Shown: positions 1 through 64,000 of the stretch, piece by piece
Numbering within the stretch: the stretch's first letter is position 1
How the letters are laid out: each line of letters begins with the position of its first letter
NCBI GenBank assembly: GCA_022819825.1
Contig: JAJEGM010000021.1
Span: 1-64,000, forward strand
Length of the DNA: 64,000 nt
Origin: Acidimicrobiia bacterium
GTDB lineage: Bacteria > Actinomycetota > Acidimicrobiia > Acidimicrobiales > Bin134
Direction of reading: 5' to 3'
Position numbers and translations under genes: made by a program
The notes under the pieces: generated by a model
Told to the model about the DNA's origin: nothing
The model's database searches: none
Seen by the model: the letters and a program-made list of their open reading frames with translations, nothing else

Positions 1-78
1 CCCATAGAGCCTGGCAGTCTCGGCCTGGGACAGGCCCTCCAGGACAACCGACAAGACGATCGCTTGAGCCTTCGACAC
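1..78 (-). CDS. IS481-type transposase, N-terminal fragment (cut by window edge)
   Basis: The reverse strand encodes 26 residues from a GTG at 78 to the window edge, beginning VSKAQAIVLSVVLEGLS and continuing QAETARLYG. This is the start of a helix-turn-helix of the kind that opens IS481-family DDE transposases, where it contacts the element ends. An in-frame TGA lies just upstream of the start, and a TTG two codons before the GTG is an alternative start. The catalytic core lies outside the window, so intactness cannot be judged. The family call rests on the HTH and on the flanking repeats at 103-142. Confidence 0.55.
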   Translation of the reverse strand, partial: MSKAQAIVLSVVLEGLSQAETARLYG

Positions 79-102
79 CGCCAACCATCACCCACACCGA
101 CT

Positions 103-142
103 TTCCCATGTCCTGACACACCCCATTCCCATGTCCTGAAAC
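103..142. repeat. Terminal direct repeats of the IS481-like element
   Basis: The 14-mer ttcccatgtcctga occurs at 103-116 and again at 126-139, start to start 23 bp. Both copies lie just outside the transposase start. Read on the transposase strand they give TCAGGACATGGGAA twice, which looks like repeated transposase-binding sites at an insertion-sequence end. The other end of the element is outside the window, so the outer boundary and any target duplication cannot be fixed. Confidence 0.5.
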
Positions 143-165
143 AACACACTGCCGTGGGCGCGGGA

Positions 166-1197
166 ATGTATTGGATTCGGCGATCGTTGGCCGTGGTGGT
201 CGCTGTTGCGCTGCTAGCCGCGGGATGTGGCAGGGGCACCGACGACACAGGTGTGACCACCATCGGACTGCTGAGCGCGGCGCTGGCTGACACTGCGGAG
301 GCATCCAGTTATCGAGTGTCTCTGGCAGCGGGCATGAAATTGAGCATTGCGGGGGAGGAACTCTCGACTGGGATCGACGAGAACAATCCCGTGGCTGTCG
401 GTGAGGTGAGCTCCGAGCGGGAGTACTTCAGGATCGATATATCGACGTTGCTTGAGTCGCTATTTGGGTTCTCGATCGATGACTGGGACTATCTCGGATT
501 TGAGATGTGGTTCGACCCAGAGCGGATCGTGATTGACACTAGCGCCTTTCAGCAGCTGGTCGACGCAGACCCCGATGTCGATCTAGGGCCGTTTGCGCCA
601 GGCGTGTTCTTCATAGACTTGACCGCCATTGAGGCAGACAGCCCCGAGCTCATGAATGCAGTCGCGGGTTCTTCGACCCCCGACTTGAGGGAGATGGCGG
701 CGAGCCTGCCAGCGGCGTTGACCACGATCGAGCAGACTTCCACTGATCCCCCCACCTTTGTCGGCACAACGACCTCGGCGGGGCTCATTGAGGCTCTAGG
801 CGGCGACGTCGAAGCTGACGCTCGTTGCGAAGCTGCCGCACTGGAGATGGAATTTTCCGCGGACCTCGATGAACTGGCCGAACTTATAGTCGAGGTCTAC
901 GAGACCAACCCGGCCGAGGTAGTGATAGAGCTTGACGAGCAGGGCTTGTTGAGCGTTCTGTGGATAAGAGAAGACTACGGGGCCGTCCTACGCTCCCTTG
1001 CCGAGTCTGAGGGCTTTGGCACCGATCTGAGTGAAGAAGAACGCCAGGAAGCTGTGGAGGTGTTCGAATCCTTAGAAATGATCTTGGCAACTCGGATTGC
1101 CTATGAACCAGATGCGGACGGCGAAGTGCCGATGCCTCCGCCAACAACCGAGGACCGCACCAAGGAGTGGCACGAATTCTTGCCTGAATGTAGTTGA
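166..1197 (+). CDS. Predicted secreted lipoprotein of unknown function
   Basis: The 343-residue product starts MYWIRRSLAVVVAVALLAAGC, a typical lipoprotein signal: basic n-region, hydrophobic stretch and an LAAGC lipobox. It should be cleaved before Cys and lipid-anchored on the outer face of the membrane. The mature part is acidic and has no motif I recognise. The opening stretch ADTAEASSYRVSL resembles actinobacterial LprG/LppX-like or LolA-fold lipoproteins, which is only a guess. I chose ATG 166 because the longer frame from TTG 64 would run through the insertion-sequence repeats and place a non-signal sequence before the lipobox. No clear ribosome-binding site is visible. Confidence 0.65.
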   Translation: MYWIRRSLAVVVAVALLAAGCGRGTDDTGVTTIGLLSAALADTAEASSYRVSLAAGMKLSIAGEELSTGIDENNPVAVGEVSSEREYFRIDISTLLESLFGFSIDDWDYLGFEMWFDPERIVIDTSAFQQLVDADPDVDLGPFAPGVFFIDLTAIEADSPELMNAVAGSSTPDLREMAASLPAALTTIEQTSTDPPTFVGTTTSAGLIEALGGDVEADARCEAAALEMEFSADLDELAELIVEVYETNPAEVVIELDEQGLLSVLWIREDYGAVLRSLAESEGFGTDLSEEERQEAVEVFESLEMILATRIAYEPDADGEVPMPPPTTEDRTKEWHEFLPECS

Positions 1198-1266
1198 GAG
1201 CGGTTGAGAGAGCCTGACCCCGAATTATCAGCGCGCCCGATGGGTCCGATCACAGCCGCTGGCGGC

Positions 1267-1740
1267 CTACCCGTCGATGCCCTCGCCGCTTACCAAATGT
1301 TCGTCGCTCTCGGCAACCGACTTGCTCGACTGTCTCTTGAAGGTGAGATACCCCGCGGAAACGGCCAAGAGGGCACCAGCGATCAACACCATGAAGAGCC
1401 CCGCCTCCGGCGATGTATCCATGAAATCAGGGGCGTCAATCTCCCCATTGGCGAGATTGATCGCGCCGACAAGAGTGATCACCAACCCGGCCAGCAGCCC
1501 CAACGCGCCGATCTTCCTTTGTCTCCACTGCGCGAATCCAGCGGCAGACAGAGCGCCTATTGCGGCGGAGACTAGAACCGTGATCACTGGTGTGTCGTTG
1601 GATTCGACGTAGTAGAAGTCGGCAAAGGGGCCCTCAACAGTCTCCCAGGGTAGAAGTGCTCCGATGGCCGCGAGCAGAGCGGACAGTCCCGCTGCCCAGC
1701 ACATGACGATGGCTAGGCGGCTGTTCGCGGGACGCTCCAT
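1267..1740 (-). CDS. Small four-helix membrane protein, unknown function
   Basis: The 157-residue product has four hydrophobic segments (about residues 9-28, 51-71, 77-96 and 115-134). A loop after helix 1 contains LLPWETVEGPFADFYYVES, a pattern common in small actinobacterial membrane proteins of the Trp-associated type. The C-terminal tail is charged and probably cytoplasmic. No catalytic motif is seen. The gene is convergent with the upstream lipoprotein gene and separated by 69 bp. Function unknown. Confidence 0.6.
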   Translation of the reverse strand: MERPANSRLAIVMCWAAGLSALLAAIGALLPWETVEGPFADFYYVESNDTPVITVLVSAAIGALSAAGFAQWRQRKIGALGLLAGLVITLVGAINLANGEIDAPDFMDTSPEAGLFMVLIAGALLAVSAGYLTFKRQSSKSVAESDEHLVSGEGIDG

Positions 1741-1854
1741 GTAAGAGACGGTATCACGCTCCCATCAGAGGGCTTTCGCGTCTTCGTTTGGACCCGGCGG
1801 TCTGTGAGAGGTCGGCTAGCGGGCTGGGGTGGCATTGGGGTAGGGGGCAGCGTC

Positions 1855-2508
1855 CTAGGCGCGACTGTTGCCGAGGTTGATGGCTATGACGCTGCGGGTG
1901 AGGACGTCGGTGAACGCCTCGCGCTCGGCCGCGGTGGCGTCGGGGTGGCGACGGGCGAAGTCGGCTAGACCGTGGAGCAATAGCACCGCGGTGAGGGTCA
2001 GCCGGTGTCCGAGGTCGGCCATCTGCGTTTCGTCCACCAGGTCGACCAGGGCTCGAGCCACGCGCCGAATACCTGGTCTTGGCTCGGCGGAGGCCCCGCC
2101 GCCGCCAGCGCCAGTGAGCGTGTCTCGGATCAGGTCGGAGTCGCTGGGGAGCTGTGCCACTCCAACCAACTGCGCCCGAATCCTGATGTAGTGGCGGCCC
2201 GACTCGTCTTCGAGTAGGGAGGCGAGGGGACGAATGAGCGCCTTGATGAGCGCCTCAAGCCCTGGACGCTCGCCGAGTTGGTCGAGCATCTCAGCGCGTC
2301 GTTCGTCGAGGCGGGCCTGATGCGGCTCCAGGATCGCCTGCAAGAGCCCGGCCTTGTTTCCGAAGTGGTATTGCACCGCAGAGCTGTTGCGCTGCCCGGC
2401 TTCCTTCACCACGTCACGCACTGTCACCGCATCAACGCCTCGCTCGGCGAACAAGCGCTCTGCCACGGCAATGAGCGCTTCGCGGGCGGGCTCGGGCGAC
2501 CGGGGCAT
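1855..2508 (-). CDS. TetR/AcrR family transcriptional regulator
   Basis: The 217-residue product has an N-terminal TetR helix-turn-helix (residues about 8-55: ALIAVAERLFAERGVDAVTV, then SSAVQYHFGNKAGLL). The long helical C-terminus is typical of ligand-sensing TetR regulators. Such proteins usually repress adjacent operons and release DNA on binding a small molecule. The gene lies 73 bp downstream of the Rieske oxygenase gene on the same strand and is probably co-transcribed with it. A near-palindrome at 3678-3696, between the divergent oxygenase genes, is a plausible operator. The ligand is unknown. Confidence 0.85.
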   Translation of the reverse strand: MPRSPEPAREALIAVAERLFAERGVDAVTVRDVVKEAGQRNSSAVQYHFGNKAGLLQAILEPHQARLDERRAEMLDQLGERPGLEALIKALIRPLASLLEDESGRHYIRIRAQLVGVAQLPSDSDLIRDTLTGAGGGGASAEPRPGIRRVARALVDLVDETQMADLGHRLTLTAVLLLHGLADFARRHPDATAAEREAFTDVLTRSVIAINLGNSRA

Positions 2509-2581
2509 CAGCTCGCGAGGATAACCAGCAGAGGTCGACCTCTTGGCACCGCTCGCCCGGCGCGAATCGGACTTCCGGAGC

Positions 2582-3619
2582 CTAAGAGTCGAGTCCGGAG
2601 TAGAACTGGAGCGCCCATTGCCGGCCGACGCGGATATTGCGCTCGACGGCGGTCACCAGCGGCTTGGGCTCGTAGCGCTTGTTCTCCCAGATGACGATGT
2701 CCTGGCTGATGCCGTCGGCGAAGCTGGCGACGAGGCCCGACAGGGCGGCCTCCCCCAACGACTTGGGCATGGTGAACCACCACGTCATATGAACGTTCTC
2801 CTCGTCGGTGGGCAGGAGCGACTGGCCGATGCGTATCGAGTCGCCGATCGAGATGAGGGTGCAGCCGAGGCCGAAGTTCTCGATGGTGAAGCTGCCGTTG
2901 GAGTTGCTGCGGTAGGTCCCCTCGACGACCATTTCGGTGCTGGGCAGTGGGGGCGCTCCGTGCACATACTTGAAGTGCTGCACGTCGAACTCGCCCTCAG
3001 AAAACTCCTGGACGATGGTGGCTACTTCGAAGCGGAGCACCTGGTAGGGCTGCCACTCGGGATCCTCGAACTCGGGGAAGTAGGGCACGTCGTAGAACGG
3101 CTCGCCGCCCTCGAGATGGTGCCAGGCCCAGATCATCTGGTCGCGCTCGATGATCGGATAGGTGCGCACCTTCGCCTTGGCGGGAATCGCCTTGCCCTCC
3201 GCATAGGGGATGTCGATGCAGCGACCGTCACCGTCGAATTGCCAGCCATGGAATGGGCACCGCATACCCTCCCCGTCAACCCGGCCGCCCACCCCGATAT
3301 GGGCGCCCAGGTGGGGGCAGTAGGCGTCCATGAGCCGGGCCTCACCGCTCTCGGACCGGAACAAAACGAGGTCCTTGCCGAAGGCGTAGAGGTTCTTGTG
3401 CTCACCCGGAGCGAGCTCGCGGCACTCTTCCACCACGAACCAGCCGTTGGGGATCGGGAACGGATAGCGCTTCTGGCCAGCACCCTCGCGGGCGATCCTG
3501 ATACGTCGGCTCAAATCGGCCACCGATGCCGGGTCCGACCTCATCGGCCCCACCTCGAACACCGCGTCCTCCATGCCCGGTCGGGCCCCGTATCCGGGTT
3601 CGTTTGCGATAGTGCTCAT
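2582..3619 (-). CDS. Rieske non-heme iron oxygenase, alpha subunit (KshA-like)
   Basis: The 345-residue product has a Rieske [2Fe-2S] motif, CPHLGAHIGVGG (Cys101, His103) with CPFHGWQFDG (Cys121, His124). A mononuclear-iron motif DVQHFKYVHG follows (Asp212, His215, His220). This is the layout of ring-hydroxylating oxygenases that insert oxygen using electrons from a separate reductase. Length and motif style resemble 3-ketosteroid 9-alpha-hydroxylase oxygenases, but the substrate is not proven and no reductase is encoded nearby. ATG 3619 is preferred over an upstream start because AGGAGG sits 7 nt before it. It is divergent from the Baeyer-Villiger monooxygenase gene. Confidence 0.88.
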   Translation of the reverse strand: MSTIANEPGYGARPGMEDAVFEVGPMRSDPASVADLSRRIRIAREGAGQKRYPFPIPNGWFVVEECRELAPGEHKNLYAFGKDLVLFRSESGEARLMDAYCPHLGAHIGVGGRVDGEGMRCPFHGWQFDGDGRCIDIPYAEGKAIPAKAKVRTYPIIERDQMIWAWHHLEGGEPFYDVPYFPEFEDPEWQPYQVLRFEVATIVQEFSEGEFDVQHFKYVHGAPPLPSTEMVVEGTYRSNSNGSFTIENFGLGCTLISIGDSIRIGQSLLPTDEENVHMTWWFTMPKSLGEAALSGLVASFADGISQDIVIWENKRYEPKPLVTAVERNIRVGRQWALQFYSGLDS

Positions 3620-3677
3620 CGGTCGACCTCCTGGAGGCCCGGCATCAGGTGCCATCGGGCCTGCCCCTTGTCTCGAC

Positions 3678-3696
3678 TCTTGCTAATGTATCAAGA
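3678..3696. promoter_or_regulatory. Candidate TetR operator palindrome in a divergent promoter
   Basis: The 19-bp sequence tcttgctaatgtatcaaga is an imperfect palindrome. Its arms, tcttgcta and tatcaaga, match at 7 of 8 positions as inverted repeats. It is the most AT-rich part of the 110-bp gap between the Rieske and Baeyer-Villiger genes. Size and location fit a TetR-family operator covering both promoters. This is inference from symmetry and position only. Confidence 0.45.
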
Positions 3697-3729
3697 TTAC
3701 TAAGAAGTTGGCCACAGCGGACGGAGCCG

Positions 3730-5562
3730 ATGAGCATCACCGATGACCAGCCGACGCATCCCTTGCCGGACTTGGAAGAGATCCGGCACCGGTACCGCAG
3801 CGAGCGCGACAAGCGCCTGAGGCCCGACGGCCCCGACCAGTACATTCAGGCCAAGGGGTCGTTCGCCCACTACATGGACGACCCCTGGGCCGACCCCGAA
3901 TTCACCCGTGAGCCGCTCCACGACGAGGTTGAGGTCCTGGTCGTAGGCGGAGGCCTGGGCGGCCTGCTGGCCGGGGCGCGGTTGCGCCAGCAGGGTATTG
4001 ACAGCATCCGTTTCGTCGAGCCGGCAGCCGACTTCGGGGGAACCTGGTACTGGAACCGATACCCGGGAATCTCCTGCGACGTGGAGTCGTACATCTATCT
4101 CCCCATGCTGGAGGAGGTGGGCTACGTGCCACAGCGCAAGTACTCCTACGGGAAGGAGATCCTCGAGCACTGCCAGGCGATCGCCCGCCAGTTCGACCTC
4201 TACCGGGACGCCTGCTTCCAAACCCGGGTCACCGGGCTCCGATGGGACGACGGCGCTTCGCGCTGGATGGTCGAGACCGGCCGCGGCGATCAGTTCAAGG
4301 CTCAGTACGTGTGCCTCGCGCTCGGGCAACTCAGCAAGCCCAAGCTGCCGGGGATTCCCGGCATCGAAGGCTTCGAGGGCCACTCGTTCCACACCAGCCG
4401 CTGGGACTTCGACTACACGGGAGGCGACCAGGAGGGCAACCTCACCGGTCTGAGCGGGAAGCGGGTCGGCGTTATCGGCACCGGCGCGAGCGGCGTGCAG
4501 GTCGTGCCCCACATCGCCGAGTGGGCGGAGCATCTCTACGTGTTCCAGCGGACCCCGTCTTCAGTCGATGTCAAGCAGAACCCGGAGACCGACCCCGAGT
4601 GGGCCCGGTCGCTGCCGCCGGGCTGGCACCAGCACCGCCGTGACAATTTCAATGCGCTGGTGTCAGGCGTCCCCCAGGAGGAAAACCTCGTCGATGACGG
4701 ATGGACCGACCTGATCGGCAACCTCGTCAGGCTCTTCCGGGACGGCGACGGCGTGGACCTGTCGCCCGAGGGCATCCAGCGGGCCGTCGAGCTGGCCGAC
4801 CTCCAGAAGATGGAGCAGATCAGGGCGCGGGTGGACGAGCTGGTCGACGACCCCGAGACCGCCGAGCTTCTCAAGCCCTACTACCGGCAGTTCTGCAAGC
4901 GGCCCTGCATCGACAACGACTACCTCCCCACGTTCAATCGCCCAAACGTCACCCTCGTTGACACGGCGGGGAAGGGCGTCGACCGCATCACGGCGACGGG
5001 CGTGGTGGTTGGCGAGCAGGAATATGAGGTGGATTGTCTGATCTACGCCAGTGGCTTCGAGGTTGGAACCCCGCTGTCGCAACGAGGGGGATTCGAGATC
5101 ATCGGCAACGGCGGCGAGACGCTCATGGAGAAGTGGGCCGACGGCCTTCGCACGATGCACGGCATGCACATGCACGGCTTCCCCAACCTCTTCCTTATGT
5201 CCATCGGCCAGTCGGCCAACACCGTGAACTACACCCACGTGCTCGACGAGCAGGCCATCCACCTGGCCTACATCGTCGCCCGCGCCCGCGAGGTCGAGGC
5301 GGTGGCGGTAGAGGTCTCCGCCGAAGCCGAGGAGGCCTGGGTCGACGCGTGTCGCGGGCAGGCGAACAACCGCGGGTTCTTCGACGACTGCACCCCCGGC
5401 TACTACAACAACGAGGGACAGGCTCGGAACCCCCAGAACGGCCCCTACGGCGTGGGCCCGGGAACCATCGAGTTCCTTCAGCTCCTGGGCGACTGGCGCG
5501 CCGCCGACGAGCTGGCCGGCATGGAATTACGCTGTGAGCAATCACCCCGGGGAGGGCCATGA
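3730..5562 (+). CDS. Baeyer-Villiger flavin monooxygenase
   Basis: The 610-residue product has two Rossmann nucleotide motifs: GGGLGGLLAG (about residue 73, FAD) and IGTGASGVQ (about residue 249, NADPH). Between them is the Baeyer-Villiger fingerprint FxGxxxHxxxW as FEGHSFHTSRWD (Phe215, Gly217, His221, Trp225). Such enzymes convert ketones to esters or lactones using NADPH and oxygen. The length matches the 4-hydroxyacetophenone/cyclohexanone monooxygenase group, with an extra N-terminal region of about 60 residues. ATG 3730 has GGAG upstream. Its stop overlaps the start of the SnoaL-like gene. Together with the divergent Rieske gene it suggests degradation of a cyclic ketone or steroid-like compound. 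Confidence 0.9.
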   Translation: MSITDDQPTHPLPDLEEIRHRYRSERDKRLRPDGPDQYIQAKGSFAHYMDDPWADPEFTREPLHDEVEVLVVGGGLGGLLAGARLRQQGIDSIRFVEPAADFGGTWYWNRYPGISCDVESYIYLPMLEEVGYVPQRKYSYGKEILEHCQAIARQFDLYRDACFQTRVTGLRWDDGASRWMVETGRGDQFKAQYVCLALGQLSKPKLPGIPGIEGFEGHSFHTSRWDFDYTGGDQEGNLTGLSGKRVGVIGTGASGVQVVPHIAEWAEHLYVFQRTPSSVDVKQNPETDPEWARSLPPGWHQHRRDNFNALVSGVPQEENLVDDGWTDLIGNLVRLFRDGDGVDLSPEGIQRAVELADLQKMEQIRARVDELVDDPETAELLKPYYRQFCKRPCIDNDYLPTFNRPNVTLVDTAGKGVDRITATGVVVGEQEYEVDCLIYASGFEVGTPLSQRGGFEIIGNGGETLMEKWADGLRTMHGMHMHGFPNLFLMSIGQSANTVNYTHVLDEQAIHLAYIVARAREVEAVAVEVSAEAEEAWVDACRGQANNRGFFDDCTPGYYNNEGQARNPQNGPYGVGPGTIEFLQLLGDWRAADELAGMELRCEQSPRGGP

Positions 5563-5936
5563 CGACCGACCAGGCCAGCATCGACGCGGTGGCCGACCGG
5601 TTCTTCGCCGTCTACGCCGCCGCCGATGAAGACGGCATACGGGAGATCCTCGCCCCCGACTTCGAGGGGTGGAGCAGTTCCTTCGGAGGCCGGGATCTCA
5701 CCGTCGACTCCCTGGTCACCGGGGCCAAGTGGGAGGCCGAGAACGTTGACATGACGCTCGACGAAGTGTGCCGTCATGTCACCGACCACGGCTTTGTGCG
5801 CCAGTTTGTGATCCGCCTGGCCAACGCCGAGGGCAACCCGATTGAGATACCGGGGTGCTTGGTGGCCCTGGTCGCCGACGGGCGGATTACCCGATTCGAC
5901 GAGTACCTGATAGTGCCAAACGCACCGCAGGAGTGA
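5559..5936 (+). CDS. SnoaL/NTF2-like protein
   Basis: The 125-residue product has the size and pattern of the SnoaL/NTF2-like alpha+beta cone fold: an N-terminal helix with VADRFFAVYAAADEDGIREI and a closing strand ADGRITRFDEYLIV. Members include polyketide cyclases, ketosteroid isomerase-like enzymes and many uncharacterised proteins. It starts within the stop of the monooxygenase gene (ATGA) with GGGGAGG upstream, so translation is probably coupled. A role in isomerising or hydrolysing the monooxygenase product is inference; no catalytic residue set can be assigned. Confidence 0.75.
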   Translation: MTTDQASIDAVADRFFAVYAAADEDGIREILAPDFEGWSSSFGGRDLTVDSLVTGAKWEAENVDMTLDEVCRHVTDHGFVRQFVIRLANAEGNPIEIPGCLVALVADGRITRFDEYLIVPNAPQE

Positions 5937-5978
5937 CCGACCTAGAACTGACCTGAGCTATCGAGAGGAGCCCACCTC

Positions 5979-7820
5979 ATGTCCGATTCAGCAGACACCC
6001 CCGAACCGGCGCCTCAACAGAGCCTCCTGCGCCGCCTGCGCTGGTACATCGCAATCGCGGTGGTGGCCACCGTCGTGATCATCGTGCTGGTCGTGTCCGG
6101 CGGCGGCTCCGATGACGACGGCGACGACGCCACGCCCCCGGCCGCCGAAGAACGCGCGGACGACGAACCGATGGACGACGCCCCGGCGGCTGTCGACGAT
6201 GACACCGGCGACACCGCGCCCTCCGCGACCGATGAGCCCGCGGATGAAGAGCCGATGGACGACACCGCCGAAGCAACCGTTGACGAGCCCGAACCCAGCG
6301 ACGACACCGCCGTCGCCGAGCCCACCGAGCCGCCCGAGCCGCCCGAGCCCGAGTTCCCGGGGATCGGGTCCGAAGCAGCCCTGGCCAACCCGCACTGCGA
6401 CCCGGAGACCGGGAGGATCCGGGTGCCCCTCGTGGACGCCCCGCCGTGCGTCCTCGAATGGCCGGAGGGTGCCGACAACGGTGGAAACACGGCCCCGGGC
6501 GTTACCGCCGAGGAAATCGTCATGGTGGTGCGGGTGGACTCCGGCCAGACGGAGTTCGTCAACGACGTCGGCAGCATCCCCCGGGGCTGGCTGGACGGCG
6601 CCGACATCTTCAACCAGAACTTCGAGTTCTGGGGCCGCCAGGTCCGACTCGAGTTCATCGATGCGAGCGGATCAACCGAGGTCGCCCAGAGAGCCGACGC
6701 CACCAAGGCCGTGAACGACTTCCAACCGTTCCTAGCCACCGACGCCACCACCACCGGCGAGGGGAAAGCCATCTTCGAGGCTGAGATGGCAGCCCGAGGA
6801 GTGATCGTGTGGAGCACGGGCGTCTCCTGGCAGGAAACCCAGGACCAGCCCGGTTTCCGCTGGTCGGCCCTGGCCGACGACCGGGTAACCATGCTCCACG
6901 TGGCCGAGTACATCGGCAAGCGCGTCGCCGATTACCCAGTGCAGTGGGCCGGCGACGACGACATGATCGGCGAGCCCCGGCGGATCGGGATGATCTACAC
7001 CGACCGGTGGAGCAGGGACTTCATGGAAGACCAGGCCGCCCAGAATGGCTTCGAACTCGTGGAGGCGGTGAGCTACGACGAGGGCGCCGAGAACACGCAG
7101 CGACAGGAGAGAGCCCGGGTGATCGCCGCCCGGATGAAGGATGCCGGCGTAACCACCGTGATCGCCGGGACCGACAACCTGTTCACCAGGACAATCACCG
7201 CGGCGGCAACCGAACAGCAGTGGTTCCCGGAGTGGATCATCACCGGCTACAGCGGCCAAGACACGGCCTTCTTCGCCCGCGGCTACGACCAGGAGCAGTG
7301 GGCCCACGCCTTCGGGCCGGGTCCGATCGGGTTGAGCGTCGCCGACCAGCCCAACCCGCTGGCGGCCTTGTTCGAGTGGCACCACGGCCGGGAACCGGTC
7401 TCGCTGGCCGAGAGGTTCTCCCTTTCGACCCTGAAGTCGCCCATGTCGTGCCTCCATGCGGCCGGACCCGACCTCACCCCGGAGAGCTTCACCGAAGGCT
7501 GCTTCGCGCTGCCCCCGTCGCTCGGGTCGTACTGCGACTGCGTGACGAGCCCAGGCGCGGCCTTTGGCGAGGGCCGGCTTCCCTGGACCGATTACACCGG
7601 CTTCGACGACATGACCGAGAAGTGGTGGAACCCCGCGTACGAGCGCACCACCGCGACCGGGCGCGTTGTGGTCGGCGAATACATGAAGGTCGACGACGGG
7701 CGCCGCTACGCAGTCGGCGAGTGGACGGAAGAGCAACCGAGAGTGTTCGATCCGGACGCGGCCATCGGCATCCTCTACGAATTTCCCCCCAACGACACGC
7801 CGCCGAGCTACGAGCGCTAA
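5979..7820 (+). CDS. Membrane-tethered type I solute-binding protein (Liv-type ABC transport)
   Basis: The 613-residue product begins with a short cytoplasmic arm, one hydrophobic helix (about 22-40) and no lipobox Cys. It should therefore be anchored by a membrane helix instead of by lipid. Residues about 44-127 form an Asp/Glu/Pro/Ala-rich linker with a repeated EPMDD motif. The rest resembles a LivJ/HmgL-type periplasmic binding protein, with phrases such as GVTAEEIVMVV, AVNDFQPFLATDATTTGEG and GVTTVIAGTDN. It follows the BVMO/SnoaL genes and faces the fused Liv transporter operon, so it may deliver the catabolic substrate to that transporter. The substrate is unknown. Confidence 0.8.
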   Translation: MSDSADTPEPAPQQSLLRRLRWYIAIAVVATVVIIVLVVSGGGSDDDGDDATPPAAEERADDEPMDDAPAAVDDDTGDTAPSATDEPADEEPMDDTAEATVDEPEPSDDTAVAEPTEPPEPPEPEFPGIGSEAALANPHCDPETGRIRVPLVDAPPCVLEWPEGADNGGNTAPGVTAEEIVMVVRVDSGQTEFVNDVGSIPRGWLDGADIFNQNFEFWGRQVRLEFIDASGSTEVAQRADATKAVNDFQPFLATDATTTGEGKAIFEAEMAARGVIVWSTGVSWQETQDQPGFRWSALADDRVTMLHVAEYIGKRVADYPVQWAGDDDMIGEPRRIGMIYTDRWSRDFMEDQAAQNGFELVEAVSYDEGAENTQRQERARVIAARMKDAGVTTVIAGTDNLFTRTITAAATEQQWFPEWIITGYSGQDTAFFARGYDQEQWAHAFGPGPIGLSVADQPNPLAALFEWHHGREPVSLAERFSLSTLKSPMSCLHAAGPDLTPESFTEGCFALPPSLGSYCDCVTSPGAAFGEGRLPWTDYTGFDDMTEKWWNPAYERTTATGRVVVGEYMKVDDGRRYAVGEWTEEQPRVFDPDAAIGILYEFPPNDTPPSYER

Positions 7821-7839
7821 GCAGGCTGCCCGGCCAAGC

Positions 7840-10800
7840 TCACGCCTTTTCGGTGACCTCAGAGCTGTCGTCATCGACCGCGGCCCACAGGCGGTCGTAG
7901 GCGCTGCCGGTCCCGATGAGCTCGTCGGGGGGACCGATCTCGACTACTCGGCCAGCCTCGAGCACGATGGCGAGGTCGGAGTGCTCGGCCACGTTTTGGC
8001 GGTGGGTGACGGTGAGGGTGGTGACCTCGAGGGCCCGGATCGCTTCGAGGACCCGGTCCTCCATCGGGCCGTCGAGACTGGACGTGGCCTCGTCGAGCAC
8101 GAGGATGTCGGGTCGGGCGAGCCACACCCGGGCCAGCGCCACGAGTTGGCGTTGGGCGGCGGTGAGGTTGCGGGCCTCCTCGTCCACGGGGTGCTCGTAG
8201 CCGCCGTCGAGGGCGGTGAGCACGTCGTGAGCACCGATGGCGCGCACCGCCCGATCGATCTCATCGAGGGAGGCATCGGGTCTCGAGTAGGCGATATTGG
8301 AGCCGATGGTGCCCTTGAACAAGAACGCGTCCTGGGGAACGATTCCAAGCCGCCGCCGGTATGAGCGCGACTGGTAGCGGGCGATGTCGACTCCCCCGAC
8401 GAGGACCCGGCCTCCAGTTGGGTCGTAGATCCGGGCGAGCAGCTTGGCGATCGACGACTTCCCCGCGCCGGTGAACCCGACGAGGCAGGTCACCGCGCCG
8501 GAGGGGAGCGTGAACGAGATGTCGTCTAAAACGGGACGGATGGTGTGCGGGTAGGTAAAGGCGACTGACTCAAAGGTCACGTCGCCATCGAGAGTCCCCG
8601 CCTGGGTCGCGTCAGCTTTCTCAACTGGCAGGATCGGCGTGTCAAACGGCTCGGCCAGGCGGTGCCAGGAGACCCGGGCCTCAAGCAGCTCGGTGTAGAT
8701 CGAGCTCATGTACGACAGGGGCTGAAGGGCCTGCTGGGCCACAAGCCGGGCCGACAGGGCGGTGCCCACCGCGACGGTGCCGGCCAGCACCTCGTGGCCC
8801 GCGCCCCACAAGATGAGCGCTCCGCCGACGTGGGTGATGAATGCCACGAGTTCCGAGTACAGGTTGGCGATCGAGGTTGCCCACCGCCGGCTCTGGCGCA
8901 GCTCCCAGGCATCCTCCACGAACCGGCGATTCGCCTTGTCGACCGCCCCGCAGCCCCGTAGCTCGTTGCGCCCCGCGAAGTGCTCCTCGAACGTGGCCAC
9001 GGTGCGGCCGAGGTCGTCGCGCGCTCGATTGAAGGCCCGCATGCCCAGGTAGAGTTGACCGGCGGTGAGGGCGAGGATCAACGCGATGATGCCGATGATC
9101 ACGGGAGTCAGTTGCGGCACCAGGACGATCACCACCACAACCCCCACCGTGAAGCGGCCCAGGCTGGAGATGAACCGGAACAGCCTCTCCCCCACGAATC
9201 CGAGGATGGTGTCGAGGTCGTTGACCACCCGGGTGGCCACCTCGCCGGGAAGCTCGCGGTCGTAGAAGTCGATGCCGAGCTTGGTGAGCCGGTGGAAGAT
9301 ACGACGCCGCAGCAAATAGCCGATCGACTGGGCGATCTTCATCGACAACACCCTCACGAAGTAGCCGCTGACCGCGAACACGACCCCGACAGCCACCACG
9401 GCGAGCCCGATCCCGTAGATGGCGCTCGTCTCGCCGTCCACGGCCGAATCGGTGGCCTCGGCGAAGAGAATCTCGGGACCGAGCCCGGCCAGGGAGTTCA
9501 CCACCAGCAAAACGAGCACGGCGAAGAGGGTGAACAGAGTGATCCCCACCAGCCACCTCACCCGGGGCATGGCGTCTACCCGGCATTGGGCGTCGGAGAC
9601 GATGGGCACCTCCTCGCTCACCTCAAGCGAGTGCACAACGTCCATCAGCTCGGAGGCAACCTCGCCGGTGCCCGGTTGCTCGTGGGCCGCAGCAGGGTCA
9701 AGTGGGTCCGTAACGGCGGGTCGGCCGAGATGCACCACGGTGTCAGCCATCGAGGCGGGACCAGGGCGTCGGGTGATGGCCACGATCGCGGCCTCGGGCA
9801 GGAACTCGGCAACCCGCCGGATGATCTCCATCTCGTGGGAGGGGTTGACGGCCGACAGGGCGTCGTCGAGCACGATCACCCGAGGCCGGGCCACCAGCGC
9901 TCGGGCCAAGGCGAGGCGCTGGCGCTGCCCGCCCGACAGCGTAAGGCCCCGGTCGCCCACATGGGTGCTCAGCCCGTCGATCATTCCGGCCACGATGTCG
10001 TCGGCGCCCGCCGCGTACAGAGAGGCGTTTATCTCGTCGTCGGACACCATCCACGCCGCCCCCAAGTCGAGGTTCTGGCGAAGCGATCCCGAGAACAGCA
10101 CCGGATCCTCAGCCACGACCCGCACCATCGTGCGGATGGTGGTTACGTCGAGCTCGCCCAGGGGCCGCCCGTCGAGCAGGACCTCCCCACTCGTCGGCTC
10201 GACTAGGCCGCCGACCAAGCCGGCCAGCGTGGTCTTGCCGGAGCCGGGCGGACCGTTCACCACCACGAGCTGGCCGGGACGAGCCTCGAACGACAGGCGG
10301 TCGATCACCGGGGTGCCTTCAAATGAGACCCCCGCGTCGCGAAGCTCAACCGACTCGAAGCGGCTGGCGGCGGGCCGCCCCTCGGTGGGCCGGTTGCCCA
10401 GCGAGAGCACCTCGGCTAGCCGACTCTGAGCGGTGCGCAGGAACTGCCAAGAGCTGGCCAGCTCGTCGAAGATCTGGGCGATGGCGATGACATACCCCGC
10501 CACCTGGAACGTAACGAGGAACACCCCCACAGACAGCTGATCGGCGGCGATGAGCTGGGCGCCGGCCACCAGCACCAGGGCGTTGATGAGCAGGGGAACG
10601 GCCTTGAGCAGAATGTCGTAGCGGGCCAGCAGCCGGACCCGGGTCATGGAGTAGCGGTAGGCCCGCAGCGCGGTGGCCCCCAGTCGCTCCCGCTCGTGCT
10701 CTTCGCGCCCGAACGCCCGCATGACCCGCACGCCGCGGACGGGCTCGTCGATGGCGGTAGCCACCTCGGCCCGCTCGTTCAACTCCGCCCAGCTCAGCCC

Positions 10801-11385
10801 CCACAGGCGCACCCGGAACTTGGAGAGGAACCAAAGGTTGAGGGGCAGCGCCAGAAACGCGATCACCGCCAGCGGAGGGCTGAGATACGCGAGGTACACG
10901 AGCAGGGCGATCGTCGCCGGTGCCAGCGTCACGATGGAGGGCAGGAACTGGATGATGCGCTGCACCATCTTGAGGTCGGTCATCGACCGGGTGACGAGCT
11001 GCCCAGTTGCCATCTGCTGGGACATGCGGAGGTCGGCCCACTGCACCCGGGAGTAGAGCCAGGCCCGCAGGTCGTACTCCAGCTGATAGCCGATCCGAGC
11101 CGTCAATTGGCGGGTGGCGAAGCCCACAATGAAGCTCAGCACGGCCAGCTTGGCGATGTGGGACACATAGGGCCCGATGGGAGCGGCTTGATCGACGATG
11201 CCGTTGTCCACCAGCCTCACCACTGCCTGGGCGATCATGAGGGTCAAGATGCTGTGCAGCACGATTAGCGCCAGCACGGCTCGTACCGGCCCCCTCTGGC
11301 GGGCCAGGAGCATCCACACCAGCGACCGGCGCGCCGCCGTGGTGGTGGTGGCCGCCCGCACCCTCATCGACTCGAGCCTGCTCAT
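7840..11385 (-). CDS. Single-chain ABC exporter (TMD-NBD-TMD-NBD), asymmetric sites
   Basis: The 1181-residue protein fuses two ABC exporter halves. NBD1 has Walker A GPPGSGKTT (378-386), signature LSGGQ (483-487), a Walker B ending Asp508 where Glu is usual, and Arg in place of the switch His. NBD2 has Walker A GFTGAGKSS (970-978), a degenerate signature LTAAQ (1074-1078), catalytic Glu1099 and switch His1128. The NBD2 Walker site paired with the NBD1 signature is fully canonical; the other site is degenerate. This is the pattern of heterodimeric exporters, here in one chain as in mycobacterial Rv0194-type pumps. Its ATG overlaps the stop of the fused Liv gene by 4 bp. Drug or lipid export is inferred. 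Confidence 0.9.
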   Translation of the reverse strand: MSRLESMRVRAATTTTAARRSLVWMLLARQRGPVRAVLALIVLHSILTLMIAQAVVRLVDNGIVDQAAPIGPYVSHIAKLAVLSFIVGFATRQLTARIGYQLEYDLRAWLYSRVQWADLRMSQQMATGQLVTRSMTDLKMVQRIIQFLPSIVTLAPATIALLVYLAYLSPPLAVIAFLALPLNLWFLSKFRVRLWGLSWAELNERAEVATAIDEPVRGVRVMRAFGREEHERERLGATALRAYRYSMTRVRLLARYDILLKAVPLLINALVLVAGAQLIAADQLSVGVFLVTFQVAGYVIAIAQIFDELASSWQFLRTAQSRLAEVLSLGNRPTEGRPAASRFESVELRDAGVSFEGTPVIDRLSFEARPGQLVVVNGPPGSGKTTLAGLVGGLVEPTSGEVLLDGRPLGELDVTTIRTMVRVVAEDPVLFSGSLRQNLDLGAAWMVSDDEINASLYAAGADDIVAGMIDGLSTHVGDRGLTLSGGQRQRLALARALVARPRVIVLDDALSAVNPSHEMEIIRRVAEFLPEAAIVAITRRPGPASMADTVVHLGRPAVTDPLDPAAAHEQPGTGEVASELMDVVHSLEVSEEVPIVSDAQCRVDAMPRVRWLVGITLFTLFAVLVLLVVNSLAGLGPEILFAEATDSAVDGETSAIYGIGLAVVAVGVVFAVSGYFVRVLSMKIAQSIGYLLRRRIFHRLTKLGIDFYDRELPGEVATRVVNDLDTILGFVGERLFRFISSLGRFTVGVVVVIVLVPQLTPVIIGIIALILALTAGQLYLGMRAFNRARDDLGRTVATFEEHFAGRNELRGCGAVDKANRRFVEDAWELRQSRRWATSIANLYSELVAFITHVGGALILWGAGHEVLAGTVAVGTALSARLVAQQALQPLSYMSSIYTELLEARVSWHRLAEPFDTPILPVEKADATQAGTLDGDVTFESVAFTYPHTIRPVLDDISFTLPSGAVTCLVGFTGAGKSSIAKLLARIYDPTGGRVLVGGVDIARYQSRSYRRRLGIVPQDAFLFKGTIGSNIAYSRPDASLDEIDRAVRAIGAHDVLTALDGGYEHPVDEEARNLTAAQRQLVALARVWLARPDILVLDEATSSLDGPMEDRVLEAIRALEVTTLTVTHRQNVAEHSDLAIVLEAGRVVEIGPPDELIGTGSAYDRLWAAVDDDSSEVTEKA

Positions 11386-14300
11386 GTCGTCCCGCTCAGG
11401 TCGGGATCAGGGCTCTTGAACCCCCCGTCAGATCGCTGGATTGCAGAGCGGGACCCGCCGAGGTAGGAGGCGACTACCGCGGGATCCTCAAGGACCTTGC
11501 TCACCGCACCCTCGGCCACTTGGGCCCCGAGGTCGAGGGCCACCATCCGGTCGCAGATCGACGCCAGCACCGCCATGTCGTGATCGATCACCAAAAGGCT
11601 GGCGCCGGTGTCGTCGCGGATCTGCTCCAGCATCGGCCCGAGTGCCTCCGCCTCCCGCTGGGCGATGCCCGAGGAGGGCTCGTCGAAGAGGATCACGCGG
11701 GGCGCGCCCAATCTCTGGCAGGCGAGATCCACGATCCGCCGGGTTCCGGTAGACAGCTCCGACACGAACTTCTCGCGGTAGGCGTCGAGCCCGAGGCCCT
11801 CGATCAGCTCGTCCACCTGGCTCTGGAGGCGGTCCTCGGCCCGGCGGACGTCGGGAAATCCGAGGGCGGCGGCCACGGGATCGCGGGTGGCCATGGTCTG
11901 GTCGAGGGCCACCTTCAACACGTCCTCCACGGTCAGCGATCCGAACAGCCGGGAGTCCTGGAACGAGTGCCCCAGCCCCAGTCGGGATCGGCGGTCGGGC
12001 GAGAGGTGGGTGATGTCGCGCCCGTCGAGCAGCACCCGTCCCTCGTCGGGGGTCTGGAGGCCCGTGATCAGCTCGAACACCGTGGTCTTCCCCGCGCCGT
12101 TCGGCCCGATGAGGCCCACTATCTCTCCCTCTCCCACTCGAAGCGAGACCCGGTCCACCGCCCGGTTGCCAGCGAACGACTTGGACAGCCCCTCGATTTC
12201 GAGCCGCGGCGCGGCGGTAGCCCCGACGGGGGCGCCAATCGGACGCTGCTGGTGCGAGGCGCGGACCGCGGCCCCGCCCAAGAACACCGAGCGGACAACG
12301 TCGTCGCGCTCCAAGAGGTCGCTGGTGGGCCCCCGGAAGCGGACTTCGCCCTTCTCCATGAAGAACGCGGTCTCCGCGATCGCCAGCGCCACGTTCACCG
12401 ACTGCTCCACCACCACGATCGTGATCCCGTCGTCGTTCAAGGCCCGCACCACTTCGAGGAGTTGCTCCACCACCGCGGGGGCAAGGCCCAGCGACAACTC
12501 GTCGATGAGGAGGATCCGGGGCTTGGCCATGAGCGCCATCGCCACGCCGAGCATGTGCTGCTGGCCGCCGGACAGGTTGGCGGCCAGCTCGTTCAGCTTC
12601 CCCTCCAGGCCAGGAAACACCTCGAGCACCCGGGCGGTCTCCCGCTCCATGTGATGTTTGTCGCGGCGGTGCAACCATCCGCCCAGAGCGATGTTCTCGG
12701 CCACGGTAAGGGAGCCGAACACAGCCCGGCCGCCGGGGACTTGGGCGATTCCCAGCGCGGCAATCCGGTGCGGCGCCATCGTGGTGATGTCGGCCCCCTC
12801 GAACGACACCGACCCGCTGCTGGCCACCGAGAGACCGGACACGGCCCGCAGAACGGTGGACTTTCCCGCGCCGTTGGTTCCCAGCAACGCCACAAAGTCG
12901 CCCTCGGCCACCTCGATGTTGATGCCGAACAACACCTGCACCGGCCCATACGACACATCGATCGATCTCACGCTCAGCAGCGAACCGTCGTGATCGTCGC
13001 CCATGAGGATGTCGGGGAATGAGAAGTAGTCGGTGGGCGGCGCCTGCTTGCTGGGCAGATAGCGGAACACGCCCTCGGCGTCGCGTCGAGGTGATCTCGA
13101 AACGGCCACCGGCTCCGAGGACCCGAGCTCGGCGGTCTCGCCTTGGTCGTCGATGCGCTGGTCGGCGAACAGATTGGGGACCGGTATCTGGCGGCGGAAG
13201 GCCACGATGGCCAGCAAGCGGCGACGCATCTCGTAGAGCAGCCCGCCGAGGCCCTCGCGCAGGAACATCAACACCACCAGCAGGCCGACACCGCTGCTGG
13301 CGAACAACCACAGCGGCCGGATGTCGGCGGGGATGTCGTCGCTGAAGAACTCGGTGCCCTGGAGGAAGACCGCGCCGAGGATGGCGCCCGGCACCGACCC
13401 GAGGCCGCCGATCACCACCATCGTGAGGATCCGGATGCTTTCCGCCGGCGAAAACGAGCCCTGGCCCAGCGCCTGCTGGTGCAGCGTGAACAGACCTCCG
13501 GCCAACGAGGCGTAGAAGCCCGAGATGGCGAACGCCATCAGCTTTGTCCGGGTCAGGTTCACGCCGAACGCCTGGGCGTTGCTCTCGTTGTCGCGCGCCG
13601 CCCGCAACACCCGCGCCGTGCGGGTTGCCTCCAGCCGCCCCACCGTCCAGATCACCGCGATGAGCGCGGCAAGGCACACGTAGTAAAAGGCGTGCTCGCT
13701 CGACACGTCGATCCGCCCCAGAAGAGGCAGCCGGGTGACCCGTTCGTCGATGTTGTCGGGCAAAAAGGTGAACCGGTCCTCGTCGAGGAGGAACGACGCC
13801 GTCGCCACCGAGAAGGCGAGGGTGGTCACCGCCAGGAACAGCCCTCGAATGCGCAGGGCGGGCAGTCCGACAATCACCGACGCCACCGCACCGATTACCC
13901 CGGCGAGCACCAGCGTGAGGGTGAGGTCCCATTGGTAGTGCACGTTCACCACCGCTCCCGTGGCTGCGCCGATGGCAACGAAGCCCATATGGCCGAGGCT
14001 GATCTCTCCGGACCAGCCGGTGAGGATCACCATGCTCACGGCGATGATCCCGTAGATCATGACCGCCGCCGCGAAGTTGGTGTCGGAGTCGCCCAGTGCG
14101 GTCGGCAGCCACAGCAAGACGAGGACCATCGCAAGCTTGGCCAGCCATCCACCCCATCGCACCTCTGGTAGCGAGGCCAGCTTGCGGGGGACTTTCTTCA
14201 CCGACGCGGTCTCCACCCACGACCCCTCGACCTGCGCTTCGGCTCGGCCGCGGGCGCGCCGCTGGAACAAGAGCACGACGACAATCACGAATAGTGCCGG

Positions 14301-15224
14301 GTCGATCAGCGCCGCGGTGTCCTCGTTCCAGATGATGGCCGTCTCCAGCACGCCAAGAAACGTGGCACCCACGAACATCACCGAGTAGTTCTCCATCCGC
14401 CCCATCACCGCCACGGCAAGTGCCCTCAGGAGGATGGCAGGCCCGAAAGCAGGCCCGAGCGGGAGTCCGAACATCCCCGCTCGCAGCACCATGGCCACCG
14501 CGGCCAGCACCGCGGCGATGATCCACACCACGTTCTGGGTTCCCCGCACGTCGATGCCCACCAGCGAGGCGCGGTCCCGACTCTGGGCACTGGCTCTCAC
14601 CGCGGTTCCCACGTCGGTGCGGTTGAGAAACGCCATGAGGCCGAAGATGGTGACGGGCACGATGATCATCGCCAACAGGTCGTTGACGGTGAACACGATC
14701 GGATCGATCTCGAAGGTGAAGTCGATGGGCGGGTTGAATCTCGGGAAGCGAAGGAGCGCTAATCCGTCCTCGTCGCTGAAAAGCGTCGGGATGTAGAAGC
14801 CGATACCGAGCAGAAGCTGGGCGAGCCCGATGGTGGCGACGCTGAGAATGATCCGCGGCGCCTTCCAGAATCGGCGGATCACGAGGAACTCCACCGCCGA
14901 GCCCAGTGCCATGGCCACCACAATCGTTATCGGGAGGACGACAAAGTACGGCCAGTCCCAGTCCCTCAACAACGACAGTCCCACCGTGGCCGGCACCACA
15001 CCCAGGTCGGCCTGGGCGAAGTTGATGATCCCGTTCGTCTTGTACACCAGCGACAGGCCGAACGCCAGCAGCGCGGTGAGCGAGCCCACCACCACACCCT
15101 GAACAATCACCCCCGGCGGCGTGGGCCAGATGAACTGGAGCGCGCCGAGCGCGGCGCCCCAGATCACAGCCTGACGCGCGTATCGAACCAGAGTGTGGGG
15201 GCGAACGAGGGTGGGCGAGCTCAA
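11382..15224 (-). CDS. Four-domain fused branched-chain-type ABC transporter (LivH-LivM-LivF-LivG)
   Basis: One uninterrupted frame of about 1280 residues holds all four core parts of a Liv-type importer. In order they are a LivH-like permease (about 10-315, with GLSLVYKTNGIINFAQADLG), a LivM-like permease (about 355-680, with LTGWSGEISLGHMGFVAIGA), a LivF-like ATPase (Walker A GTNGAGKST, signature LSGGQ, IDELSLGLAP) and a LivG-like ATPase (Walker A GPNGAGKTT near 1040, FDEPSSGIAQ). The last ATPase has LSTGT where LSGGQ or LSYGQ is usual. I prefer TTG 15224 to GTG 15251, because GGAGGA lies 6 nt upstream and the TTG overlaps the upstream stop (TTGA). It is coupled to the exporter downstream. 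The tethered binding protein at 5979 is the obvious partner. Confidence 0.9.
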   Translation of the reverse strand: MSSPTLVRPHTLVRYARQAVIWGAALGALQFIWPTPPGVIVQGVVVGSLTALLAFGLSLVYKTNGIINFAQADLGVVPATVGLSLLRDWDWPYFVVLPITIVVAMALGSAVEFLVIRRFWKAPRIILSVATIGLAQLLLGIGFYIPTLFSDEDGLALLRFPRFNPPIDFTFEIDPIVFTVNDLLAMIIVPVTIFGLMAFLNRTDVGTAVRASAQSRDRASLVGIDVRGTQNVVWIIAAVLAAVAMVLRAGMFGLPLGPAFGPAILLRALAVAVMGRMENYSVMFVGATFLGVLETAIIWNEDTAALIDPALFVIVVVLLFQRRARGRAEAQVEGSWVETASVKKVPRKLASLPEVRWGGWLAKLAMVLVLLWLPTALGDSDTNFAAAVMIYGIIAVSMVILTGWSGEISLGHMGFVAIGAATGAVVNVHYQWDLTLTLVLAGVIGAVASVIVGLPALRIRGLFLAVTTLAFSVATASFLLDEDRFTFLPDNIDERVTRLPLLGRIDVSSEHAFYYVCLAALIAVIWTVGRLEATRTARVLRAARDNESNAQAFGVNLTRTKLMAFAISGFYASLAGGLFTLHQQALGQGSFSPAESIRILTMVVIGGLGSVPGAILGAVFLQGTEFFSDDIPADIRPLWLFASSGVGLLVVLMFLREGLGGLLYEMRRRLLAIVAFRRQIPVPNLFADQRIDDQGETAELGSSEPVAVSRSPRRDAEGVFRYLPSKQAPPTDYFSFPDILMGDDHDGSLLSVRSIDVSYGPVQVLFGINIEVAEGDFVALLGTNGAGKSTVLRAVSGLSVASSGSVSFEGADITTMAPHRIAALGIAQVPGGRAVFGSLTVAENIALGGWLHRRDKHHMERETARVLEVFPGLEGKLNELAANLSGGQQHMLGVAMALMAKPRILLIDELSLGLAPAVVEQLLEVVRALNDDGITIVVVEQSVNVALAIAETAFFMEKGEVRFRGPTSDLLERDDVVRSVFLGGAAVRASHQQRPIGAPVGATAAPRLEIEGLSKSFAGNRAVDRVSLRVGEGEIVGLIGPNGAGKTTVFELITGLQTPDEGRVLLDGRDITHLSPDRRSRLGLGHSFQDSRLFGSLTVEDVLKVALDQTMATRDPVAAALGFPDVRRAEDRLQSQVDELIEGLGLDAYREKFVSELSTGTRRIVDLACQRLGAPRVILFDEPSSGIAQREAEALGPMLEQIRDDTGASLLVIDHDMAVLASICDRMVALDLGAQVAEGAVSKVLEDPAVVASYLGGSRSAIQRSDGGFKSPDPDLSGTT

Positions 15225-15685
15225 CAGAACTCCTCCCGGCGCTCTTCGCACTCGTCGCTTTCCGGCTCGCCGCGAACCACGAGGACGCAGCCGCGGGAGG
15301 TGACCGCGCCGTCTTCGCTCACACCGAAATCGGTCGCGGCCCAGCCGGACTGGTCGCGTGCGTGCTCGTCCACCGACAGGAAGTCAGACCCCTCGGGATC
15401 GTCGGTGAACCAGGTGAGAATGTCGCCGTCGAAGTCGTCGTCCTTTTCGACGGGAAGGAACTCAGCGCTTACGAAGAACTCATCGTCGGCCCGCTCATGG
15501 ACCCGACCGTGGCGCAGCGTCCCGTGGCCGGTAAGGCGCGCCTCCAGCGTCTCCATGGTGACGGTAAGCGCAACATCGCATTCGGCCACATCAATCGAAG
15601 GACCCGCGCACGCGGCGAAGACTGGTGCGACAAGGGCAAATATCACCAGGGGGCCGACGCGCCGGCCCCCTGTGCGGCTGGTCAT
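15221..15685 (-). CDS. Small predicted lipoprotein, first gene of the Liv operon
   Basis: The 154-residue product has a signal with a lipobox (LVAPVFAAC, cleavage before Cys26), then an acidic mature domain with several Cys residues and a short highly charged tail ending EERREEFC. I do not recognise a family. Its TGA overlaps the preferred TTG start of the fused Liv transporter, so the two are translationally coupled. An extracytoplasmic accessory role for that transporter is possible but inferred from position alone. Confidence 0.65.
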   Translation of the reverse strand: MTSRTGGRRVGPLVIFALVAPVFAACAGPSIDVAECDVALTVTMETLEARLTGHGTLRHGRVHERADDEFFVSAEFLPVEKDDDFDGDILTWFTDDPEGSDFLSVDEHARDQSGWAATDFGVSEDGAVTSRGCVLVVRGEPESDECEERREEFC

Positions 15686-15697
15686 GGCCGCTTCAGC

Positions 15698-17110
15698 TTA
15701 CTCCTCCGAGGAATCCCCCGAATCCAGTTGCTCGGCGATCTCGCGGAGGCGCTCGATGGCGGTCTCATCGTCGAGCTCGCCTAGGTAGGCGGGGAGCCTG
15801 ATGCCGACTTGGGCGGCCAAGTCGTGGATCGGAGGCAGGGAGCTGGCTAGGCCGGACAGGAAGTTGGCGGTGCTGTTGCCGGATTTGCCGTCGCTCCCGC
15901 CGGAGTCCCACACCGTGATCTGGTCGATCTGAAGATTGGAGATGGCCTTGACCTGCTCGGCCACCAAGTTGGGCATCTGCTCGGCAATCAGCAGCAGGGC
16001 GGCCAGCTGGGGATTGCCACCGGCGTTGGTCACCAGCGCCCCGAGGCCTTCGGCCCGGCGGGTGAGCAGGGCCAGCAAGCCCAGCGCCTCGGCCTCCATG
16101 AGCAGTCGCTGACCATCGGCCTCGCCGCCCTTGACCAGCCTGATCCGATCGGCCTCGGCCTCGGCCAGGGTGCGGACTCGCTCCCGCTCCACTTCGGCGG
16201 GCACCACGATGTCGGCTTCCTGGGAGGCCTTGTCACGAGAAGCCCGGGCCTGCTCGGCCACACCCTCGGCGGCAAACGACTCTTCGGCAGCCCGGGCCTG
16301 GGTGACCCGCTCAGCGGTGACCGCGGCCCGCTCGGCTTCGGCCTCCTGCTGGCGGCGTGTGCTGTCGGAGTTGGCAATCACCACCTGCGATTCGTTCTCG
16401 CCCTCGGTGGCGGTGGCGTTTGCCTCGGCCACCCTGATGCGCCGCTCCCGCTGGGCCTCGGCCGCGCCGATATCGCCGTCGCGTTCCTGTTCGGCCACCT
16501 TGATCTTGGCCTCGTTGATGGCCCGGGCGGCTGCCTCGCGCCCTAGGGCGTCGATGTAGCCCGACTCATCGGTTACATCCTGGATGTTGACGTTGATGAG
16601 TCGCAGCCCCACTTTGCGCAGCTCGATTTCCAGCGACTCGGTGATGTTGGTGATCAGCTTCTCCCGGTCGGCGTTGATTTCCTCAATGGGCATGGTGGCG
16701 ATCACCACCCGCATCTGGCCGAAGATGATGTCTCGGGCCAGGTTCTCGATCTCCACAAGGCTCAGCCCCAAAAGCCGCTCGGCAGCGTTCTGCATGACTC
16801 CGGGCTCGGTGGAGATTCCCACCGTGAACGTGGCCGGCGTGTTGACCCGGATGTTCTGCTGCGACAGGGCGCCTTGGAGCTTGATCTCAATCGGCAGCGG
16901 CGTGAGGTCCAAGAAGGCATACCCCTGAATGACGGGCCATACCAGGGCACCGCCTCCGTGGAGGCATCGGGCCGACTGGCCCTGTCCTCCAACCCGGCCG
17001 TAGATCACCAGCACGCGGTCGGAGGGGCAGCGCTTGTAACGGGAAGAAATCCACAGAAGTGCGATGAGAAGAATGACGATTAGGCCGGCAACAAGGGCTA
17101 TAGCCGCCAT
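15698..17110 (-). CDS. Flotillin-like SPFH/band 7 protein
   Basis: The 470-residue product has an N-terminal membrane helix (about 2-24) and an SPFH domain (about 28-190, with INADREKLITNITESLEIEL and VGLRLINVNIQDVTDESGYI). A long Ala/Glu/Arg-rich coiled coil follows (about 195-340), then a C-terminal region with ISNLQIDQITVWDSG. This is the flotillin/YuaG/YqiK layout; such proteins form membrane scaffolds on the cytoplasmic side. AAAGGA lies 7 nt before the ATG. It is directly downstream of an NfeD-like gene, the usual partner, and probably shares its transcript. Confidence 0.9.
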   Translation of the reverse strand: MAAIALVAGLIVILLIALLWISSRYKRCPSDRVLVIYGRVGGQGQSARCLHGGGALVWPVIQGYAFLDLTPLPIEIKLQGALSQQNIRVNTPATFTVGISTEPGVMQNAAERLLGLSLVEIENLARDIIFGQMRVVIATMPIEEINADREKLITNITESLEIELRKVGLRLINVNIQDVTDESGYIDALGREAAARAINEAKIKVAEQERDGDIGAAEAQRERRIRVAEANATATEGENESQVVIANSDSTRRQQEAEAERAAVTAERVTQARAAEESFAAEGVAEQARASRDKASQEADIVVPAEVERERVRTLAEAEADRIRLVKGGEADGQRLLMEAEALGLLALLTRRAEGLGALVTNAGGNPQLAALLLIAEQMPNLVAEQVKAISNLQIDQITVWDSGGSDGKSGNSTANFLSGLASSLPPIHDLAAQVGIRLPAYLGELDDETAIERLREIAEQLDSGDSSEE

Positions 17111-17142
17111 TAACGAGTCCTTTCGGGTCTAGGAGAGATGAG

Positions 17143-17697
17143 TTACAAGGGTTTGACTAGGACGGTGGACTGATCCACCACGGACACCACGGTGACGCGA
17201 GTCTGAGCCGGAAGGTCGTTATCCGAGCTGGTATAGGCGTCGATCACTCGGAGCCGTCCCTGGATGAGGATTTCAACCTTGCCGGGCATGGAGCGGTTGG
17301 CCGGGATCGGCAGGTAGACGGTGCCGACAGTTCCGACCGCGCTCTGGTAGTCGACCGAGCCGCTTTCCTCCATCTGGGAGAACTTGCGCCACATGTAGGC
17401 CACCGCGAAGAACACCGCCAGCCCCACCGCAATGGCCACGATCACCGAGACCGGGGTGGAGCTGTCGGCTTCCTTCATCAATACGCCGGTCCAGCCGAAG
17501 GCGAAGAAGAACGCCGTCAAGCTTCGCAGGGACAAGAACCCCGTTCCCGCGCCCTCGTCATCAAGGTCGATATCGAGGTCGGAACCGACGCCGAAGCCCA
17601 AGAGCAGGAGCTGGAGTATGAGGAAGACACCGGCGATGGCGCCGATCAGATAGAAGACCTGGAGGTCGCCGGTCAGGCCGTCCCACCAGTCACCCAT
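17143..17697 (-). CDS. NfeD-like membrane protein, flotillin partner
   Basis: The 184-residue product has transmembrane segments near residues 14-36, 54-72 and 82-101. A C-terminal beta-rich domain (about 115-184) has the OB-fold pattern of NfeD: SAVGTVGTVYLPIPAN, then GRLRVIDAYTSSDNDLPAQT and VTVVSVVDQSTVLVKPL. NfeD proteins are genetically linked to flotillins and thought to shape their membrane assemblies. GGAGGA precedes the ATG. The flotillin gene follows after 32 bp. Confidence 0.82.
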   Translation of the reverse strand: MGDWWDGLTGDLQVFYLIGAIAGVFLILQLLLLGFGVGSDLDIDLDDEGAGTGFLSLRSLTAFFFAFGWTGVLMKEADSSTPVSVIVAIAVGLAVFFAVAYMWRKFSQMEESGSVDYQSAVGTVGTVYLPIPANRSMPGKVEILIQGRLRVIDAYTSSDNDLPAQTRVTVVSVVDQSTVLVKPL

Positions 17698-17907
17698 CTG
17701 TTCTTCCTCCCGTCTATCTCGTTATCTCACAGTCCAGCGCGCAGTCTGGCGCTCAGTGTGGCGCTGGCCTGCGGTTTGGGCCTCTATAACGGCCACCCTA
17801 CCGGCTTTTCCGGCCATTTCCTCCTTTGCCCCTCTCCTTATGGCCTCTTCCTGGGCAAATGCGCCTTGAATAACCAAATCACATGCTGGGCGTGGCAAAG
17901 TCTCAGG

Positions 17908-19038
17908 ATGGCTGAGGCCAAGGTTCGCTGGACGCACCAGTGGAAAGAGCTCTACGAAGAGGTCATCGACTCGGGCCTGTGTACCGGTTGCGCGGGCTGC
18001 GTGATCGCCTGCCCCCACGATGTGATTGGCTACAAGCACGAGCCCGGCCAGTACAAGCCTTTCCACCTGGAGGAGGAGTTGGGCCTGACCGACTGCATCC
18101 ACGGCCAGAAGGGATGCACCTCTTGCACTAGGGCTTGTCCCCGATTCCGCACCTGGGAGGCCGAAGCCGACGAGCACCTGTTTGGGCGCATCCGCAACGA
18201 AGATGAGGTGTCGGGCATCTACAGCGACATCCTGCTGGTGCGGGCCTCAGACGACTACGTGTACGAGGTGGGCCAAGACGGCGGCTTGGTGTCGGCCATC
18301 TTGATCTGGTGCCTGGAGAACGACGTGATCGACGGCGCCCTCACTTCATTCTTGGAGGGCGGTGACGTCGATGGCTGGAAGGCGGTGCCCGGCCTGGCCG
18401 TCAACCGGGAGGAAGTGCTGCGGGGCGCAGGCAGCCGCTACACCTACTCGGCCAACCCGCTGGCCTATCGAGAGGCAAAGGAGCGAAACCTGGAGCGCTT
18501 GGCCCTGGTGGGCATGAGCTGCCAGACCTCCATCGGCCCGGTCATGTGGAACCGCAAGGTGGGCAAGGTAGGCCGCCCCATCAAGCTGAACATTGGGCTG
18601 TTGTGCTCTAAGAGCTTCGACGACTCCATGTTCGAGGAGCTGTTCTGGGTGAAGTACGGGCTGCCCACCGACCAGATCGCCAAGATGAACATCAAGGGCG
18701 TGTTCCAGGTGTGGATGAAGAACGGCGACTACCACGAGATCAACCTCAAGGAGTGCCACGCTTGGACCCGGGAGGGGTGCAACCTGTGCCCCGATTTCGC
18801 CGCCGAGCACGCCGACATCTCCACTGGGGGCATCGGCGACACCTCCGACTGGACCCTCACCGTGATCCGCACCGAGCTGGGCCGAGCCGTGATCAACGCC
18901 ATGCTGGAAGACGGCGTGATCCAGGCCCGACCCGGCGACGACGACCCCGGAGCAGTGGCCCTCATGCACAAGCTGGCCGCCAAGAGCCGCCAACGCTGGC
19001 CCGACTGGGCCGAGAGCGCGGTCAAAGTAGGGGTTTGA
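17908..19038 (+). CDS. FrhB-family iron-sulfur flavoprotein (F420-linked oxidoreductase-like)
   Basis: The 376-residue product carries two ferredoxin-like cluster motifs at the N-terminus: Cys25/28/31/35 in CTGCAGCVIACP and Cys63/70/73/77 in GCTSCTRACP. An FrhB-type domain follows, with VGQDGGLVSAILIWCLE, LVGMSCQTSIGP, NIGLLCSKSFDD and CNLCPDFAAEHADIS. FrhB-family proteins bind FAD and pass electrons between F420 and iron-sulfur partners. No hydrogenase or F420-dehydrogenase subunits are nearby, so this is an orphan member. ATG 17908 is chosen because the region upstream lacks domain similarity, although the ribosome-binding site is weak. F420 as partner is inferred from the family. Confidence 0.82.
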   Translation: MAEAKVRWTHQWKELYEEVIDSGLCTGCAGCVIACPHDVIGYKHEPGQYKPFHLEEELGLTDCIHGQKGCTSCTRACPRFRTWEAEADEHLFGRIRNEDEVSGIYSDILLVRASDDYVYEVGQDGGLVSAILIWCLENDVIDGALTSFLEGGDVDGWKAVPGLAVNREEVLRGAGSRYTYSANPLAYREAKERNLERLALVGMSCQTSIGPVMWNRKVGKVGRPIKLNIGLLCSKSFDDSMFEELFWVKYGLPTDQIAKMNIKGVFQVWMKNGDYHEINLKECHAWTREGCNLCPDFAAEHADISTGGIGDTSDWTLTVIRTELGRAVINAMLEDGVIQARPGDDDPGAVALMHKLAAKSRQRWPDWAESAVKVGV

Positions 19039-19079
19039 GGGACGCTTCTCGGGGCAGCGCCTGCGTCAGCGCTTGAGGG

Positions 19080-19451
19080 CTAACCGAGCCCGGATTCCTC
19101 CAGGATGCACTGGCGCATGATCTGGTTCACTTCCTCGGTCAGGTTGGCGTTTATGTCGCTGCGCAGATCGTCGTCGAGTTCCTTGAACTCTTCGAAGGTC
19201 AGCGTGTCTCTGATCCGGTCGAATCCGCACTTGCACACATCGGCCAGGTTCTCCCGCACTTGCGCGTCCAGGTCGTCTTGGCCCGATTCCTCGCAGCCAT
19301 CTCGGAAGTTCCGCTCGGGTTGGCCCACGTTGGCTACACCCCTGTAGTCATCGGCATTGTCGTCCCACGAAGTGGGCGCGCCGGAATTGCCGCAGGCGGC
19401 TGCTACCAGAAACAGGGCAGCCACCACTGCGAGCACGCGGGCCTTGGTCAC
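19080..19451 (-). CDS. Small predicted lipoprotein
   Basis: The 123-residue product has a signal ending in lipobox LFLVAAAC (Cys20). The acidic mature part contains a CEESGQDDLDAQVRENLADVC segment and a CKCGFDRIRDTLTFEEFKEL segment, so several cysteines may pair. No family is recognised. It lies convergent to the FrhB-like gene with a 41-bp gap. Function unknown. Confidence 0.6.
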   Translation of the reverse strand: MTKARVLAVVAALFLVAAACGNSGAPTSWDDNADDYRGVANVGQPERNFRDGCEESGQDDLDAQVRENLADVCKCGFDRIRDTLTFEEFKELDDDLRSDINANLTEEVNQIMRQCILEESGLG

Positions 19452-19501
19452 GGGTCTAACGGTATCGCCCGTCTCCTAGAATTCGCGAACCAATCCCGGA
19501 G

Positions 19502-20200
19502 CTACAGGGCGTCGGCCAATTCCAGGGCTCGGGCGAATACACCGTCGAGCATGGCTTCGGTGAGGCGGCCGGTGAAGGTGTTCTGCTGGCTCACGTGGTA
19601 GGAGCACAAAACGGTTTGCCCGCCGGGGGCGGGCGCCTCCAAGCCGTGGGCGAATTTGGGCCGGGGCCGCATTCCCAATTCGGCGGCCACCGCCCCATAG
19701 CCGATGGCCCCTAGGGCCACAAACACCCGGGCCCGACTCAGCAGAGCCAATTCCCGGTCCAAGAACGGGCGACAGGCATCCCGCTCTGCGGGCGTGGGCT
19801 TGTTCTGGGGTGGCGCGCACCGCACTGGAGCGGTGATGTAGGCGTCGTTCAGCACCAATCCGTCGTCCCTGTCGGTTGCGTTGGGCTGGTTGGCCAAGCC
19901 CATCCGGTATAGCGAGGCATAGAGGAAGTCGCCCGACCGGTCGCCGGTGAACATTCGCCCGGTGCGGTTGGCGCCGTGGGCGGCCGGGGCGAGGCCCACC
20001 ACCACGATGCGGGCTCCGGGGTCGCCGAATCCCGGCACCGGCCGGCCCCAATAGTCCCAATCCCGATAGGCGGCCCGCTTGACCGCAGCCACCTCCTCCC
20101 GCCACGCCACCAGCCGGGGGCAGGCCCGGCAGGCGATAACATCGGCGGCCAGTTCGTCAAATGTGTCTGCTGAGCCCACTCCCGGCAAGATAGAAGACAA
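19502..20200 (-). CDS. udgB: Uracil-DNA glycosylase, family 5 (UdgB-like)
   Basis: The product, up to 232 residues, contains the family-5 signature GLAPAAHGANRTGRMFTGD near residue 69 and a C-terminal SYHVSQQNTFTGRLT. In most relatives the latter reads SYHPSQQNTFTGRLT, so Val replaces Pro. The N-terminal CRACPRL and a later Cys fit the [4Fe-4S] cluster of this family. UdgB enzymes remove uracil and other deaminated bases from DNA. The start is uncertain: TTG at 20200 abuts the divergent phosphatase ATG at the same base, whereas GTG at 20179 would avoid the overlap and still keep the domain. Confidence 0.85.
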   Translation of the reverse strand: MSSILPGVGSADTFDELAADVIACRACPRLVAWREEVAAVKRAAYRDWDYWGRPVPGFGDPGARIVVVGLAPAAHGANRTGRMFTGDRSGDFLYASLYRMGLANQPNATDRDDGLVLNDAYITAPVRCAPPQNKPTPAERDACRPFLDRELALLSRARVFVALGAIGYGAVAAELGMRPRPKFAHGLEAPAPGGQTVLCSYHVSQQNTFTGRLTEAMLDGVFARALELADAL

Positions 20201-20844
20201 TGGCTGGCAAATCCCGCAAACCCACCCTGGTGTTGTTCGTGCGCCACGGCCAGACCCCCACCACTGGCGCGGTGCTGCCCGGTCGGGCGCCGGGGCTGCA
20301 CCTCAGCGACCGAGGTCGGGAGCAAGCCGAGCAGGCCGCCGCCCGCATCGCCGCCCTGGGCCCGAAACGCATCGGAGCGGTGTACGCCTCCCCCATGGAG
20401 CGGGCTCGGGAGACCGCCGCCCCCATCGCCCGGGCGGTGGGTCGACGGGTGCGAGTGCTCGACAGCCTCAACGAGTGCGATTTCGGCCGCTGGACCGGGC
20501 GCCGCCTCAGCGACCTGCGCCGCCGCCGCGACTGGCGCCAGGTGCAACGCACCCCCAGCAGCTTCCGATTTCCCGGAGGAGAGTCGTTTGCCGAGATGCA
20601 AACCCGGATGACCCACGCGGTGCAGTCGCTGGTGGCCCGCCACCCCGGCTCAACGGTGGTGGCGGTGTCGCACGCCGACACCATCAAAGCGGCGGTGTCG
20701 CACGCCTCAGGCGCCCATCTGGACATGTTCCAGCGGATCGTGGTGTCACCCTGCTCGATCACCGCCATCCTCTATAGCGACGACGGCCCGCTGGTATTGG
20801 CGGTCAACAGCACGTCTGACTTGAAAGCCCTTGTGCCGTCATGA
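20200..20844 (+). CDS. Histidine phosphatase (phosphoglycerate mutase-like)
   Basis: The 214-residue product has the catalytic RHGQT motif near residue 15 (His16) and a second conserved His in VVAVSHADTIKAAV, the two hallmarks of the histidine phosphatase superfamily. It corresponds by family and context to the mycobacterial Rv2135c-type protein. Its stop overlaps the DUF3090 start by 4 bp, and the SCO1664-type gene follows directly. This trio is conserved across Actinobacteria (Rv2135c-Rv2134c-Rv2133c), but its joint function is not established. The substrate is unknown. Confidence 0.85.
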   Translation: MAGKSRKPTLVLFVRHGQTPTTGAVLPGRAPGLHLSDRGREQAEQAAARIAALGPKRIGAVYASPMERARETAAPIARAVGRRVRVLDSLNECDFGRWTGRRLSDLRRRRDWRQVQRTPSSFRFPGGESFAEMQTRMTHAVQSLVARHPGSTVVAVSHADTIKAAVSHASGAHLDMFQRIVVSPCSITAILYSDDGPLVLAVNSTSDLKALVPS

Positions 20845-21332
20845 GCGAATCCTTCGACCTGAGCGACCTCGAGCACTTCACGGTGGGCACCGTCGGGCCT
20901 CCCGGCCAACGGGTGTTCTATCTCCAGGCCGGAATTACCGGCACCTTGGTCACGCTCAAGCTGGAAAAGCAGGAGGTGTCGGCGCTGGCCGATCACTTCG
21001 CCGCGGTGCTCCGGGAGGTATCCGACGACCCCGACGCCATCGAGCCGGAAGTCGACATCGGCCTCATCGACCCGGTGGAAGCTGAGTGGACGGCAGGCGA
21101 ATTCCGGTTCGGCTATGACCCCGACGCTGATCGGATGCTGCTCATCATCACCGAGAGGCCCGCCCAAGAAGAGGCCGACGACCTGGCCACCGCTCAATTC
21201 CGAATCACAAAGGGCCAAGTGGCCGGGTTTGTGAACCGGGCCCGACAGGTAGTGGCCGCGGGCCGGCCACCGTGTCGCTTCTGCGGCGCACCCCTCAATG
21301 ACGACAGCACTTGGTGTCCCTGCTCCAACTGA
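20841..21332 (+). CDS. DUF3090 family protein
   Basis: The 163-residue product matches DUF3090: an N-terminal FDLSDLEHFTVGTVGPPGQR, a central acidic region, and a C-terminal zinc-ribbon-like knuckle CRFCGAPLNDDSTWCPC. The four cysteines probably hold a metal. It overlaps the phosphatase gene by 4 bp and its TGA overlaps the ATG of the SCO1664-like gene (TGATG), so all three are translationally coupled. Biochemical function is unknown. Confidence 0.85.
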   Translation: MSESFDLSDLEHFTVGTVGPPGQRVFYLQAGITGTLVTLKLEKQEVSALADHFAAVLREVSDDPDAIEPEVDIGLIDPVEAEWTAGEFRFGYDPDADRMLLIITERPAQEEADDLATAQFRITKGQVAGFVNRARQVVAAGRPPCRFCGAPLNDDSTWCPCSN

Positions 21333-22087
21333 TGGATCCCGCCCCCTCGAACACCGAATTGCCTTTTCGCGACCGCCCCGCGCTCGATGACGGGGCTGCC
21401 GTTGAGATCCTGACCACCGGGGAGTTGGATGTGCTGGGCCGTATGCCGTGGAGCTCCAACATGACGTTCTTGGTGGACGTCCACTCCCCCGAATCCCCCA
21501 TCGTCCAGGGGGTGTACAAGCCGGTGAAGGGCGAGCGGCCCCTGTGGGACTTCCCCGCCGGACTGCACAAGCGGGAGATCGCCGCCTTCGAGCTAGCCCG
21601 GACTCTGGGCTGGGATCTGGTGCCACCCACGGTGCTGAGAGACGGGCCGATGGGCGAGGGGTCGGTGCAGCTCTACGTGCCCACCGACTACGACGAGCAC
21701 TACTTCACCTTGCGGGAGGAGCCGGCCCACCATCGGTGGTTTCAGCGGCTGTGCGCTTTCGACTTCATCATCAACAGCACCGACCGCAAGGGGGGCCACA
21801 TCCTGCTCGGCCACGACGGTCGGCTCTACGCCATCGACAACGGCCTGTCATTCCACTGCGAGTTCAAATTGCGCACGGTGATCTGGGAATGGGCCGGGGA
21901 ACCACTGCCCGACGACTTGGCCGAAGACGTGACCGGCCTGCTGGAAGAGGGCCTGCCCGAGAGCGTGGCCGGTTTGCTCACCCTGTTGGAGCGCGATGCC
22001 CTGTTGACCCGGGCGAATGCCCTAGTGGGCGAGGCCCGTTTTCCCATCGATCCCAGCGGCCGCCGCCATCCCTGGCCGCTGGTGTAA
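21332..22087 (+). CDS. SCO1664 family protein (PI3/4-kinase-like fold)
   Basis: The 251-residue product matches the SCO1664 family, annotated as related to phosphatidylinositol 3-/4-kinases. It contains GVYKPVKGERPLWDFPAGLH (a likely nucleotide-binding Lys), FDFIINSTDRKGGHIL (catalytic-loop-like Asp and Asn) and LYAIDNGLSFH (a metal-binding DNG motif). These fit a protein or small-molecule kinase, although activity in this family is not established as far as I know. I use ATG 21332, which overlaps the DUF3090 stop, over TTG 21311. It ends the conserved phosphatase/DUF3090/kinase-like operon. Confidence 0.85.
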   Translation: MDPAPSNTELPFRDRPALDDGAAVEILTTGELDVLGRMPWSSNMTFLVDVHSPESPIVQGVYKPVKGERPLWDFPAGLHKREIAAFELARTLGWDLVPPTVLRDGPMGEGSVQLYVPTDYDEHYFTLREEPAHHRWFQRLCAFDFIINSTDRKGGHILLGHDGRLYAIDNGLSFHCEFKLRTVIWEWAGEPLPDDLAEDVTGLLEEGLPESVAGLLTLLERDALLTRANALVGEARFPIDPSGRRHPWPLV

Positions 22088-22094
22088 GGCTGGC

Positions 22095-23057
22095 TTAGCT
22101 CCGAGCTTGCAGAGCCTCGATCAGCTTGGGAATCACTTTGTGGACGTCGCCCACCACGCCGAGGTCGGCGATGCCTAATATGGGTGCCTCTGCGTCTTTG
22201 TTGATGGCGATGATGTTCTTGGAGCCCTTCATGCCCACCATGTGCTGGGTGGCTCCGGAGATTCCACAGGCCACGTAGACATCAGGCTTGACCACCTTGC
22301 CGGTCTGGCCCACCTGATGCGAGTAGGGCACCCAACCGGCGTCCACAATGGCACGGGATGCGCCCGCCGCACCGCCGAGCAGCTTGGCCAAGTCTTCAAT
22401 CATGGAGTACTTCTCGGCTTCGCCCAGGCCTCGCCCGCCCGAGACCACCACGCCGGCCTCGTCGAGCTTGGGACCGGTGGACTCTTCGGCAAACCGGTCC
22501 ACCACCCGAGCTGTACCGGTGGCTCCTAGATCGGGCACCGGCAGCGCCGACACCGAGGCCGGACCACCGCCGGACTCCTCGGCGGCGAACGACTTGGGGC
22601 GAACCAGGAACAGGCCGACGCCGGACCCGTTGAACCGGGTGCTGACATTGACCGTGCCCCCGAACACCGGCTCGGTGCCCACCAGGGATCCGTCGGCCTG
22701 GTCGAGCTCGACGATGTTGGTGATGACCGGGACACCCAGCTTCACAGAGAGTCGGCCAGCCACGTCACGGCCGTCGTAGGTGGTGCCGAACAGCACCGCG
22801 TCGGGTGCGGCCCCGCCCTCGATGGCCGCGGCGATGGCCGACGCCACCGCCGGCCCGGCCAGCCCGTCGCCCAAGTCGCCGGTGGCGTGAACGGTGGTGG
22901 CTCCGTGGGCGCCGAGCTCAGCGGCTATCGGCTCGCCATCGCCTCCCACAACCGCTTCCACGGTGTCGGCCAGCTCGCGGGCCCTGGCGAGGAGTTCGAG
23001 GCTGATCGAGGCAACCTGGCCGCCCGATGCCTCCGCGTATACCCAAATGGTTCCCAT
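22095..23057 (-). CDS. etfA: Electron transfer flavoprotein alpha subunit
   Basis: The 320-residue product has the ETF alpha layout: an N-terminal domain with [13 protein letters not shown] and a C-terminal FAD domain with [57 protein letters not shown] and [13 protein letters not shown]. It pairs with EtfB to carry electrons from acyl-CoA and related dehydrogenases to the respiratory chain. The etfB gene is 8 bp upstream on the same strand. No ETF-quinone oxidoreductase is in the window. Confidence 0.95.
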
Positions 23058-23065
23058 TGCTCCTC

Positions 23066-23845
23066 CTAAACGATCCTGAGCTCTTCGAGCAGGGCGACGA
23101 TGCGCTCATGGGCGTCGCCCTCGTCGGTGATGATCTCGCCGGCCTCCCGTTCGGGGGCCGGGCTGACATCGGTGATCTCCTGGCCGCCGCCGGCCCAGCC
23201 CACCTGGTCGGGGCTGACGCCCAGGTCGGCGATGCCCACCTGGTCCATCGGCTTGGACTTGGCTGCCATGATGCCCTTGAACGACGGGTAGCGGGGCTCG
23301 ACTACCCCCGCGGTCACCGAAACCACTGCAGGCAGCGGGCACCGCACCTCGTCGTAGCCGGCCTCGGTCTGGCGCTTGACCCTTACTTCTCCCCCATCCG
23401 CCTGGATTTCTTTGGCGAAGGTCACCGAAGGCAAGCCCAGCAGCTCGGCCACCTGTTCGGGAACCGTGCCGGTGTAGCCGTCGGACGACTCAGTGGCGGC
23501 CAGAATCAGATCAGCCTGAGCCCGACCGATGGCGGCGGCCAACACCCGGGCGGTGCCCAGGGCATCGGTTCCAGCCAAAGCCTCGTCGCTGACCAGGATG
23601 GCCTTGTCGGCGCCCATGGCCAGTGCGGAACGCAGCCCATTGACCTCCTCATGGGGCGCCATCGACACCAGGGTTACCTCACCCTCGCCAGCGGCATCGC
23701 GCAGCTGGAGGGCCATCTCCACGCCGTAAGAATCCGACTCGTCCATGATGAGCTTCATGTCCCGCTTGAGGGTATTGGTCTCCGGATCGAGCTCCCCCGG
23801 ATCGGCGGGATCGGGGATTTGTTTCACGCAGACGACTATGTCCAT
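23066..23845 (-). CDS. etfB: Electron transfer flavoprotein beta subunit
   Basis: The 259-residue product begins MDIVVCVKQIPDPADPGELD and has the ETF beta features DESDSYGVEMALQL, ATESSDGYTGTVPEQVAELLG and MAAKSKPMDQVGIADLGV, the last near the region recognised by partner dehydrogenases. It holds AMP and forms the ETF heterodimer with EtfA encoded just downstream. ATG 23845 is chosen because the family starts here; the longer frame upstream is not conserved in character. Confidence 0.95.
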   Translation of the reverse strand: MDIVVCVKQIPDPADPGELDPETNTLKRDMKLIMDESDSYGVEMALQLRDAAGEGEVTLVSMAPHEEVNGLRSALAMGADKAILVSDEALAGTDALGTARVLAAAIGRAQADLILAATESSDGYTGTVPEQVAELLGLPSVTFAKEIQADGGEVRVKRQTEAGYDEVRCPLPAVVSVTAGVVEPRYPSFKGIMAAKSKPMDQVGIADLGVSPDQVGWAGGGQEITDVSPAPEREAGEIITDEGDAHERIVALLEELRIV

Positions 23846-23976
23846 AGCGCGCAAGTCTCCCACCGCGCTCCAGATACGGAAAAACCAAAACCAGGAACAA
23901 ATCGCCGCGAGACCAGAAAGTTCCACACCCTGCGAACATGCCCCCGCGAGTCCAATTTCGGAACATAGGCGGTACT

Positions 23977-24903
23977 GTGGTGGGTCTGAAAGTCCTATTG
24001 CTTGTCAACCCCCACGCCTCGTCGGTCACCGCCCGGACCCAAGTCGTCATCCAAAAGGCGCTGTCTGCCGACCACGAAGTAACCCTCGCCGCCACCCGTC
24101 GTCGGGGTCATGCTTCGCGCTTGGCCCACGACGCCGTGGCCGACGGCTACAACGCGGTGGCGGTGTTGGGCGGCGACGGCACTCTCAACGAGGCGGTGAA
24201 CGGGGTTGCCGGGTCCGATGTGGCCTTGGCCCCCCTGCCCGGAGGATCGACCAATGTCTTCGCCCGCACCATCGGGCTACCCGACGATCCGGTGGAAGCG
24301 GCCGCCATGCTGCTGGAGACGCTGGGCGCCGGCCATATCAAGCGGGTGGGCCTCGGCCAGGTGAACGGCAGGTATTTCCTGTTCCACACCGGGGTGGGGT
24401 ATGACGCTGCCGTGGTGCAGCAAGTGGAGCGCCGGGCCGGATTGAAGCGGTATGCCAATCACGCTCTGTTCGCCTATGCGGCGGTGGACACCTGGATGCG
24501 CCACTACGACCGGTCGCGCCCCCGATTCACCATTTACCACGCTGACGGTGAGGCGGTGACCGGCCAGTTCGCCATCTGCCTCAACACCAATCCCTACACC
24601 TATCTGGGGTCGCGCCCCTTCAACGTGATGCCCGACACCACCTTGGATGCGCCCCTGTCGATGGTGACCCTGCGATCGCTGCGAGCCACCCGGCTCCTTC
24701 GTACCGCGGCCAGCGCCCTGGGCTATGGCCCCCCCGTGACCGTCCACCGCCACGTCCACTCCCGCACCGACGTGACCAATGCCGTCGTTGCCAGCGACAC
24801 CCCCTTCCCCTACCAGCTCGACGGCGACTACCTAGGCGAAACCACCCGCCTAGAGTTCCACCACGCCCCCAACGCCCTCGCCCTAGCCCTGCCCCTGGAC
24901 TAG
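23977..24903 (+). CDS. Diacylglycerol kinase-like lipid kinase (YegS/DgkB type)
   Basis: The product of about 308 residues has the DAGK catalytic motif AVLGGDGTLNEAVNGVAG and the following LPGGSTNVFART, which bind nucleotide and metal. A C-terminal beta-rich domain is typical of bacterial DgkB/YegS proteins. They phosphorylate diacylglycerol, other lipids or, in some cases, glycosylated lipids. GTG 23977, with AGGCGG about 5 nt upstream, or the GTG right after it, is preferred to ATG 23938; the conserved part begins VGLKVLLLVNPHASS. The gene is divergent from etfB. Confidence 0.85.
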   Translation: MVGLKVLLLVNPHASSVTARTQVVIQKALSADHEVTLAATRRRGHASRLAHDAVADGYNAVAVLGGDGTLNEAVNGVAGSDVALAPLPGGSTNVFARTIGLPDDPVEAAAMLLETLGAGHIKRVGLGQVNGRYFLFHTGVGYDAAVVQQVERRAGLKRYANHALFAYAAVDTWMRHYDRSRPRFTIYHADGEAVTGQFAICLNTNPYTYLGSRPFNVMPDTTLDAPLSMVTLRSLRATRLLRTAASALGYGPPVTVHRHVHSRTDVTNAVVASDTPFPYQLDGDYLGETTRLEFHHAPNALALALPLD

Positions 24904-24969
24904 CAGTCCGCTCTCTTCATTGCCCGCTACCATGCCCGCTAAATCGTCAGGTATCTGTACACGAGCATC

Positions 24970-27711
24970 ATGGGGAACTTCGACATGGGGCCATCCACTG
25001 GATTCAGCAGCGCCGATTTCGAAGCCGCACTGAACGTTCGCTTGGCTCAACTCCTCAAAGCAGAGGGCGTCGACATAGTTCGAACAGAACAGCAGCAGCC
25101 AGGTTCGGCCCAAAAGAGATTCGATATTGAAGCAAAGATCGGGACCCTGGTCGTGGCCATTGAGGCCGAGATAGACAATCGGCGCGGGGCACTGGCTGAT
25201 GCTCGAAAGCGGTTAAGGGAGCACGAACAAGGTGCGGCTGTCGCCCATGAGGCCGTGGCCGTGAGCTATCCCGGCGGACTGCGGGTTGAACGATTTGACG
25301 ACGCGACAGTTCTGGAATGGGCTGTGCTTCCTTCGGAGCAATTCGCTTCGGGCCGACCCCTTGATCTCGCTCGGGTCGTACGGCTGATGCCGGAGCAGCG
25401 GGGAGACCCCGAAGCTGTGGCCCGGTCTCTAGATGATTCGCTGACGCAAGCGTGCGAGGAGATCACTGCCAATCAGATGCGGGAGTTGGCAGAAGAACTG
25501 GATTTGCCGATATCTCAGACTGTGAGGGGTAAGAAAAGAGATACCACCAGAGCAGCCGCCAAGCGCGGCCTGTTGGCGATAACGGCGGCAGCCATGTTTC
25601 ACTCCCGCCTAGATGATCATTTGCGGGCCTTGCGGCCTGAGATTGACGCACGCACAGACCAGCCCTATAAGGGCCGATGGCCGCCGGACAAGCTGGCAGT
25701 CTGCCTTCAACAAGGTGATCCTGTCGGGGCACTTCATGATTCCTGGCAGATGATCTTGGCGGTGGATTACCGCCCGATTTTCGAAGCGGCATGCCGCGCC
25801 CTGATGGCACCATCTCGCGACGAAGGTTGGACGTCGGCTGTGCACCGAGTTGCTCGGGCGGCTCTTTCGGCGGCGGCGGCACCGTCGAGTGGAAGCCACG
25901 ACCTGATCGGACGAATTTTCCATCGACTACTCGACTCAGCCCGCTACGACGGCTCCTTTTACACCAGCACCTCCGCTGCGGTGCTCTTGGCGGGCCTGGC
26001 TATCCGGCCAGACGACTTGCCCGACGAGCTTTCCGACTACCGGGTGATCGACCCCGCCTGCGGTACGGGCACTTTGCTGATGGCCGCTGCTGAGCGCATC
26101 CGCGACTTGCGCCCGGCAGATGAACGGGAAGCAGATGCCCAAACGCTCATTGAAGACGTGATCTGGGGACTGGATGTAAACACCACCGCTTGCCACATGG
26201 CAGCCACCACCCTCGGGCTGATGTCACCTTCAACCGCATTCAAGAACATGAATATCCACATGATGCCACTGGAAGCTGGCAGCAAAAGCCAGGCCGACGA
26301 AGCCAGGGTCGGATCGCTGGAGCTACTTGAGACTGACAAACGGCTCTTCGTTGGCTGGTCAGCCGGCCGCCAGGTAGACACCGAAGTAGAAGTCGAGGCA
26401 AGGCACAACTCCTACGACCTAGTCATCATGAACCCGCCCTACACCCGCGATTCCCTCCGCCACGACCAGTTCGACGATGTCGACGAGAAGCAGCTCAAGA
26501 AGCGTGAGAAAGAGTTGATGGCCGGCCGCGCCGGACACGGCTCATCATCTGGCACAATGTTCTTGGACTTGGGCGAGCACTTGGTGAAATTGGACGACGG
26601 CTGTGCGCTGGCTCTTGTCTTCCCCCTCACTGGCGCGGGTGCTCCGTCTGCGCTGAAAGCCCGCAGGTTGCTTGCCGAGTGGTTCCACGTTGAATGGGTA
26701 GTTGCCAGCCACGACCTGGATCGCTTTTGCTTTTCCGAAAACACGGATATCTCAGAAATGTTGGTTATCGCCCGCCGCCACACAGAATCCGCCCCATCAC
26801 AGCGACCACCAACAAGATTCGTGTGCTTGAGGCAGAACTCCGACCTGGCAACCGATGCCCTTGCCACTGCCACCGCCTTGCACCGGGGGGAGCTAGACGA
26901 GTCCCTTGGAAGCATCTCAGCGTGGCCCGCCGACAAAATGGCCCAGGGCCAGTGGAGACCGCTCGGCCTCACATCATCCGCCCTAGTCGAAACCGCCCAG
27001 GAGATATCCAACGGCAAGCTGTTTCCTGCTACCTCCCTGGACTCCATCGCCAGAGTCGGGCCCGCTGGGTAGCGCGTCCGCGATGTGTTCACCAAACACG
27101 AGGTTGCCGATGCCATGGGCAGGCGTGCGCTCTGGCACAACGACACTGACCGAATCCGCTCGCTGATTGCTCACAGCGATGTCTACATTCACGCCAAACC
27201 GGGAGAACGCGAATTGCGGCTTGCGGATTCCTATTGGTCGCAGAGATCGGGACTGCTCTTCTGCGACAAGGCCCGCATGAACACTGTACGAATCTTCGCC
27301 CTCTGGACGCCAGAGAAGACAATAGGCTCGCACTGGATCCCAGTGGGGGTCACGCGCGGCGATGATGTGTCGGTACATGAGAAAGCGCTCAGCCTCTACT
27401 ACAACTCCACTCTCGGAATAACCAGCGCCGTCGCCTGCGCCGCTCCGAACATCCTGTCGCGTGTGAACTTTTCCCTGGACACAATCAGGAATCTTCCCGT
27501 GCCCGACCTGACCGACGAACAAGCACGCTCTCTGTCCAACGCGTTTGATGCCAACGCGGAAGCCCAACTTCTCCCTTTGGCCCACGCGTCCAACGATCCG
27601 ACCCGCATTGCCCTAGATGAGGCCATAGCTCAGACCCTCGAAATCTCATCAGACACGGTCGCCCAGGTTCGATTCGAACTGAGCCGCGAGCCCTCAGTGC
27701 AAGGGAAATAG
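24970..27711 (+). pseudogene. Single-chain restriction-modification-type N6-adenine methylase, interrupted by in-frame TAG
   Basis: A single reading frame spans 24970-27711 except for TAG at 27070-27072. The first part (700 aa) has an N-terminal nuclease-like segment (RFDIEAKIGTLVVAIEAEI), then methylase motif I DPACGTGTLL (Asp361) and motif IV NPPY (Asn488). The second part (209 aa from ATG 27085, same frame) continues the likely DNA-recognition region and ends in a helical tail. The text across the stop reads RVGPAG, stop, RVRDVFT, so a single nonsense change such as CAG to TAG is the simplest explanation. The full length of about 912 residues suits a Type IIG-like enzyme. Readthrough, a split product or a sequencing error are alternatives. 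Confidence 0.78.
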
Positions 27712-27742
27712 AAGCTGTCACTGGTGTCGGTAGACTTGTTGC

Positions 27743-28957
27743 ATGGAGTTTATGGCCTCTGAACAGGGGAAATGGGCTGATGAGCAAGTAGCCGTGCCGG
27801 TGTGGCCAGAGGTGGTTGACCTTGCTGGATTGACGCTTTCGGGGTTGCGGGAGCGGCTAGGTATGATCAAGAAGGCGGAGTCTCGGTTGGCAGCGATGAA
27901 GACCGCGGCGTTGGCTGAATACGCCCGGCGCAGCACTGAGGGGATGGCTCGGCGGATGGCTTGTGAGGAACTGCAAGCTTCCCGGCGACAGGCCAAACGC
28001 GATGTGGAGACCGCAGAGCAACTCACCCAGGTGCCTGAGACGCTGGAGGCGTTGGGTTCTGGGGAGATTCCTGAGGCCCACGCCAAGCAGATCGCCCGGG
28101 CCGCGTCGCAGGGGCCGGTGAACGAGACGGTGTTGGTCGAAGCGGCCCGCAGCCAGAATTTCGACACATTCTCCAAGACGCTGCGCGATCACCAACAAGA
28201 GCAGTCGGGCGACGACGGCAAGAGCCTTTTCGAGAAGCAGCGGGATCGCCGCTCGGTCAGCTTCTTCAAATCGCCCGACGATGACATGTTCATCTTGTCC
28301 GGAAAGTTTGACCCGGTTGCCGGTCACCGCATCGAGGCTGCGTTGGCTGCCAAAGAGCGGAGCCTGCGCAACGACAAGGATGCTGCTGATCAGACATCGT
28401 TCAACCAGAGGTTGGCCGACGCATTGGAATCTCTGGTGTGCTCCGAACCGGGTGACGGCAAACCACTGGGTGCGAACTTGATCTTGACTGCTGATTGGGA
28501 CGCAGTAAGCCAACGGATGGACGATGCCCGGTTGCTGGATGGCACGCCGCTTCCCATGAGTGAAGCCCTGCGGTTGGCTTGCGATGCCGACATCTTGCCC
28601 GTGGTGTTCGACCGCCAAGGCCAGGAGCTCTGGGTCGGGCGCAAGCTCCGGTCGGCTACTGAGGCTCAGCGTGCCGCCCTCATCGTCAGAGACCGACACT
28701 GCATTGGGTGCGGTCAATCCGCCACCTGGTGCGAAGTCCACCACATCCACGAATGGTCGCGAGGCGGCCCGACCGACCTTGACAACCTCGTATTGCTCTG
28801 CACGCCCTGTCACCATCAAGTCCATGACGACAACTGGGCTGTGCACCGACGTCGAGACGGAACGCACGAATTGCGACCGCCGCCCAAACCTAAAGACTGT
28901 GAGCCTTTCCCCGACGCCCCACCGAGCCGAGAACCCAGGCTCTTGGTCTCGCACTGA
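27743..28957 (+). CDS. DUF222 / HNH endonuclease domain protein (13E12-like)
   Basis: The 404-residue product has an N-terminal helical DUF222 region, including EYARRSTEGMARRMACEELQ and AHAKQIARAASQGPV. A C-terminal HNH domain follows, with two zinc-binding CxxC pairs (CIGCGQ and CTPC) around the catalytic VHHIHEWSRGGPTDLDNLVL. This architecture is abundant in Actinobacteria (13E12 repeat family), often in multiple copies and sometimes linked to mobile DNA. A TAGACT hexamer at 27731-27736 ends 6 nt before the ATG, which suggests a leaderless message. Its role is unproven. It neighbours the broken modification gene. Confidence 0.88.
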   Translation: MEFMASEQGKWADEQVAVPVWPEVVDLAGLTLSGLRERLGMIKKAESRLAAMKTAALAEYARRSTEGMARRMACEELQASRRQAKRDVETAEQLTQVPETLEALGSGEIPEAHAKQIARAASQGPVNETVLVEAARSQNFDTFSKTLRDHQQEQSGDDGKSLFEKQRDRRSVSFFKSPDDDMFILSGKFDPVAGHRIEAALAAKERSLRNDKDAADQTSFNQRLADALESLVCSEPGDGKPLGANLILTADWDAVSQRMDDARLLDGTPLPMSEALRLACDADILPVVFDRQGQELWVGRKLRSATEAQRAALIVRDRHCIGCGQSATWCEVHHIHEWSRGGPTDLDNLVLLCTPCHHQVHDDNWAVHRRRDGTHELRPPPKPKDCEPFPDAPPSREPRLLVSH

Positions 28958-29029
28958 GGGTTACGGGCCTTGGGCTTATAGGAGTGGTTTCGGTAACTAG
29001 CATCGCCACTCATCAGACAAGAGCGTCAA

Positions 29030-30592
29030 TTGGCTCGGCGGGCAGTAGTCACACTGTGGTTGGTGTTGCTGGGCAGCCTTGTTTTGACGACGGTCTGGCC
29101 CGCTACTGCCGCAGCTCACACAGAGTTGCAGTCGTCGCAACCATCAGATGGCGAGATCGTCGGCGAACCGGTCTCGCAAATCTCACTCACGTTCACTCGT
29201 CCTGTTGAGCCGGTCTCGGACGGGCTGACGGCCTTCGACGAGAACGGCCTCGAATACAGACCCGACGCAACCGACTCTGCTGATGGGCAGATCTGGCACA
29301 TGTACTACGAGACGCCACTGGGTAGCGGGCACTACGAGGTCTACTGGCGGGTGGCGGCAGCCGACGCCCACATCATTGAGGGGTCGTTCTCGTTCACCGT
29401 CCTTGTTGTCGAGAGCGAATCCGCACTCGCACCATCTTCGGGTTCGCAAGATGTGCAGAGCACGGAATCTCCAGTTGAACCCACCGAATCCGGGACGGTT
29501 GCACAAGACGATCCCCCCTCGAGCACGACTGGGACTCCAGAGGGGCCCAGCGACACCCAAGCTCCTTCGATTTCGCACGCCACTCCATCACCGAAGGTCA
29601 ACTCGACTCCCCTGGAGAGTTCACCATCATCTCCAACCGCGGCCCCCGAAGAATTCACCGCCGAAGTACCCAGTACTTCTTCCTTCGCGAGGCGAGGCAA
29701 CACGGCAGCCACAGGATCCCAGCGCATCGCCGAAGCCACTCGAATCCTGATCTTCCTGGCCACAATGGGCGTCGTAGGCGGGCTCGCGTTCTTGGCCTTC
29801 ATCGTTCGTGGCGAGCCGTTGGACTCAGAACGGGTGCGTAGATGGGTGAGCGGGAACGGCATCGTGCTTGCCGCCAGTGCGGCAGTAGCAGTGCTGAACC
29901 GAGCGGTGGTCATCGAACGGGAATGGTCGGCGTTTTGGTCACCAGACGCGATAGCCGATGCCGTGTCGACTCAATTCGGTGTGGCAGCAGGGATTCGCCT
30001 GCTCGGCGGGCTCGTCCTAGCAGTAGCCCTGTATCGCGCCGTGGCGAACCTATCGAGGATGCCGACTGTTGTGACCGCGCTGCTGGGCGGGGCGCTCGTT
30101 ATTGCCTCGTTTGCCTTCGACGGCCACACGGTTACCGAAGGACCGAGGTGGTTACATTCCATCGCCAGCGTGAGCCATGTGAGCGCCGCAGCGGTTTGGA
30201 GCGGCGGCGTCGTGCTGCTGGCCGACCTCCTGTGGCGTCGACACCGCCGCGGCGCAGACGTATTCCGGCCGCTGATGCGATTCTCCCGAATGGCGGCTAC
30301 CGCGCTTGTGCTTGCCGGCGCGGCCGGCACGGTCATGGCGATTCTCGTGCTCAACCGCTTCGCCGACCTGTGGTCAACGCCATGGGGCCGTTTGCTGCTG
30401 GCCAAGATTGCCCTCGTCGCCGTGGCCGCGGCCATTGGAGGACACAACCGCTGGGTGCTCATCCCCGCAGTCGAGCGGCAAGGAGAAACTGCTGTCCACC
30501 GACGCCTGAGGCGAGCGGCGGTGATCGAGGCGATCGCCCTGTTGTGCGTCGCCATCATTACCGCATTCTTGGTGGCAGCATCGGCGGTCTAG
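29030..30592 (+). CDS. Copper resistance CopC-CopD fusion protein
   Basis: The 520-residue product has a signal peptide (about 1-29) and a CopC-like domain. That domain starts at mature His30 (HTELQSSQPSDGE) and ends with AADAHIIEGSFSFTV. A Ser/Thr/Pro-rich linker follows (about 130-230), then a CopD-like domain of about eight membrane helices with SIASVSHVSAAAVWSGGVVLL. CopC binds copper outside the membrane and CopD is thought to pass it inward. The start is a TTG at 29030; no ATG fits before the signal. The domain order is common in Actinobacteria. Confidence 0.88.
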   Translation: MARRAVVTLWLVLLGSLVLTTVWPATAAAHTELQSSQPSDGEIVGEPVSQISLTFTRPVEPVSDGLTAFDENGLEYRPDATDSADGQIWHMYYETPLGSGHYEVYWRVAAADAHIIEGSFSFTVLVVESESALAPSSGSQDVQSTESPVEPTESGTVAQDDPPSSTTGTPEGPSDTQAPSISHATPSPKVNSTPLESSPSSPTAAPEEFTAEVPSTSSFARRGNTAATGSQRIAEATRILIFLATMGVVGGLAFLAFIVRGEPLDSERVRRWVSGNGIVLAASAAVAVLNRAVVIEREWSAFWSPDAIADAVSTQFGVAAGIRLLGGLVLAVALYRAVANLSRMPTVVTALLGGALVIASFAFDGHTVTEGPRWLHSIASVSHVSAAAVWSGGVVLLADLLWRRHRRGADVFRPLMRFSRMAATALVLAGAAGTVMAILVLNRFADLWSTPWGRLLLAKIALVAVAAAIGGHNRWVLIPAVERQGETAVHRRLRRAAVIEAIALLCVAIITAFLVAASAV

Positions 30593-30603
30593 CGATGGAT
30601 TGG

Positions 30604-31314
30604 CTAGACCGAACCCAGCACCTCCCGGGCCACGTCGGGGACGTCGGTGATTACGGCGTCGGCGCCGATGGCGGCGAGTTGGGCGATTTGGTCGGGGTCA
30701 TTAACGGTCCACACGTTGACTTCGATGCCGGCGGCGTGGGCGGTGTCTACTAGAGCCTGGCTGGTTGAGGCGAAGTAGGGGTGGATAGCGGTGTGACCGG
30801 CGGCCACTACTCGGCCCACCAGCAGCTCGGGGGCTAGCACCTCAAAGGTCAGATAGGCCGTGGGGATGGCGGGATCAATGGCCCTGATGCGGTCGAGGGC
30901 CTCCATGTCGAACGAAGAGACGATCACCTCACCACGGTGCTCTCCCATCCCCCACCCGAGCACCAACCCGGCCACCGCGGCCGACACTTGGTGCTCGGCG
31001 TCGTAGTCGGGATCGTTGGGCGCGCTCTTGATCTCGATGTTGATCACAAACTCCCGCTCGGAGGCCGGGGCCCGGCACACATCCATGACCTCGGCCAACG
31101 TCGGCACCCAGTCGGGCAGTTCATCGTCATGGAGTTCGATGATGGCCCGACCGTCAGGCAGGTGGGCATCGTGGTGCACAACCAGCACGTCGTTGGCCGT
31201 CCGCCTCACGTCGAGTTCGATTCCGTCGGCATGCTGCCGCACCGCCTCGCGAAACGCCTCCAGGGTGTTCTCGCGCTCCACAACCGACGCCCCGCGATGG
31301 GCAATCACCCTCAT
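30604..31314 (-). CDS. Glycerophosphodiester phosphodiesterase
   Basis: The 236-residue product has the GDPD motifs IAHRGASVVERENTLEAF (metal and catalytic His), DGIELDVRRTANDVLVVHHD (second catalytic His and acidic metal ligands) and INIEIK. VNVWTVNDPDQI and DAVITDVPDV lie near the end. These enzymes split glycerophosphodiesters into glycerol-3-phosphate and an alcohol. There is no signal peptide, so it should be cytoplasmic, like UgpQ. The gene ends 11 bp from the convergent CopC-CopD gene. Confidence 0.92.
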   Translation of the reverse strand: MRVIAHRGASVVERENTLEAFREAVRQHADGIELDVRRTANDVLVVHHDAHLPDGRAIIELHDDELPDWVPTLAEVMDVCRAPASEREFVINIEIKSAPNDPDYDAEHQVSAAVAGLVLGWGMGEHRGEVIVSSFDMEALDRIRAIDPAIPTAYLTFEVLAPELLVGRVVAAGHTAIHPYFASTSQALVDTAHAAGIEVNVWTVNDPDQIAQLAAIGADAVITDVPDVAREVLGSV

Positions 31315-31414
31315 AGGACCATCCCCACAAGGGCAACACGATTATCAGCAATAAACACTTTCACCATCAGCCCCTCTTGCCACACCAGTAGACCACCCCT
31401 ATCCTTGTCCCCGC

Positions 31415-31720
31415 GTGATTACCAAAAGCTTGATGGAAAACCTAGAGAACGTCGCCGATGACTGGCGCTGCCAAGCGGCATGCCGCGACACAGATCCCGA
31501 CCTGTTCTTCCCCGTAGGGAGCACGGGATTGGCCCTTGAGCAGATCGAGTCGGCCAAGGTTGTGTGCGAAGCATGCGCCTCACAGGCCGATTGCTTGGAG
31601 TTCGCCCTGGCCACCAACCAGGACTCCGGTGTCTGGGGCGGCACCTCTGAGGAGGAGCGCCGCCACTTGCGCCGTCGCTGGGTGGCCGAACAGCGCGAGA
31701 AGTCCATCATCTTGGCCTAG
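31415..31720 (+). CDS. whiB1: WhiB family iron-sulfur regulator (WhiB1-like)
   Basis: The 101-residue product has the four WhiB cysteines Cys23, Cys51, Cys54 and Cys60, with the 28-3-6 spacing of WhiB1. It also has CRDTDPDLFFPVG, the turn GVWGGTSEEERR and a basic tail. WhiB proteins hold a [4Fe-4S] cluster that reacts with nitric oxide and bind the primary sigma factor to control transcription. GTG 31415 is the likely start, with ATG 31433 as alternative. A TATCCT at 31400-31405 could be the -10 box of a nearly leaderless message. It overlaps the convergent PdtaS-like kinase by 14 bp, the same pairing as in Mycobacterium tuberculosis. Confidence 0.93.
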   Translation: MITKSLMENLENVADDWRCQAACRDTDPDLFFPVGSTGLALEQIESAKVVCEACASQADCLEFALATNQDSGVWGGTSEEERRHLRRRWVAEQREKSIILA

Positions 31721-33197
31721 CAGTCGGTCGAGGTGCCGATCCCAGCAGGGGTATTGCCACCTCCACCACCGTCCCCGGGCGGGACGGGTCCCCTTCGCCT
31801 TTGCTCATGGTGATGCTGCCTCGCAGATCGGCGCTCACCAGATTCCTGACGATGGCAATTCCGAGACCATCAGCGCTGTCCACATCGAAACCTGGGGGCA
31901 GTCCGACCCCGTCGTCGGTCACCCTCACCTGCACCCGATCGCCGTCGTTGTCCAGCTCGATCCGAACCTGTCCGCCGGGCGGCTCGGGGTAGGCGTGGTC
32001 CATCACGTTTTGCAGGCACTCGTTGAGCACCACGGCCAGCGGAGTGGCCACGTCGGCAGCCAGCTCCCCGGCGTCGCCGGTCACCTTGAACTCCACCGGG
32101 CGGTCGGGACCGGTCAGGCCCTCTTCAACCATCCGCACCAGCGACCGCACGATCTCCACGAACGGCACATCGCTGCTGGCATCACGTGACAAGATCTCGT
32201 GGACGATGGCGATGGCCCGGATGCGCCTCACCGACTCCTCGATGGCATCCCGAGCTTCGGTGGCAATGGCTCGGCGCCCTTGGAGGCGCAGTAGCGAGGA
32301 CACCGTTTGCAGGTTGTTCTTCACCCGGTGGTGGATCTCGGCAATGGTGGCGTCTTTGGACATCAGCAGGCGGTCTCGGCGGCGCAACTCGGAGATATCC
32401 CGCATCAGCACCAGCGCACCGGTTAGCTCTCCGCTGCCGATGAGCGGCAGGCAGCGCAGCACTACTGTGCCCCGATCTCCGTGCTGGATCTCCTCCGTCT
32501 GAGGCAGGCGGGAGGCGAACGCGGCCCGGATGGCCCGCTGCTCCAGGCCGATCTCCACCAGCCGGCGGCCTTCGACATCGCTGTGGAGGCCGATGCGGTG
32601 CAGCGCCGAGGCCGCGTTTGGCGAGATGAGCTGAACCCGGCCCGAGGCGTCGAGCAGCATCAGCCCGTCGCCCACCCGGGGTGATTCCTCGGTCTCGATG
32701 TCGTCCACCGGGAACGGGTACTCCCCCTCGGCGATCATGGCCGCCAGCCGCCGGAACACTTTGAAGTAGCTCATCTCCAGCTCGCCGGGATCGCGCTGGG
32801 TGTCGGGATCGAACTCCCGGGCCATCACCGCCACCACCTCGCCGTGGCAGTTCACCGGCACGGTCAGCGTGCGGACGCGGGGCTGGTCGGCGTGGCCGAT
32901 GCGCCCCCCGTCGGTGATCCGCCCCTCCCGATAGGCCACATCCACCAGCGGACGCTGCTCAGGGGTGAATTCCGCCCCCACCAGATTGTTGCGATGGATC
33001 GACCGGGCCGTGGTGGGCCGGATCTGCCCCGCAATGGCATAGCCCGCCGGGCTGCTGTCGGTTGGCCCGGCAGGCACGTACAGCAGCAGATCGGCGAAGG
33101 AGATGTCAGCCAGCGGCGCCCAGGTGCGCATGAGCCGCTGGAGATGGTTCAGGCGCGACTTGGCCAGACCGGGGGCCAATTCCTCCAGGCTCGCCAT
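31707..33197 (-). CDS. pdtaS: Cytosolic sensor histidine kinase (PdtaS-like)
   Basis: The 496-residue product has no membrane helix. It has a GAF-like N-terminus (about 1-150), a PAS domain (about 175-270, GDGLMLLDASGRVQLISP), a HisKA_2 domain with EIHHRVKNNLQTVSSLLRLQ (phosphoacceptor His289 or His290) and an HATPase domain (NECLQNVMDHAYP, DDGVGLPPGF, GLGIAIV). Length and layout match PdtaS, whose response regulator PdtaR is an RNA-binding antiterminator. No response regulator is in the window. The gene is convergent with whiB1-like, a conserved actinobacterial arrangement. Confidence 0.9.
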   Translation of the reverse strand: MASLEELAPGLAKSRLNHLQRLMRTWAPLADISFADLLLYVPAGPTDSSPAGYAIAGQIRPTTARSIHRNNLVGAEFTPEQRPLVDVAYREGRITDGGRIGHADQPRVRTLTVPVNCHGEVVAVMAREFDPDTQRDPGELEMSYFKVFRRLAAMIAEGEYPFPVDDIETEESPRVGDGLMLLDASGRVQLISPNAASALHRIGLHSDVEGRRLVEIGLEQRAIRAAFASRLPQTEEIQHGDRGTVVLRCLPLIGSGELTGALVLMRDISELRRRDRLLMSKDATIAEIHHRVKNNLQTVSSLLRLQGRRAIATEARDAIEESVRRIRAIAIVHEILSRDASSDVPFVEIVRSLVRMVEEGLTGPDRPVEFKVTGDAGELAADVATPLAVVLNECLQNVMDHAYPEPPGGQVRIELDNDGDRVQVRVTDDGVGLPPGFDVDSADGLGIAIVRNLVSADLRGSITMSKGEGDPSRPGTVVEVAIPLLGSAPRPTARPR

Positions 33198-33223
33198 TGC
33201 CTGAGTCTACGGCCCGAGGCGAA

Positions 33224-33454
33224 TCAGCCCCCGAAGCCGATGGACCGACTGGCCGATGAGGGGTCGAGCTCCACGTACGCCACGCTGGCGGCCGGTACCC
33301 CCACCTCGCGGCCCCGACTGTCGGTGAGCCACAACATCTCGCCCGATGCCAGACCCGTGGTGATGGCCTTCTTCACCGACTCCAAATCGGAGTCGGGGTC
33401 CATCTCCACTTCGATCTCCTTCTGGCTGCGGATCACGCCGATACGGACGTTCAT
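33224..33454 (-). CDS. DUF3107 family small protein
   Basis: The 76-residue product begins MNVRIGVIRSQKEIEVEM and ends AYVELDPSSASRSIGFGG, matching actinobacterial DUF3107 (TB9.4-like) proteins. It is a small alpha/beta protein without catalytic motifs; the conserved C-terminal GFG may be a docking site. AAGGAG lies 7 nt before ATG. It sits between the Mrp and kinase genes on the same strand. Function unknown. Confidence 0.8.
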   Translation of the reverse strand: MNVRIGVIRSQKEIEVEMDPDSDLESVKKAITTGLASGEMLWLTDSRGREVGVPAASVAYVELDPSSASRSIGFGG

Positions 33455-33476
33455 TGGTTCACTCCTTGCACTCGAA

Positions 33477-34319
33477 CTAGTTGATCTTGAGCTCCGGGCG
33501 GTAGATGCGCCGGGGCGGGGGGTTGTCCACCAAATGAGCGGCCATGGCCGAAAAAGCCCGGCCGGCTTCGGAATCTGGAGCCTCTGCCGCGATTGGCCGG
33601 CCTTCGTCAGCCCCCTCCCGCAGGGCAGGAATCAGCGGCACCTGCCCGATCAAAGGCACTTCAAGTTGGTCGGCCAGTTCTTGGCCTCCCCCCGCGCCGA
33701 ACAGCTCATACCGCTTGCCGTCGTCGCCAGTGAACCAGCTCATGTTCTCGATCACCCCGCGCACGGTGAGATTGACCTTCTCAGCCATAGATGCAGCCCG
33801 CTGAGCCACCCGCTGGGCGGCTGGTTGGGGGGTGGTCACTACGTAGACCTCAGAGCGGGGCAGGAATTGGGCCAATGAAATGGATATGTCCCCCGTGCCC
33901 GGCGGCAGGTCCACCAGCAGGAAATCGGGATCATCCCAGGCCACATCGGTGAGAAACTGCTCCAGCGCCTTGTGGAGCATGGGGCCCCGCCATATCACCG
34001 CTTGGTTTTCTTCAGCAAAGAACCCCATGGATATGCATCGCACGCCGTGGGCCTCAGGAGGCGCGATCATGTCGCCGACCATTTGCGGCTCTTGGCCGAT
34101 GCCCAGCATCCGCGGGACGGAGAAGCCCCACACGTCGGCATCCACCACCGCGGTGCGATGCCCGGCAGCGGCCAGGGCCACCCCTAGATTCACCGTGACC
34201 GACGACTTTCCAACCCCTCCCTTGCCCGAGGCGATCAGCATCACCCTTGTCGTGGACGTTGGATCAGTGAAGGGGATGGTCCGGGGCGGCGGTTGGGGGG
34301 TGTCGCCTGCGGCAGCCAT
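33477..34319 (-). CDS. mrp: Mrp/NBP35-type P-loop ATPase lacking the CxxC motif
   Basis: The 280-residue product has the deviant Walker A IASGKGGVGKSS, VVDADVWGFSVPRMLG, and FLLVDLPPGTGDISIS, all typical of Mrp/ApbC iron-sulfur carriers. The N-terminal MIP18/DUF59 domain found in many Mrp proteins is absent. The usual CxxC after the ENMS motif, which holds a bridging [4Fe-4S] cluster, is replaced by ENMSWFTGDDGKRYELFG with no cysteine. Such variants occur in Actinobacteria, so carrier function is uncertain. It is divergent from a cysteine desulfurase gene, which fits a link to iron-sulfur or sulfur metabolism. Confidence 0.88.
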   Translation of the reverse strand: MAAAGDTPQPPPRTIPFTDPTSTTRVMLIASGKGGVGKSSVTVNLGVALAAAGHRTAVVDADVWGFSVPRMLGIGQEPQMVGDMIAPPEAHGVRCISMGFFAEENQAVIWRGPMLHKALEQFLTDVAWDDPDFLLVDLPPGTGDISISLAQFLPRSEVYVVTTPQPAAQRVAQRAASMAEKVNLTVRGVIENMSWFTGDDGKRYELFGAGGGQELADQLEVPLIGQVPLIPALREGADEGRPIAAEAPDSEAGRAFSAMAAHLVDNPPPRRIYRPELKIN

Positions 34320-34393
34320 GCCGGTAGATTACGGCATCGACTCAGAAATCCCTGTGCCGTGACCATCCCGGTGCGATACCCAATTCCAGTGCC

Positions 34394-35530
34394 GTGACCG
34401 GACGCCACTATCTCGACCACGCCTCCACCTCGCCCATCCGGCCCGAGGCACTGGCGGCCATGAATCAGTGGTGGGCGGCTGGCCATGGCGACCCATCCCG
34501 AATGCATGCCGAGGCGCTCACCGCTCGCTATGAGATCGAACAGGCCCGCCAGCAGGTGGCCGACTGCTTCGGTGCCCGCTCTCGAGAGGTGGTGTTCACT
34601 AGCGGAGCCACCGAGTCGGTCGCCGCCGCGGTGCAGGGGGCGTCGCACCGGGGCGAACAGCAGGTGTTGAGCGCGGTGGAGCACTCCGCGGTGCGATTGT
34701 CGGCCCAGCGGCTTGAAGCCCAGAACCACCGGATCACCGTGGTCGGGGTGGACGGCACTGGTCGAGTGGATCCCGACGAGATGGCCGCGGCCGTTGAGCC
34801 CGACACCGCCGCGGTGCACTGCCAGTGGGCCAACCACGAAGTGGGCACGGTGCAGCCGGTGGCCGAGGTGGTGGCCGCCTGCCGGGAGCGATCTCCCGAT
34901 GTACTGATCCACGTGGACGCTGCCGCCGCCGCGGGCCGGATTCGGGTCGACTTTGCCGAGATCGGCGCCGACTTGATGTCGATCAGCGCCCATAAGTTCG
35001 GCGGGCCGCCAGGTATTGGAGCCCTGTTGGTGCGCCGCGGACTACGTCTGGTGCCGCTATTGGAGGGCGGGGACCAGGAGCGGGCTCGAAGAGCCGGGCT
35101 GGAAAATGGTGCCGCCATCGCCGGCTTTGGAGCGGTGTGCGCGGCGCTGGAGGACGGCGGCTTGGAGCAGGAGGCCAGCCGGGCCCAAACCCAAACCGAC
35201 AAGCTGCGCGACCTGGCTCAGAGCGTCGAGCGGGTCGTGGAGTACGGCCACCCCACCCAGCGCCTGCCCCATCTGGTGTGCCTAGGAATCAGCGACGTGG
35301 AACCTCAAGCCGTGCTGATTGCCCTGGACCGGGCCGGGGTGGCGGCCCACTCCGGCAGCTCGTGTGCCTCCGAGTCGCTGGAGCCTTCCCCCGTGCTCGA
35401 AGCCATGGGCGTAGACGCCCACCACTCTCTGCGTCTGTCCGTGGGCTGGTCGACAACCGACGAAGACGTGGAAGCCGCTGCTCAGGCGCTACAGGAGTCT
35501 CTAGCAGAGCTACGCAAACTGCGGGCCTAG
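34394..35530 (+). CDS. Cysteine desulfurase (IscS/NifS type)
   Basis: The 378-residue product is a class V PLP enzyme. The PLP lysine is Lys201 in SAHKFGGPPGIGA, with His97 in EHSAV, Asp175 in HVDAA and the persulfide-forming Cys324 in SGSSCASESLEPSPVL. It removes sulfur from cysteine for iron-sulfur clusters or thiolation of tRNA. GTG 34394 is the start used. The adjacent sequence gtgccgtgacc is present twice (near 34353 and 34390), which makes the exact start less certain. No IscU or MnmA gene is adjacent. Confidence 0.9.
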   Translation: MTGRHYLDHASTSPIRPEALAAMNQWWAAGHGDPSRMHAEALTARYEIEQARQQVADCFGARSREVVFTSGATESVAAAVQGASHRGEQQVLSAVEHSAVRLSAQRLEAQNHRITVVGVDGTGRVDPDEMAAAVEPDTAAVHCQWANHEVGTVQPVAEVVAACRERSPDVLIHVDAAAAAGRIRVDFAEIGADLMSISAHKFGGPPGIGALLVRRGLRLVPLLEGGDQERARRAGLENGAAIAGFGAVCAALEDGGLEQEASRAQTQTDKLRDLAQSVERVVEYGHPTQRLPHLVCLGISDVEPQAVLIALDRAGVAAHSGSSCASESLEPSPVLEAMGVDAHHSLRLSVGWSTTDEDVEAAAQALQESLAELRKLRA

Positions 35531-35889
35531 CCCAGCCAGTCGAAGAAGTCCGCACCGGCCAGAGCGCTGGAAACGCCGTCGAGATCCTCCACGTGCAGGA
35601 ATTCGAACCCGGCCGCCTCGGCGTAGTAGCGGTCCACGTCGGTGTCGCCGATATGGATGTAGCGGCTGGCCTCAAACTGATTCCGCACCTCATCCAAGTG
35701 GTGCTTGCCCCCCACAAAATCCACATCGATCCCGTGGATATCCCACAGCCGCTGCTGGTCGGACCGCACCCGGTCAGACCCGCTGCCGATCACATAACCC
35801 CTGGCCTTGGCCTGCCGCATAGCCTCCAGCAAGATCGGCCCCGGCGGATCACCGCACTCCAGCGTGCCATCAATATCAAACGAAATCAG
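35527..35889 (-). CDS. Small HAD-like phosphatase with non-standard start codon
   Basis: From an ATG at 35832 only 101 residues are encoded and motif I is missing. Extending the same frame upstream adds LISFDIDGTLECGDPP, which carries the HAD nucleophile motif DIDGT. The frame stays open back to a TAA at 35902-35904, and within it only CTG 35889, ATC or ATT could start the full protein. The rest has GSGSDR (motif II) and YIHIGDTDVDRYYAEAAGF (motif IV), so a complete small HAD of about 120 residues is likely. It overlaps the convergent desulfurase by 4 bp. The tRNA-Gln gene lies just upstream and may share its transcript. Confidence 0.7.
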   Translation of the reverse strand: MISFDIDGTLECGDPPGPILLEAMRQAKARGYVIGSGSDRVRSDQQRLWDIHGIDVDFVGGKHHLDEVRNQFEASRYIHIGDTDVDRYYAEAAGFEFLHVEDLDGVSSALAGADFFDWLG

Positions 35890-35906
35890 GATGCCGGCAG
35901 GTTAGT

Positions 35907-35981
35907 TGGCTCGGGAGGGAGGACTCGAACCCCCAATATCGGGACCAGAACCCGGTGTGTTGCCAATTACACCACTCCCGA
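35907..35981 (-). tRNA. tRNA-Gln (anticodon CTG)
   Basis: The reverse strand folds as a tRNA. The 7-bp acceptor stem tcgggag/ctcccga is perfect. The anticodon loop is TTCTGGT (anticodon CTG, reading CAG), the T-loop is TTCGAGT in a 5-bp stem, and the 3' CCA is encoded. The D-arm is GTGTAATTGGCAACAC. It lies between gltX (46 bp upstream) and the small HAD gene. In bacteria lacking GlnRS, GluRS charges this tRNA with Glu and GatCAB amidates it, so the location next to gltX is notable. Confidence 0.95.
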
Positions 35982-36027
35982 AAGCAGCGGCCAGTGTACT
36001 CCCCTATCCCGGCGGAGGGGCAACGCT

Positions 36028-37398
36028 TTAGAGGCGGGAGCGGGCGGTTTGGAGGCGTTGGAGGACTTCTTGGCGGGTTAGGTGGTTCACCATGGGCTCG
36101 AAGAGTGGGGGGCCTACTGAGCGGCCGGTGACGGCTACTCGGACGGGGGCTTGGGATTTGGAGCGGTTTGCGCCTTGGGCCTCGCCGGCGGCGAAGACGG
36201 CGTCTTTGACGGTTTCGGAGTCCCAGGGGCAGTCGGTGAGGGCGGCGATGGTGGCGTCGAGGATTTCGGGGGCGGCTTTGCCGCGAACGACGGCTTTTTC
36301 CCAAGACTGCTCGTCGATAATGGGCTCTGCGAGGAAGAGCCAGTCCAGTTGGGGGATGATGCCGTCGAGGGTACGGAGTTTTTCTTGGACTAGCGGGGCC
36401 ATGGCGGCAACTACATCGGGGCGAAAGCGGTCGGGGGGCCAAGGCACATCTTCGCCAGTGAGGTGGGGTTCGAGGGCGGCTAGGAATGTCTCTGGGTCGA
36501 GCTCGCGGATGTACACCCCGTTGAAGTGCTCCAGCTTGGCGATGTCGAAGAATGCTGGCGCTTTGTTCACGTCTTCTAGCCGGAACTGCTCGATGATCTC
36601 AGCCATGGGGCGGATCTCCACCCCGTCGCGTGGGCCCCAGCCCAGAAGGGCCAGGTAGTTGGCCATCGCCTCGGCCAGGAACCCCTGCTTCCGGTAGCCC
36701 TCCAATGAAACGTCGTCGCGGCGTTTGGACAGCTTCTTGCGCTGCTCGTTCACCAACAGGGGCAGATGGGCGTAGGTGGGTGGGGTTGCTCCCAGCGCCT
36801 CAGCCACTAGCAGGGCCCGGGGGGTGCTCGACAGCAGGTCTTCACCCCGGATGGCGTGGGTGATGGCCATGTCGGCATCGTCCACCGCGTTGGCCAGCAC
36901 AAAGGTGGGCGAGCCGTCGGAGCGCCAGATCACGAAGTCGCCCAGCTGGGCGTGGTCCACCGCCACCTCGCCCCGTACCACATCGTCGATCACTGTGGTT
37001 CCCTCAGGGGTTCTGAACCGAACCGCTCGACCGTCGCCCATTTCAGTGCCGGGCAGTTCGTTGTCGTCGGCGTCGCACAGGTAGGCCCGGCCATCTTCCA
37101 GCAACTGCTGCACTGCCTCCCGGTGACGTTCTCGGCGCTCCGACTGGTAGAACGGCCCCTCGTCGTAGTCGATGCCCAGCCATCCCAGATATTCGAATAT
37201 GGCGTCGGTCAGTTCGGGGCGGTTGCGGCTCTCGTCAGTGTCCTCGATGCGCAGGACCATGGTCCCGCCGGTGGCCCGGGCATACAGCCAGTTGAACAAG
37301 GCTGTCCGAGCCGAGCCGACGTGGAGGTAGCCGGTGGGTGACGGTGCGAATCGAACCCGTGGCGAATCAGCCGAAGACAGTGGCTCAGCCGGACTCAC
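36028..37398 (-). CDS. gltX: Glutamyl-tRNA synthetase
   Basis: The 456-residue product is a class I synthetase with HIGH-type motif YLHVGSART (residues 24-32), RIEDTDESRNRPE and the KMSKS-type KLSKRRDDVSL. The C-terminal anticodon-binding region ends SQAPVRVAVTGRSVGPPLF. It ligates glutamate to tRNA-Glu and, if non-discriminating, to tRNA-Gln. The GTG start overlaps the stop of the upstream unknown gene (GTGA), so it is translationally coupled to the cimA operon. tRNA-Gln lies immediately downstream. Confidence 0.96.
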   Translation of the reverse strand: MSPAEPLSSADSPRVRFAPSPTGYLHVGSARTALFNWLYARATGGTMVLRIEDTDESRNRPELTDAIFEYLGWLGIDYDEGPFYQSERRERHREAVQQLLEDGRAYLCDADDNELPGTEMGDGRAVRFRTPEGTTVIDDVVRGEVAVDHAQLGDFVIWRSDGSPTFVLANAVDDADMAITHAIRGEDLLSSTPRALLVAEALGATPPTYAHLPLLVNEQRKKLSKRRDDVSLEGYRKQGFLAEAMANYLALLGWGPRDGVEIRPMAEIIEQFRLEDVNKAPAFFDIAKLEHFNGVYIRELDPETFLAALEPHLTGEDVPWPPDRFRPDVVAAMAPLVQEKLRTLDGIIPQLDWLFLAEPIIDEQSWEKAVVRGKAAPEILDATIAALTDCPWDSETVKDAVFAAGEAQGANRSKSQAPVRVAVTGRSVGPPLFEPMVNHLTRQEVLQRLQTARSRL

Positions 37399-37928
37399 CG
37401 GTTGATGCTGACCGCGAACAGCTCAGCTCGGTTGTTGAGACAGGCGGCCTCAACCTCACTGGGAGGCATCCGAAGCACCGCCTCGGGAACCAAGTCCACT
37501 ATTTGCCGGGCCTCGGCATAGTGATGGGGATGGCTGACACCGGCGAACAGCTCCTTGCGCCATGCCACCAGCGACTCGTCAGGAGCGGGGGGCAGGAAGC
37601 CGAGCACCCGGAACGCAACCTCCAAATCGGCGGCCACCGGCGCCCGTCCGAAGATGGCAGCCCGCTTCAACGCCACGCCCACACAGCCGGCGATGGCGTC
37701 GTCAGCGTGCTCTCCGGCACCCAGCAGCAACTGGTCCTCGAAGCGTCGAGCCAGCCGCAGGGCGTACCCCTGATCGGGCCCGGGCACACCCAGCCCGGCA
37801 CCCATCGGCTGTCCCCCGGTGAGCTCGGCCGGCCTATCCGCCAACCAGGGCTGGGGTCGGCGAGGCGGCGACACGTAGTGGCGGTCGGCCGCGGCGGTGT
37901 CGTTGGGGACGTAGTCAGGAGCGGCCAT
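37395..37928 (-). CDS. Conserved-looking protein of unknown function between cimA and gltX
   Basis: The 177-residue product begins MAAPDYVPNDTAAADRHYVS. ATG 37928 has GAGG 6 nt upstream and overlaps the cimA stop; another ATG two codons earlier is possible. The protein is soluble, with a Pro-rich N-terminus (PPRRPQPWLADRPAEL), a central helical part (RLARRFEDQLLLGAGEHADDA) and a C-terminal segment VDLVPEAVLRMPPSEVEAAC. I recognise no family or catalytic motif. Overlaps on both sides put it in the cimA-gltX operon. Confidence 0.75.
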   Translation of the reverse strand: MAAPDYVPNDTAAADRHYVSPPRRPQPWLADRPAELTGGQPMGAGLGVPGPDQGYALRLARRFEDQLLLGAGEHADDAIAGCVGVALKRAAIFGRAPVAADLEVAFRVLGFLPPAPDESLVAWRKELFAGVSHPHHYAEARQIVDLVPEAVLRMPPSEVEAACLNNRAELFAVSINR

Positions 37929-39558
37929 TTTCATCCTCGCTGTGAAGCAATCCGAACACCAGGCTGTCCACCAGCGCCTGCCAGCTGGCTTCCACGATGT
38001 TGGTGGACACGCCGATTGTGGTCCACACCCGGTCGCCATTGGTGGAGTCGATGATCACCCGGGTGACCGCCGCGGTTCCCGCCGCGGTGTCAAGCACCCG
38101 CACCTTGTAGTCGATGAGCGAGATCGACCGGAACGCCGGATAGCGATCGGCCAGTGCCAGCATCAGCGCGGCGTGCAGGGCGTTGACCGGGCCATTGCCC
38201 TCACCGGTGGCCACGGTACGCTCGCCGTCCACATGGAGCTTCACGGTGGCCTCGGTGTCCATCTCCACGGCCACCTCGTTCCAGGCCCGGGCGCCGGTGC
38301 CCGACCGGTGCTCGGTGGAAACTCTGAACGACTCCAACTCGAAGTACGGCTGCGTCCATCCCGACGCCGCCCGCATCAACAGCTCCAGGGAGGCGTCGGC
38401 CACCTCGAAGTGGTACCCGGCGTGCTCCAGTTTCTTGAGGGTGTCCACGATCTCGCCGACGGCCTTGCCATCAAGGTCTAATCCCAGCTCTTGGGCTTTG
38501 AGCTCCACCGTGGAGCGCCCGGCCATCTCCGACACCACGAACCGGGTGCCGTTGCCCACTGCCGACGGATCGATGTGCTCGTAGGCGTCGGGGCGGCGGG
38601 CAATGGCGCTGGTGTGGAGGCCGGCTTTGTGGGCGAAGGCCGACGAGCCCACGTAGGCCTGCTGGGGGTCGGGGGTGAAGTTCACCAACTCGGCCACGTG
38701 GTGTGACACCGCTGTGAGACGGTCCAGCCGGTCGGAAGGAACGGTCTGCACCCCCATCTTCAGGCTGAGGTTGGCGATGATCGGCACCAGGTTGCAGTTG
38801 CCGGTGCGCTCGCCGTATCCGTTGATAGTGCCCTGCACCTGGGTGGCCCCAGCCCGCACGCCGGCCAGGGCGTTGGCCACGCCACAGCCGGTGTCGTCGT
38901 GGAGATGCACCCCCACCGGGGTGTCCAGGTAGTCGACCACCGCACCCACGATGTCTTCCACCCGAGTCGGCAGCGAACCGCCGTTGGTATCGCACAGCAC
39001 CAGCCGGTCGGCGCCGGCCACCGCGGCCGCCTCCAGCACCGCCAGGCTGTATTCCTGGTTGTCCTGGTAGCCGTCGAAGAAATGCTCGGCGTCAAAGAAA
39101 ACCCGCATGCCGTTGTCCTTCAAGAACCGCACCGAGTCGGCCACCATGGCCACCCCCTCGTCCAGGGTGGTCCGCAGGGCCTCCACCACGTGGTAGTCCC
39201 AGCACTTGCCCACGATGCAGGCCACCTCGGTGCCGGAGGCCACAAGGTTGGCCAGCGTGAGATCCTCATCGGTGCGCCCCTTCACCTTTCGGGTGGAGCC
39301 GAAGGCCACCAGGGTGCTGGTCTCCAGGTTCAGCTCATCGCGGGCTCGGGCGAAGAACTCGTCGTCTTTGGGGTTGGAGCCGGGCCAGCCCCCCTCGATG
39401 TAGTGGACCCCGAGGGAGTCGAGTTGGCGGGCGATGCGGAGCTTGTCCTCCACCGTGAGGGAGATCCCCTCAAGCTGGCTCCCGTCGCGAAGGGTGGTGT
39501 CGTAAATCTCTACCGCAGCGGGCAGGGACCGGGACCCGGTCGCCTCAACGGTCGACAT
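37915..39558 (-). CDS. cimA: (R)-citramalate synthase
   Basis: The 547-residue product belongs to the CimA/LeuA family. It starts near IYDTTLRDGSQLEGISL and contains VHLHDDTGCGVANAL (metal-binding HxH region) and GYGERTGNCNL. The C-terminal regulatory domain is followed by SISLIDYKVRVL, which fits CimA better than LeuA. It condenses pyruvate and acetyl-CoA into citramalate, giving a threonine-independent route to 2-oxobutyrate and isoleucine. ATG 39558 overlaps the ilvE end by 14 bp. A separate leuA is present at 47476-49179. Confidence 0.93.
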   Translation of the reverse strand: MSTVEATGSRSLPAAVEIYDTTLRDGSQLEGISLTVEDKLRIARQLDSLGVHYIEGGWPGSNPKDDEFFARARDELNLETSTLVAFGSTRKVKGRTDEDLTLANLVASGTEVACIVGKCWDYHVVEALRTTLDEGVAMVADSVRFLKDNGMRVFFDAEHFFDGYQDNQEYSLAVLEAAAVAGADRLVLCDTNGGSLPTRVEDIVGAVVDYLDTPVGVHLHDDTGCGVANALAGVRAGATQVQGTINGYGERTGNCNLVPIIANLSLKMGVQTVPSDRLDRLTAVSHHVAELVNFTPDPQQAYVGSSAFAHKAGLHTSAIARRPDAYEHIDPSAVGNGTRFVVSEMAGRSTVELKAQELGLDLDGKAVGEIVDTLKKLEHAGYHFEVADASLELLMRAASGWTQPYFELESFRVSTEHRSGTGARAWNEVAVEMDTEATVKLHVDGERTVATGEGNGPVNALHAALMLALADRYPAFRSISLIDYKVRVLDTAAGTAAVTRVIIDSTNGDRVWTTIGVSTNIVEASWQALVDSLVFGLLHSEDENGRS

Positions 39559-40465
39559 GCTCGTTCCAGTGCCGGTACTGGGCCTGCCGACCCCTAACGG
39601 CGTCCTGGAACACCTCTTGGATCTTGCGGGTGATCGGACCGGGATCGCCGATCTCGCGGTCGTCCACCGACCGGATGGGCACCACCTCGGCCGCCGTACC
39701 CGACAGGAAGGCCTCGTCGGCAAGATACAGATCGCTGCGCAGCAGGTTGTCGGTGGTATAGGGGATGCCCAGATCAGAGGCCATGGTGCGGATGGCGTCC
39801 TGGGTGATCCCCTCCAGCGCTCCAACCGAGGTGGGCGGGGTGACGATGGTCCCGTCGCGCACCACGAACAGGTTCTCACCGGTGCACTCGCTCACATAGC
39901 CCTGGGGCGATAGAAGAACGGCCTCGTCGTAGCCGGCCTTCACCGCCTGCACCTTGGCCAGCTGGCTGTTGATGTAGTGCCCGCAGCCCTTGGCCGCAGT
40001 GGGCATGGAGTTGGGATCGTGGCGCTGCCAGGAGCTGACCATGAGGCGCACCCCGTTCAAGATGCCCTCGTCGCCCAGATAGGTGCCCCACGGCCACACT
40101 GCGATGGCCACGTTCACCTGGCAGGGCAGCGGATTGAGCCCCATCTCCCCGTACCCCAAGTAGGCCAGCGGACGGATATAGCCGCTCTTCAAGTTGTTGA
40201 CCCGAACGGTCTCTTTGGTGGCGGCCACCAGCTCGTCCACCGTGTAGGGAATATCGATCTGGAGGATCTTGGCACTGGCGAACAGGCGGCGGATATGGGG
40301 GGTGAGCCGGAACACCGCGGCGCCCTCGTCGGTCTCATAGGCCCGGATGCCCTCGAAGACGCCGTTGCCGTAGTGGAGCGTGTGGGTGAGCACGTGAACG
40401 GTGGCGTCGGCCCAGTCCACCAGCTCGCCGTCCATCCACACCTTCTCCGTGGTCTCGATTGGCAT
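39545..40465 (-). CDS. ilvE: Branched-chain amino acid aminotransferase
   Basis: The 306-residue product is a fold-type IV PLP enzyme with KVWMDGELVDWADATVHVL, HTLHYGNGVFEGIRAY, the lysine region AAKGCGHYINSQLAKVQA and VSECTGENLFVVRDG. It interconverts Leu, Ile and Val with their oxo-acids, the last step of their synthesis. ATG 40465 is the family-consistent start; an upstream extension is not conserved in character. It lies between leuB (46 bp) and cimA (overlap) on one strand. Confidence 0.94.
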   Translation of the reverse strand: MPIETTEKVWMDGELVDWADATVHVLTHTLHYGNGVFEGIRAYETDEGAAVFRLTPHIRRLFASAKILQIDIPYTVDELVAATKETVRVNNLKSGYIRPLAYLGYGEMGLNPLPCQVNVAIAVWPWGTYLGDEGILNGVRLMVSSWQRHDPNSMPTAAKGCGHYINSQLAKVQAVKAGYDEAVLLSPQGYVSECTGENLFVVRDGTIVTPPTSVGALEGITQDAIRTMASDLGIPYTTDNLLRSDLYLADEAFLSGTAAEVVPIRSVDDREIGDPGPITRKIQEVFQDAVRGRQAQYRHWNEHVDR

Positions 40466-40511
40466 CGTGCTCAGATCCTTTCTGCGCTCACTGCTTCGAT
40501 CTTCGCGGGCC

Positions 40512-41492
40512 TCACACCCGCTCTGCGATGGCGTCGCCGATCTCGGTGGTGGTCCCGTATTGAGTTGTCGGATCGGCACAGGCCACCCGAATCCGGTTGG
40601 CTGCGTCGGTCTCGCCCAAGAACTCAACCATCATGGCCGCCGACAAGATCGCGGCGGTGGGGTTGGCCCGGCCGGTCCCCACAATATCGGGTGCCGAGCC
40701 GTGAACCGGCTCAAACATCGACGGCCCGGTGCGGTCGGGGTTCAGGTTGGCCGAGGCGGCCAGCCCGATGCCGCCCGACACCGCTCCGCCGAGATCGGTG
40801 AGGATGTCGCCGAACAGGTTGTCGGTCACGATCACGTCGTAGCTCTTGGGGTCTTCCACGAAGTAGATGCAGGCTGCGTCCACGTGGTTGTAGGCGGTGG
40901 CCACATCGGGATACTCCTCGGCCACCTCGTTGAAAGTGCGCTCCCACAGATCGCCGGCAAAGGTCAACACGTTGGTTTTGTGTACCAGGGTGAGGTGGCG
41001 CCCCGGACGGCTGCGGGCCAGCTCGAAGGCATAGCGAACACAGCGCTCCACCCCGAACCGGGTGTTCACCGATCCCTGAGTGGCCACCTCCGCAGGGGTG
41101 TGGCGGCGCAGGAAGCCGCCCTCCCCGGCGTAGGTGCCCTCGGTGTTCTCCCGGATCACCTCGAACTCGAATGCACCGTCGGGCGACCGGAACGGGCGGC
41201 GGTTCACGTACAGGTCGAGCTCGAAGCGCATTCGCAGCAGCAGCCCACGCTCGATGACGCCGGGGGGCACGTCAGGGGTTCCCACCGCCCCCAAATAGAG
41301 GGCGTCCAGCCCCCGCCACTCCTCCATGATCTCATCGGTCAGCACGGTGCCGTCGCGCAGATAGCGGGCGCCGCCGAGGTCGTAGGGCACCGTGTCGAAC
41401 TCGACGCCGGCCGCGTTCAGCACCTTCAGGCCCTCGGCGACGACTTCAGGGCCGATCCCGTCGCCGCCGAGAACTCCAATCATGTGGGCCAT
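40512..41492 (-). CDS. leuB: 3-isopropylmalate dehydrogenase
   Basis: The 326-residue product has the beta-decarboxylating dehydrogenase motifs [53 protein letters not shown] and [11 protein letters not shown]. It oxidises and decarboxylates 3-isopropylmalate in leucine synthesis, and could also process the methylmalate made in the citramalate route. It is the first gene of the leuB-ilvE-cimA-unknown-gltX set and is divergent from greA. Confidence 0.93.
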
Positions 41493-41534
41493 GGCCCATC
41501 AGAATACGAATACAGCCTTACCGAAAGCGAACGC

Positions 41535-41540
41535 TAAAAT
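41535..41540 (+). promoter_or_regulatory. Candidate -10 box of a leaderless greA promoter
   Basis: The hexamer TAAAAT ends 8 nt before the greA ATG at 41549, so transcription would start at or next to the start codon. No ribosome-binding site precedes the ATG, which supports a leaderless message. No convincing -35 box is seen. Confidence 0.45.
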
Positions 41541-41548
41541 TGACCGTT

Positions 41549-42022
41549 ATGCCGGAAACCCATGAGCTGTCGCAGACAGCCTTCGACCGTCTTCAGGCTG
41601 AGTTCGAACAGCTCACCACGGTCGGACGGGTGGAGATCGCCCGCAAGATCGAAGCGGCCCGAGAATTGGGCGATCTGAGCGAGAACGGCGACTACCACGC
41701 GGCCAAAGACGAGCAGGGCAAGATGGAGACCCGCATCGCCCAGGTGGGCGCAATGCTGAGGAACTGCCGAATCGTCGAGGCCAGCGATGGGACCACGGTT
41801 GCGGTGGGCTCGGTGGTGACAGTGGCCCACGACGGCGACCCCGACGATGTCGAGACCTACCTGGTGGGCTCGATCGAGGAGCGCCATGACGGGCTCGACG
41901 TGATCTCCCCGGCATCCCCGATGGGGTCGGCCATCATCGGAGCGGCTGTGGGCGACACCGTGCCCTATGAGAGCCCCGCGGGGGGCACGCTGACAGTGCA
42001 AATCGTGTCCCTTGAGCAATAG
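41549..42022 (+). CDS. greA: Transcription elongation factor GreA
   Basis: The 157-residue product begins MPETHELSQTAFDRLQAE and has the GreA coiled-coil signature AARELGDLSENGDYHAAKDE, whose acidic tip enters the RNA polymerase channel. The C-terminal FKBP-like domain ends with SPMGSAIIGAAVGDTVPYE. GreA rescues backtracked polymerase by stimulating RNA cleavage. ATG 41549 is preferred to TTG 41540. Confidence 0.95.
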   Translation: MPETHELSQTAFDRLQAEFEQLTTVGRVEIARKIEAARELGDLSENGDYHAAKDEQGKMETRIAQVGAMLRNCRIVEASDGTTVAVGSVVTVAHDGDPDDVETYLVGSIEERHDGLDVISPASPMGSAIIGAAVGDTVPYESPAGGTLTVQIVSLEQ

Positions 42023-42078
42023 CGGCCCTAGTAGCCATGGCGCCGCGTTCCACCGGGGATTAGCCAGCGTGGTCTTCT

Positions 42079-42987
42079 TTGAGCAGTAGCGGCGCACCGA
42101 TTGGCCCCAGCTTGCCGCCGGGAGAGTTCGTCGACCTCCCCGAGCAGGGGCGGCTGTTCGTCCGCCGGGCCGCCGGGCCGCCGGGCTCCCCCACCGTCAT
42201 GCTGCTGCACGGCTGGACGGTGACCGCCGACCTGAACTGGTACCCGGCCTTCGAGCCGATCTCCCAGCGGGCCTCGGTGGTGGCATTCGACCATCGGGGC
42301 CATGGCCAAGGGGTGCCCACCCGGCGATTCAGGTTCGCCGACTGCGCCGCAGATGTGCTGGCCGTGGCCGACGCCCTGGGCATCGACCGCTTCGTGTGCG
42401 CGGGCTATTCCATGGGCGGCGCCATCGCCCAGCTGGCCGCCAAAGCGGCGCCCGACCGGATCACCGGGCTGGTGCTGGGCGCCACGTCCACCAGCTTCCG
42501 GGGCCGGGGATTGCGGGCCATCCGCTTCTCGCTGCTCCCGGTGGTGGCTGCCGCCTCCCGCTTGACCCCCGTGAAGCTGCGGTATTGGGGCTGGGAGCAG
42601 ACCGTGTTCAACGTGATCGGCACCAACATCGGCCGATGGGCCCAAACCGAGGTGCTCAAAGGCGATCCTCAGGCCATGCTGGACGCCGGCACCGAGCTGT
42701 TCAACTTCGACTCCTCGCCGTGGATCGCCGAGCTCCCCATGCCGATCGCCCAGGTTCGCACCCTGGGCGACAAGGTAGTGCCCGACTACCTCCAACAAGA
42801 GCTGGCCGATGCCGTGTCCGGCATCAGCGTGTGCTCCTATCGGGGCGGCCACGCATCGGTGGTCACCGACTTCGACAGCTTCTGGGGCTGTCTGAGCAAG
42901 GCCCTTGATGCGGTGGGAGTGCCGGCTAGTCCTGATTCCGAGAGCAGTATTGCTCCCGATCCATCCCCATCCGAGGCCACCCGATAG
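42079..42987 (+). CDS. Alpha/beta hydrolase
   Basis: The 302-residue product has the oxyanion-hole motif [14 protein letters not shown], then [13 protein letters not shown] and the nucleophile elbow GYSMGG (Ser111). A late [12 protein letters not shown] provides the catalytic His, and the Asp is probably in LGDKVVPD. This is a complete hydrolase triad; esters, lactones or epoxides are possible substrates. The start is a TTG at 42079 in a stretch similar to the end of greA, so the N-terminus is uncertain. It precedes leuCD by 41 bp. Confidence 0.82.
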
Positions 42988-43028
42988 CCTCAGAATTACC
43001 GCGAGAAACGCAAGAAACCGGAGCGCAC

Positions 43029-44429
43029 ATGGGCCGAACCCTCAGCGAGAAGGTCTGGGACCGCCACATCGTCCACCAAGCCGACGGCGAGCCCGACCTG
43101 CTGTTCATCGACATGCACCTCATTCACGAGGTGACCTCGCCGCAGGCCTTCGACGGTCTCCGCATGAACGGCCGCACGGTGCGGCGCCCCGACCTCACCG
43201 TGGCCACCGAAGACCACAACGTGCCCACCGACGACATCGCCTGGCCCATCGCCGATCCCATCTCCCGCCAGCAGGTGGAGACGCTGCGGGCCAACTGTGA
43301 GGAATTCGGCATCACCCTGTACCCCATGGGCAGCCCCGGCCAGGGCATCGTGCACGTGATCGGCCCGGAGATGGGCCTCACCCAGCCGGGAATGACCATC
43401 GTGTGCGGCGACAGCCACACTTCCACACATGGGGCGTTCGGTGCGCTGGCCTTCGGCATCGGCACCAGCGAGGTGGAGCATGTGCTGGCCACCCAGACCC
43501 TCCCCCAGCAGCGCCCCGGCACCATGAGTGTGACTGTGGACGGCACCCTGCCGATGAGCTGCACCGCCAAGGACGTGATCTTGGCCATTATCGGGCGCAT
43601 CGGCACCGGCGGGGGCATCGGCTCGGTGATCGAGTACCGGGGATCGGTCATCCGGTCGCTGTCGATGGAGGGGCGCATGACGGTGTGCAACATGTCCATC
43701 GAGGCCGGGGCCCGGGCCGGATTGATCGCCCCCGACGACACCACCTTCGAGTACCTCCAGGGGCGGCCCAGCGCGCCGACTGGATCGGCGTGGGAAACCG
43801 CGCTGGAGGATTGGCGCAGTTTGTCGACCGACGATGACGCCGCCTTCGACAAGGAGGTGGTGATCGACGGGTCGGAACTGGTGCCCCACGTGTCGTGGGG
43901 CACGAACCCGGCTCAAGTGGCGCCCATCGACGGCACCGTGCCCCATCCCGACAGCTTCGCTGAGAGCAGCGGGCGGGAGTCGGCCGCCCGAGCGCTCGAC
44001 TACATGGGCCTTGAGCCCGGCACCCCGCTCAAGGAGGTTCCGGTGGACACGGTGTTCATCGGCTCCTGCACCAACAGCCGCATAGAAGACCTGCGCATTG
44101 CCGCCGCAGTGGTCGAGGGCCGCCGGGTGCGTCCCGGTGTCCGCACTTTCGTGGTCCCCGGATCGGGCGCGGTCAAGGCCCAAGCCGAGTCTGAGGGTCT
44201 GCACGAGGTGTTCAGGGCCGCCGGTTTCGACTGGCGGGAGCCGGGCTGCTCGATGTGTCTGGCCATGAACCCCGACAAGCTGGCCCCCGGCGAGCGCTGC
44301 GCCAGCACCTCCAACCGGAACTTCGAGGGCCGCCAGGGCAAGGGAGGCCGCACCCACTTGGTGTCCCCCGCCGTGGCCGCAGCCACCGCGGTGGCCGGCA
44401 CCTTCGCCACCCCCGGAGACCTGTCATGA
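43029..44429 (+). CDS. leuC: 3-isopropylmalate dehydratase large subunit
   Basis: The 466-residue product is an aconitase-family enzyme. Cluster cysteines are in [13 protein letters not shown] and [11 protein letters not shown], and [20 protein letters not shown] forms the active site. With LeuD it isomerises 2- to 3-isopropylmalate, and probably citramalate to methylmalate. ATG has GGAG upstream, and its stop overlaps the leuD start (ATGA). Confidence 0.96.
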
Positions 44430-45022
44430 AACCAGTTCGAGCGATTACTGCCACGGCGCTGCCGATGGACCGAAGCGATGTGGACACCGATCAGATCATC
44501 CCCAGCGACTGGCTCAAGCGGGTGGAGCGCACCGGCTTCGAGCAGGGCCTGTTCTCAGAGTGGCGCGAAGACCCCGATTTCGTGCTCAACGACCCCCGCT
44601 TCGCCGATGCCCGCATCCTGGTGGCCGGGCCCAACTTCGGCACCGGCTCTTCCCGGGAGCACGCGGTGTGGGCCATTCAGCAGTATGGCTTCGAGGCGGT
44701 CATCTCCCCCCGCTTCGGCGACATATTCCGCAATAACGCCACCAAGAACGGCCTGGTGCCGGTGCAGGTGAGCGAAGATGTGGGCCGCACCCTGCTCAGT
44801 GCCGTAGCCGATGACCCCTCCATCCAGATCACCGTCAACGTCGAACAGCTCACTGTGTCGGCCCCCGCCGCCGGCGTGAGCACCGATTTCCCCCTCGACG
44901 GCGCCGTTCAACACCGCCTGCTGAACGGCCTAGACGACATCGGCCTCACCCTGGCCTACTCCGACGCCATCGCCGCCTTCGATGCCACTCGCCCCGCCTG
45001 GATGCCCTCTCTGGCCCGATAA
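44426..45022 (+). CDS. leuD: 3-isopropylmalate dehydratase small subunit
   Basis: The 198-residue product has the small-subunit motifs [33 protein letters not shown] and [17 protein letters not shown]. It completes the LeuCD dehydratase. Start ATG 44426 overlaps the leuC stop by 4 bp, giving coupled 1:1 synthesis. Confidence 0.96.
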
Positions 45023-45080
45023 TCCTCATTTCTCTCAATTTGTCGGGAACCAAGCGTCGGAGGTCTATCGTCATAGGGGC

Positions 45081-47471
45081 ATGACACGGTTCAACCTCAT
45101 TTCGACCCCTCAGCCCGTGACCAGAGCTGCCGTGGCCGCGGCCCTGATCGCCGTGGCCTTGCTGGCCAGCGCCTGTTTGCCCGGCGAAACCGGCACTCCC
45201 GGGATTCCCGGCTCTGCCAATGGCGGCTCCGGCTCTCCTGAGGCTACGGCTGAGGCCGCTGAGCACCTCGATGATGTGGAGTTGTTGTCGGCGCTTCAAA
45301 CCATCGGAGATTGCGCCGCCGTGTTGGAGTATCTGCGGGCCGAGACCGTCAAGCGGGTAGGCCCCTACGGCCTCGACAGAGACCGCTATGGCGGCTTCGG
45401 GCCTGTTTTCTCCGACACGGCAGAGGGGGCTATAGCTGAAGACGCAGTAGCTGTTCCGGCTGCTGCCGAAGAAAGCGCTGGTTCCACCGGCTCATTTGCG
45501 GGCGATGACGCCGCGGGGTTCTCAGGCACAAATGTGCAGGTGGCAGGCGTCGACGAGCCCGACATCGTAAAGACGGACGGCAACCGCATATTGGCAGTAG
45601 CCCAGGGCCAACTTCACTATGTGGACCTGACCGGAGAGCAGCCGGTCTACCGGGGCAGCCTCAAGCTGGACGACTCGGGGTGGGGTCAGGAGATCTTGAT
45701 GCGGGGAGACCGCGCCCTGGTGTTCTCCACCAGCTTCGGAGAAGACGAGCTGGGGCCGGTGGCCGCCGATGAGATGGTGGGTGAAGCTCGAATTGCCGAC
45801 TTGGCCTTCCGCGGCTCTCAGTCTGCCCTTGTCCAGGAGGTAGACCTCTCCGACCCGGGAGCGATGGAGGTGGTGGCCGAACTCCGCGTGGAAGGGGAAT
45901 ACCTCAGCACCCGCTCGGTGGGCACAACGGCCTGGCTGGCAGTGTCCAGCTACCCTCTGCAATTCGAGTTTGTGCATCCCAGCGGGCCCTCGGCCGAGAA
46001 GGCAGCCGAAGAGGCCAATAAGCAGATTGCCGCCACTGCTGAATTGGGCGCCTGGCTGCCCGGCTACCGCCTCGACGGGCCAGGCGGCACTCAGGCAGGC
46101 CTGCTGCCGGACTGCGACCGGCTGTACACCCCGGCAGAATTCTCCGGGTTCACCGTGCTCTCTGTGCTCACCTTCGACTTGGAACAGCCTTTGGGCGCCG
46201 GCGATACGGCCTCAGTGCTGGCCGACGGGAGCACTCTTTACGGCTCGGGCGAGTCGCTGTACTTGGCCTCCAGCGCCCACACCCGCCCCGAGCCCAGAGA
46301 AGAGGGCCAACCCGCCGCCGAAGAAGAGGCAGCCTCAGACGATGCGAGCTCTGAGTGGACGACCACAATCCACAGGTTCTCCGTCTCGGAGAACGGCCCG
46401 GCTGAGTACGAGGCTTCAGGCGAGGTCTACGGCCACTTGCTCAACCAGTTCTCGATGGATGAGCACAACGGCTTCTTCCGAGTGGCCACCACAATCGGCG
46501 AGCCCTGGAGTACAGAGTCCTCCCAGAGCCAAGTCGTTGTTCTAGAGCAGCAGGGCCGCCGCCTCGCCATTGTCGGCAGCGTCGGCGGACTCGGCAAGGG
46601 CGAGCGCATCTATTCGGTGAGGTACGCCGGCGACGTCGGCTACGTGGTGACATTCCGACAAGTGGACCCCCTCTATGTTCTCGACCTCTCCGACCCGGCC
46701 AGCCCGGCAGTCACGGGCGAGCTCAAGATCCCGGGCTTCTCCACCTACCTGCACCCCCTTGGCGACGGCCTGCTCGCAGGAATCGGCCAGCAGGCCGACG
46801 AACGGGGCCGCACCCAGGGGACAAAAGTGTCCTTGTTCGACGTGAGCGACCCGGCCAGCCCGGAAGAGCTAGACGTGATCGTGTTTCCCAATGGCTACAG
46901 CGAGGCAGAATGGGACCATCGGGCCTTCCTCTATTGGGCCGAGACCGGCCTCTTGGCCATCCCGTTGAACCAGCGGGAGACCTCTCCTCCAGTGCCTCTG
47001 ATGGAAGGCCCAGCGGCTGTCGAGACAACTGTGTCTTCGCCCGCCGGAGGAGAGCCATTCACCGGAGCGGTGGCTCTGCGGGCAAACCGGGACGGAATCG
47101 TCGAGCTCGGTCGAATCGCCCATGAGAGGCCCACGGCCTCGTTCCCGGGCTGTCGTCCCGTGGCTGTTCGCAGCGTCTTGGACGAGTGGTTGTCTGAAGC
47201 CGACGCCTTGCAGATCTGCCCGACGGGGGCGCCCGACGAATACCCCGGCCTGTCGTGTGAGGCGTGGGAAGCCGAATGGGTGCAAAAGCAATGGCCTGAT
47301 CTGGACATCGACAACGACGAGAAGCTGCTGATCTGCTGGGATTGGACCCCGAGAATCCAGCGCCTGCTCATCGCCGACGGGGACCTCTGGACCATGACCG
47401 AGCGGGCCATCCAGGCCAACGACCTAACGACATTCGCCTACGAAGACCAATTTGAGCTGAGCTCAAACTGA
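45081..47471 (+). CDS. Secreted beta-propeller lipoprotein
   Basis: The 796-residue product starts MTRFNLISTPQPVTRAAVAA and has a lipobox ALLASAC near residue 32, so it is probably lipid-anchored outside the cell. The mature part contains GVDEPDIVKTDGNRILAVAQ and repeated LFDVSDPASPEEL or VLDLSDPASPAV blades, typical of the secreted beta-propeller domain family (Pfam Beta_propel). ATG 45081 has AGGGG upstream. The function of this family is unknown to me. It follows leuD by 58 bp but is probably an independent gene. Confidence 0.85.
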   Translation: MTRFNLISTPQPVTRAAVAAALIAVALLASACLPGETGTPGIPGSANGGSGSPEATAEAAEHLDDVELLSALQTIGDCAAVLEYLRAETVKRVGPYGLDRDRYGGFGPVFSDTAEGAIAEDAVAVPAAAEESAGSTGSFAGDDAAGFSGTNVQVAGVDEPDIVKTDGNRILAVAQGQLHYVDLTGEQPVYRGSLKLDDSGWGQEILMRGDRALVFSTSFGEDELGPVAADEMVGEARIADLAFRGSQSALVQEVDLSDPGAMEVVAELRVEGEYLSTRSVGTTAWLAVSSYPLQFEFVHPSGPSAEKAAEEANKQIAATAELGAWLPGYRLDGPGGTQAGLLPDCDRLYTPAEFSGFTVLSVLTFDLEQPLGAGDTASVLADGSTLYGSGESLYLASSAHTRPEPREEGQPAAEEEAASDDASSEWTTTIHRFSVSENGPAEYEASGEVYGHLLNQFSMDEHNGFFRVATTIGEPWSTESSQSQVVVLEQQGRRLAIVGSVGGLGKGERIYSVRYAGDVGYVVTFRQVDPLYVLDLSDPASPAVTGELKIPGFSTYLHPLGDGLLAGIGQQADERGRTQGTKVSLFDVSDPASPEELDVIVFPNGYSEAEWDHRAFLYWAETGLLAIPLNQRETSPPVPLMEGPAAVETTVSSPAGGEPFTGAVALRANRDGIVELGRIAHERPTASFPGCRPVAVRSVLDEWLSEADALQICPTGAPDEYPGLSCEAWEAEWVQKQWPDLDIDNDEKLLICWDWTPRIQRLLIADGDLWTMTERAIQANDLTTFAYEDQFELSSN

Positions 47472-47475
47472 GTAA

Positions 47476-49179
47476 TCAGCCCAGCCCGGCGCAGGCTCGG
47501 TTCAGCGCACTCACGATTGCCCGCATAGATGCAGTAGTGATGTCGGTGTGGATGCCGCAGCCCCACAGCTCCCGGCCATCCACCAGCAGCTCGATATAGG
47601 CCACCGCCTCGGCGTCGGTGCCACCGCCCCGGGCGTGCTCGTGGTAGTCCACCACCTTGACCGGGGTGTCGATGATCTCGTTCAGCCCGCTCACAAACGC
47701 GTCCAGCGAGCCGGCCCCCTCGCCGTGGACCACTACCTGCTCGTTGCCTGAGGTGAGTCGGGCAGTAACCACCGTGCGGTCTGCGCCCCGGGCGTTCTGG
47801 GCCGATTCGTAGCCGTTCAGCCGGTAGGGCTCATCCAAATCGAGGTACTCGGTGGCGAACTCGCTGTGGATCTGGTCGGCGGTGATCTCCTCGCCGGTGT
47901 CGTCGGCGATCTGCTGGATCACGCGGCTGAACTCGATCTGCATCCGCCGGGGCAGGTCGAGCTGCACCTCGGCCTGGAGCAGGTACGACACCCCGCCCTT
48001 GCCCGACTGGCTGTTCACCCGCACCACGTCTTGGTAGGTGCGGCCCACGTCTTTGGGGTCTATGGGGATGTAGGGCACTTCGAACAGGGTCTGGCCGCTC
48101 TCCTCCATGGCCTCGAACCCCTTCTTGATGGCGTCCTGGTGCGAACCCGAGAAGGCGGTGTACACCAGATCGCCCACATAGGGGTGGCGGGGGTGGATGG
48201 GAAGCTGGTTGCAGTCCTCGGCCACTCGGCGCAGCCCGTTGATGTCGGAGATGTCCAACTCCGGGTCCACTCCCTGGCTGAACAGGTTCATGGCCAGGTT
48301 CACCACATCCACGTTGCCGGTGCGCTCGCCGTTGCCGAACAGGGTTCCCTCCACCCGGTCGGCGCCGGCCATGAGCCCGAACTCGGCCGCGGCCACCGCG
48401 GTGCCCCGATCGTTGTGGGGGTGCAGGCTGAGCACGATCCGGTCGCGGCGGACCAGGTTGCGGTGCATCCACTCGATCATGTCGCCGTAGATGTTGGCGG
48501 TGGACATCTCCACGGTGGCCGGCAAGTTGATGATCACCGGCTTGTCGTGGCCGTCGGCCAAAATCTCCACCACCTCGTCGCACACCCGCTTGGCGAACGG
48601 CAGCTCGGTGCCGGTGAACGACTCCGGCGAGTACTCGTAATACACCTCGGTACTGGGAACCTGCGGCTCCAGCGAGCGGCACCACTCCGCCGCCCGGGTG
48701 GCGATCTTGGTGATGCCGTCCATGTCGAGGCCGAACACCACTCGGCGCTGGACGGTGGAGGTGGAGTTGTACAGGTGGACGATGGCGTCGGCCGCGCCGT
48801 CGATGGACTCGTAGGTGCGCTCGATCAGCTCTTGGCGGGCCTGGGTGAGCACCTGGATGCGGACGTCTGAGGGGATGGCCTTCTGCTCGATGATCTCTCT
48901 CACGAACCGGAAGTCGGTCTCCGACGCGGAGGGGAAGCCCACCTCGATCTCCTTGAACCCGGCCTCCACCAGGGCGGTGAACATCTTCCACTTCCGCTCG
49001 GGGTTCATGGGCTCGATGAGGGCCTGGTTGCCGTCGCGCAGATCCACCGAGCACCACCGGGGCGCGCCGGTGAGCACGGCGTCGGGCCAGGTCCGGTCGA
49101 TCAGCTTGACCGGCTCGAACGCCTGGTACTTGTGGATCGGCATTCCCGACGGCTGTTGGGGGTGTAATCCGGTTTTCAT
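47476..49179 (-). CDS. leuA: 2-isopropylmalate synthase
   Basis: The 567-residue product is the long actinobacterial LeuA. It has SVDLRDGNQALIEPMN, VLTQARQELIERT, LSLHPHNDRGTAVAAAEFG (metal-binding HxH region), LFGNGERTGNVDVVNLAMN and a C-terminal LeuA-dimer domain for leucine feedback. It condenses 2-oxoisovalerate with acetyl-CoA as the first committed step to leucine. ATG 49179 has GAGG 8 nt upstream. A leucine-coding leader peptide and a terminator precede it (49209-49304), so attenuation by leucine supply is likely. Confidence 0.96.
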   Translation of the reverse strand: MKTGLHPQQPSGMPIHKYQAFEPVKLIDRTWPDAVLTGAPRWCSVDLRDGNQALIEPMNPERKWKMFTALVEAGFKEIEVGFPSASETDFRFVREIIEQKAIPSDVRIQVLTQARQELIERTYESIDGAADAIVHLYNSTSTVQRRVVFGLDMDGITKIATRAAEWCRSLEPQVPSTEVYYEYSPESFTGTELPFAKRVCDEVVEILADGHDKPVIINLPATVEMSTANIYGDMIEWMHRNLVRRDRIVLSLHPHNDRGTAVAAAEFGLMAGADRVEGTLFGNGERTGNVDVVNLAMNLFSQGVDPELDISDINGLRRVAEDCNQLPIHPRHPYVGDLVYTAFSGSHQDAIKKGFEAMEESGQTLFEVPYIPIDPKDVGRTYQDVVRVNSQSGKGGVSYLLQAEVQLDLPRRMQIEFSRVIQQIADDTGEEITADQIHSEFATEYLDLDEPYRLNGYESAQNARGADRTVVTARLTSGNEQVVVHGEGAGSLDAFVSGLNEIIDTPVKVVDYHEHARGGGTDAEAVAYIELLVDGRELWGCGIHTDITTASMRAIVSALNRACAGLG

Positions 49180-49208
49180 GAAATGGCCTCGATTGGAGTT
49201 GACTCACG

Positions 49209-49240
49209 AAAAAACCCCCTGCCCTTGCGGGTTCAGGGGG
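49209..49240 (-). terminator. Rho-independent terminator in the leuA leader (attenuator)
   Basis: On the minus strand CCCCCTG (240-234 side) pairs perfectly with CAGGGGG (221-215 side). An inner CCC/GGG pair closes a GCAA loop, and six T residues follow (plus-strand A run 49209-49214). The hairpin ends 30 nt before the leuA ATG and follows a leucine leader peptide, which marks it as an attenuator instead of the end of a gene. Confidence 0.85.
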
Positions 49241-49243
49241 TCG

Positions 49244-49269
49244 GGGCGAGCACCTCTGGGTGCTCGCCC
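49244..49269 (-). promoter_or_regulatory. Pause/attenuator hairpin at the leader-peptide stop
   Basis: ggcgagcacc at 49245-49254 pairs with ggtgctcgcc at 49259-49268 around a 4-nt loop, and G244-C269 extends the stem to 11 bp. Its base touches the leader-peptide stop codon (49269-49271). A ribosome stalled at the preceding leucine codons would cover the 5' strand. I could not find a strong alternative pairing with the terminator, so the exact switching mechanism is open. Confidence 0.65.
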
Positions 49270-49304
49270 TACAAGAGCAGCAGGTGGGTGTGGATGCGGC
49301 TCAT
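49269..49304 (-). CDS. leuA leader peptide (11 aa, four terminal leucines)
   Basis: The minus strand encodes MSRIHTHLLLL and a TAG stop. Four consecutive Leu codons (CTG CTG CTC TTG) end the peptide immediately before the 11-bp hairpin and the terminator ahead of leuA. This is the classic design of translation-coupled attenuation. A promoter-like pair, TTGGTA at 49336-49341 and TAGGAT at 49312-49317 with an 18-bp spacer, would start transcription at or next to this ATG. The leader may therefore be leaderless; alternatively AGGA within TAGGAT could serve as ribosome-binding site. Confidence 0.8.
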   Translation of the reverse strand: MSRIHTHLLLL

Positions 49305-49311
49305 CAGGACA

Positions 49312-49341
49312 ATCCTACGCCGAAGCACGGGGGTTTACCAA
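49312..49341 (-). promoter_or_regulatory. Candidate leuA promoter
   Basis: On the minus strand TTGGTA (49341-49336) and TAGGAT (49317-49312) form -35 and -10 boxes with an 18-bp spacer. Transcription would begin about 7 nt further on, at the leader-peptide ATG (49304). The promoter lies in the 51-bp gap between the end of serA and the leader. Confidence 0.5.
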
Positions 49342-49355
49342 ACATGCCGACGCTG

Positions 49356-50933
49356 CTAATCGGCTGGGGCCAGGCCCAAGTAGCGGGCCGTCTGCACTCC
49401 GTCGATGGCCACTAGCGCTTCGGCCACGGCCTTGGGCACCGGCTGGGAGGTGGCGATCACCATGGAGGCCCCTTCCCCACTGGATGACTGACCCACGTCC
49501 ATGTCGTCGATGTTGATGCCCGCGTCGCCTAGCAGCGTGCCCACCGCGCCGATTATGCCGGGACGGTCCTCGTTGGCGATCAAGATCATGTGCTGGGCAG
49601 GCGGCATGTGAAGGCTGTGATCCTCGGCCAGCACCAGAACCGGCTCTTGGCGAGCCCCGGTCAGCCGGCCCCCCAGGCTGTGCCCCGCGCCCCGCACGGT
49701 GAGCAGGTTCACGTGCTCTTTGGAGGTGGGTGTGCTGATGGCCCGTACCTCCATGCCCTTTTCCTTGGCCACGTCCATCGCGTTCACGTAGCTGACCTGC
49801 ATGTCCGACACCGCGCTCAACAGCCCCTTTACCACCGACATCACCGCCACCGTGTTGTCGGGCCTGCCGATCTCGCCAATGAGCTCCACCTCCAGCACCT
49901 CGGGCAGCCGGTCGCACAGGTTTCCGAGCAGACGTCCGAGCTGCTCGGCCAATGGCAGATAGGGCCGCAGCACATCGGGGACGTTCTTGGCCGGCACATT
50001 CACCGCCGCGGGCACGAATTCCCCGGCCAGCGCCAGCATCACCTGCTCGGCGATGGCGTCACCCGCCTTGCTCTGGGCCTCTTCGGTGCTGGCCCCCAAG
50101 TGGGGGGTGACCACCACCGAGTCGAGGTCGAACAGCGGCGATTCGGTGATGGGCTCGCCGTCGAACACGTCGAGGGCCGCCCCGGCGATGCGCCCCGAAG
50201 CCACTGCTTCGGCCAAATCGGCCTCGTCCACGATGCCGCCACGCGACACATTCACGATCCGCAGGTTGGGCTTGGCCAACTTCAAAAGCTCAGAGTTGAT
50301 CAGTCCGACGGTCTCGGGAGTGCGGGCCACGTGAATGGTGATGAAGTCGGACTGGGCCACCAGCTCCTCCAGCGACACCAGCGCCATCACGCTGTGTAGG
50401 GCCGACTCCTCAGACACATAGGGGTCGCTGGCGATCACCCGCATGGCGAAGCCCAGCGCCCGCTCGGCCACCAGCCGGCCGATTCGGCCCAGCCCGATGA
50501 TGCCCAGCGTCTTGTCGCTCAGCTCGATACCCTCCCAGCGCCCCCGCTCCCACCGCCCATCGGTGAGCGCGGCGTGGGCCTGGGGGATGTTCCGGGCCTG
50601 GGACAAGATCAAGGCCATGGTGTGCTCGGCGGCCGAGATGATGTTTGACAAGGTGTCGTTCACCACCAGCACCCCGTGCTCGGTGGCGGCGTCGACGTCC
50701 ACATTGTCCAAACCCACCCCGGCCCGGCCCACGATCACCAGATCGCTGCCCGCGTCGAGCACCTCGGCAGTCACCTGAGTGGCCGACCGGATAATCAGCG
50801 CCTGCACTCCCGCCACTGCCTCCAGCAGCTCGTCGTCACTCATCCCGGTGCGCACGTCAACCTCATGGCCGGCGTGGCGGAGCTTGGCCACCCCGATGTC
50901 GGCGATCTTCTCGGCTACCAATACCCGGGCCAT
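49356..50933 (-). CDS. serA: D-3-phosphoglycerate dehydrogenase
   Basis: The 525-residue product is the long-form SerA. It has a catalytic domain with VGRAGVGLDNVDVDAATEHG, the NAD-binding motif LGIIGLGRIGRLVAERA and NVSRGGIVDEADLAEAVASG. An intervening domain follows, then a C-terminal ACT domain (ILIANEDRPGIIGAVGTLLG) for serine feedback. It oxidises 3-phosphoglycerate in serine synthesis. serC, the next step, is at 54241-55365 on the opposite strand. Confidence 0.96.
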   Translation of the reverse strand: MARVLVAEKIADIGVAKLRHAGHEVDVRTGMSDDELLEAVAGVQALIIRSATQVTAEVLDAGSDLVIVGRAGVGLDNVDVDAATEHGVLVVNDTLSNIISAAEHTMALILSQARNIPQAHAALTDGRWERGRWEGIELSDKTLGIIGLGRIGRLVAERALGFAMRVIASDPYVSEESALHSVMALVSLEELVAQSDFITIHVARTPETVGLINSELLKLAKPNLRIVNVSRGGIVDEADLAEAVASGRIAGAALDVFDGEPITESPLFDLDSVVVTPHLGASTEEAQSKAGDAIAEQVMLALAGEFVPAAVNVPAKNVPDVLRPYLPLAEQLGRLLGNLCDRLPEVLEVELIGEIGRPDNTVAVMSVVKGLLSAVSDMQVSYVNAMDVAKEKGMEVRAISTPTSKEHVNLLTVRGAGHSLGGRLTGARQEPVLVLAEDHSLHMPPAQHMILIANEDRPGIIGAVGTLLGDAGINIDDMDVGQSSSGEGASMVIATSQPVPKAVAEALVAIDGVQTARYLGLAPAD

Positions 50934-51004
50934 CGGCCCTCAGAATAAACCGCGCCAAGCAACCCGCCGGGGACCAATATGCGACGCCCGGGTGAATTTG
51001 CCCG

Positions 51005-52918
51005 CTAGCGGCGTATCTCCACCGGCAGAATGTCATCGGCCAGGTCGAACCCCAGGATCTGGGCGAAGAACGAGAGCTCGGCTTCGAGGGCGGCCACGAT
51101 GTTCTCCGCCTGGCGGAAACCGTGCTGCTCCCCGTCGAACAGCAGATAGGCAACCGGGATTGACCGCTGTTCGAGGGCGGCCACAATCATCTCGGCTTGG
51201 TTGGGAGGCACCACCACGTCTTCTGAGCCCTGGAGCACGATCATGGGGGCCTCGAAGTCGTCCACGAAGTGGATGGGTGAGCGAGCCTTGTATACCTCTT
51301 CATCTTCGGGGTACAGCCCTACCAGGCTGTCCATGTACCGGGCTTCGAATTTGTGGGTGTCGGTGGCCAGCGCGGCCAGATCGGCGATGCCGTAGCGACT
51401 GGCGCCGGCGGCGAACACCTTGTGGAAGGCCAGCGCGCACAGTGTGGTGTAGCCGCCGGCGCTGCTGCCCCGGATGATGAGCCGATCTCCGTCCACCTCG
51501 CCAGTGCGAACCAGGTGGCGGGCGGCGGCCACGCAGTCGTCCACGTCGCTCACGCCCCATTGGCCTTGAAGCGCCTCCCGGTAGGCAGTGCCGTAGCCGG
51601 TGCTGCCCCGGTAGTTCACGTCCACCACCGCGATCCCCCGGCTGGTCCAGTACTGGATGCCGAGCTGGAGCTGGCTGCGAGCCGCGCCGGTGGGGCCGCC
51701 GTGGCCCAGCACCAGTAGCGGAGGCTTCTCGCCGACCGGGGCCTGAGCGGTGGGATGGGCCGGGGGGTAGAACAGCCCGTGAGCCTCCGCGTTGTCGGTG
51801 GTGGGGAATGCGATCGGTGCCGGGGTGGACAGGTAGGCCGGATCGACCGCAGTCCGGGCGGGCGGACGGATGACTTCGTGCGTCCCGTCGGCCACGTCGA
51901 TGCGCACTGCGGTGGGCTCCTGGGACGGCGAGGCGACAATGGCGGTTACAGCATGGTGTCCCGCAGGGCGAACACTGGCGTACGACGTCCAGGGCAGATC
52001 AAGCAACTCAGGTTCGGAGCCATCGGGAGGCATGGCCCGCAGCTCGGCCAGCGACCCTCGCATGGCCGCCACTACCACCGTGTTGTCGTCGCAGACCGCG
52101 TAGCTGGGGTCGTCGAACACCCAGGCCGGGCGATGCATCTCGGCGTCGAGCTCGAACGCCGCGACCAGATCGGTGCCTTCTACGCGATATAGATTCCACC
52201 AGCCATTGTGGTCGCTCACCACGTAGAGGCGGCCGTCGGGACCCCAATGGGGCTCCACCACTGAGCCGATCCCCGCCACCGCGCACTGGCCGTCCACCCA
52301 CAGCTCGGTTTGGTCCCAGGGCATGTTGGGGTGGTTCCACTGGACCCAAACCAGCCGCTGCCCGTCAGGGCTGGGGCGGGGCCAGCCGTAGAAGTCGGCC
52401 CCGGTGGCCACGATCTCCGGCTCGGCCGATCCGTCGCCGCTCAACCGGATGATCTCATTGGCCTCTTCCAGGGTGCGGCCTTCTTGTTGAGCCGCCCGGG
52501 CCGCGTGGTGGTCTTCCCGCACACACACCGTGGAATCGCCGAGGGCTCGACCATCGGCGTAGCGCCATCCGTGGGCGAAAGCCGGCTCGGGCGTTACCGG
52601 ACGGGCTGTGCCGTCAGCCGACACCTGCCAGAGGCGACCATCGGCGTCGTCGCACGCATATACGCCATCGGCGCCGTCAGGCCACCATGCGCCCCCGCCG
52701 TAGCTGTGTACCCGGGTCCGCACCGATGCCGAGCCCCACAGATCGCGGCCGTCGCATACCAGCGCGTTGCGACCCGATTCCGCCGGCCGCGACTCGGTCC
52801 ACCACATCCGGCCCCGCTGGTGCCACAAACTGACCGGCAAGGCGGCGCCGGCCACCATCGACTGGGCGGAGATGGGCGACGGCCAACTCCCGTAGGCAAG
52901 GGTCTGGGGATCGCTCAC
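51005..52918 (-). CDS. S9 family serine peptidase (prolyl oligopeptidase-like)
   Basis: The 637-residue product has an N-terminal beta-propeller-like half (repeats such as PSPDGQRLVWVQWNHPNMPW and PHWGPDGRLYVVSDHNGWW). The C-terminal alpha/beta hydrolase domain has GHGGPTGA, nucleophile GSSAGGY, the acid region GSEDVVVPPNQAEM and catalytic His in DGEQHGFR. No signal peptide is seen, so it is probably cytoplasmic and acts on short peptides. The start is a GTG at 52918. It lies 38 bp downstream of the aminotransferase gene on the same strand. Confidence 0.9.
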   Translation of the reverse strand: MSDPQTLAYGSWPSPISAQSMVAGAALPVSLWHQRGRMWWTESRPAESGRNALVCDGRDLWGSASVRTRVHSYGGGAWWPDGADGVYACDDADGRLWQVSADGTARPVTPEPAFAHGWRYADGRALGDSTVCVREDHHAARAAQQEGRTLEEANEIIRLSGDGSAEPEIVATGADFYGWPRPSPDGQRLVWVQWNHPNMPWDQTELWVDGQCAVAGIGSVVEPHWGPDGRLYVVSDHNGWWNLYRVEGTDLVAAFELDAEMHRPAWVFDDPSYAVCDDNTVVVAAMRGSLAELRAMPPDGSEPELLDLPWTSYASVRPAGHHAVTAIVASPSQEPTAVRIDVADGTHEVIRPPARTAVDPAYLSTPAPIAFPTTDNAEAHGLFYPPAHPTAQAPVGEKPPLLVLGHGGPTGAARSQLQLGIQYWTSRGIAVVDVNYRGSTGYGTAYREALQGQWGVSDVDDCVAAARHLVRTGEVDGDRLIIRGSSAGGYTTLCALAFHKVFAAGASRYGIADLAALATDTHKFEARYMDSLVGLYPEDEEVYKARSPIHFVDDFEAPMIVLQGSEDVVVPPNQAEMIVAALEQRSIPVAYLLFDGEQHGFRQAENIVAALEAELSFFAQILGFDLADDILPVEIRR

Positions 52919-52956
52919 TCCTCGGTCTCCTCATTCGGCCCGGTCACGACGACACG

Positions 52957-54141
52957 TCACCCACCCAGTAGATCGGCGATACGGCCGATTCCCTCGCCCA
53001 GATCGTCGTCGCCGAGGGCAAAGGAAAGCCGGGCATAGCCGTGCCCGGCGAAGGCTTCGCCGGGCACGATGGCCACCTGGGCCTCGTCCAGAATCCATCC
53101 GGCCAGGTCGGCGGTGTTGTCGGGCACCCCCGCACGCCCCAACACCCCCTCAAACGACGGGAAGGCGTAGAACGCACCTTGTGGTTCCAAACAGGTCACC
53201 CCGTCGATCCCGTTCAGCATCTTGTGCATGGCTCGCCGCCGCCGGTCAAAGGCCGCTCGCATCTCCGCTACCGCATCCAATGGTCCGCTTACTGCGGCCA
53301 GCGCAGCCCGCTGCGCCACATTGGACACATTCGAGGTCTGGTGCGACTGGAGGCTCACCGCCGCGGAGGCCGCGTCGGGAGGGCCGATCAGCCATCCCAC
53401 CCGCCATCCGGTCATGGCATAGGTCTTGGCCACGCCGTTGAGCACCAGACACCGGTCGGCCAACTCAGGCACCACCACCGGCATGGAGCTGAACTCGTGG
53501 TTGTCGTAGGTCAGGTGCTCGTAGATCTCGTCGGTGATCACCCACACGTCGTGCTCCGCGGCCCATCGGCCAATGTCCTCCACCCGATCACGGGGGTACA
53601 CCGCCCCGGTGGGGTTGGACGGCGAGACGAACACCAGGGCTTTGGTGCGATCGGTGCGGGCCGCCTCGAGCTGGTCCACGGTCACCATGAACCCGTCGTC
53701 CGCCGTGGTGGGCACCTCCACGCTCACCCCGCCGGCCAGGGCGATGGCCTCGGGATAGGTCGTCCAGTACGGCGCGGGCAGCAGCACCTCGTCGCCGGGG
53801 TCCAACAGGACGGCGAAGCCGTTGTATACCGCGTGCTTGCCCCCGTTGGTCACCACCACCTGCGACGGCTCTACTTCGTAGCCCGAGTCGCGCAAGGTCT
53901 TGGCCGCGATGGCCTCTCTCAGCTCGGGCAGGCCCCCGGCCGGGGAGTATCGGTGGTTCTTCGGATCGTCCACCGCGGCTCGGGCCGCGTCCAAGATGGC
54001 CGCCGGGGTGGGAAAGTCGGGCTCACCGGCCCCAAAGCTGATCACCGGCGCCCCCTGGGCCTTCAGTGCCTTGGCCTTGGCGTCCACCGCCAGGGTGGCC
54101 GAGGGGGCAATCGCGGAAATGCGCTGGGATATGCGAGCCAT
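52957..54141 (-). CDS. PLP-dependent aminotransferase (aspartate aminotransferase type)
   Basis: The 394-residue product is a class I/II aminotransferase. It has [50 protein letters not shown], the PLP lysine in [16 protein letters not shown] and the final substrate Arg in YARLSFAL. It most resembles aspartate/prephenate aminotransferases of the AspC/AAT-1b group; the exact substrate is not settled. It is divergent from serC with a 99-bp gap. Confidence 0.9.
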
Positions 54142-54240
54142 GAGCGCAGCTTTTCACACCGCCAATGGGAAATTGATGCTGAATTCTCAGAGGCTCAAGC
54201 AACGCCGAAAGCGGGCTCATGCTGGGTAACGTTGGATGTC

Positions 54241-55365
54241 GTGAGCAGCGTTGCCCAAACCGCAAAAATCCCCATCCCCTCCGACCTTTTGCCCGAAGAC
54301 GGCCGCTTCGGCAGCGGGCCGTCCCGAGTGAGGCCGGACGCCGCCGCCGCTTTGGCCGCGGTGGCCGACCACTTCTTGGGCACTAGCCATCGCAAGTCCA
54401 CCGTGAAAGACGTGGTCCACCGGCTCCGGTCCGGGGTGGCTGAGCTGTTCTCCCTGCCCGATGGCTACGAGGTGGTGCTGGGCAACGGAGGTACGACCGG
54501 CTTTTGGGATGCCGCCATTTTCAACTTGATCGAGGCCCGCAGCCAGCATCTGAGCTTCGGGGCGTTCTCGGCCAAGTTTGCCGCCGGGGTGGCCGGCGCG
54601 CCCCACCTGGAGGCGCCCGAGATCATCAGCTCGGAGCCCGGCACCCATCCCGATGCAGTGGCCAACCCCGATGTCGACGCCTACGCCCTCACCCACAACG
54701 AGACCTCCACCGGGGTGTCGATGGAGCTGCGCCGCCCCGCCGCCGACGGCTTGGTGCTGGTGGACGCCACATCGGGGGCCGGAGGGTTGCGCTTCGACCC
54801 CGCCGAGACCGACGTGTACTACTTCGCCCCCCAGAAGTGCCTGGCCGCCGACGGCGGGCTGTGGCTGGCCTGCTGCTCACCCGCCGCGGTGGAGCGCATC
54901 GAGCGGATCGCGGCCTCCGACCGCTGGATTCCGCCTTTCCTGGACTTAGCCATTGCCCTCGGCAGCTCCCGCAAGGACGAGACCTACAACACCCCGGCGC
55001 TGGCCACCATTTTCCTGGCCGTTCACCAGGTGGAGTGGATCAACGAGAACGGCGGCCTCGAGTGGGCCGCAACCCGCTGCGACCAGTCGGCCGACATCAT
55101 CTACACCTGGGCCGAGAGCCGCAGCTTCACCACCCCGTTCGTGTCTGACACTGCCATCCGAAGCCACGTGGTAGCCACCATCGACTTCGATGGAGTCTCG
55201 GCCGACGAGGTGGCCGCCGTGCTGCGAACCAACGGCGTGGTCGACGTTGAGTCGTACCGAGCGCTGGGCCGAAACCAGCTCCGGGTGGCCCTCTTCCCCG
55301 CCATCCCCCCATCGGATATTGCCGCTCTGTGCGGCTGCATCGACTACGTGGTGGAATCGTTGTAG
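54241..55365 (+). CDS. serC: Phosphoserine aminotransferase (mycobacterial type)
   Basis: The 374-residue product starts at GTG 54241 (SSVAQTAKIPIPSDLLPEDG) and matches the actinobacterial SerC type: FGSGPSRVRPDAAAALAAV, FGTSHR-like LGTSHRKSTVKDVV, and the PLP lysine in YYFAPQKCLAADGGLWLA. It converts 3-phosphohydroxypyruvate to phosphoserine, following SerA. The frame stays open for 1.2 kb upstream, but that part is antisense to the aminotransferase gene and not coding. Confidence 0.94.
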   Translation: MSSVAQTAKIPIPSDLLPEDGRFGSGPSRVRPDAAAALAAVADHFLGTSHRKSTVKDVVHRLRSGVAELFSLPDGYEVVLGNGGTTGFWDAAIFNLIEARSQHLSFGAFSAKFAAGVAGAPHLEAPEIISSEPGTHPDAVANPDVDAYALTHNETSTGVSMELRRPAADGLVLVDATSGAGGLRFDPAETDVYYFAPQKCLAADGGLWLACCSPAAVERIERIAASDRWIPPFLDLAIALGSSRKDETYNTPALATIFLAVHQVEWINENGGLEWAATRCDQSADIIYTWAESRSFTTPFVSDTAIRSHVVATIDFDGVSADEVAAVLRTNGVVDVESYRALGRNQLRVALFPAIPPSDIAALCGCIDYVVESL

Positions 55366-55367
55366 CT

Positions 55368-55928
55368 ATGGCAAATGGGGCTGATACCACTGGCAAGCTG
55401 TTGGTGGCCACCCCGCTCATCGGCGACGGGAACTTCGAGCGAACCGTGGTGCTGATGCTGGCCCAAGAGGAGGAGGGTGCCGCCGGCGTGGTGCTGAACC
55501 GCCCATCGGGCCTCCTGGTCAGCGATGCCTTGCCCCAATGGGCCCCGCACCTAGCCCCGCCGCCCACGATGTTCATCGGTGGTCCGGTGTCCAACGAATC
55601 AGTGGTGGCCCTGGCCCGAGTACGACATGACCCCCACCAAGGGTGGTGGACCCCCGTGCTCGGCTTAGTAGGCACCCTCGACTTGGAAGCCGACGTCGAC
55701 GAAGTGGTCGGCGCAATAGACGCCATCCGCCTGTTCGCCGGCTACGCCGGTTGGTCGCCCGGCCAGCTCGAGGACGAAATCGAGTCCGGCGCCTGGTTCG
55801 TGGTCGACGCCAACCCCGCCGATCCCCTCACCGAAGAACCCGGCGACCTCTGGCCCGCCGTCCTCGCCCGCCAACCCTCCCCCATCTCCTGGTTCACCCA
55901 CTACCCCACCCACCCCAGCCACAACTGA
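55368..55928 (+). CDS. YqgE/AlgH family protein
   Basis: The 186-residue product has the AlgH/YqgE pattern: GKLLVATPLIGDGNFERTVV, GAAGVVLNRPSGLLVSDAL, MFIGGPVSNESVVAL and RLFAGYAGWSPGQLEDEIES. The molecular function of this family is unsettled. ATG 55368 is 2 bp after the serC stop, so the two are probably co-transcribed. Confidence 0.9.
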   Translation: MANGADTTGKLLVATPLIGDGNFERTVVLMLAQEEEGAAGVVLNRPSGLLVSDALPQWAPHLAPPPTMFIGGPVSNESVVALARVRHDPHQGWWTPVLGLVGTLDLEADVDEVVGAIDAIRLFAGYAGWSPGQLEDEIESGAWFVVDANPADPLTEEPGDLWPAVLARQPSPISWFTHYPTHPSHN

Positions 55929-55942
55929 GGGTTGGTTGCGCT

Positions 55943-57037
55943 TCAGCCCAATCGGGCGCGCAGGTCGGCGGACAGGCGGGCGATCTCCGGGGTGGGGTTG
56001 AGGGTGTCGAGGTGGTTGAGGTCGGTGGTGGCCTGGTCGGTTTGGCCGAGGCCGATGGCCAGCCAGGCTCGCCAGAGGCGGGCCTCGGGGTTGTTGGGGG
56101 CGGCTTCAACCGCTTGGTTGAGGCGGCGGGCGCCTTCGGCGATCTGGTCGTCGAGGCCGGTTTGGGTGAGCATTACCCCGCTGTAGGTCAAAGCTCCGAC
56201 GTGGTCGGGGTGGTCGGCTAGGACTGCTTCATACACCCGCAACGCCAGCGCCGGGTCGCCTTGGTTGGGAGTGGTCGGATCCCACAGGGCGAGAGCCGCG
56301 GCCACCGCATCGTCAGCGGCCAGCCCGAGATCGGCCAGGGTCCGGAATTGCTCCTGGGTCTGCAACACGATTTGGCAGAGCGCGATGTTGGTGCGGAGAC
56401 CCTGAGTTTCCACCAGCTGGGAGATGAACTCGGGAGGATCAGCTGCATCAAAGGCAGTCAGCTCCTGTGCCGCGCCGAAGCAGTCGCCGGTGCGATACAG
56501 CACAATGGCTCGAAACGCCCGAGCATCGGGATAGTCGGGCGCGGCAACCACCGCATCAGCGAGGACATCGGCGGCCTCGGCCTCTCGACCCTCCAACGCT
56601 AGGAACCACCCCTTGTAGGCCAGCGCAGTGGGATTGGACGGCGACCGTTCCAACACCCGGTCGTAGATGGCAATGGCCTCGGCCAAGTCTCCGGCTGCGG
56701 CCGACTCCTCGGCGTTCCTCAATAGCCCGGGCACGCTCGTCACCGCGTCGTTCCCGGTGATGGTGTCCCCTGAATGACGCGACCCCACCGCCCGAGCCAA
56801 GAACACCCCGGCCACAACACCCACCACCACCAACCCCGCCACCACTGCGAATAGCTTCCCCCGCCCCTTGCCATCTGATGCATCGGATGGCCCCTCATCG
56901 CCTCGAAGCGCTTCAGCCGCCTTGCGGGTATAGCTCCGGCTTAGAACCCGATGATCCTCCGGCTCCAGATCACCCGCTTCCAACTCCTCGTCCAGATCAT
57001 CCAGCGACTCCAGCCAAAACTCCCGATCATCATCCAT
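55943..57037 (-). CDS. ccmI: TPR protein of the cytochrome c maturation operon (CcmI-like)
   Basis: The 364-residue product has an acidic cytoplasmic start (MDDDREFWLESLDDLDEELE), one membrane helix (about 62-82) and TPR-like helices (for example AIAIYDRVLERSPSNPTALA). It overlaps ccmH by 8 bp and is the last gene of the ccm operon. That is the position of CcmI/CycH, which presents apocytochrome to the heme lyase. It is simpler than the proteobacterial CcmI, so the name rests on context and fold. Confidence 0.75.
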   Translation of the reverse strand: MDDDREFWLESLDDLDEELEAGDLEPEDHRVLSRSYTRKAAEALRGDEGPSDASDGKGRGKLFAVVAGLVVVGVVAGVFLARAVGSRHSGDTITGNDAVTSVPGLLRNAEESAAAGDLAEAIAIYDRVLERSPSNPTALAYKGWFLALEGREAEAADVLADAVVAAPDYPDARAFRAIVLYRTGDCFGAAQELTAFDAADPPEFISQLVETQGLRTNIALCQIVLQTQEQFRTLADLGLAADDAVAAALALWDPTTPNQGDPALALRVYEAVLADHPDHVGALTYSGVMLTQTGLDDQIAEGARRLNQAVEAAPNNPEARLWRAWLAIGLGQTDQATTDLNHLDTLNPTPEIARLSADLRARLG

Positions 57038-57521
57038 CGGGCCGCTCTCTCATTCGGTTGCGGGCCGATTCGACCAGTGCACGATCCTCATCCGAGACCA
57101 CCTCGTCAGACGAGCTCGCCCGCCGCCACCGGGTCAGGGTCACGGCCAGCAGTCCGGAACCAACCACCAACCCCACCACTGGGATAACCCAGACCAGACC
57201 GCTCACCCCCGAAGTTGACGGCGTCAAAATCACCCAGTCCCCATAGCGCTCCGCGAACCGGGCCCGGATGTCGTCGTCGCTGTGTCCGACCACCACCAGC
57301 CGTCCGATCTCCGCTCGGATCTCCCGGGCGATGGCCACGTCCGACTCCACCACCGACTGCCCTACACACTGGGGACAGGCGATAGTGGCCCCGATGTCGT
57401 GGGCCCTCTCGGCATTGGTGCGGTCGTCGCGGCCGTCCACCACCCCGAACGCCAGCATGGTGGCCACCGCCACCCCCACCAGGAGCCACGACAAGATCAC
57501 CTTTCGGCGGCGGGAGATCAT
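57030..57521 (-). CDS. ccmH: Cytochrome c maturation protein CcmH (thiol reductant)
   Basis: The 163-residue product has an N-terminal membrane helix, the redox motif ACPQCVGQSVVESD (CxxC), AERYGDWVILTP and a second membrane helix near residue 110. In this family the CxxC reduces the haem-binding cysteines of apocytochrome c. Proteobacterial CcmH reads LRCxxCQ; here it is IACPQCVGQ. Its start overlaps the ccmG stop (ATGA). Confidence 0.9.
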   Translation of the reverse strand: MISRRRKVILSWLLVGVAVATMLAFGVVDGRDDRTNAERAHDIGATIACPQCVGQSVVESDVAIAREIRAEIGRLVVVGHSDDDIRARFAERYGDWVILTPSTSGVSGLVWVIPVVGLVVGSGLLAVTLTRWRRASSSDEVVSDEDRALVESARNRMRERPDG

Positions 57522-58105
57522 AACGGCGCCCCGGCGCGCACCAGCTGGGCTTCAAGCCCGGCCAGCGTCACACCCCCGGTGAACTTGGTCACCACCCGGC
57601 CGAGGGGATCCACCAGGTAGGTCTCCGGCACCGCCGTTACTCCGAAATCAATGGCGGTTCGGCCGGTATTGGTGATCACCACCGGCCAATCGCCGCCCCG
57701 CTCGGCAAAGAACTGGGCGATCACGTCCACCTCGTCTTGGAAGACCACGCTCACCAACCGAATATCGGGATCGCCGCGATAGCGGTCGTGGAACGCCACC
57801 AGCTCGGGGTGCTCCACCACGCATTGCACGCACCAGGTGGAGAAGAAGTTGACCACCACCCATCGGCCTCGCTGCGCGGCCATGTCGAAGCTGCCCCCGT
57901 CGAGTGTCTCACCCGAGAACTCGGGGGCGAAGTCGGGCACCGGCGGCCCCCTCCGGTCGCGCTCCGACACCGCGAACACCACAACGAGGGCCGCAATCAG
58001 CACGCCGACGGCCAGCACCACCCATCGAACCGTTCGCAGCCGCGGCGGCTGGTCGGGCTGATCGGAATCGACCGGCTGATCGGCGGGCGGCGACGGATCA
58101 GGCAA
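57518..58105 (-). CDS. ccmG: Thiol-disulfide protein CcmG/DsbE-like
   Basis: The 195-residue product has a Pro-rich start, one membrane anchor (about 28-48) and a thioredoxin-fold domain outside the membrane. Its active site is NFFSTWCVQCVVEHPELVAF, and AVPETYLVDPLGRVV holds the cis-Pro region. CcmG keeps apocytochrome cysteines reduced. TTG 58105 is chosen because GAGG lies about 7 nt upstream, and it overlaps the ccmF end by 8 bp; the longer frame reads through ccmF. Confidence 0.88.
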   Translation of the reverse strand: MPDPSPPADQPVDSDQPDQPPRLRTVRWVVLAVGVLIAALVVVFAVSERDRRGPPVPDFAPEFSGETLDGGSFDMAAQRGRWVVVNFFSTWCVQCVVEHPELVAFHDRYRGDPDIRLVSVVFQDEVDVIAQFFAERGGDWPVVITNTGRTAIDFGVTAVPETYLVDPLGRVVTKFTGGVTLAGLEAQLVRAGAPL

Positions 58106-60059
58106 CCGGCACCTCGCGGTCTCGAAGGGGGACTCCCGGCACCGGTGCCGACACCGGCTGCGTGGGCGAGCGGCGGCGGCCGGGGAAGGCCGAGAACGCC
58201 GCTCCCAGCAGCATGATCGCACCGCCGATCCACAGCCACAGGGTCAGCGGCTGCACGGTTACCCGCAACCCGGCCGGACCATCGGGGCCGTCGGGCAGAT
58301 CCAGCACCGCCACTTGGATATCCCGCACCGGCGAAGACTTGGTGCCCGGCGTGCGCACCACGCCGCCATTGGCAAAGCGGCTCACCCCCGGCCTCACCCC
58401 CGAGCCGTCCACCAGCACCACCGCCTCGACTTTGGTCTTGTTGTCGAACACCTTCTCCTGGGTGCCCACATACACGATCTCATGGCCGCTGACGTAGGCC
58501 GTCTGCCCGGGCTCGACGGTCAGCTCGCTCTGGTGCAGATAGCTGTTGCTGGCGGCCAGCGCCACCGCCACCACCACCACGCCGATATGCACCACCATTC
58601 CGCCGTTGGCCCGCCCCACCAGGCCTCGCCAGCCCTGCCGTCGGGTGGCCAACGCCAACTGGCGCACCGCTGCGCCCCCCGCGAAGCCGGCCAGGCCGAA
58701 GGCCAGCAGCGGGGCCAGTCCCCGAGCCCCCACCAGCAGGGCGATCAACAGCCCGGCCACCGCCGCCCATCCCGGCCACATCAACCGCTCCGACAGACGC
58801 TCAGCGGTGGTTTTGCGCCATGGCAGCACCGGAGCCACCGCCATCAGGAACAGCAGCAGCAACCCGACTGGCATGGTCATCCGGTCGAAGAACGGGGTGC
58901 CCACGCTGATCCGGTCGCCGTTGAGCGCCTCCACGATCAGCGGGAACACCGTCCCCAACAACACCACAAAGGCGAAGACCCCGAACAGCAGGTTGTTGGC
59001 CAGAAACGAGGCCTCCCGCGACATCGCTGAGTCGATCTGCCCCGGCGAGCGCAGTCGGTCGCCCCGCCAGGAGATGAGCCCCACGGTGGCCACCACCACA
59101 ATGGCGAAGAACACCAGCAGCGCCGGGCCCACCGCATCGGCCGAGAAGGCATGGACCGAGTCCACCAGCCCCGATCTGGTCAAGAACGTGCCCAAGATGG
59201 TGAGCGCGAACGTGGCGCACACCAGAGACAGGTTCCACACCCGCAGCATCCCCCGGCGCTCCTGCACCATCACCGAGTGCAGATAGGCGGTGCCGGTGAG
59301 CCACGGCAACAGCGAGGCGTTCTCCACCGGGTCCCAGCCCCAATAGCCGCCCCAGCCCAGAACGTCCCACGACCACCACGCTCCCAGGATGATCCCCGCG
59401 GTGAGGAAAGCCCAGGCGAACAAGGTCCAGCGCCGGGTCTCCACCAGCCACCCCTCCCCCAGCCTCCCGGTGGCCAGCGCGGCCACTGCAAAGGCGAAGG
59501 GCACGGTGAACCCCACATAGCCCAGGTACAGCATCGGGGGGTGTACGGCCATCAGCCAGTGGTTCTGCAACAGCGGATTGGGGCCGGGGCCGTTATAGCC
59601 CGGCGGCACGTCCACCTTCCGGAAGGGCTGGGCCAGGTCGAGGTTGGGCCAGTTGAACATCAGCACGAAGAAGAACAGGCACACGATGAACAGCACCGCC
59701 ATGGCCCACCCCACCAGCGGATCGTCCAAGCGGTGGCGGAACTTCACCGCCACCAGCACCAGATAGCCGGCCAGAATGAGGGCCCACAGCAGGATCGAGC
59801 CCTCCAGCGCGGCCCACAGGGTGGCCACGTTGAACAGCGCGGGGGTGGCGTGGCTGCCGTTCTCGGCCACATACGACACCGAGAAGTCCCGGGTGATGAG
59901 GGCCCGCTCCATGGCGAACACCGACAATGCCGCCCCGCCCAGCACTAACCAGGCGCAAAGCTGCACCAGCTGAAGTTGGCGTGCGGCCACCATGAACACC
60001 CCGATGGCGGCCGAGGCCATCGCCACCTCAATACCCAGAACCCCGAGGGTTATGTTCAC
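58098..60059 (-). CDS. ccmF: Haem lyase subunit CcmF
   Basis: The 653-residue membrane protein has the WWD haem-handling motif GAWWSWDVLGWGGYWGWDP, followed by ENASLLPWLTGTAYLHS. VHPPMLYLGYVG carries one of the haem-ligand histidines. The segment usually written GGHEGSLLLW reads AALEGSILLW, lacking that His. CcmF attaches haem to apocytochrome c outside the membrane. The start is a GTG at 60059, 31 bp after ccmE. Confidence 0.94.
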   Translation of the reverse strand: MNITLGVLGIEVAMASAAIGVFMVAARQLQLVQLCAWLVLGGAALSVFAMERALITRDFSVSYVAENGSHATPALFNVATLWAALEGSILLWALILAGYLVLVAVKFRHRLDDPLVGWAMAVLFIVCLFFFVLMFNWPNLDLAQPFRKVDVPPGYNGPGPNPLLQNHWLMAVHPPMLYLGYVGFTVPFAFAVAALATGRLGEGWLVETRRWTLFAWAFLTAGIILGAWWSWDVLGWGGYWGWDPVENASLLPWLTGTAYLHSVMVQERRGMLRVWNLSLVCATFALTILGTFLTRSGLVDSVHAFSADAVGPALLVFFAIVVVATVGLISWRGDRLRSPGQIDSAMSREASFLANNLLFGVFAFVVLLGTVFPLIVEALNGDRISVGTPFFDRMTMPVGLLLLFLMAVAPVLPWRKTTAERLSERLMWPGWAAVAGLLIALLVGARGLAPLLAFGLAGFAGGAAVRQLALATRRQGWRGLVGRANGGMVVHIGVVVVAVALAASNSYLHQSELTVEPGQTAYVSGHEIVYVGTQEKVFDNKTKVEAVVLVDGSGVRPGVSRFANGGVVRTPGTKSSPVRDIQVAVLDLPDGPDGPAGLRVTVQPLTLWLWIGGAIMLLGAAFSAFPGRRRSPTQPVSAPVPGVPLRDREVPVA

Positions 60060-60090
60060 GGCCTCAAGTCGTCCTCGCGCCGATCACCGG

Positions 60091-60645
60091 TCATTCGTAT
60101 TGCCCGCGCTCTTCGGCGTCGTCGATGCGGTCTTGGTTCTCCACCCGGTAGTCGTTGTCGTGCTTGACCAGCATCCGATCGCTGGCGAAGTACCAGCCGT
60201 CGTCGGCCGCTCCGGCATAGGCGCTGCTTCGTACCCAATGGCCGTCGATGACAACGGGCACCTCGGGCTGGAATTGGTCGGACGTCGCCCCGGTGTGGAC
60301 CACGTCGGCCACCACCCCGTCGAGCGTCACCGAGAAGGCCACCGCCGGGCGGCCGTCCTCCAGGCTCAACTCCTGCACCGACCCGCTCACCGGCGAGCCG
60401 ATCATCCGGAACCGGTCGTCGCCCAGTTCCTCCCGGCGCTCCACCGCATCGTCCACCTCGCGGAACACCAAGGTGGCGTCGGCCAGCACCTGCCACAGCA
60501 CGATTCCGATGACCACCGCCACGATGGCCACCACCAAAACCGGCGCCCAGCGCCGGATGCCCCGGCGGGGAGGACGGGCGGGGCGGGGGCTGAGGTCCAT
60601 TGCCTCGCCAGGATCGATTGTGTCCTCGGGGGGTGTGTCAGTCAT
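60091..60645 (-). CDS. ccmE: Haem chaperone CcmE
   Basis: The 184-residue product has one membrane helix (about 34-54) and an OB-fold outer domain. The haem-binding motif is KHDNDYRVEN, with His162 for covalent haem and Tyr166, in the proteobacterial HxxxY form and not the CxxxY form of some archaea. CcmE passes haem from CcmC to CcmF. Its start overlaps the ccmD-like gene by 8 bp. Confidence 0.92.
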   Translation of the reverse strand: MTDTPPEDTIDPGEAMDLSPRPARPPRRGIRRWAPVLVVAIVAVVIGIVLWQVLADATLVFREVDDAVERREELGDDRFRMIGSPVSGSVQELSLEDGRPAVAFSVTLDGVVADVVHTGATSDQFQPEVPVVIDGHWVRSSAYAGAADDGWYFASDRMLVKHDNDYRVENQDRIDDAEERGQYE

Positions 60646-60784
60646 CGGGCATCATCCAGCGGCGGCGGTTCTCGGGCACTCGGCGGCTCAGCGACCGACC
60701 CCGCAACAGCACCCATCCGGCGTACGCCACTACCGCCGCCACCGAGATGCTCCAGCCGGCAATGAGATAGCCCACGTGGGTCAT
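60638..60784 (-). CDS. ccmD: CcmD-like small membrane protein
   Basis: A 48-residue frame, MTHVGYLIAGWSISVAAVVA onward, has one membrane helix and a basic tail (LLRGRSLSRRVPENRRRW), the size and topology of CcmD. It lies between ccmC and ccmE, the CcmD position. Its ATG overlaps the ccmC stop (ATGA) and its stop overlaps ccmE by 8 bp. CcmD helps release haem-loaded CcmE from CcmABC. It is short enough to be missed by automated annotation. Confidence 0.8.
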   Translation of the reverse strand: MTHVGYLIAGWSISVAAVVAYAGWVLLRGRSLSRRVPENRRRWMMPDD

Positions 60785-61593
60785 GGCCGTCCTCCCGGCG
60801 ATTCGGATATCCCCGCTTCGGCCCGACGCTCCGCGAGAGCCTCGTTCACCTCGAGCTCTTCGATCTGGCTCTGAAGGTAGGCCGTGCGGAAGCGGTGCAG
60901 CAGCAGCCAGGCGAACAGCACCATGCCCACCGCGAACGAGAACGACAAAGTGAACAGGGTCTCGTCGCGGATCTTGCGGGCGATGAGGGTGGATTGCTGG
61001 TGCAGGGTGCGGTTCTCCCACCAGTCCACCGAACGATTCACAATCACGATGTTCACCGCCCCCACCAGGGCAATTACCGCCGAGCGACGGGCCTTCACCG
61101 CAACATCGGCGGGAATGCGGCGCACCGCCAGATAGCCGATGAACACCAGCACCATCACCAAGGTGGTCACCAGCCGCACATCGCCCCACTCCCACCAGGT
61201 CTGCCAGGTGGGGCGACCCCAGATAGAGCCGGTCACCAGGGTGAGCCCCCCGAACAACACGCCGATCTCGGCCGAGGCGTGGGCCATCATGTCCCACCAG
61301 TCGGTACGCCACCGCAGATAGGCCAGGCTGGCCAAGAAGGTCAGCCCAAAGCCGGTGTAGGCCAAGATGGCCGACGGCACATGCACGAACATCAGCCGCA
61401 CGGCGTCGAACTGACCCACCACGTCGCCCTGCTCGGTGATGCGGGTGTCTTCGGGCACCCAGGCGAAGGCCAGCGCCACCAGCACCGCGAAACCGGCCAG
61501 CGTCAGCCAGCCCAGCACTTTCGTGGCCTTCGACGACGTGGTCGCCGGGATGCCGTCGCCGATCCCCGTCGACTCGGTGGCTGCCGTGGTCAC
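60781..61593 (-). CDS. ccmC: Haem transport protein CcmC
   Basis: The 270-residue membrane protein has six predicted helices, the Trp-rich motif WGRPTWQTWWEWGDVRLVTT, and histidines in VHVPSAILAYTG and LHQQSTLI that should bind haem. Relative to the usual WGxxxWxxWWxWDxRLT, a Gly is present before Asp. CcmC loads haem onto CcmE. GTG 61593 overlaps the ccmB stop (GTGA) and has GGAGG 4 nt upstream. Confidence 0.93.
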   Translation of the reverse strand: MTTAATESTGIGDGIPATTSSKATKVLGWLTLAGFAVLVALAFAWVPEDTRITEQGDVVGQFDAVRLMFVHVPSAILAYTGFGLTFLASLAYLRWRTDWWDMMAHASAEIGVLFGGLTLVTGSIWGRPTWQTWWEWGDVRLVTTLVMVLVFIGYLAVRRIPADVAVKARRSAVIALVGAVNIVIVNRSVDWWENRTLHQQSTLIARKIRDETLFTLSFSFAVGMVLFAWLLLHRFRTAYLQSQIEELEVNEALAERRAEAGISESPGGRP

Positions 61594-62276
61594 GCTTCCT
61601 CCAAAAGAGCCCCGTAGCTCAAGGCTCCGAACACCCCATAGATTGCGGCGAAACCGGCCAAAAGGCCCAACCAGGCCCAACCTTCGGCGCCAGCCACGCC
61701 GAACGCGTCTTGGAACGCCCGGGTGGCGCCGATGAGCACCGGGGCCACCACCGGCAACAACAGCACCGGCAGCAGGGTTTCCCGCACCCCCAGTCCGGCC
61801 ACCAGCGCCCCGTACAGCGTGCCCGCGGTGGCCACCCCGGCGGCCGCGGCTAACCCGGCGCACACCAGCAGGCCGTAGCGGTGCACGGTCACGTCGAACA
61901 GCAGCACCACCCCCGCCCCCAAAAGCACTTCCAGCACCACCAGTTGCACGGCGATGGCGACCGCCTTGCCCCCGAACACCGCAATGGGGTCGATGCCCGA
62001 CAACAGCAGCCGGTCGGCGGCCCCGTCAGCCAAATCCACCGCGAACGACCGGCCGATGGCCAGCAGCGCGGCCAACAGCACCGTCACCCAGAACAGCCCC
62101 GGCGCATAGGTGCGCAGGGCCTCCTGGTCGGTGTCCAGCGCGAAGGCGAACAGCACCAGCACCGTGACCGCGAACGGCACAATCTGGTTGAGCCCCACCC
62201 TAGAGCGCATCTCGATCCGCAAGTCTTTGCCCACGATCAACCATGCATCACGAAACACGGCGGTCGTCCTCTGCAT
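61590..62276 (-). CDS. ccmB: CcmB, membrane subunit of the haem-exporter-like ABC complex
   Basis: The product of about 228 residues has six membrane helices and CcmB-type phrases: AWLIVGKDLRIEMRSR, DLADGAADRLLLSGIDP and GVRETLLPVLLLPVVAPVLI. It pairs with CcmA. ATG 62276 overlaps ccmA by 29 bp; GTG 62258, with AGAGGA upstream, is an alternative start with a better ribosome-binding site. Confidence 0.92.
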   Translation of the reverse strand: MQRTTAVFRDAWLIVGKDLRIEMRSRVGLNQIVPFAVTVLVLFAFALDTDQEALRTYAPGLFWVTVLLAALLAIGRSFAVDLADGAADRLLLSGIDPIAVFGGKAVAIAVQLVVLEVLLGAGVVLLFDVTVHRYGLLVCAGLAAAAGVATAGTLYGALVAGLGVRETLLPVLLLPVVAPVLIGATRAFQDAFGVAGAEGWAWLGLLAGFAAIYGVFGALSYGALLEEA

Positions 62277-62952
62277 CAGACGAGGCGTCCGGGCCTTGCG
62301 AATCGGTCGGATCATCAGCGCGCACCACGCCCCCGACCACACTCACCACCCGGGGCTCCAGCACCGCGATGCGCTCTAACTCGTGAGTGGCCAACACCAC
62401 CGTGGCCCCGGCCGTTGCCGCACCGCGCACCAGCGTGTCGACGGTGTCACGCGACTGCTGATCCAAGCCGGCATGGGGCTCGTCCAACAGCCACAGCTCG
62501 GGCCGGCGCACTACCAGAGAGGCGATGGATGCCCGTCGGCGCTGCCCGGCCGAAAGCCGGCCCACACGGGTGTCAGCCAGCCGCCCGGTAAGTGAAAGCC
62601 GCTCCAACGCCTCATAGACATCAGTGGAGTCGGCACCCGCCGCTCGAGCCCAAAAGGCCACGTTCTCGGTCACCGTGAGGTCGTCATACAGCCCGGTGCG
62701 ATGGCCCAATAGCGCCACTCGGCGGCGGACCATTCGCCGCTCGGAGTTCAGATCGTGGCCCAGCACCCAACCCTGCCCGGTAGACAGCGAGCACAACCCG
62801 GCGCACAGGCGCAGAAGGGTGGTCTTTCCCGCCCCGTTCGGTCCCTTGAGCAGGACGATCTCCCCCGGCGTGATGTCAAGATCAACTCCGGCCAAGGCGG
62901 GAAACCGCCCCAACAACGTCACAGCGGCCCGGAGCCGGACAGCAGATTCCAC
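62248..62952 (-). CDS. ccmA: CcmA, ATPase of the CcmABCD haem-handling complex
   Basis: The 234-residue product has Walker A GPNGAGKTT, a signature LSAGQRRR, Walker B LLDEPHAGLD and switch His in LATHELERI. With CcmB it uses ATP to release haem-CcmE from CcmC. It is the first gene of the ccmA-B-C-D-E-F-G-H-I operon. The acidic tail (DASSDAEDD) is unusual but without known role. Confidence 0.93.
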   Translation of the reverse strand: MESAVRLRAAVTLLGRFPALAGVDLDITPGEIVLLKGPNGAGKTTLLRLCAGLCSLSTGQGWVLGHDLNSERRMVRRRVALLGHRTGLYDDLTVTENVAFWARAAGADSTDVYEALERLSLTGRLADTRVGRLSAGQRRRASIASLVVRRPELWLLDEPHAGLDQQSRDTVDTLVRGAATAGATVVLATHELERIAVLEPRVVSVVGGVVRADDPTDSQGPDASSDAEDDRRVS

Positions 62953-63122
62953 AACTCCATTCAGGCTACAGGGGCGCTCTCACAACGCAGAAACCAAGCA
63001 AACCGCAGCATCTGCTTCCCCAGCTAGCCAAAATCCCATCAAAGATCGAAGAAGCCTGAAAGATCAGATAATTCGCTTGCTCACCCCAAGGTGTCGGGCT
63101 AGGTTTCGGAGCTAGCCCTAAC

Positions 63123-63207
63123 GGGCGGGGAGGGTGGATCTCCCCGCCCTAAGGCTTGCCCTAGCCAGGGGCAAGCCCTGCTTGGAGTATTCCAGTGGGG
63201 CTTGCCC
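63123..63207. repeat. Two adjacent hairpins with a third repeat copy, in the ccmA upstream gap
   Basis: gggcgggga (63123-63131) pairs with tccccgccc (63141-63149), and ggcttgccc (63153-63161) pairs with gggcaagcc (63169-63177), both perfect 9-bp stems. A third ggcttgccc occurs at 63199-63207. They lie in the 344-bp gap (62953-63296) between divergent genes, so a gene-end terminator is not expected, and no T run follows. A REP-like element or a regulatory structure is possible. The rest of the gap shows only the promoter candidate below. Confidence 0.5.
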
Positions 63208-63232
63208 GTGTCAACAGTGAATGAAATATACT
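63202..63232 (+). promoter_or_regulatory. Candidate promoter for the right-edge dehydrogenase
   Basis: TTGCCC (63202-63207) and TATACT (63227-63232) resemble -35 and -10 boxes with a 19-bp spacer, at the AT-rich end of the gap. The gene starts 64 bp downstream. The -10 is strong; the spacer is 1-2 bp longer than ideal. Confidence 0.4.
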
Positions 63233-63296
63233 GAAATGGGCTTAGTTCTCTTCCACTACCCTCCCGCCCGAACAGCAATGCCCTAGCATCAACGAC

Positions 63297-64000
63297 GTGT
63301 TCGCGCTGGTGACCGAGAAAGCCTATGGGCAGCACCGGTCCTACTTCGACACCCTCGACAACGAAGGCCACGGCCTCCAGTGGTTGCGTCTGGCCGACGA
63401 CGGCGAGCTCCACGGATCCTCCGATGCCCACCCTGAGGTGGGGTGGCTGTCGAGCGACGTGTTCTTCGGCGGGCTAATCGAACGGTTCTTCGAGATCGTG
63501 GAAGCCGCGCCCGATTTCCGCTGGCTCCAGTCGGCTGCCGCCGGGGTGGACCTCGAGGAGTACCAACGGCTGATGAGCCGAGGGGCCCGAATGTGCAATG
63601 CCCACCTCACCGCCATCCCCATCGCCGAATTCGTGCTACGGGCCGTGCTCGATGTGTTCCAAGACGCCGGGCGCTGGCGAGCCGCCCAGGCCGATGGCCG
63701 CTGGCAGCACCACAATTTCCGGGAGGTATGGCGATCCCACTGGCTGATCATCGGTTTGGGGGCCATCGGCGCCGAGACCGCCCGCCGAGCCCGAGCGTTC
63801 GAGGCCCACGTGACCGGAGTGCGCCGCCACCCAACTGGCGACGAGCCGGTGGACGCCATGATCTCGCCAGCCGAGATACCCCCTGCCCTGCCCGAGGCCG
63901 ACGTGGTGGTGCTGGCCGCCCCCGCCACTCCTGAAACCGAGAACCTGGTGGACGACGAATTCTTGTCGGCTCTGAAACCGGGATCGGTGCTGGTGAACAT
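63297..64000 (+). CDS. D-2-hydroxyacid dehydrogenase, cut by window edge
   Basis: A frame from GTG 63297 stays open to the window end (234 residues seen). It has a catalytic-domain segment APDFRWLQSAAAGVDLEEY, AIPIAEFVLRAVLDVFQ, the NAD motif LIIGLGAIGAETARRARAF and VVVLAAPATPETENLVDDEF, as in D-isomer 2-hydroxyacid dehydrogenases. The catalytic His and the C-terminus lie outside. It is distinct from serA in this window, and its substrate is unknown. It is divergent from the ccm operon. Confidence 0.85.
   Translation, partial: MFALVTEKAYGQHRSYFDTLDNEGHGLQWLRLADDGELHGSSDAHPEVGWLSSDVFFGGLIERFFEIVEAAPDFRWLQSAAAGVDLEEYQRLMSRGARMCNAHLTAIPIAEFVLRAVLDVFQDAGRWRAAQADGRWQHHNFREVWRSHWLIIGLGAIGAETARRARAFEAHVTGVRRHPTGDEPVDAMISPAEIPPALPEADVVVLAAPATPETENLVDDEFLSALKPGSVLVN

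Follow-up and report, generated by a model that had tools for sequence, protein, structure and literature searches.

The importer locus

We analyzed a stretch of 64,000 nucleotides (the window) from the genome of an Acidimicrobiia bacterium (assembly GCA_022819825.1, contig JAJEGM010000021.1). It carries a gene in which the LivH, LivM, LivF and LivG modules of a Liv-type ABC importer follow each other in the order H-M-F-G within one uninterrupted frame, as an earlier sequence-only reading had proposed and as translation and Pfam and NCBIfam domain searches now agree (Table 1). The coordinates given in that reading, 11382..15224, are right, and the strand, which was absent from it, is the minus strand; read on the plus strand, the same interval is interrupted by stops. 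From its stop at 11382 to a TTG start at 15224, the ORF translates into 1280 aa (136.7 kDa), and an alternative GTG start at 15251 would yield 1289 aa. The TTG start forms a TTGA overlap with the upstream gene, an arrangement also present in two congeners, G436 and G318.

The importer gene lies in an operon between an upstream gene for a small putative lipoprotein and a downstream gene for a single-chain ABCB-type exporter, with 4-nt overlaps in the window, in both congeners and in G126, a member of another order of the class.

Table 1. Genes and modules at the importer locus (positions in the window).
Feature	Coordinates	Strand	Remarks
FAD-dependent (FMO-like) oxidoreductase	3649..5562	+	neighbour of the SBP gene, likewise in both congeners
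SnoaL-like protein	5559..5936	+	neighbour of the SBP gene, likewise in both congeners
Likely substrate-binding protein (SBP), 613 aa	5979..7820	+	TM anchor at the N-terminus, spacer rich in acidic residues and Pro; of a diverged family resembling Peripla_BP_6; gene convergent to the operon
Single-chain ABCB-type exporter, 1181 aa	7840..11385	-	two ABC_membrane and two ABC_tran stretches; 4-nt overlap with the importer gene
Single-chain Liv-type importer core, H-M-F-G, 1280 aa	11382..15224	-	ORF and Pfam; frame kept in congeners
LivG-type ATPase module	11439..12218	-	retains Walker A, the Q-loop, the catalytic Glu and the His of the H-loop; LSTGT as signature
LivF-type ATPase module	12270..12992	-	has Walker A, Walker B and LSGGQ, with Gly replacing the Q-loop Gln and with Gln at the H-loop
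M-F linker, 79 codons	12993..13229	-	start resembles the C-terminal tail of separate LivHM; dN/dS 0.15 vs G318
LivM-type permease module (PF02653)	13359..14078	-	E 1.5e-37
LivH-type permease module (PF02653)	14280..15107	-	E 2.0e-25
Small putative lipoprotein, 154 aa	15221..15685	-	FAAC lipobox read by eye; 4-nt overlap with the importer start

Modules of the chain and ATP sites

Pfam recognizes BPD_transp_2 (8.4e-60) and ABC_tran (1.5e-54) in the chain, each in two stretches, and the domain searches gave no MFS match in it. Compared with NCBIfam models (25 listed of 197), the first ATPase is nearest to UrtE and LivF, exceeding the UrtE cut-off by about 3 bits (289.1 for 285.8) and falling below that of LivF (264.3 for 441). 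The second ATPase is nearest to UrtD, LptB and LivG, scoring below the cut-offs of UrtD (291.8 for 304.1) and LivG (270.6 for 362) and above that of LptB (287.9 for 240). Judged by these scores, the kinship of both ATPases with the Liv/Urt group appears clear, at values short of the curated LivF, LivG and UrtD names. We take the Liv/HAAT importer family to be TC 3.A.1.4.

Motif states were read from a 32-row alignment and from the four commonest variants of each group. Walker A, Walker B and a signature of the LSGG[QE] type are retained in the F module. At the Q-loop this module has Gly, replaced by Ser or Ala in a few rows, whereas the position is Gln or Glu in the ordinary LivF proteins used for comparison. 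Its H-loop carries Gln, which these ordinary LivF proteins also have, and part of the degeneracy is thus a general Liv trait. The G module retains Walker A, the Gln of the Q-loop, the catalytic Glu and the His of the H-loop, and its signature is mostly LSTG[TS]. By the general rules for ABC ATPases, such motif states predict one competent and one degenerate composite site. Since split relatives of the importer carry the same motif states as the single chains, the asymmetry looks older than the fusion.

Integrity of the frame

A frame error joining separate genes, the doubt that the sequence-only reading had itself raised, was looked for with a negative result. The frame is intact and stop-free in G436 (98% identity), G318 (90%) and G126 (52-54%), and codon-position GC is of the coding type across domains and linkers. 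The dN/dS of the whole gene is 0.151 against G318 and 0.139 against G436. Compared with G318, the four domains range from 0.038 to 0.175, with 0.235 in the H-M linker and 0.151 in the M-F linker, so that the domains and these two linkers are under purifying selection. The short F-G linker (17 codons; 0.74 vs G318) and the C-terminal tail (18 codons; 0.97 vs G318) are loose. No N occurs between the first and last domain in any of the 52 H-M-F-G frames described below, and the single TGA codons flagged in matches of G048, G072 and G256 are sited at the chain end. A sequencing or assembly error as source of the fusion is rejected on the congeners that keep the frame, the 52 N-free frames and the constrained linkers, and the importer core is a real, selected single chain.

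Distribution of single-chain importers

The search for same-order fusions and their spread, suggested in the sequence-only reading, confirmed at least 52 H-M-F-G frames in 41 genomes (the latter figure being compiled by hand from the loci). Three of these frames (L089, L099, L212) are truncated within the G module where the contig ends. Across the frames the linkers are long and variable, with medians of 55, 72 and 35.5 aa. At least 27 of 99 genomes sampled from the order encode such a chain; these counts are lower bounds, as at most six candidates were scored per genome in this sample and part of the matches were inspected. At the level of the class, 22 of 395 genomes match at 1e-190, with two candidates scored per genome and with long linkers that split matches and hide chains. 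At the level of the phylum, 27 of 396 genomes reach 1e-60, and one H-M-F-G frame was confirmed beyond the class (G480, L224).

Other arrangements were encountered in named genomes. Rhodococcus sp. USK10 and Amycolatopsis sp. RYN_118 (a MAG) encode single frames in the order H-M-G-F, Rhodococcus sp. ZPP an H-M-G chain with a separate F, and Embleya sp. NBC_00888 an MFS-LivF protein with an H-M-G chain. Among the matches listed, the three closest loci in named genomes belong to MAGs (Actinomycetota, Acidimicrobiales, Acidimicrobiia) and are split, MFS-carrying forms. The single-chain importer is thus common in its lineage, and the earlier view of a complete single-chain core as something unusual is not supported for this order, in which at least 27 of 99 sampled genomes encode one.

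Split relatives with an MFS module

The genome to which the window belongs also contains six two-gene operons in which an MFS domain precedes LivF, beside a gene for an H-M-G chain; the Pfam check of MFS-LivF covered three of the six proteins. Elsewhere, a LivHM gene is followed by an MFS-LivF-LivG gene. These MFS-carrying split relatives were invisible to the sequence-only reading. The closest solved structures to the MFS module are 6e8j (major facilitator family transporter), the D-galactonate transporter and SPNS1/SPNS2; we take 6e8j to be a bacterial spinster homologue. Above 400 bits, the MFS family is represented in the own genome by the six MFS-LivF frames alone, the next MFS protein scoring 69 bits, and no stand-alone MFS copy was thus found there for the system of the window. 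Among the frames examined, none combined H, M, MFS, F and G. As the same MFS family is attached to the same end of LivF in both MFS-LivF and MFS-LivF-LivG, the two forms speak for an old MFS-LivF fusion.

Origin of the fusion

A quick tree was built from 87 concatenated domain sets. In it G318 and G126 form one clade together with the window (SH-aLRT 100), nested in a clade of 26 rows (SH-aLRT 99) of which 20 are of the LivHM plus MFS-FG form. On this tree the H-M-F-G label requires 7 changes, at least 5 of these changes being forced by starred branches. A single origin of the fusion, tried on a set of 38 rows by placing its 17 H-M-F-G rows in one clade, was rejected by the AU test with p 2.5e-128, and with p 2.5e-4 when L211 and L217 were left out; both values stem from quick trees and from groups named after the tree had been seen, a choice for which the p values do not account. 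The first tree was built without L099 (cut by a contig end), and the second without L099, L212, L089 and L120 (cut), L111 (LivF-LivG outside the stretch) and L208 (a near-copy). A further set of loci, five of which carry H-M-F-G (L237, L241, L244, L245, L246), is in no tree. On these phylogenies, the H-M-F-G fusion arose more than once, and the clade of the window represents a separate gain under all three cost schemes for the fusion. When gains are charged double, the preferred history has four gains and three losses.

For the MFS module, parsimony with equal costs needs 8 changes with MFS at the root against 9 otherwise, and MFS is then lost 8 times; with gains at double cost the MFS root needs 8 against 10. 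An ancestral MFS in the lineage is thus favoured by one step only under equal costs. Six of the 8 branches with a loss also gain the single chain. Moreover, the M-F linker of several single chains begins with a VPSLVAD-like tail, which is the end of many separate LivHM proteins. On the branch of the window, the most likely course would be that a two-gene system, LivHM followed by a spinster-like MFS-LivF-LivG, became a single chain with the MFS and the gene boundary being lost together. The simplest birth step that we infer is one in-frame deletion that begins at the LivHM stop and extends across the MFS module, which would explain both the loss of MFS and the fusion.

Likely binding protein, operon and possible substrate

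The sequence-only reading had paired the importer with the tethered SBP at 5979-7820, and this pairing is now well supported, although the SBP gene sits outside the importer operon. The SBP family has one strong member in the own genome (458.8 bits, the next scoring 29.8), and three weak members sit beside MFS-LivF operons. Its relatives adjoin H-M-F-G or LivHM/FG genes, and SBP distances follow transporter distances with r 0.84 over 74 pairs, a value inflated by shared ancestry, for which 2000 permutations reach at most 0.11. The SBP is therefore the likely partner of the importer. In G126, a weak SBP match clipped by the end of the stretch was found about 7 kb beyond the importer start. According to a hydropathy script, 69 of 78 SBP frames have a TM-like N-terminal helix without lipobox, 3 have a lipobox and 6 neither, several being cut by contig ends. 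Peripla_BP_6 matches 20 of 35 family members; the SBP of the window has no Pfam match at E 10, and against the PDB the family gave a weak match only (8wch, E 0.19). An apparent fusion of the SBP to LivHM in G025 (L232) was rejected, the junction holding a run of N.

Both congeners match the exporter, H-M-F-G, lipoprotein, SBP, SnoaL and FMO genes, the last one partially since the stretches end there. The FMO-like and SnoaL-like genes are possibly substrate-pathway genes, and we would weakly guess that the substrate is a hydrophobic carboxylate or a lipid-like solute. Among 106 neighbour ORFs (a subset of 133 picked from the 164 nearest of 283), acyl-CoA dehydrogenases (5), AMP-binding proteins (4), GMC oxidoreductases (3) and enoyl-CoA hydratases (3) were counted; a baseline for these counts is lacking, and function from neighbour genes was discarded as evidence.

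The sequence-only reading was silent on the coupled exporter and lipoprotein. The same three genes are found in the same order in G126 (importer 52-54%, exporter 43-48%, lipoprotein 38-40%). Two of the 198 genomes sampled from the class gave a lipoprotein match, the own genome and G126, and the protein was also found in G436 and G318. G318, G436 and G126 each have the exporter as well as the importer; in the congeners G378, G380, G035 and G085 the exporter is unmatched at 1e-100 and the importer at 1e-190. The fused exporter adjoins 4 of the 52 H-M-F-G loci (window, G436, G318, G126), and an exporter gene is near the locus L098. The other 47 loci gave no exporter match in the stretches inspected, some of which are short.

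Working model and alternatives

The frame, its conservation, the domain kinship, the operon, the existence of more than one origin and the motif states were computed. Overall, we consider it likely that the whole Liv-type membrane core is made as one chain, fed by the SBP, driven by hydrolysis at one site and born through loss of the MFS. The chain would supply the permease halves H and M and the ATPases F and G at a fixed 1:1:1:1 ratio; its assembly, the direction of import, SBP docking, one-site hydrolysis and the deletion are what we infer. Most likely, the SBP, tethered on the outside of the membrane through its N-terminal helix and long spacer, would capture the solute and deliver it to H-M. 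ATP would then close the F-G pair, in which the site made of the Walker motifs of G and the LSGGQ of F is intact and should hydrolyse; the site made of the Walker motifs of F and the LSTGT of G is degenerate and should mainly hold ATP.

Other explanations differ in how far they depart from this model. That a sequencing or assembly error joined separate genes could be suspected from an assembly in 57 contigs that is 91% complete, but a frame free of frameshifts and stops in two congeners and G126, 51 further H-M-F-G frames, linkers with coding-type GC and (M-F and H-M) with dN/dS well below 1 vs G318, and TGA codons that fall at chain ends make it vanishingly improbable. Nor do we give much credit to a degenerated or regulatory ABC protein without transport: the degenerate F site and the G signature would suit such a protein, yet one ATP site matches the full consensus, the split relatives show identical motif states and the gene is under purifying selection, which renders it very improbable.

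A chain made whole and then cut in its linkers, or HM and FG also produced from internal starts, would leave a working core of two polypeptides. The long and variable linkers and the fast evolution of the F-G linker would fit, but the M-F linker is under constraint against G318 and has a DYFS/YPD-like patch in common with G126, and we regard this outcome as quite unlikely. It is also unlikely, if a little less remote, that the importer works only together with the co-encoded exporter and lipoprotein, as a unit for exchange across the envelope. The overlapping genes conserved in four genomes point in this direction, as does the joint presence or absence of importer and exporter in 7 of 7 genomes tested besides the own one; however, the fused exporter adjoins only 4 of the 52 H-M-F-G loci (with an exporter gene near one more, L098), and a shared operon by itself is no proof of a joint machine. 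Finally, in a bolder version of the single-chain model, the ancestor of the lineage would have been a hybrid of two transporter superfamilies, with a spinster-like MFS hard-wired to the LivF of an ABC importer. Single chains would have been repeatedly born by one deletion removing the MFS and the gene boundary, and the importer of the window would then have joined the exporter and lipoprotein in an operon working as a unit that moves a hydrophobic solute in and out. We hold this complete scenario to be rather doubtful.

Relation to known systems and significance

Like the Liv/HAAT systems (E. coli LivFGHM-J/K and the Urt urea type), the importer has two BPD_transp_2 permeases, a LivF/UrtE-like and a LivG/UrtD/LptB-like ATPase, and an SBP family with Peripla_BP_6 members. 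Unlike them, it consists of one chain instead of four, its SBP is TM-anchored, the F Q-loop has Gly and the G signature is LSTGT. The H-M-G-F frames of Rhodococcus sp. USK10 and Amycolatopsis sp. RYN_118 also hold four Liv modules (1158 and 1180 aa), but with the ATPase order swapped, and in the tree the Amycolatopsis row falls among ordinary Liv systems. The operons of the LivHM plus MFS-LivF-LivG and MFS-LivF plus LivHM-LivG types share the clade and the ATP-site motifs of the importer, and the former has an SBP of the same family alongside; they differ by their two polypeptides and by the spinster-like MFS on LivF. The P-glycoprotein-type single-chain ABCB exporters likewise carry a whole ABC core in one chain, with an exporter fold instead, and one of them is the next gene of the importer in the window.

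RbsA and NupO of B. subtilis are reported to have two ATPases fused in one chain with a degenerate site, unlike the importer in that their permeases remain separate, and fusion of NBDs is termed relatively rare in prokaryotes (PMC11466899). The accessible part of another article includes no ABC-MFS fusion (PMC3924187). Among the matches listed from the open-licence PMC literature, no paper was found by title or start of abstract on fused Liv systems, fused importers or MFS-ABC fusions, nor one describing MFS-LivF hybrids or the coupled single-chain exporter. These surrounding hybrids and the coupled exporter appear less expected than the fusion itself.

The fused genes listed bear only the names of ATP-binding or permease proteins, and this suggests that partial names can conceal chains of this kind. 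Natural single-gene importers of the Liv type would be useful for structural and mechanistic work owing to their fixed subunit ratio and their asymmetry. The lineage as a whole may be regarded as a set of natural experiments, in which the same transporter occurs with and without an attached MFS following several separate changes, and which would make the role of the MFS testable.

Related fusions and neighboring genes

Single-frame Liv cores with the module order H-M-G-F (LivH, LivM, LivG, LivF) were found in a plasmid record of Rhodococcus sp. USK10 (L257:3932-7405) and in the metagenome-assembled genome of Amycolatopsis sp. RYN_118 (L122:6977-10516). The same assembly as the window encodes a three-module H-M-F frame of 1129 amino acids (L056:4935-8321), which scores low against the window modules, as well as six two-gene operons in which a spinster-like MFS transporter is fused to LivF and adjoins an H-M-G fusion (Table). 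Embleya sp. NBC_00888 similarly harbors MFS-LivF beside H-M-G (L256). An apparent fusion of a substrate-binding protein (SBP) with LivHM (L232:8054-11239) was rejected as an artefact caused by a run of N. Among the relatives, a zinc-knuckle-like CxxC...H motif is present between F and G in four loci (L062, L063, L088, and L092) and in the LivHM tail in two others (L115 and L226).

Genes named by eye as Flotillin/SPFH-like and NfeD-like lie immediately upstream of the importer operon; the pair is retained in the congener G436, and no match to it was found within the stretch of the congener G318. The adjoining ABC exporter of the heterodimeric type (window 7840-11385) is likewise one chain; its kin in L084-L086 are separate genes, and an SBP/Liv cluster of this type is located close to them.

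Table. Coordinates of the two-gene operons and of the upstream gene pair
Feature	Location	Remarks
MFS-LivF/H-M-G operon	L009:4239-9388	same assembly
MFS-LivF/H-M-G operon	L052:5661-10693	same assembly
MFS-LivF/H-M-G operon	L054:3485-8631	same assembly
MFS-LivF/H-M-G operon	L058:4362-9595	same assembly
MFS-LivF/H-M-G operon	L060:5789-11037	same assembly
MFS-LivF/H-M-G operon	L061:3886-9026	same assembly
Flotillin/SPFH-like and NfeD-like genes	window 15698-17697	470 and 184 aa; strand of the importer operon
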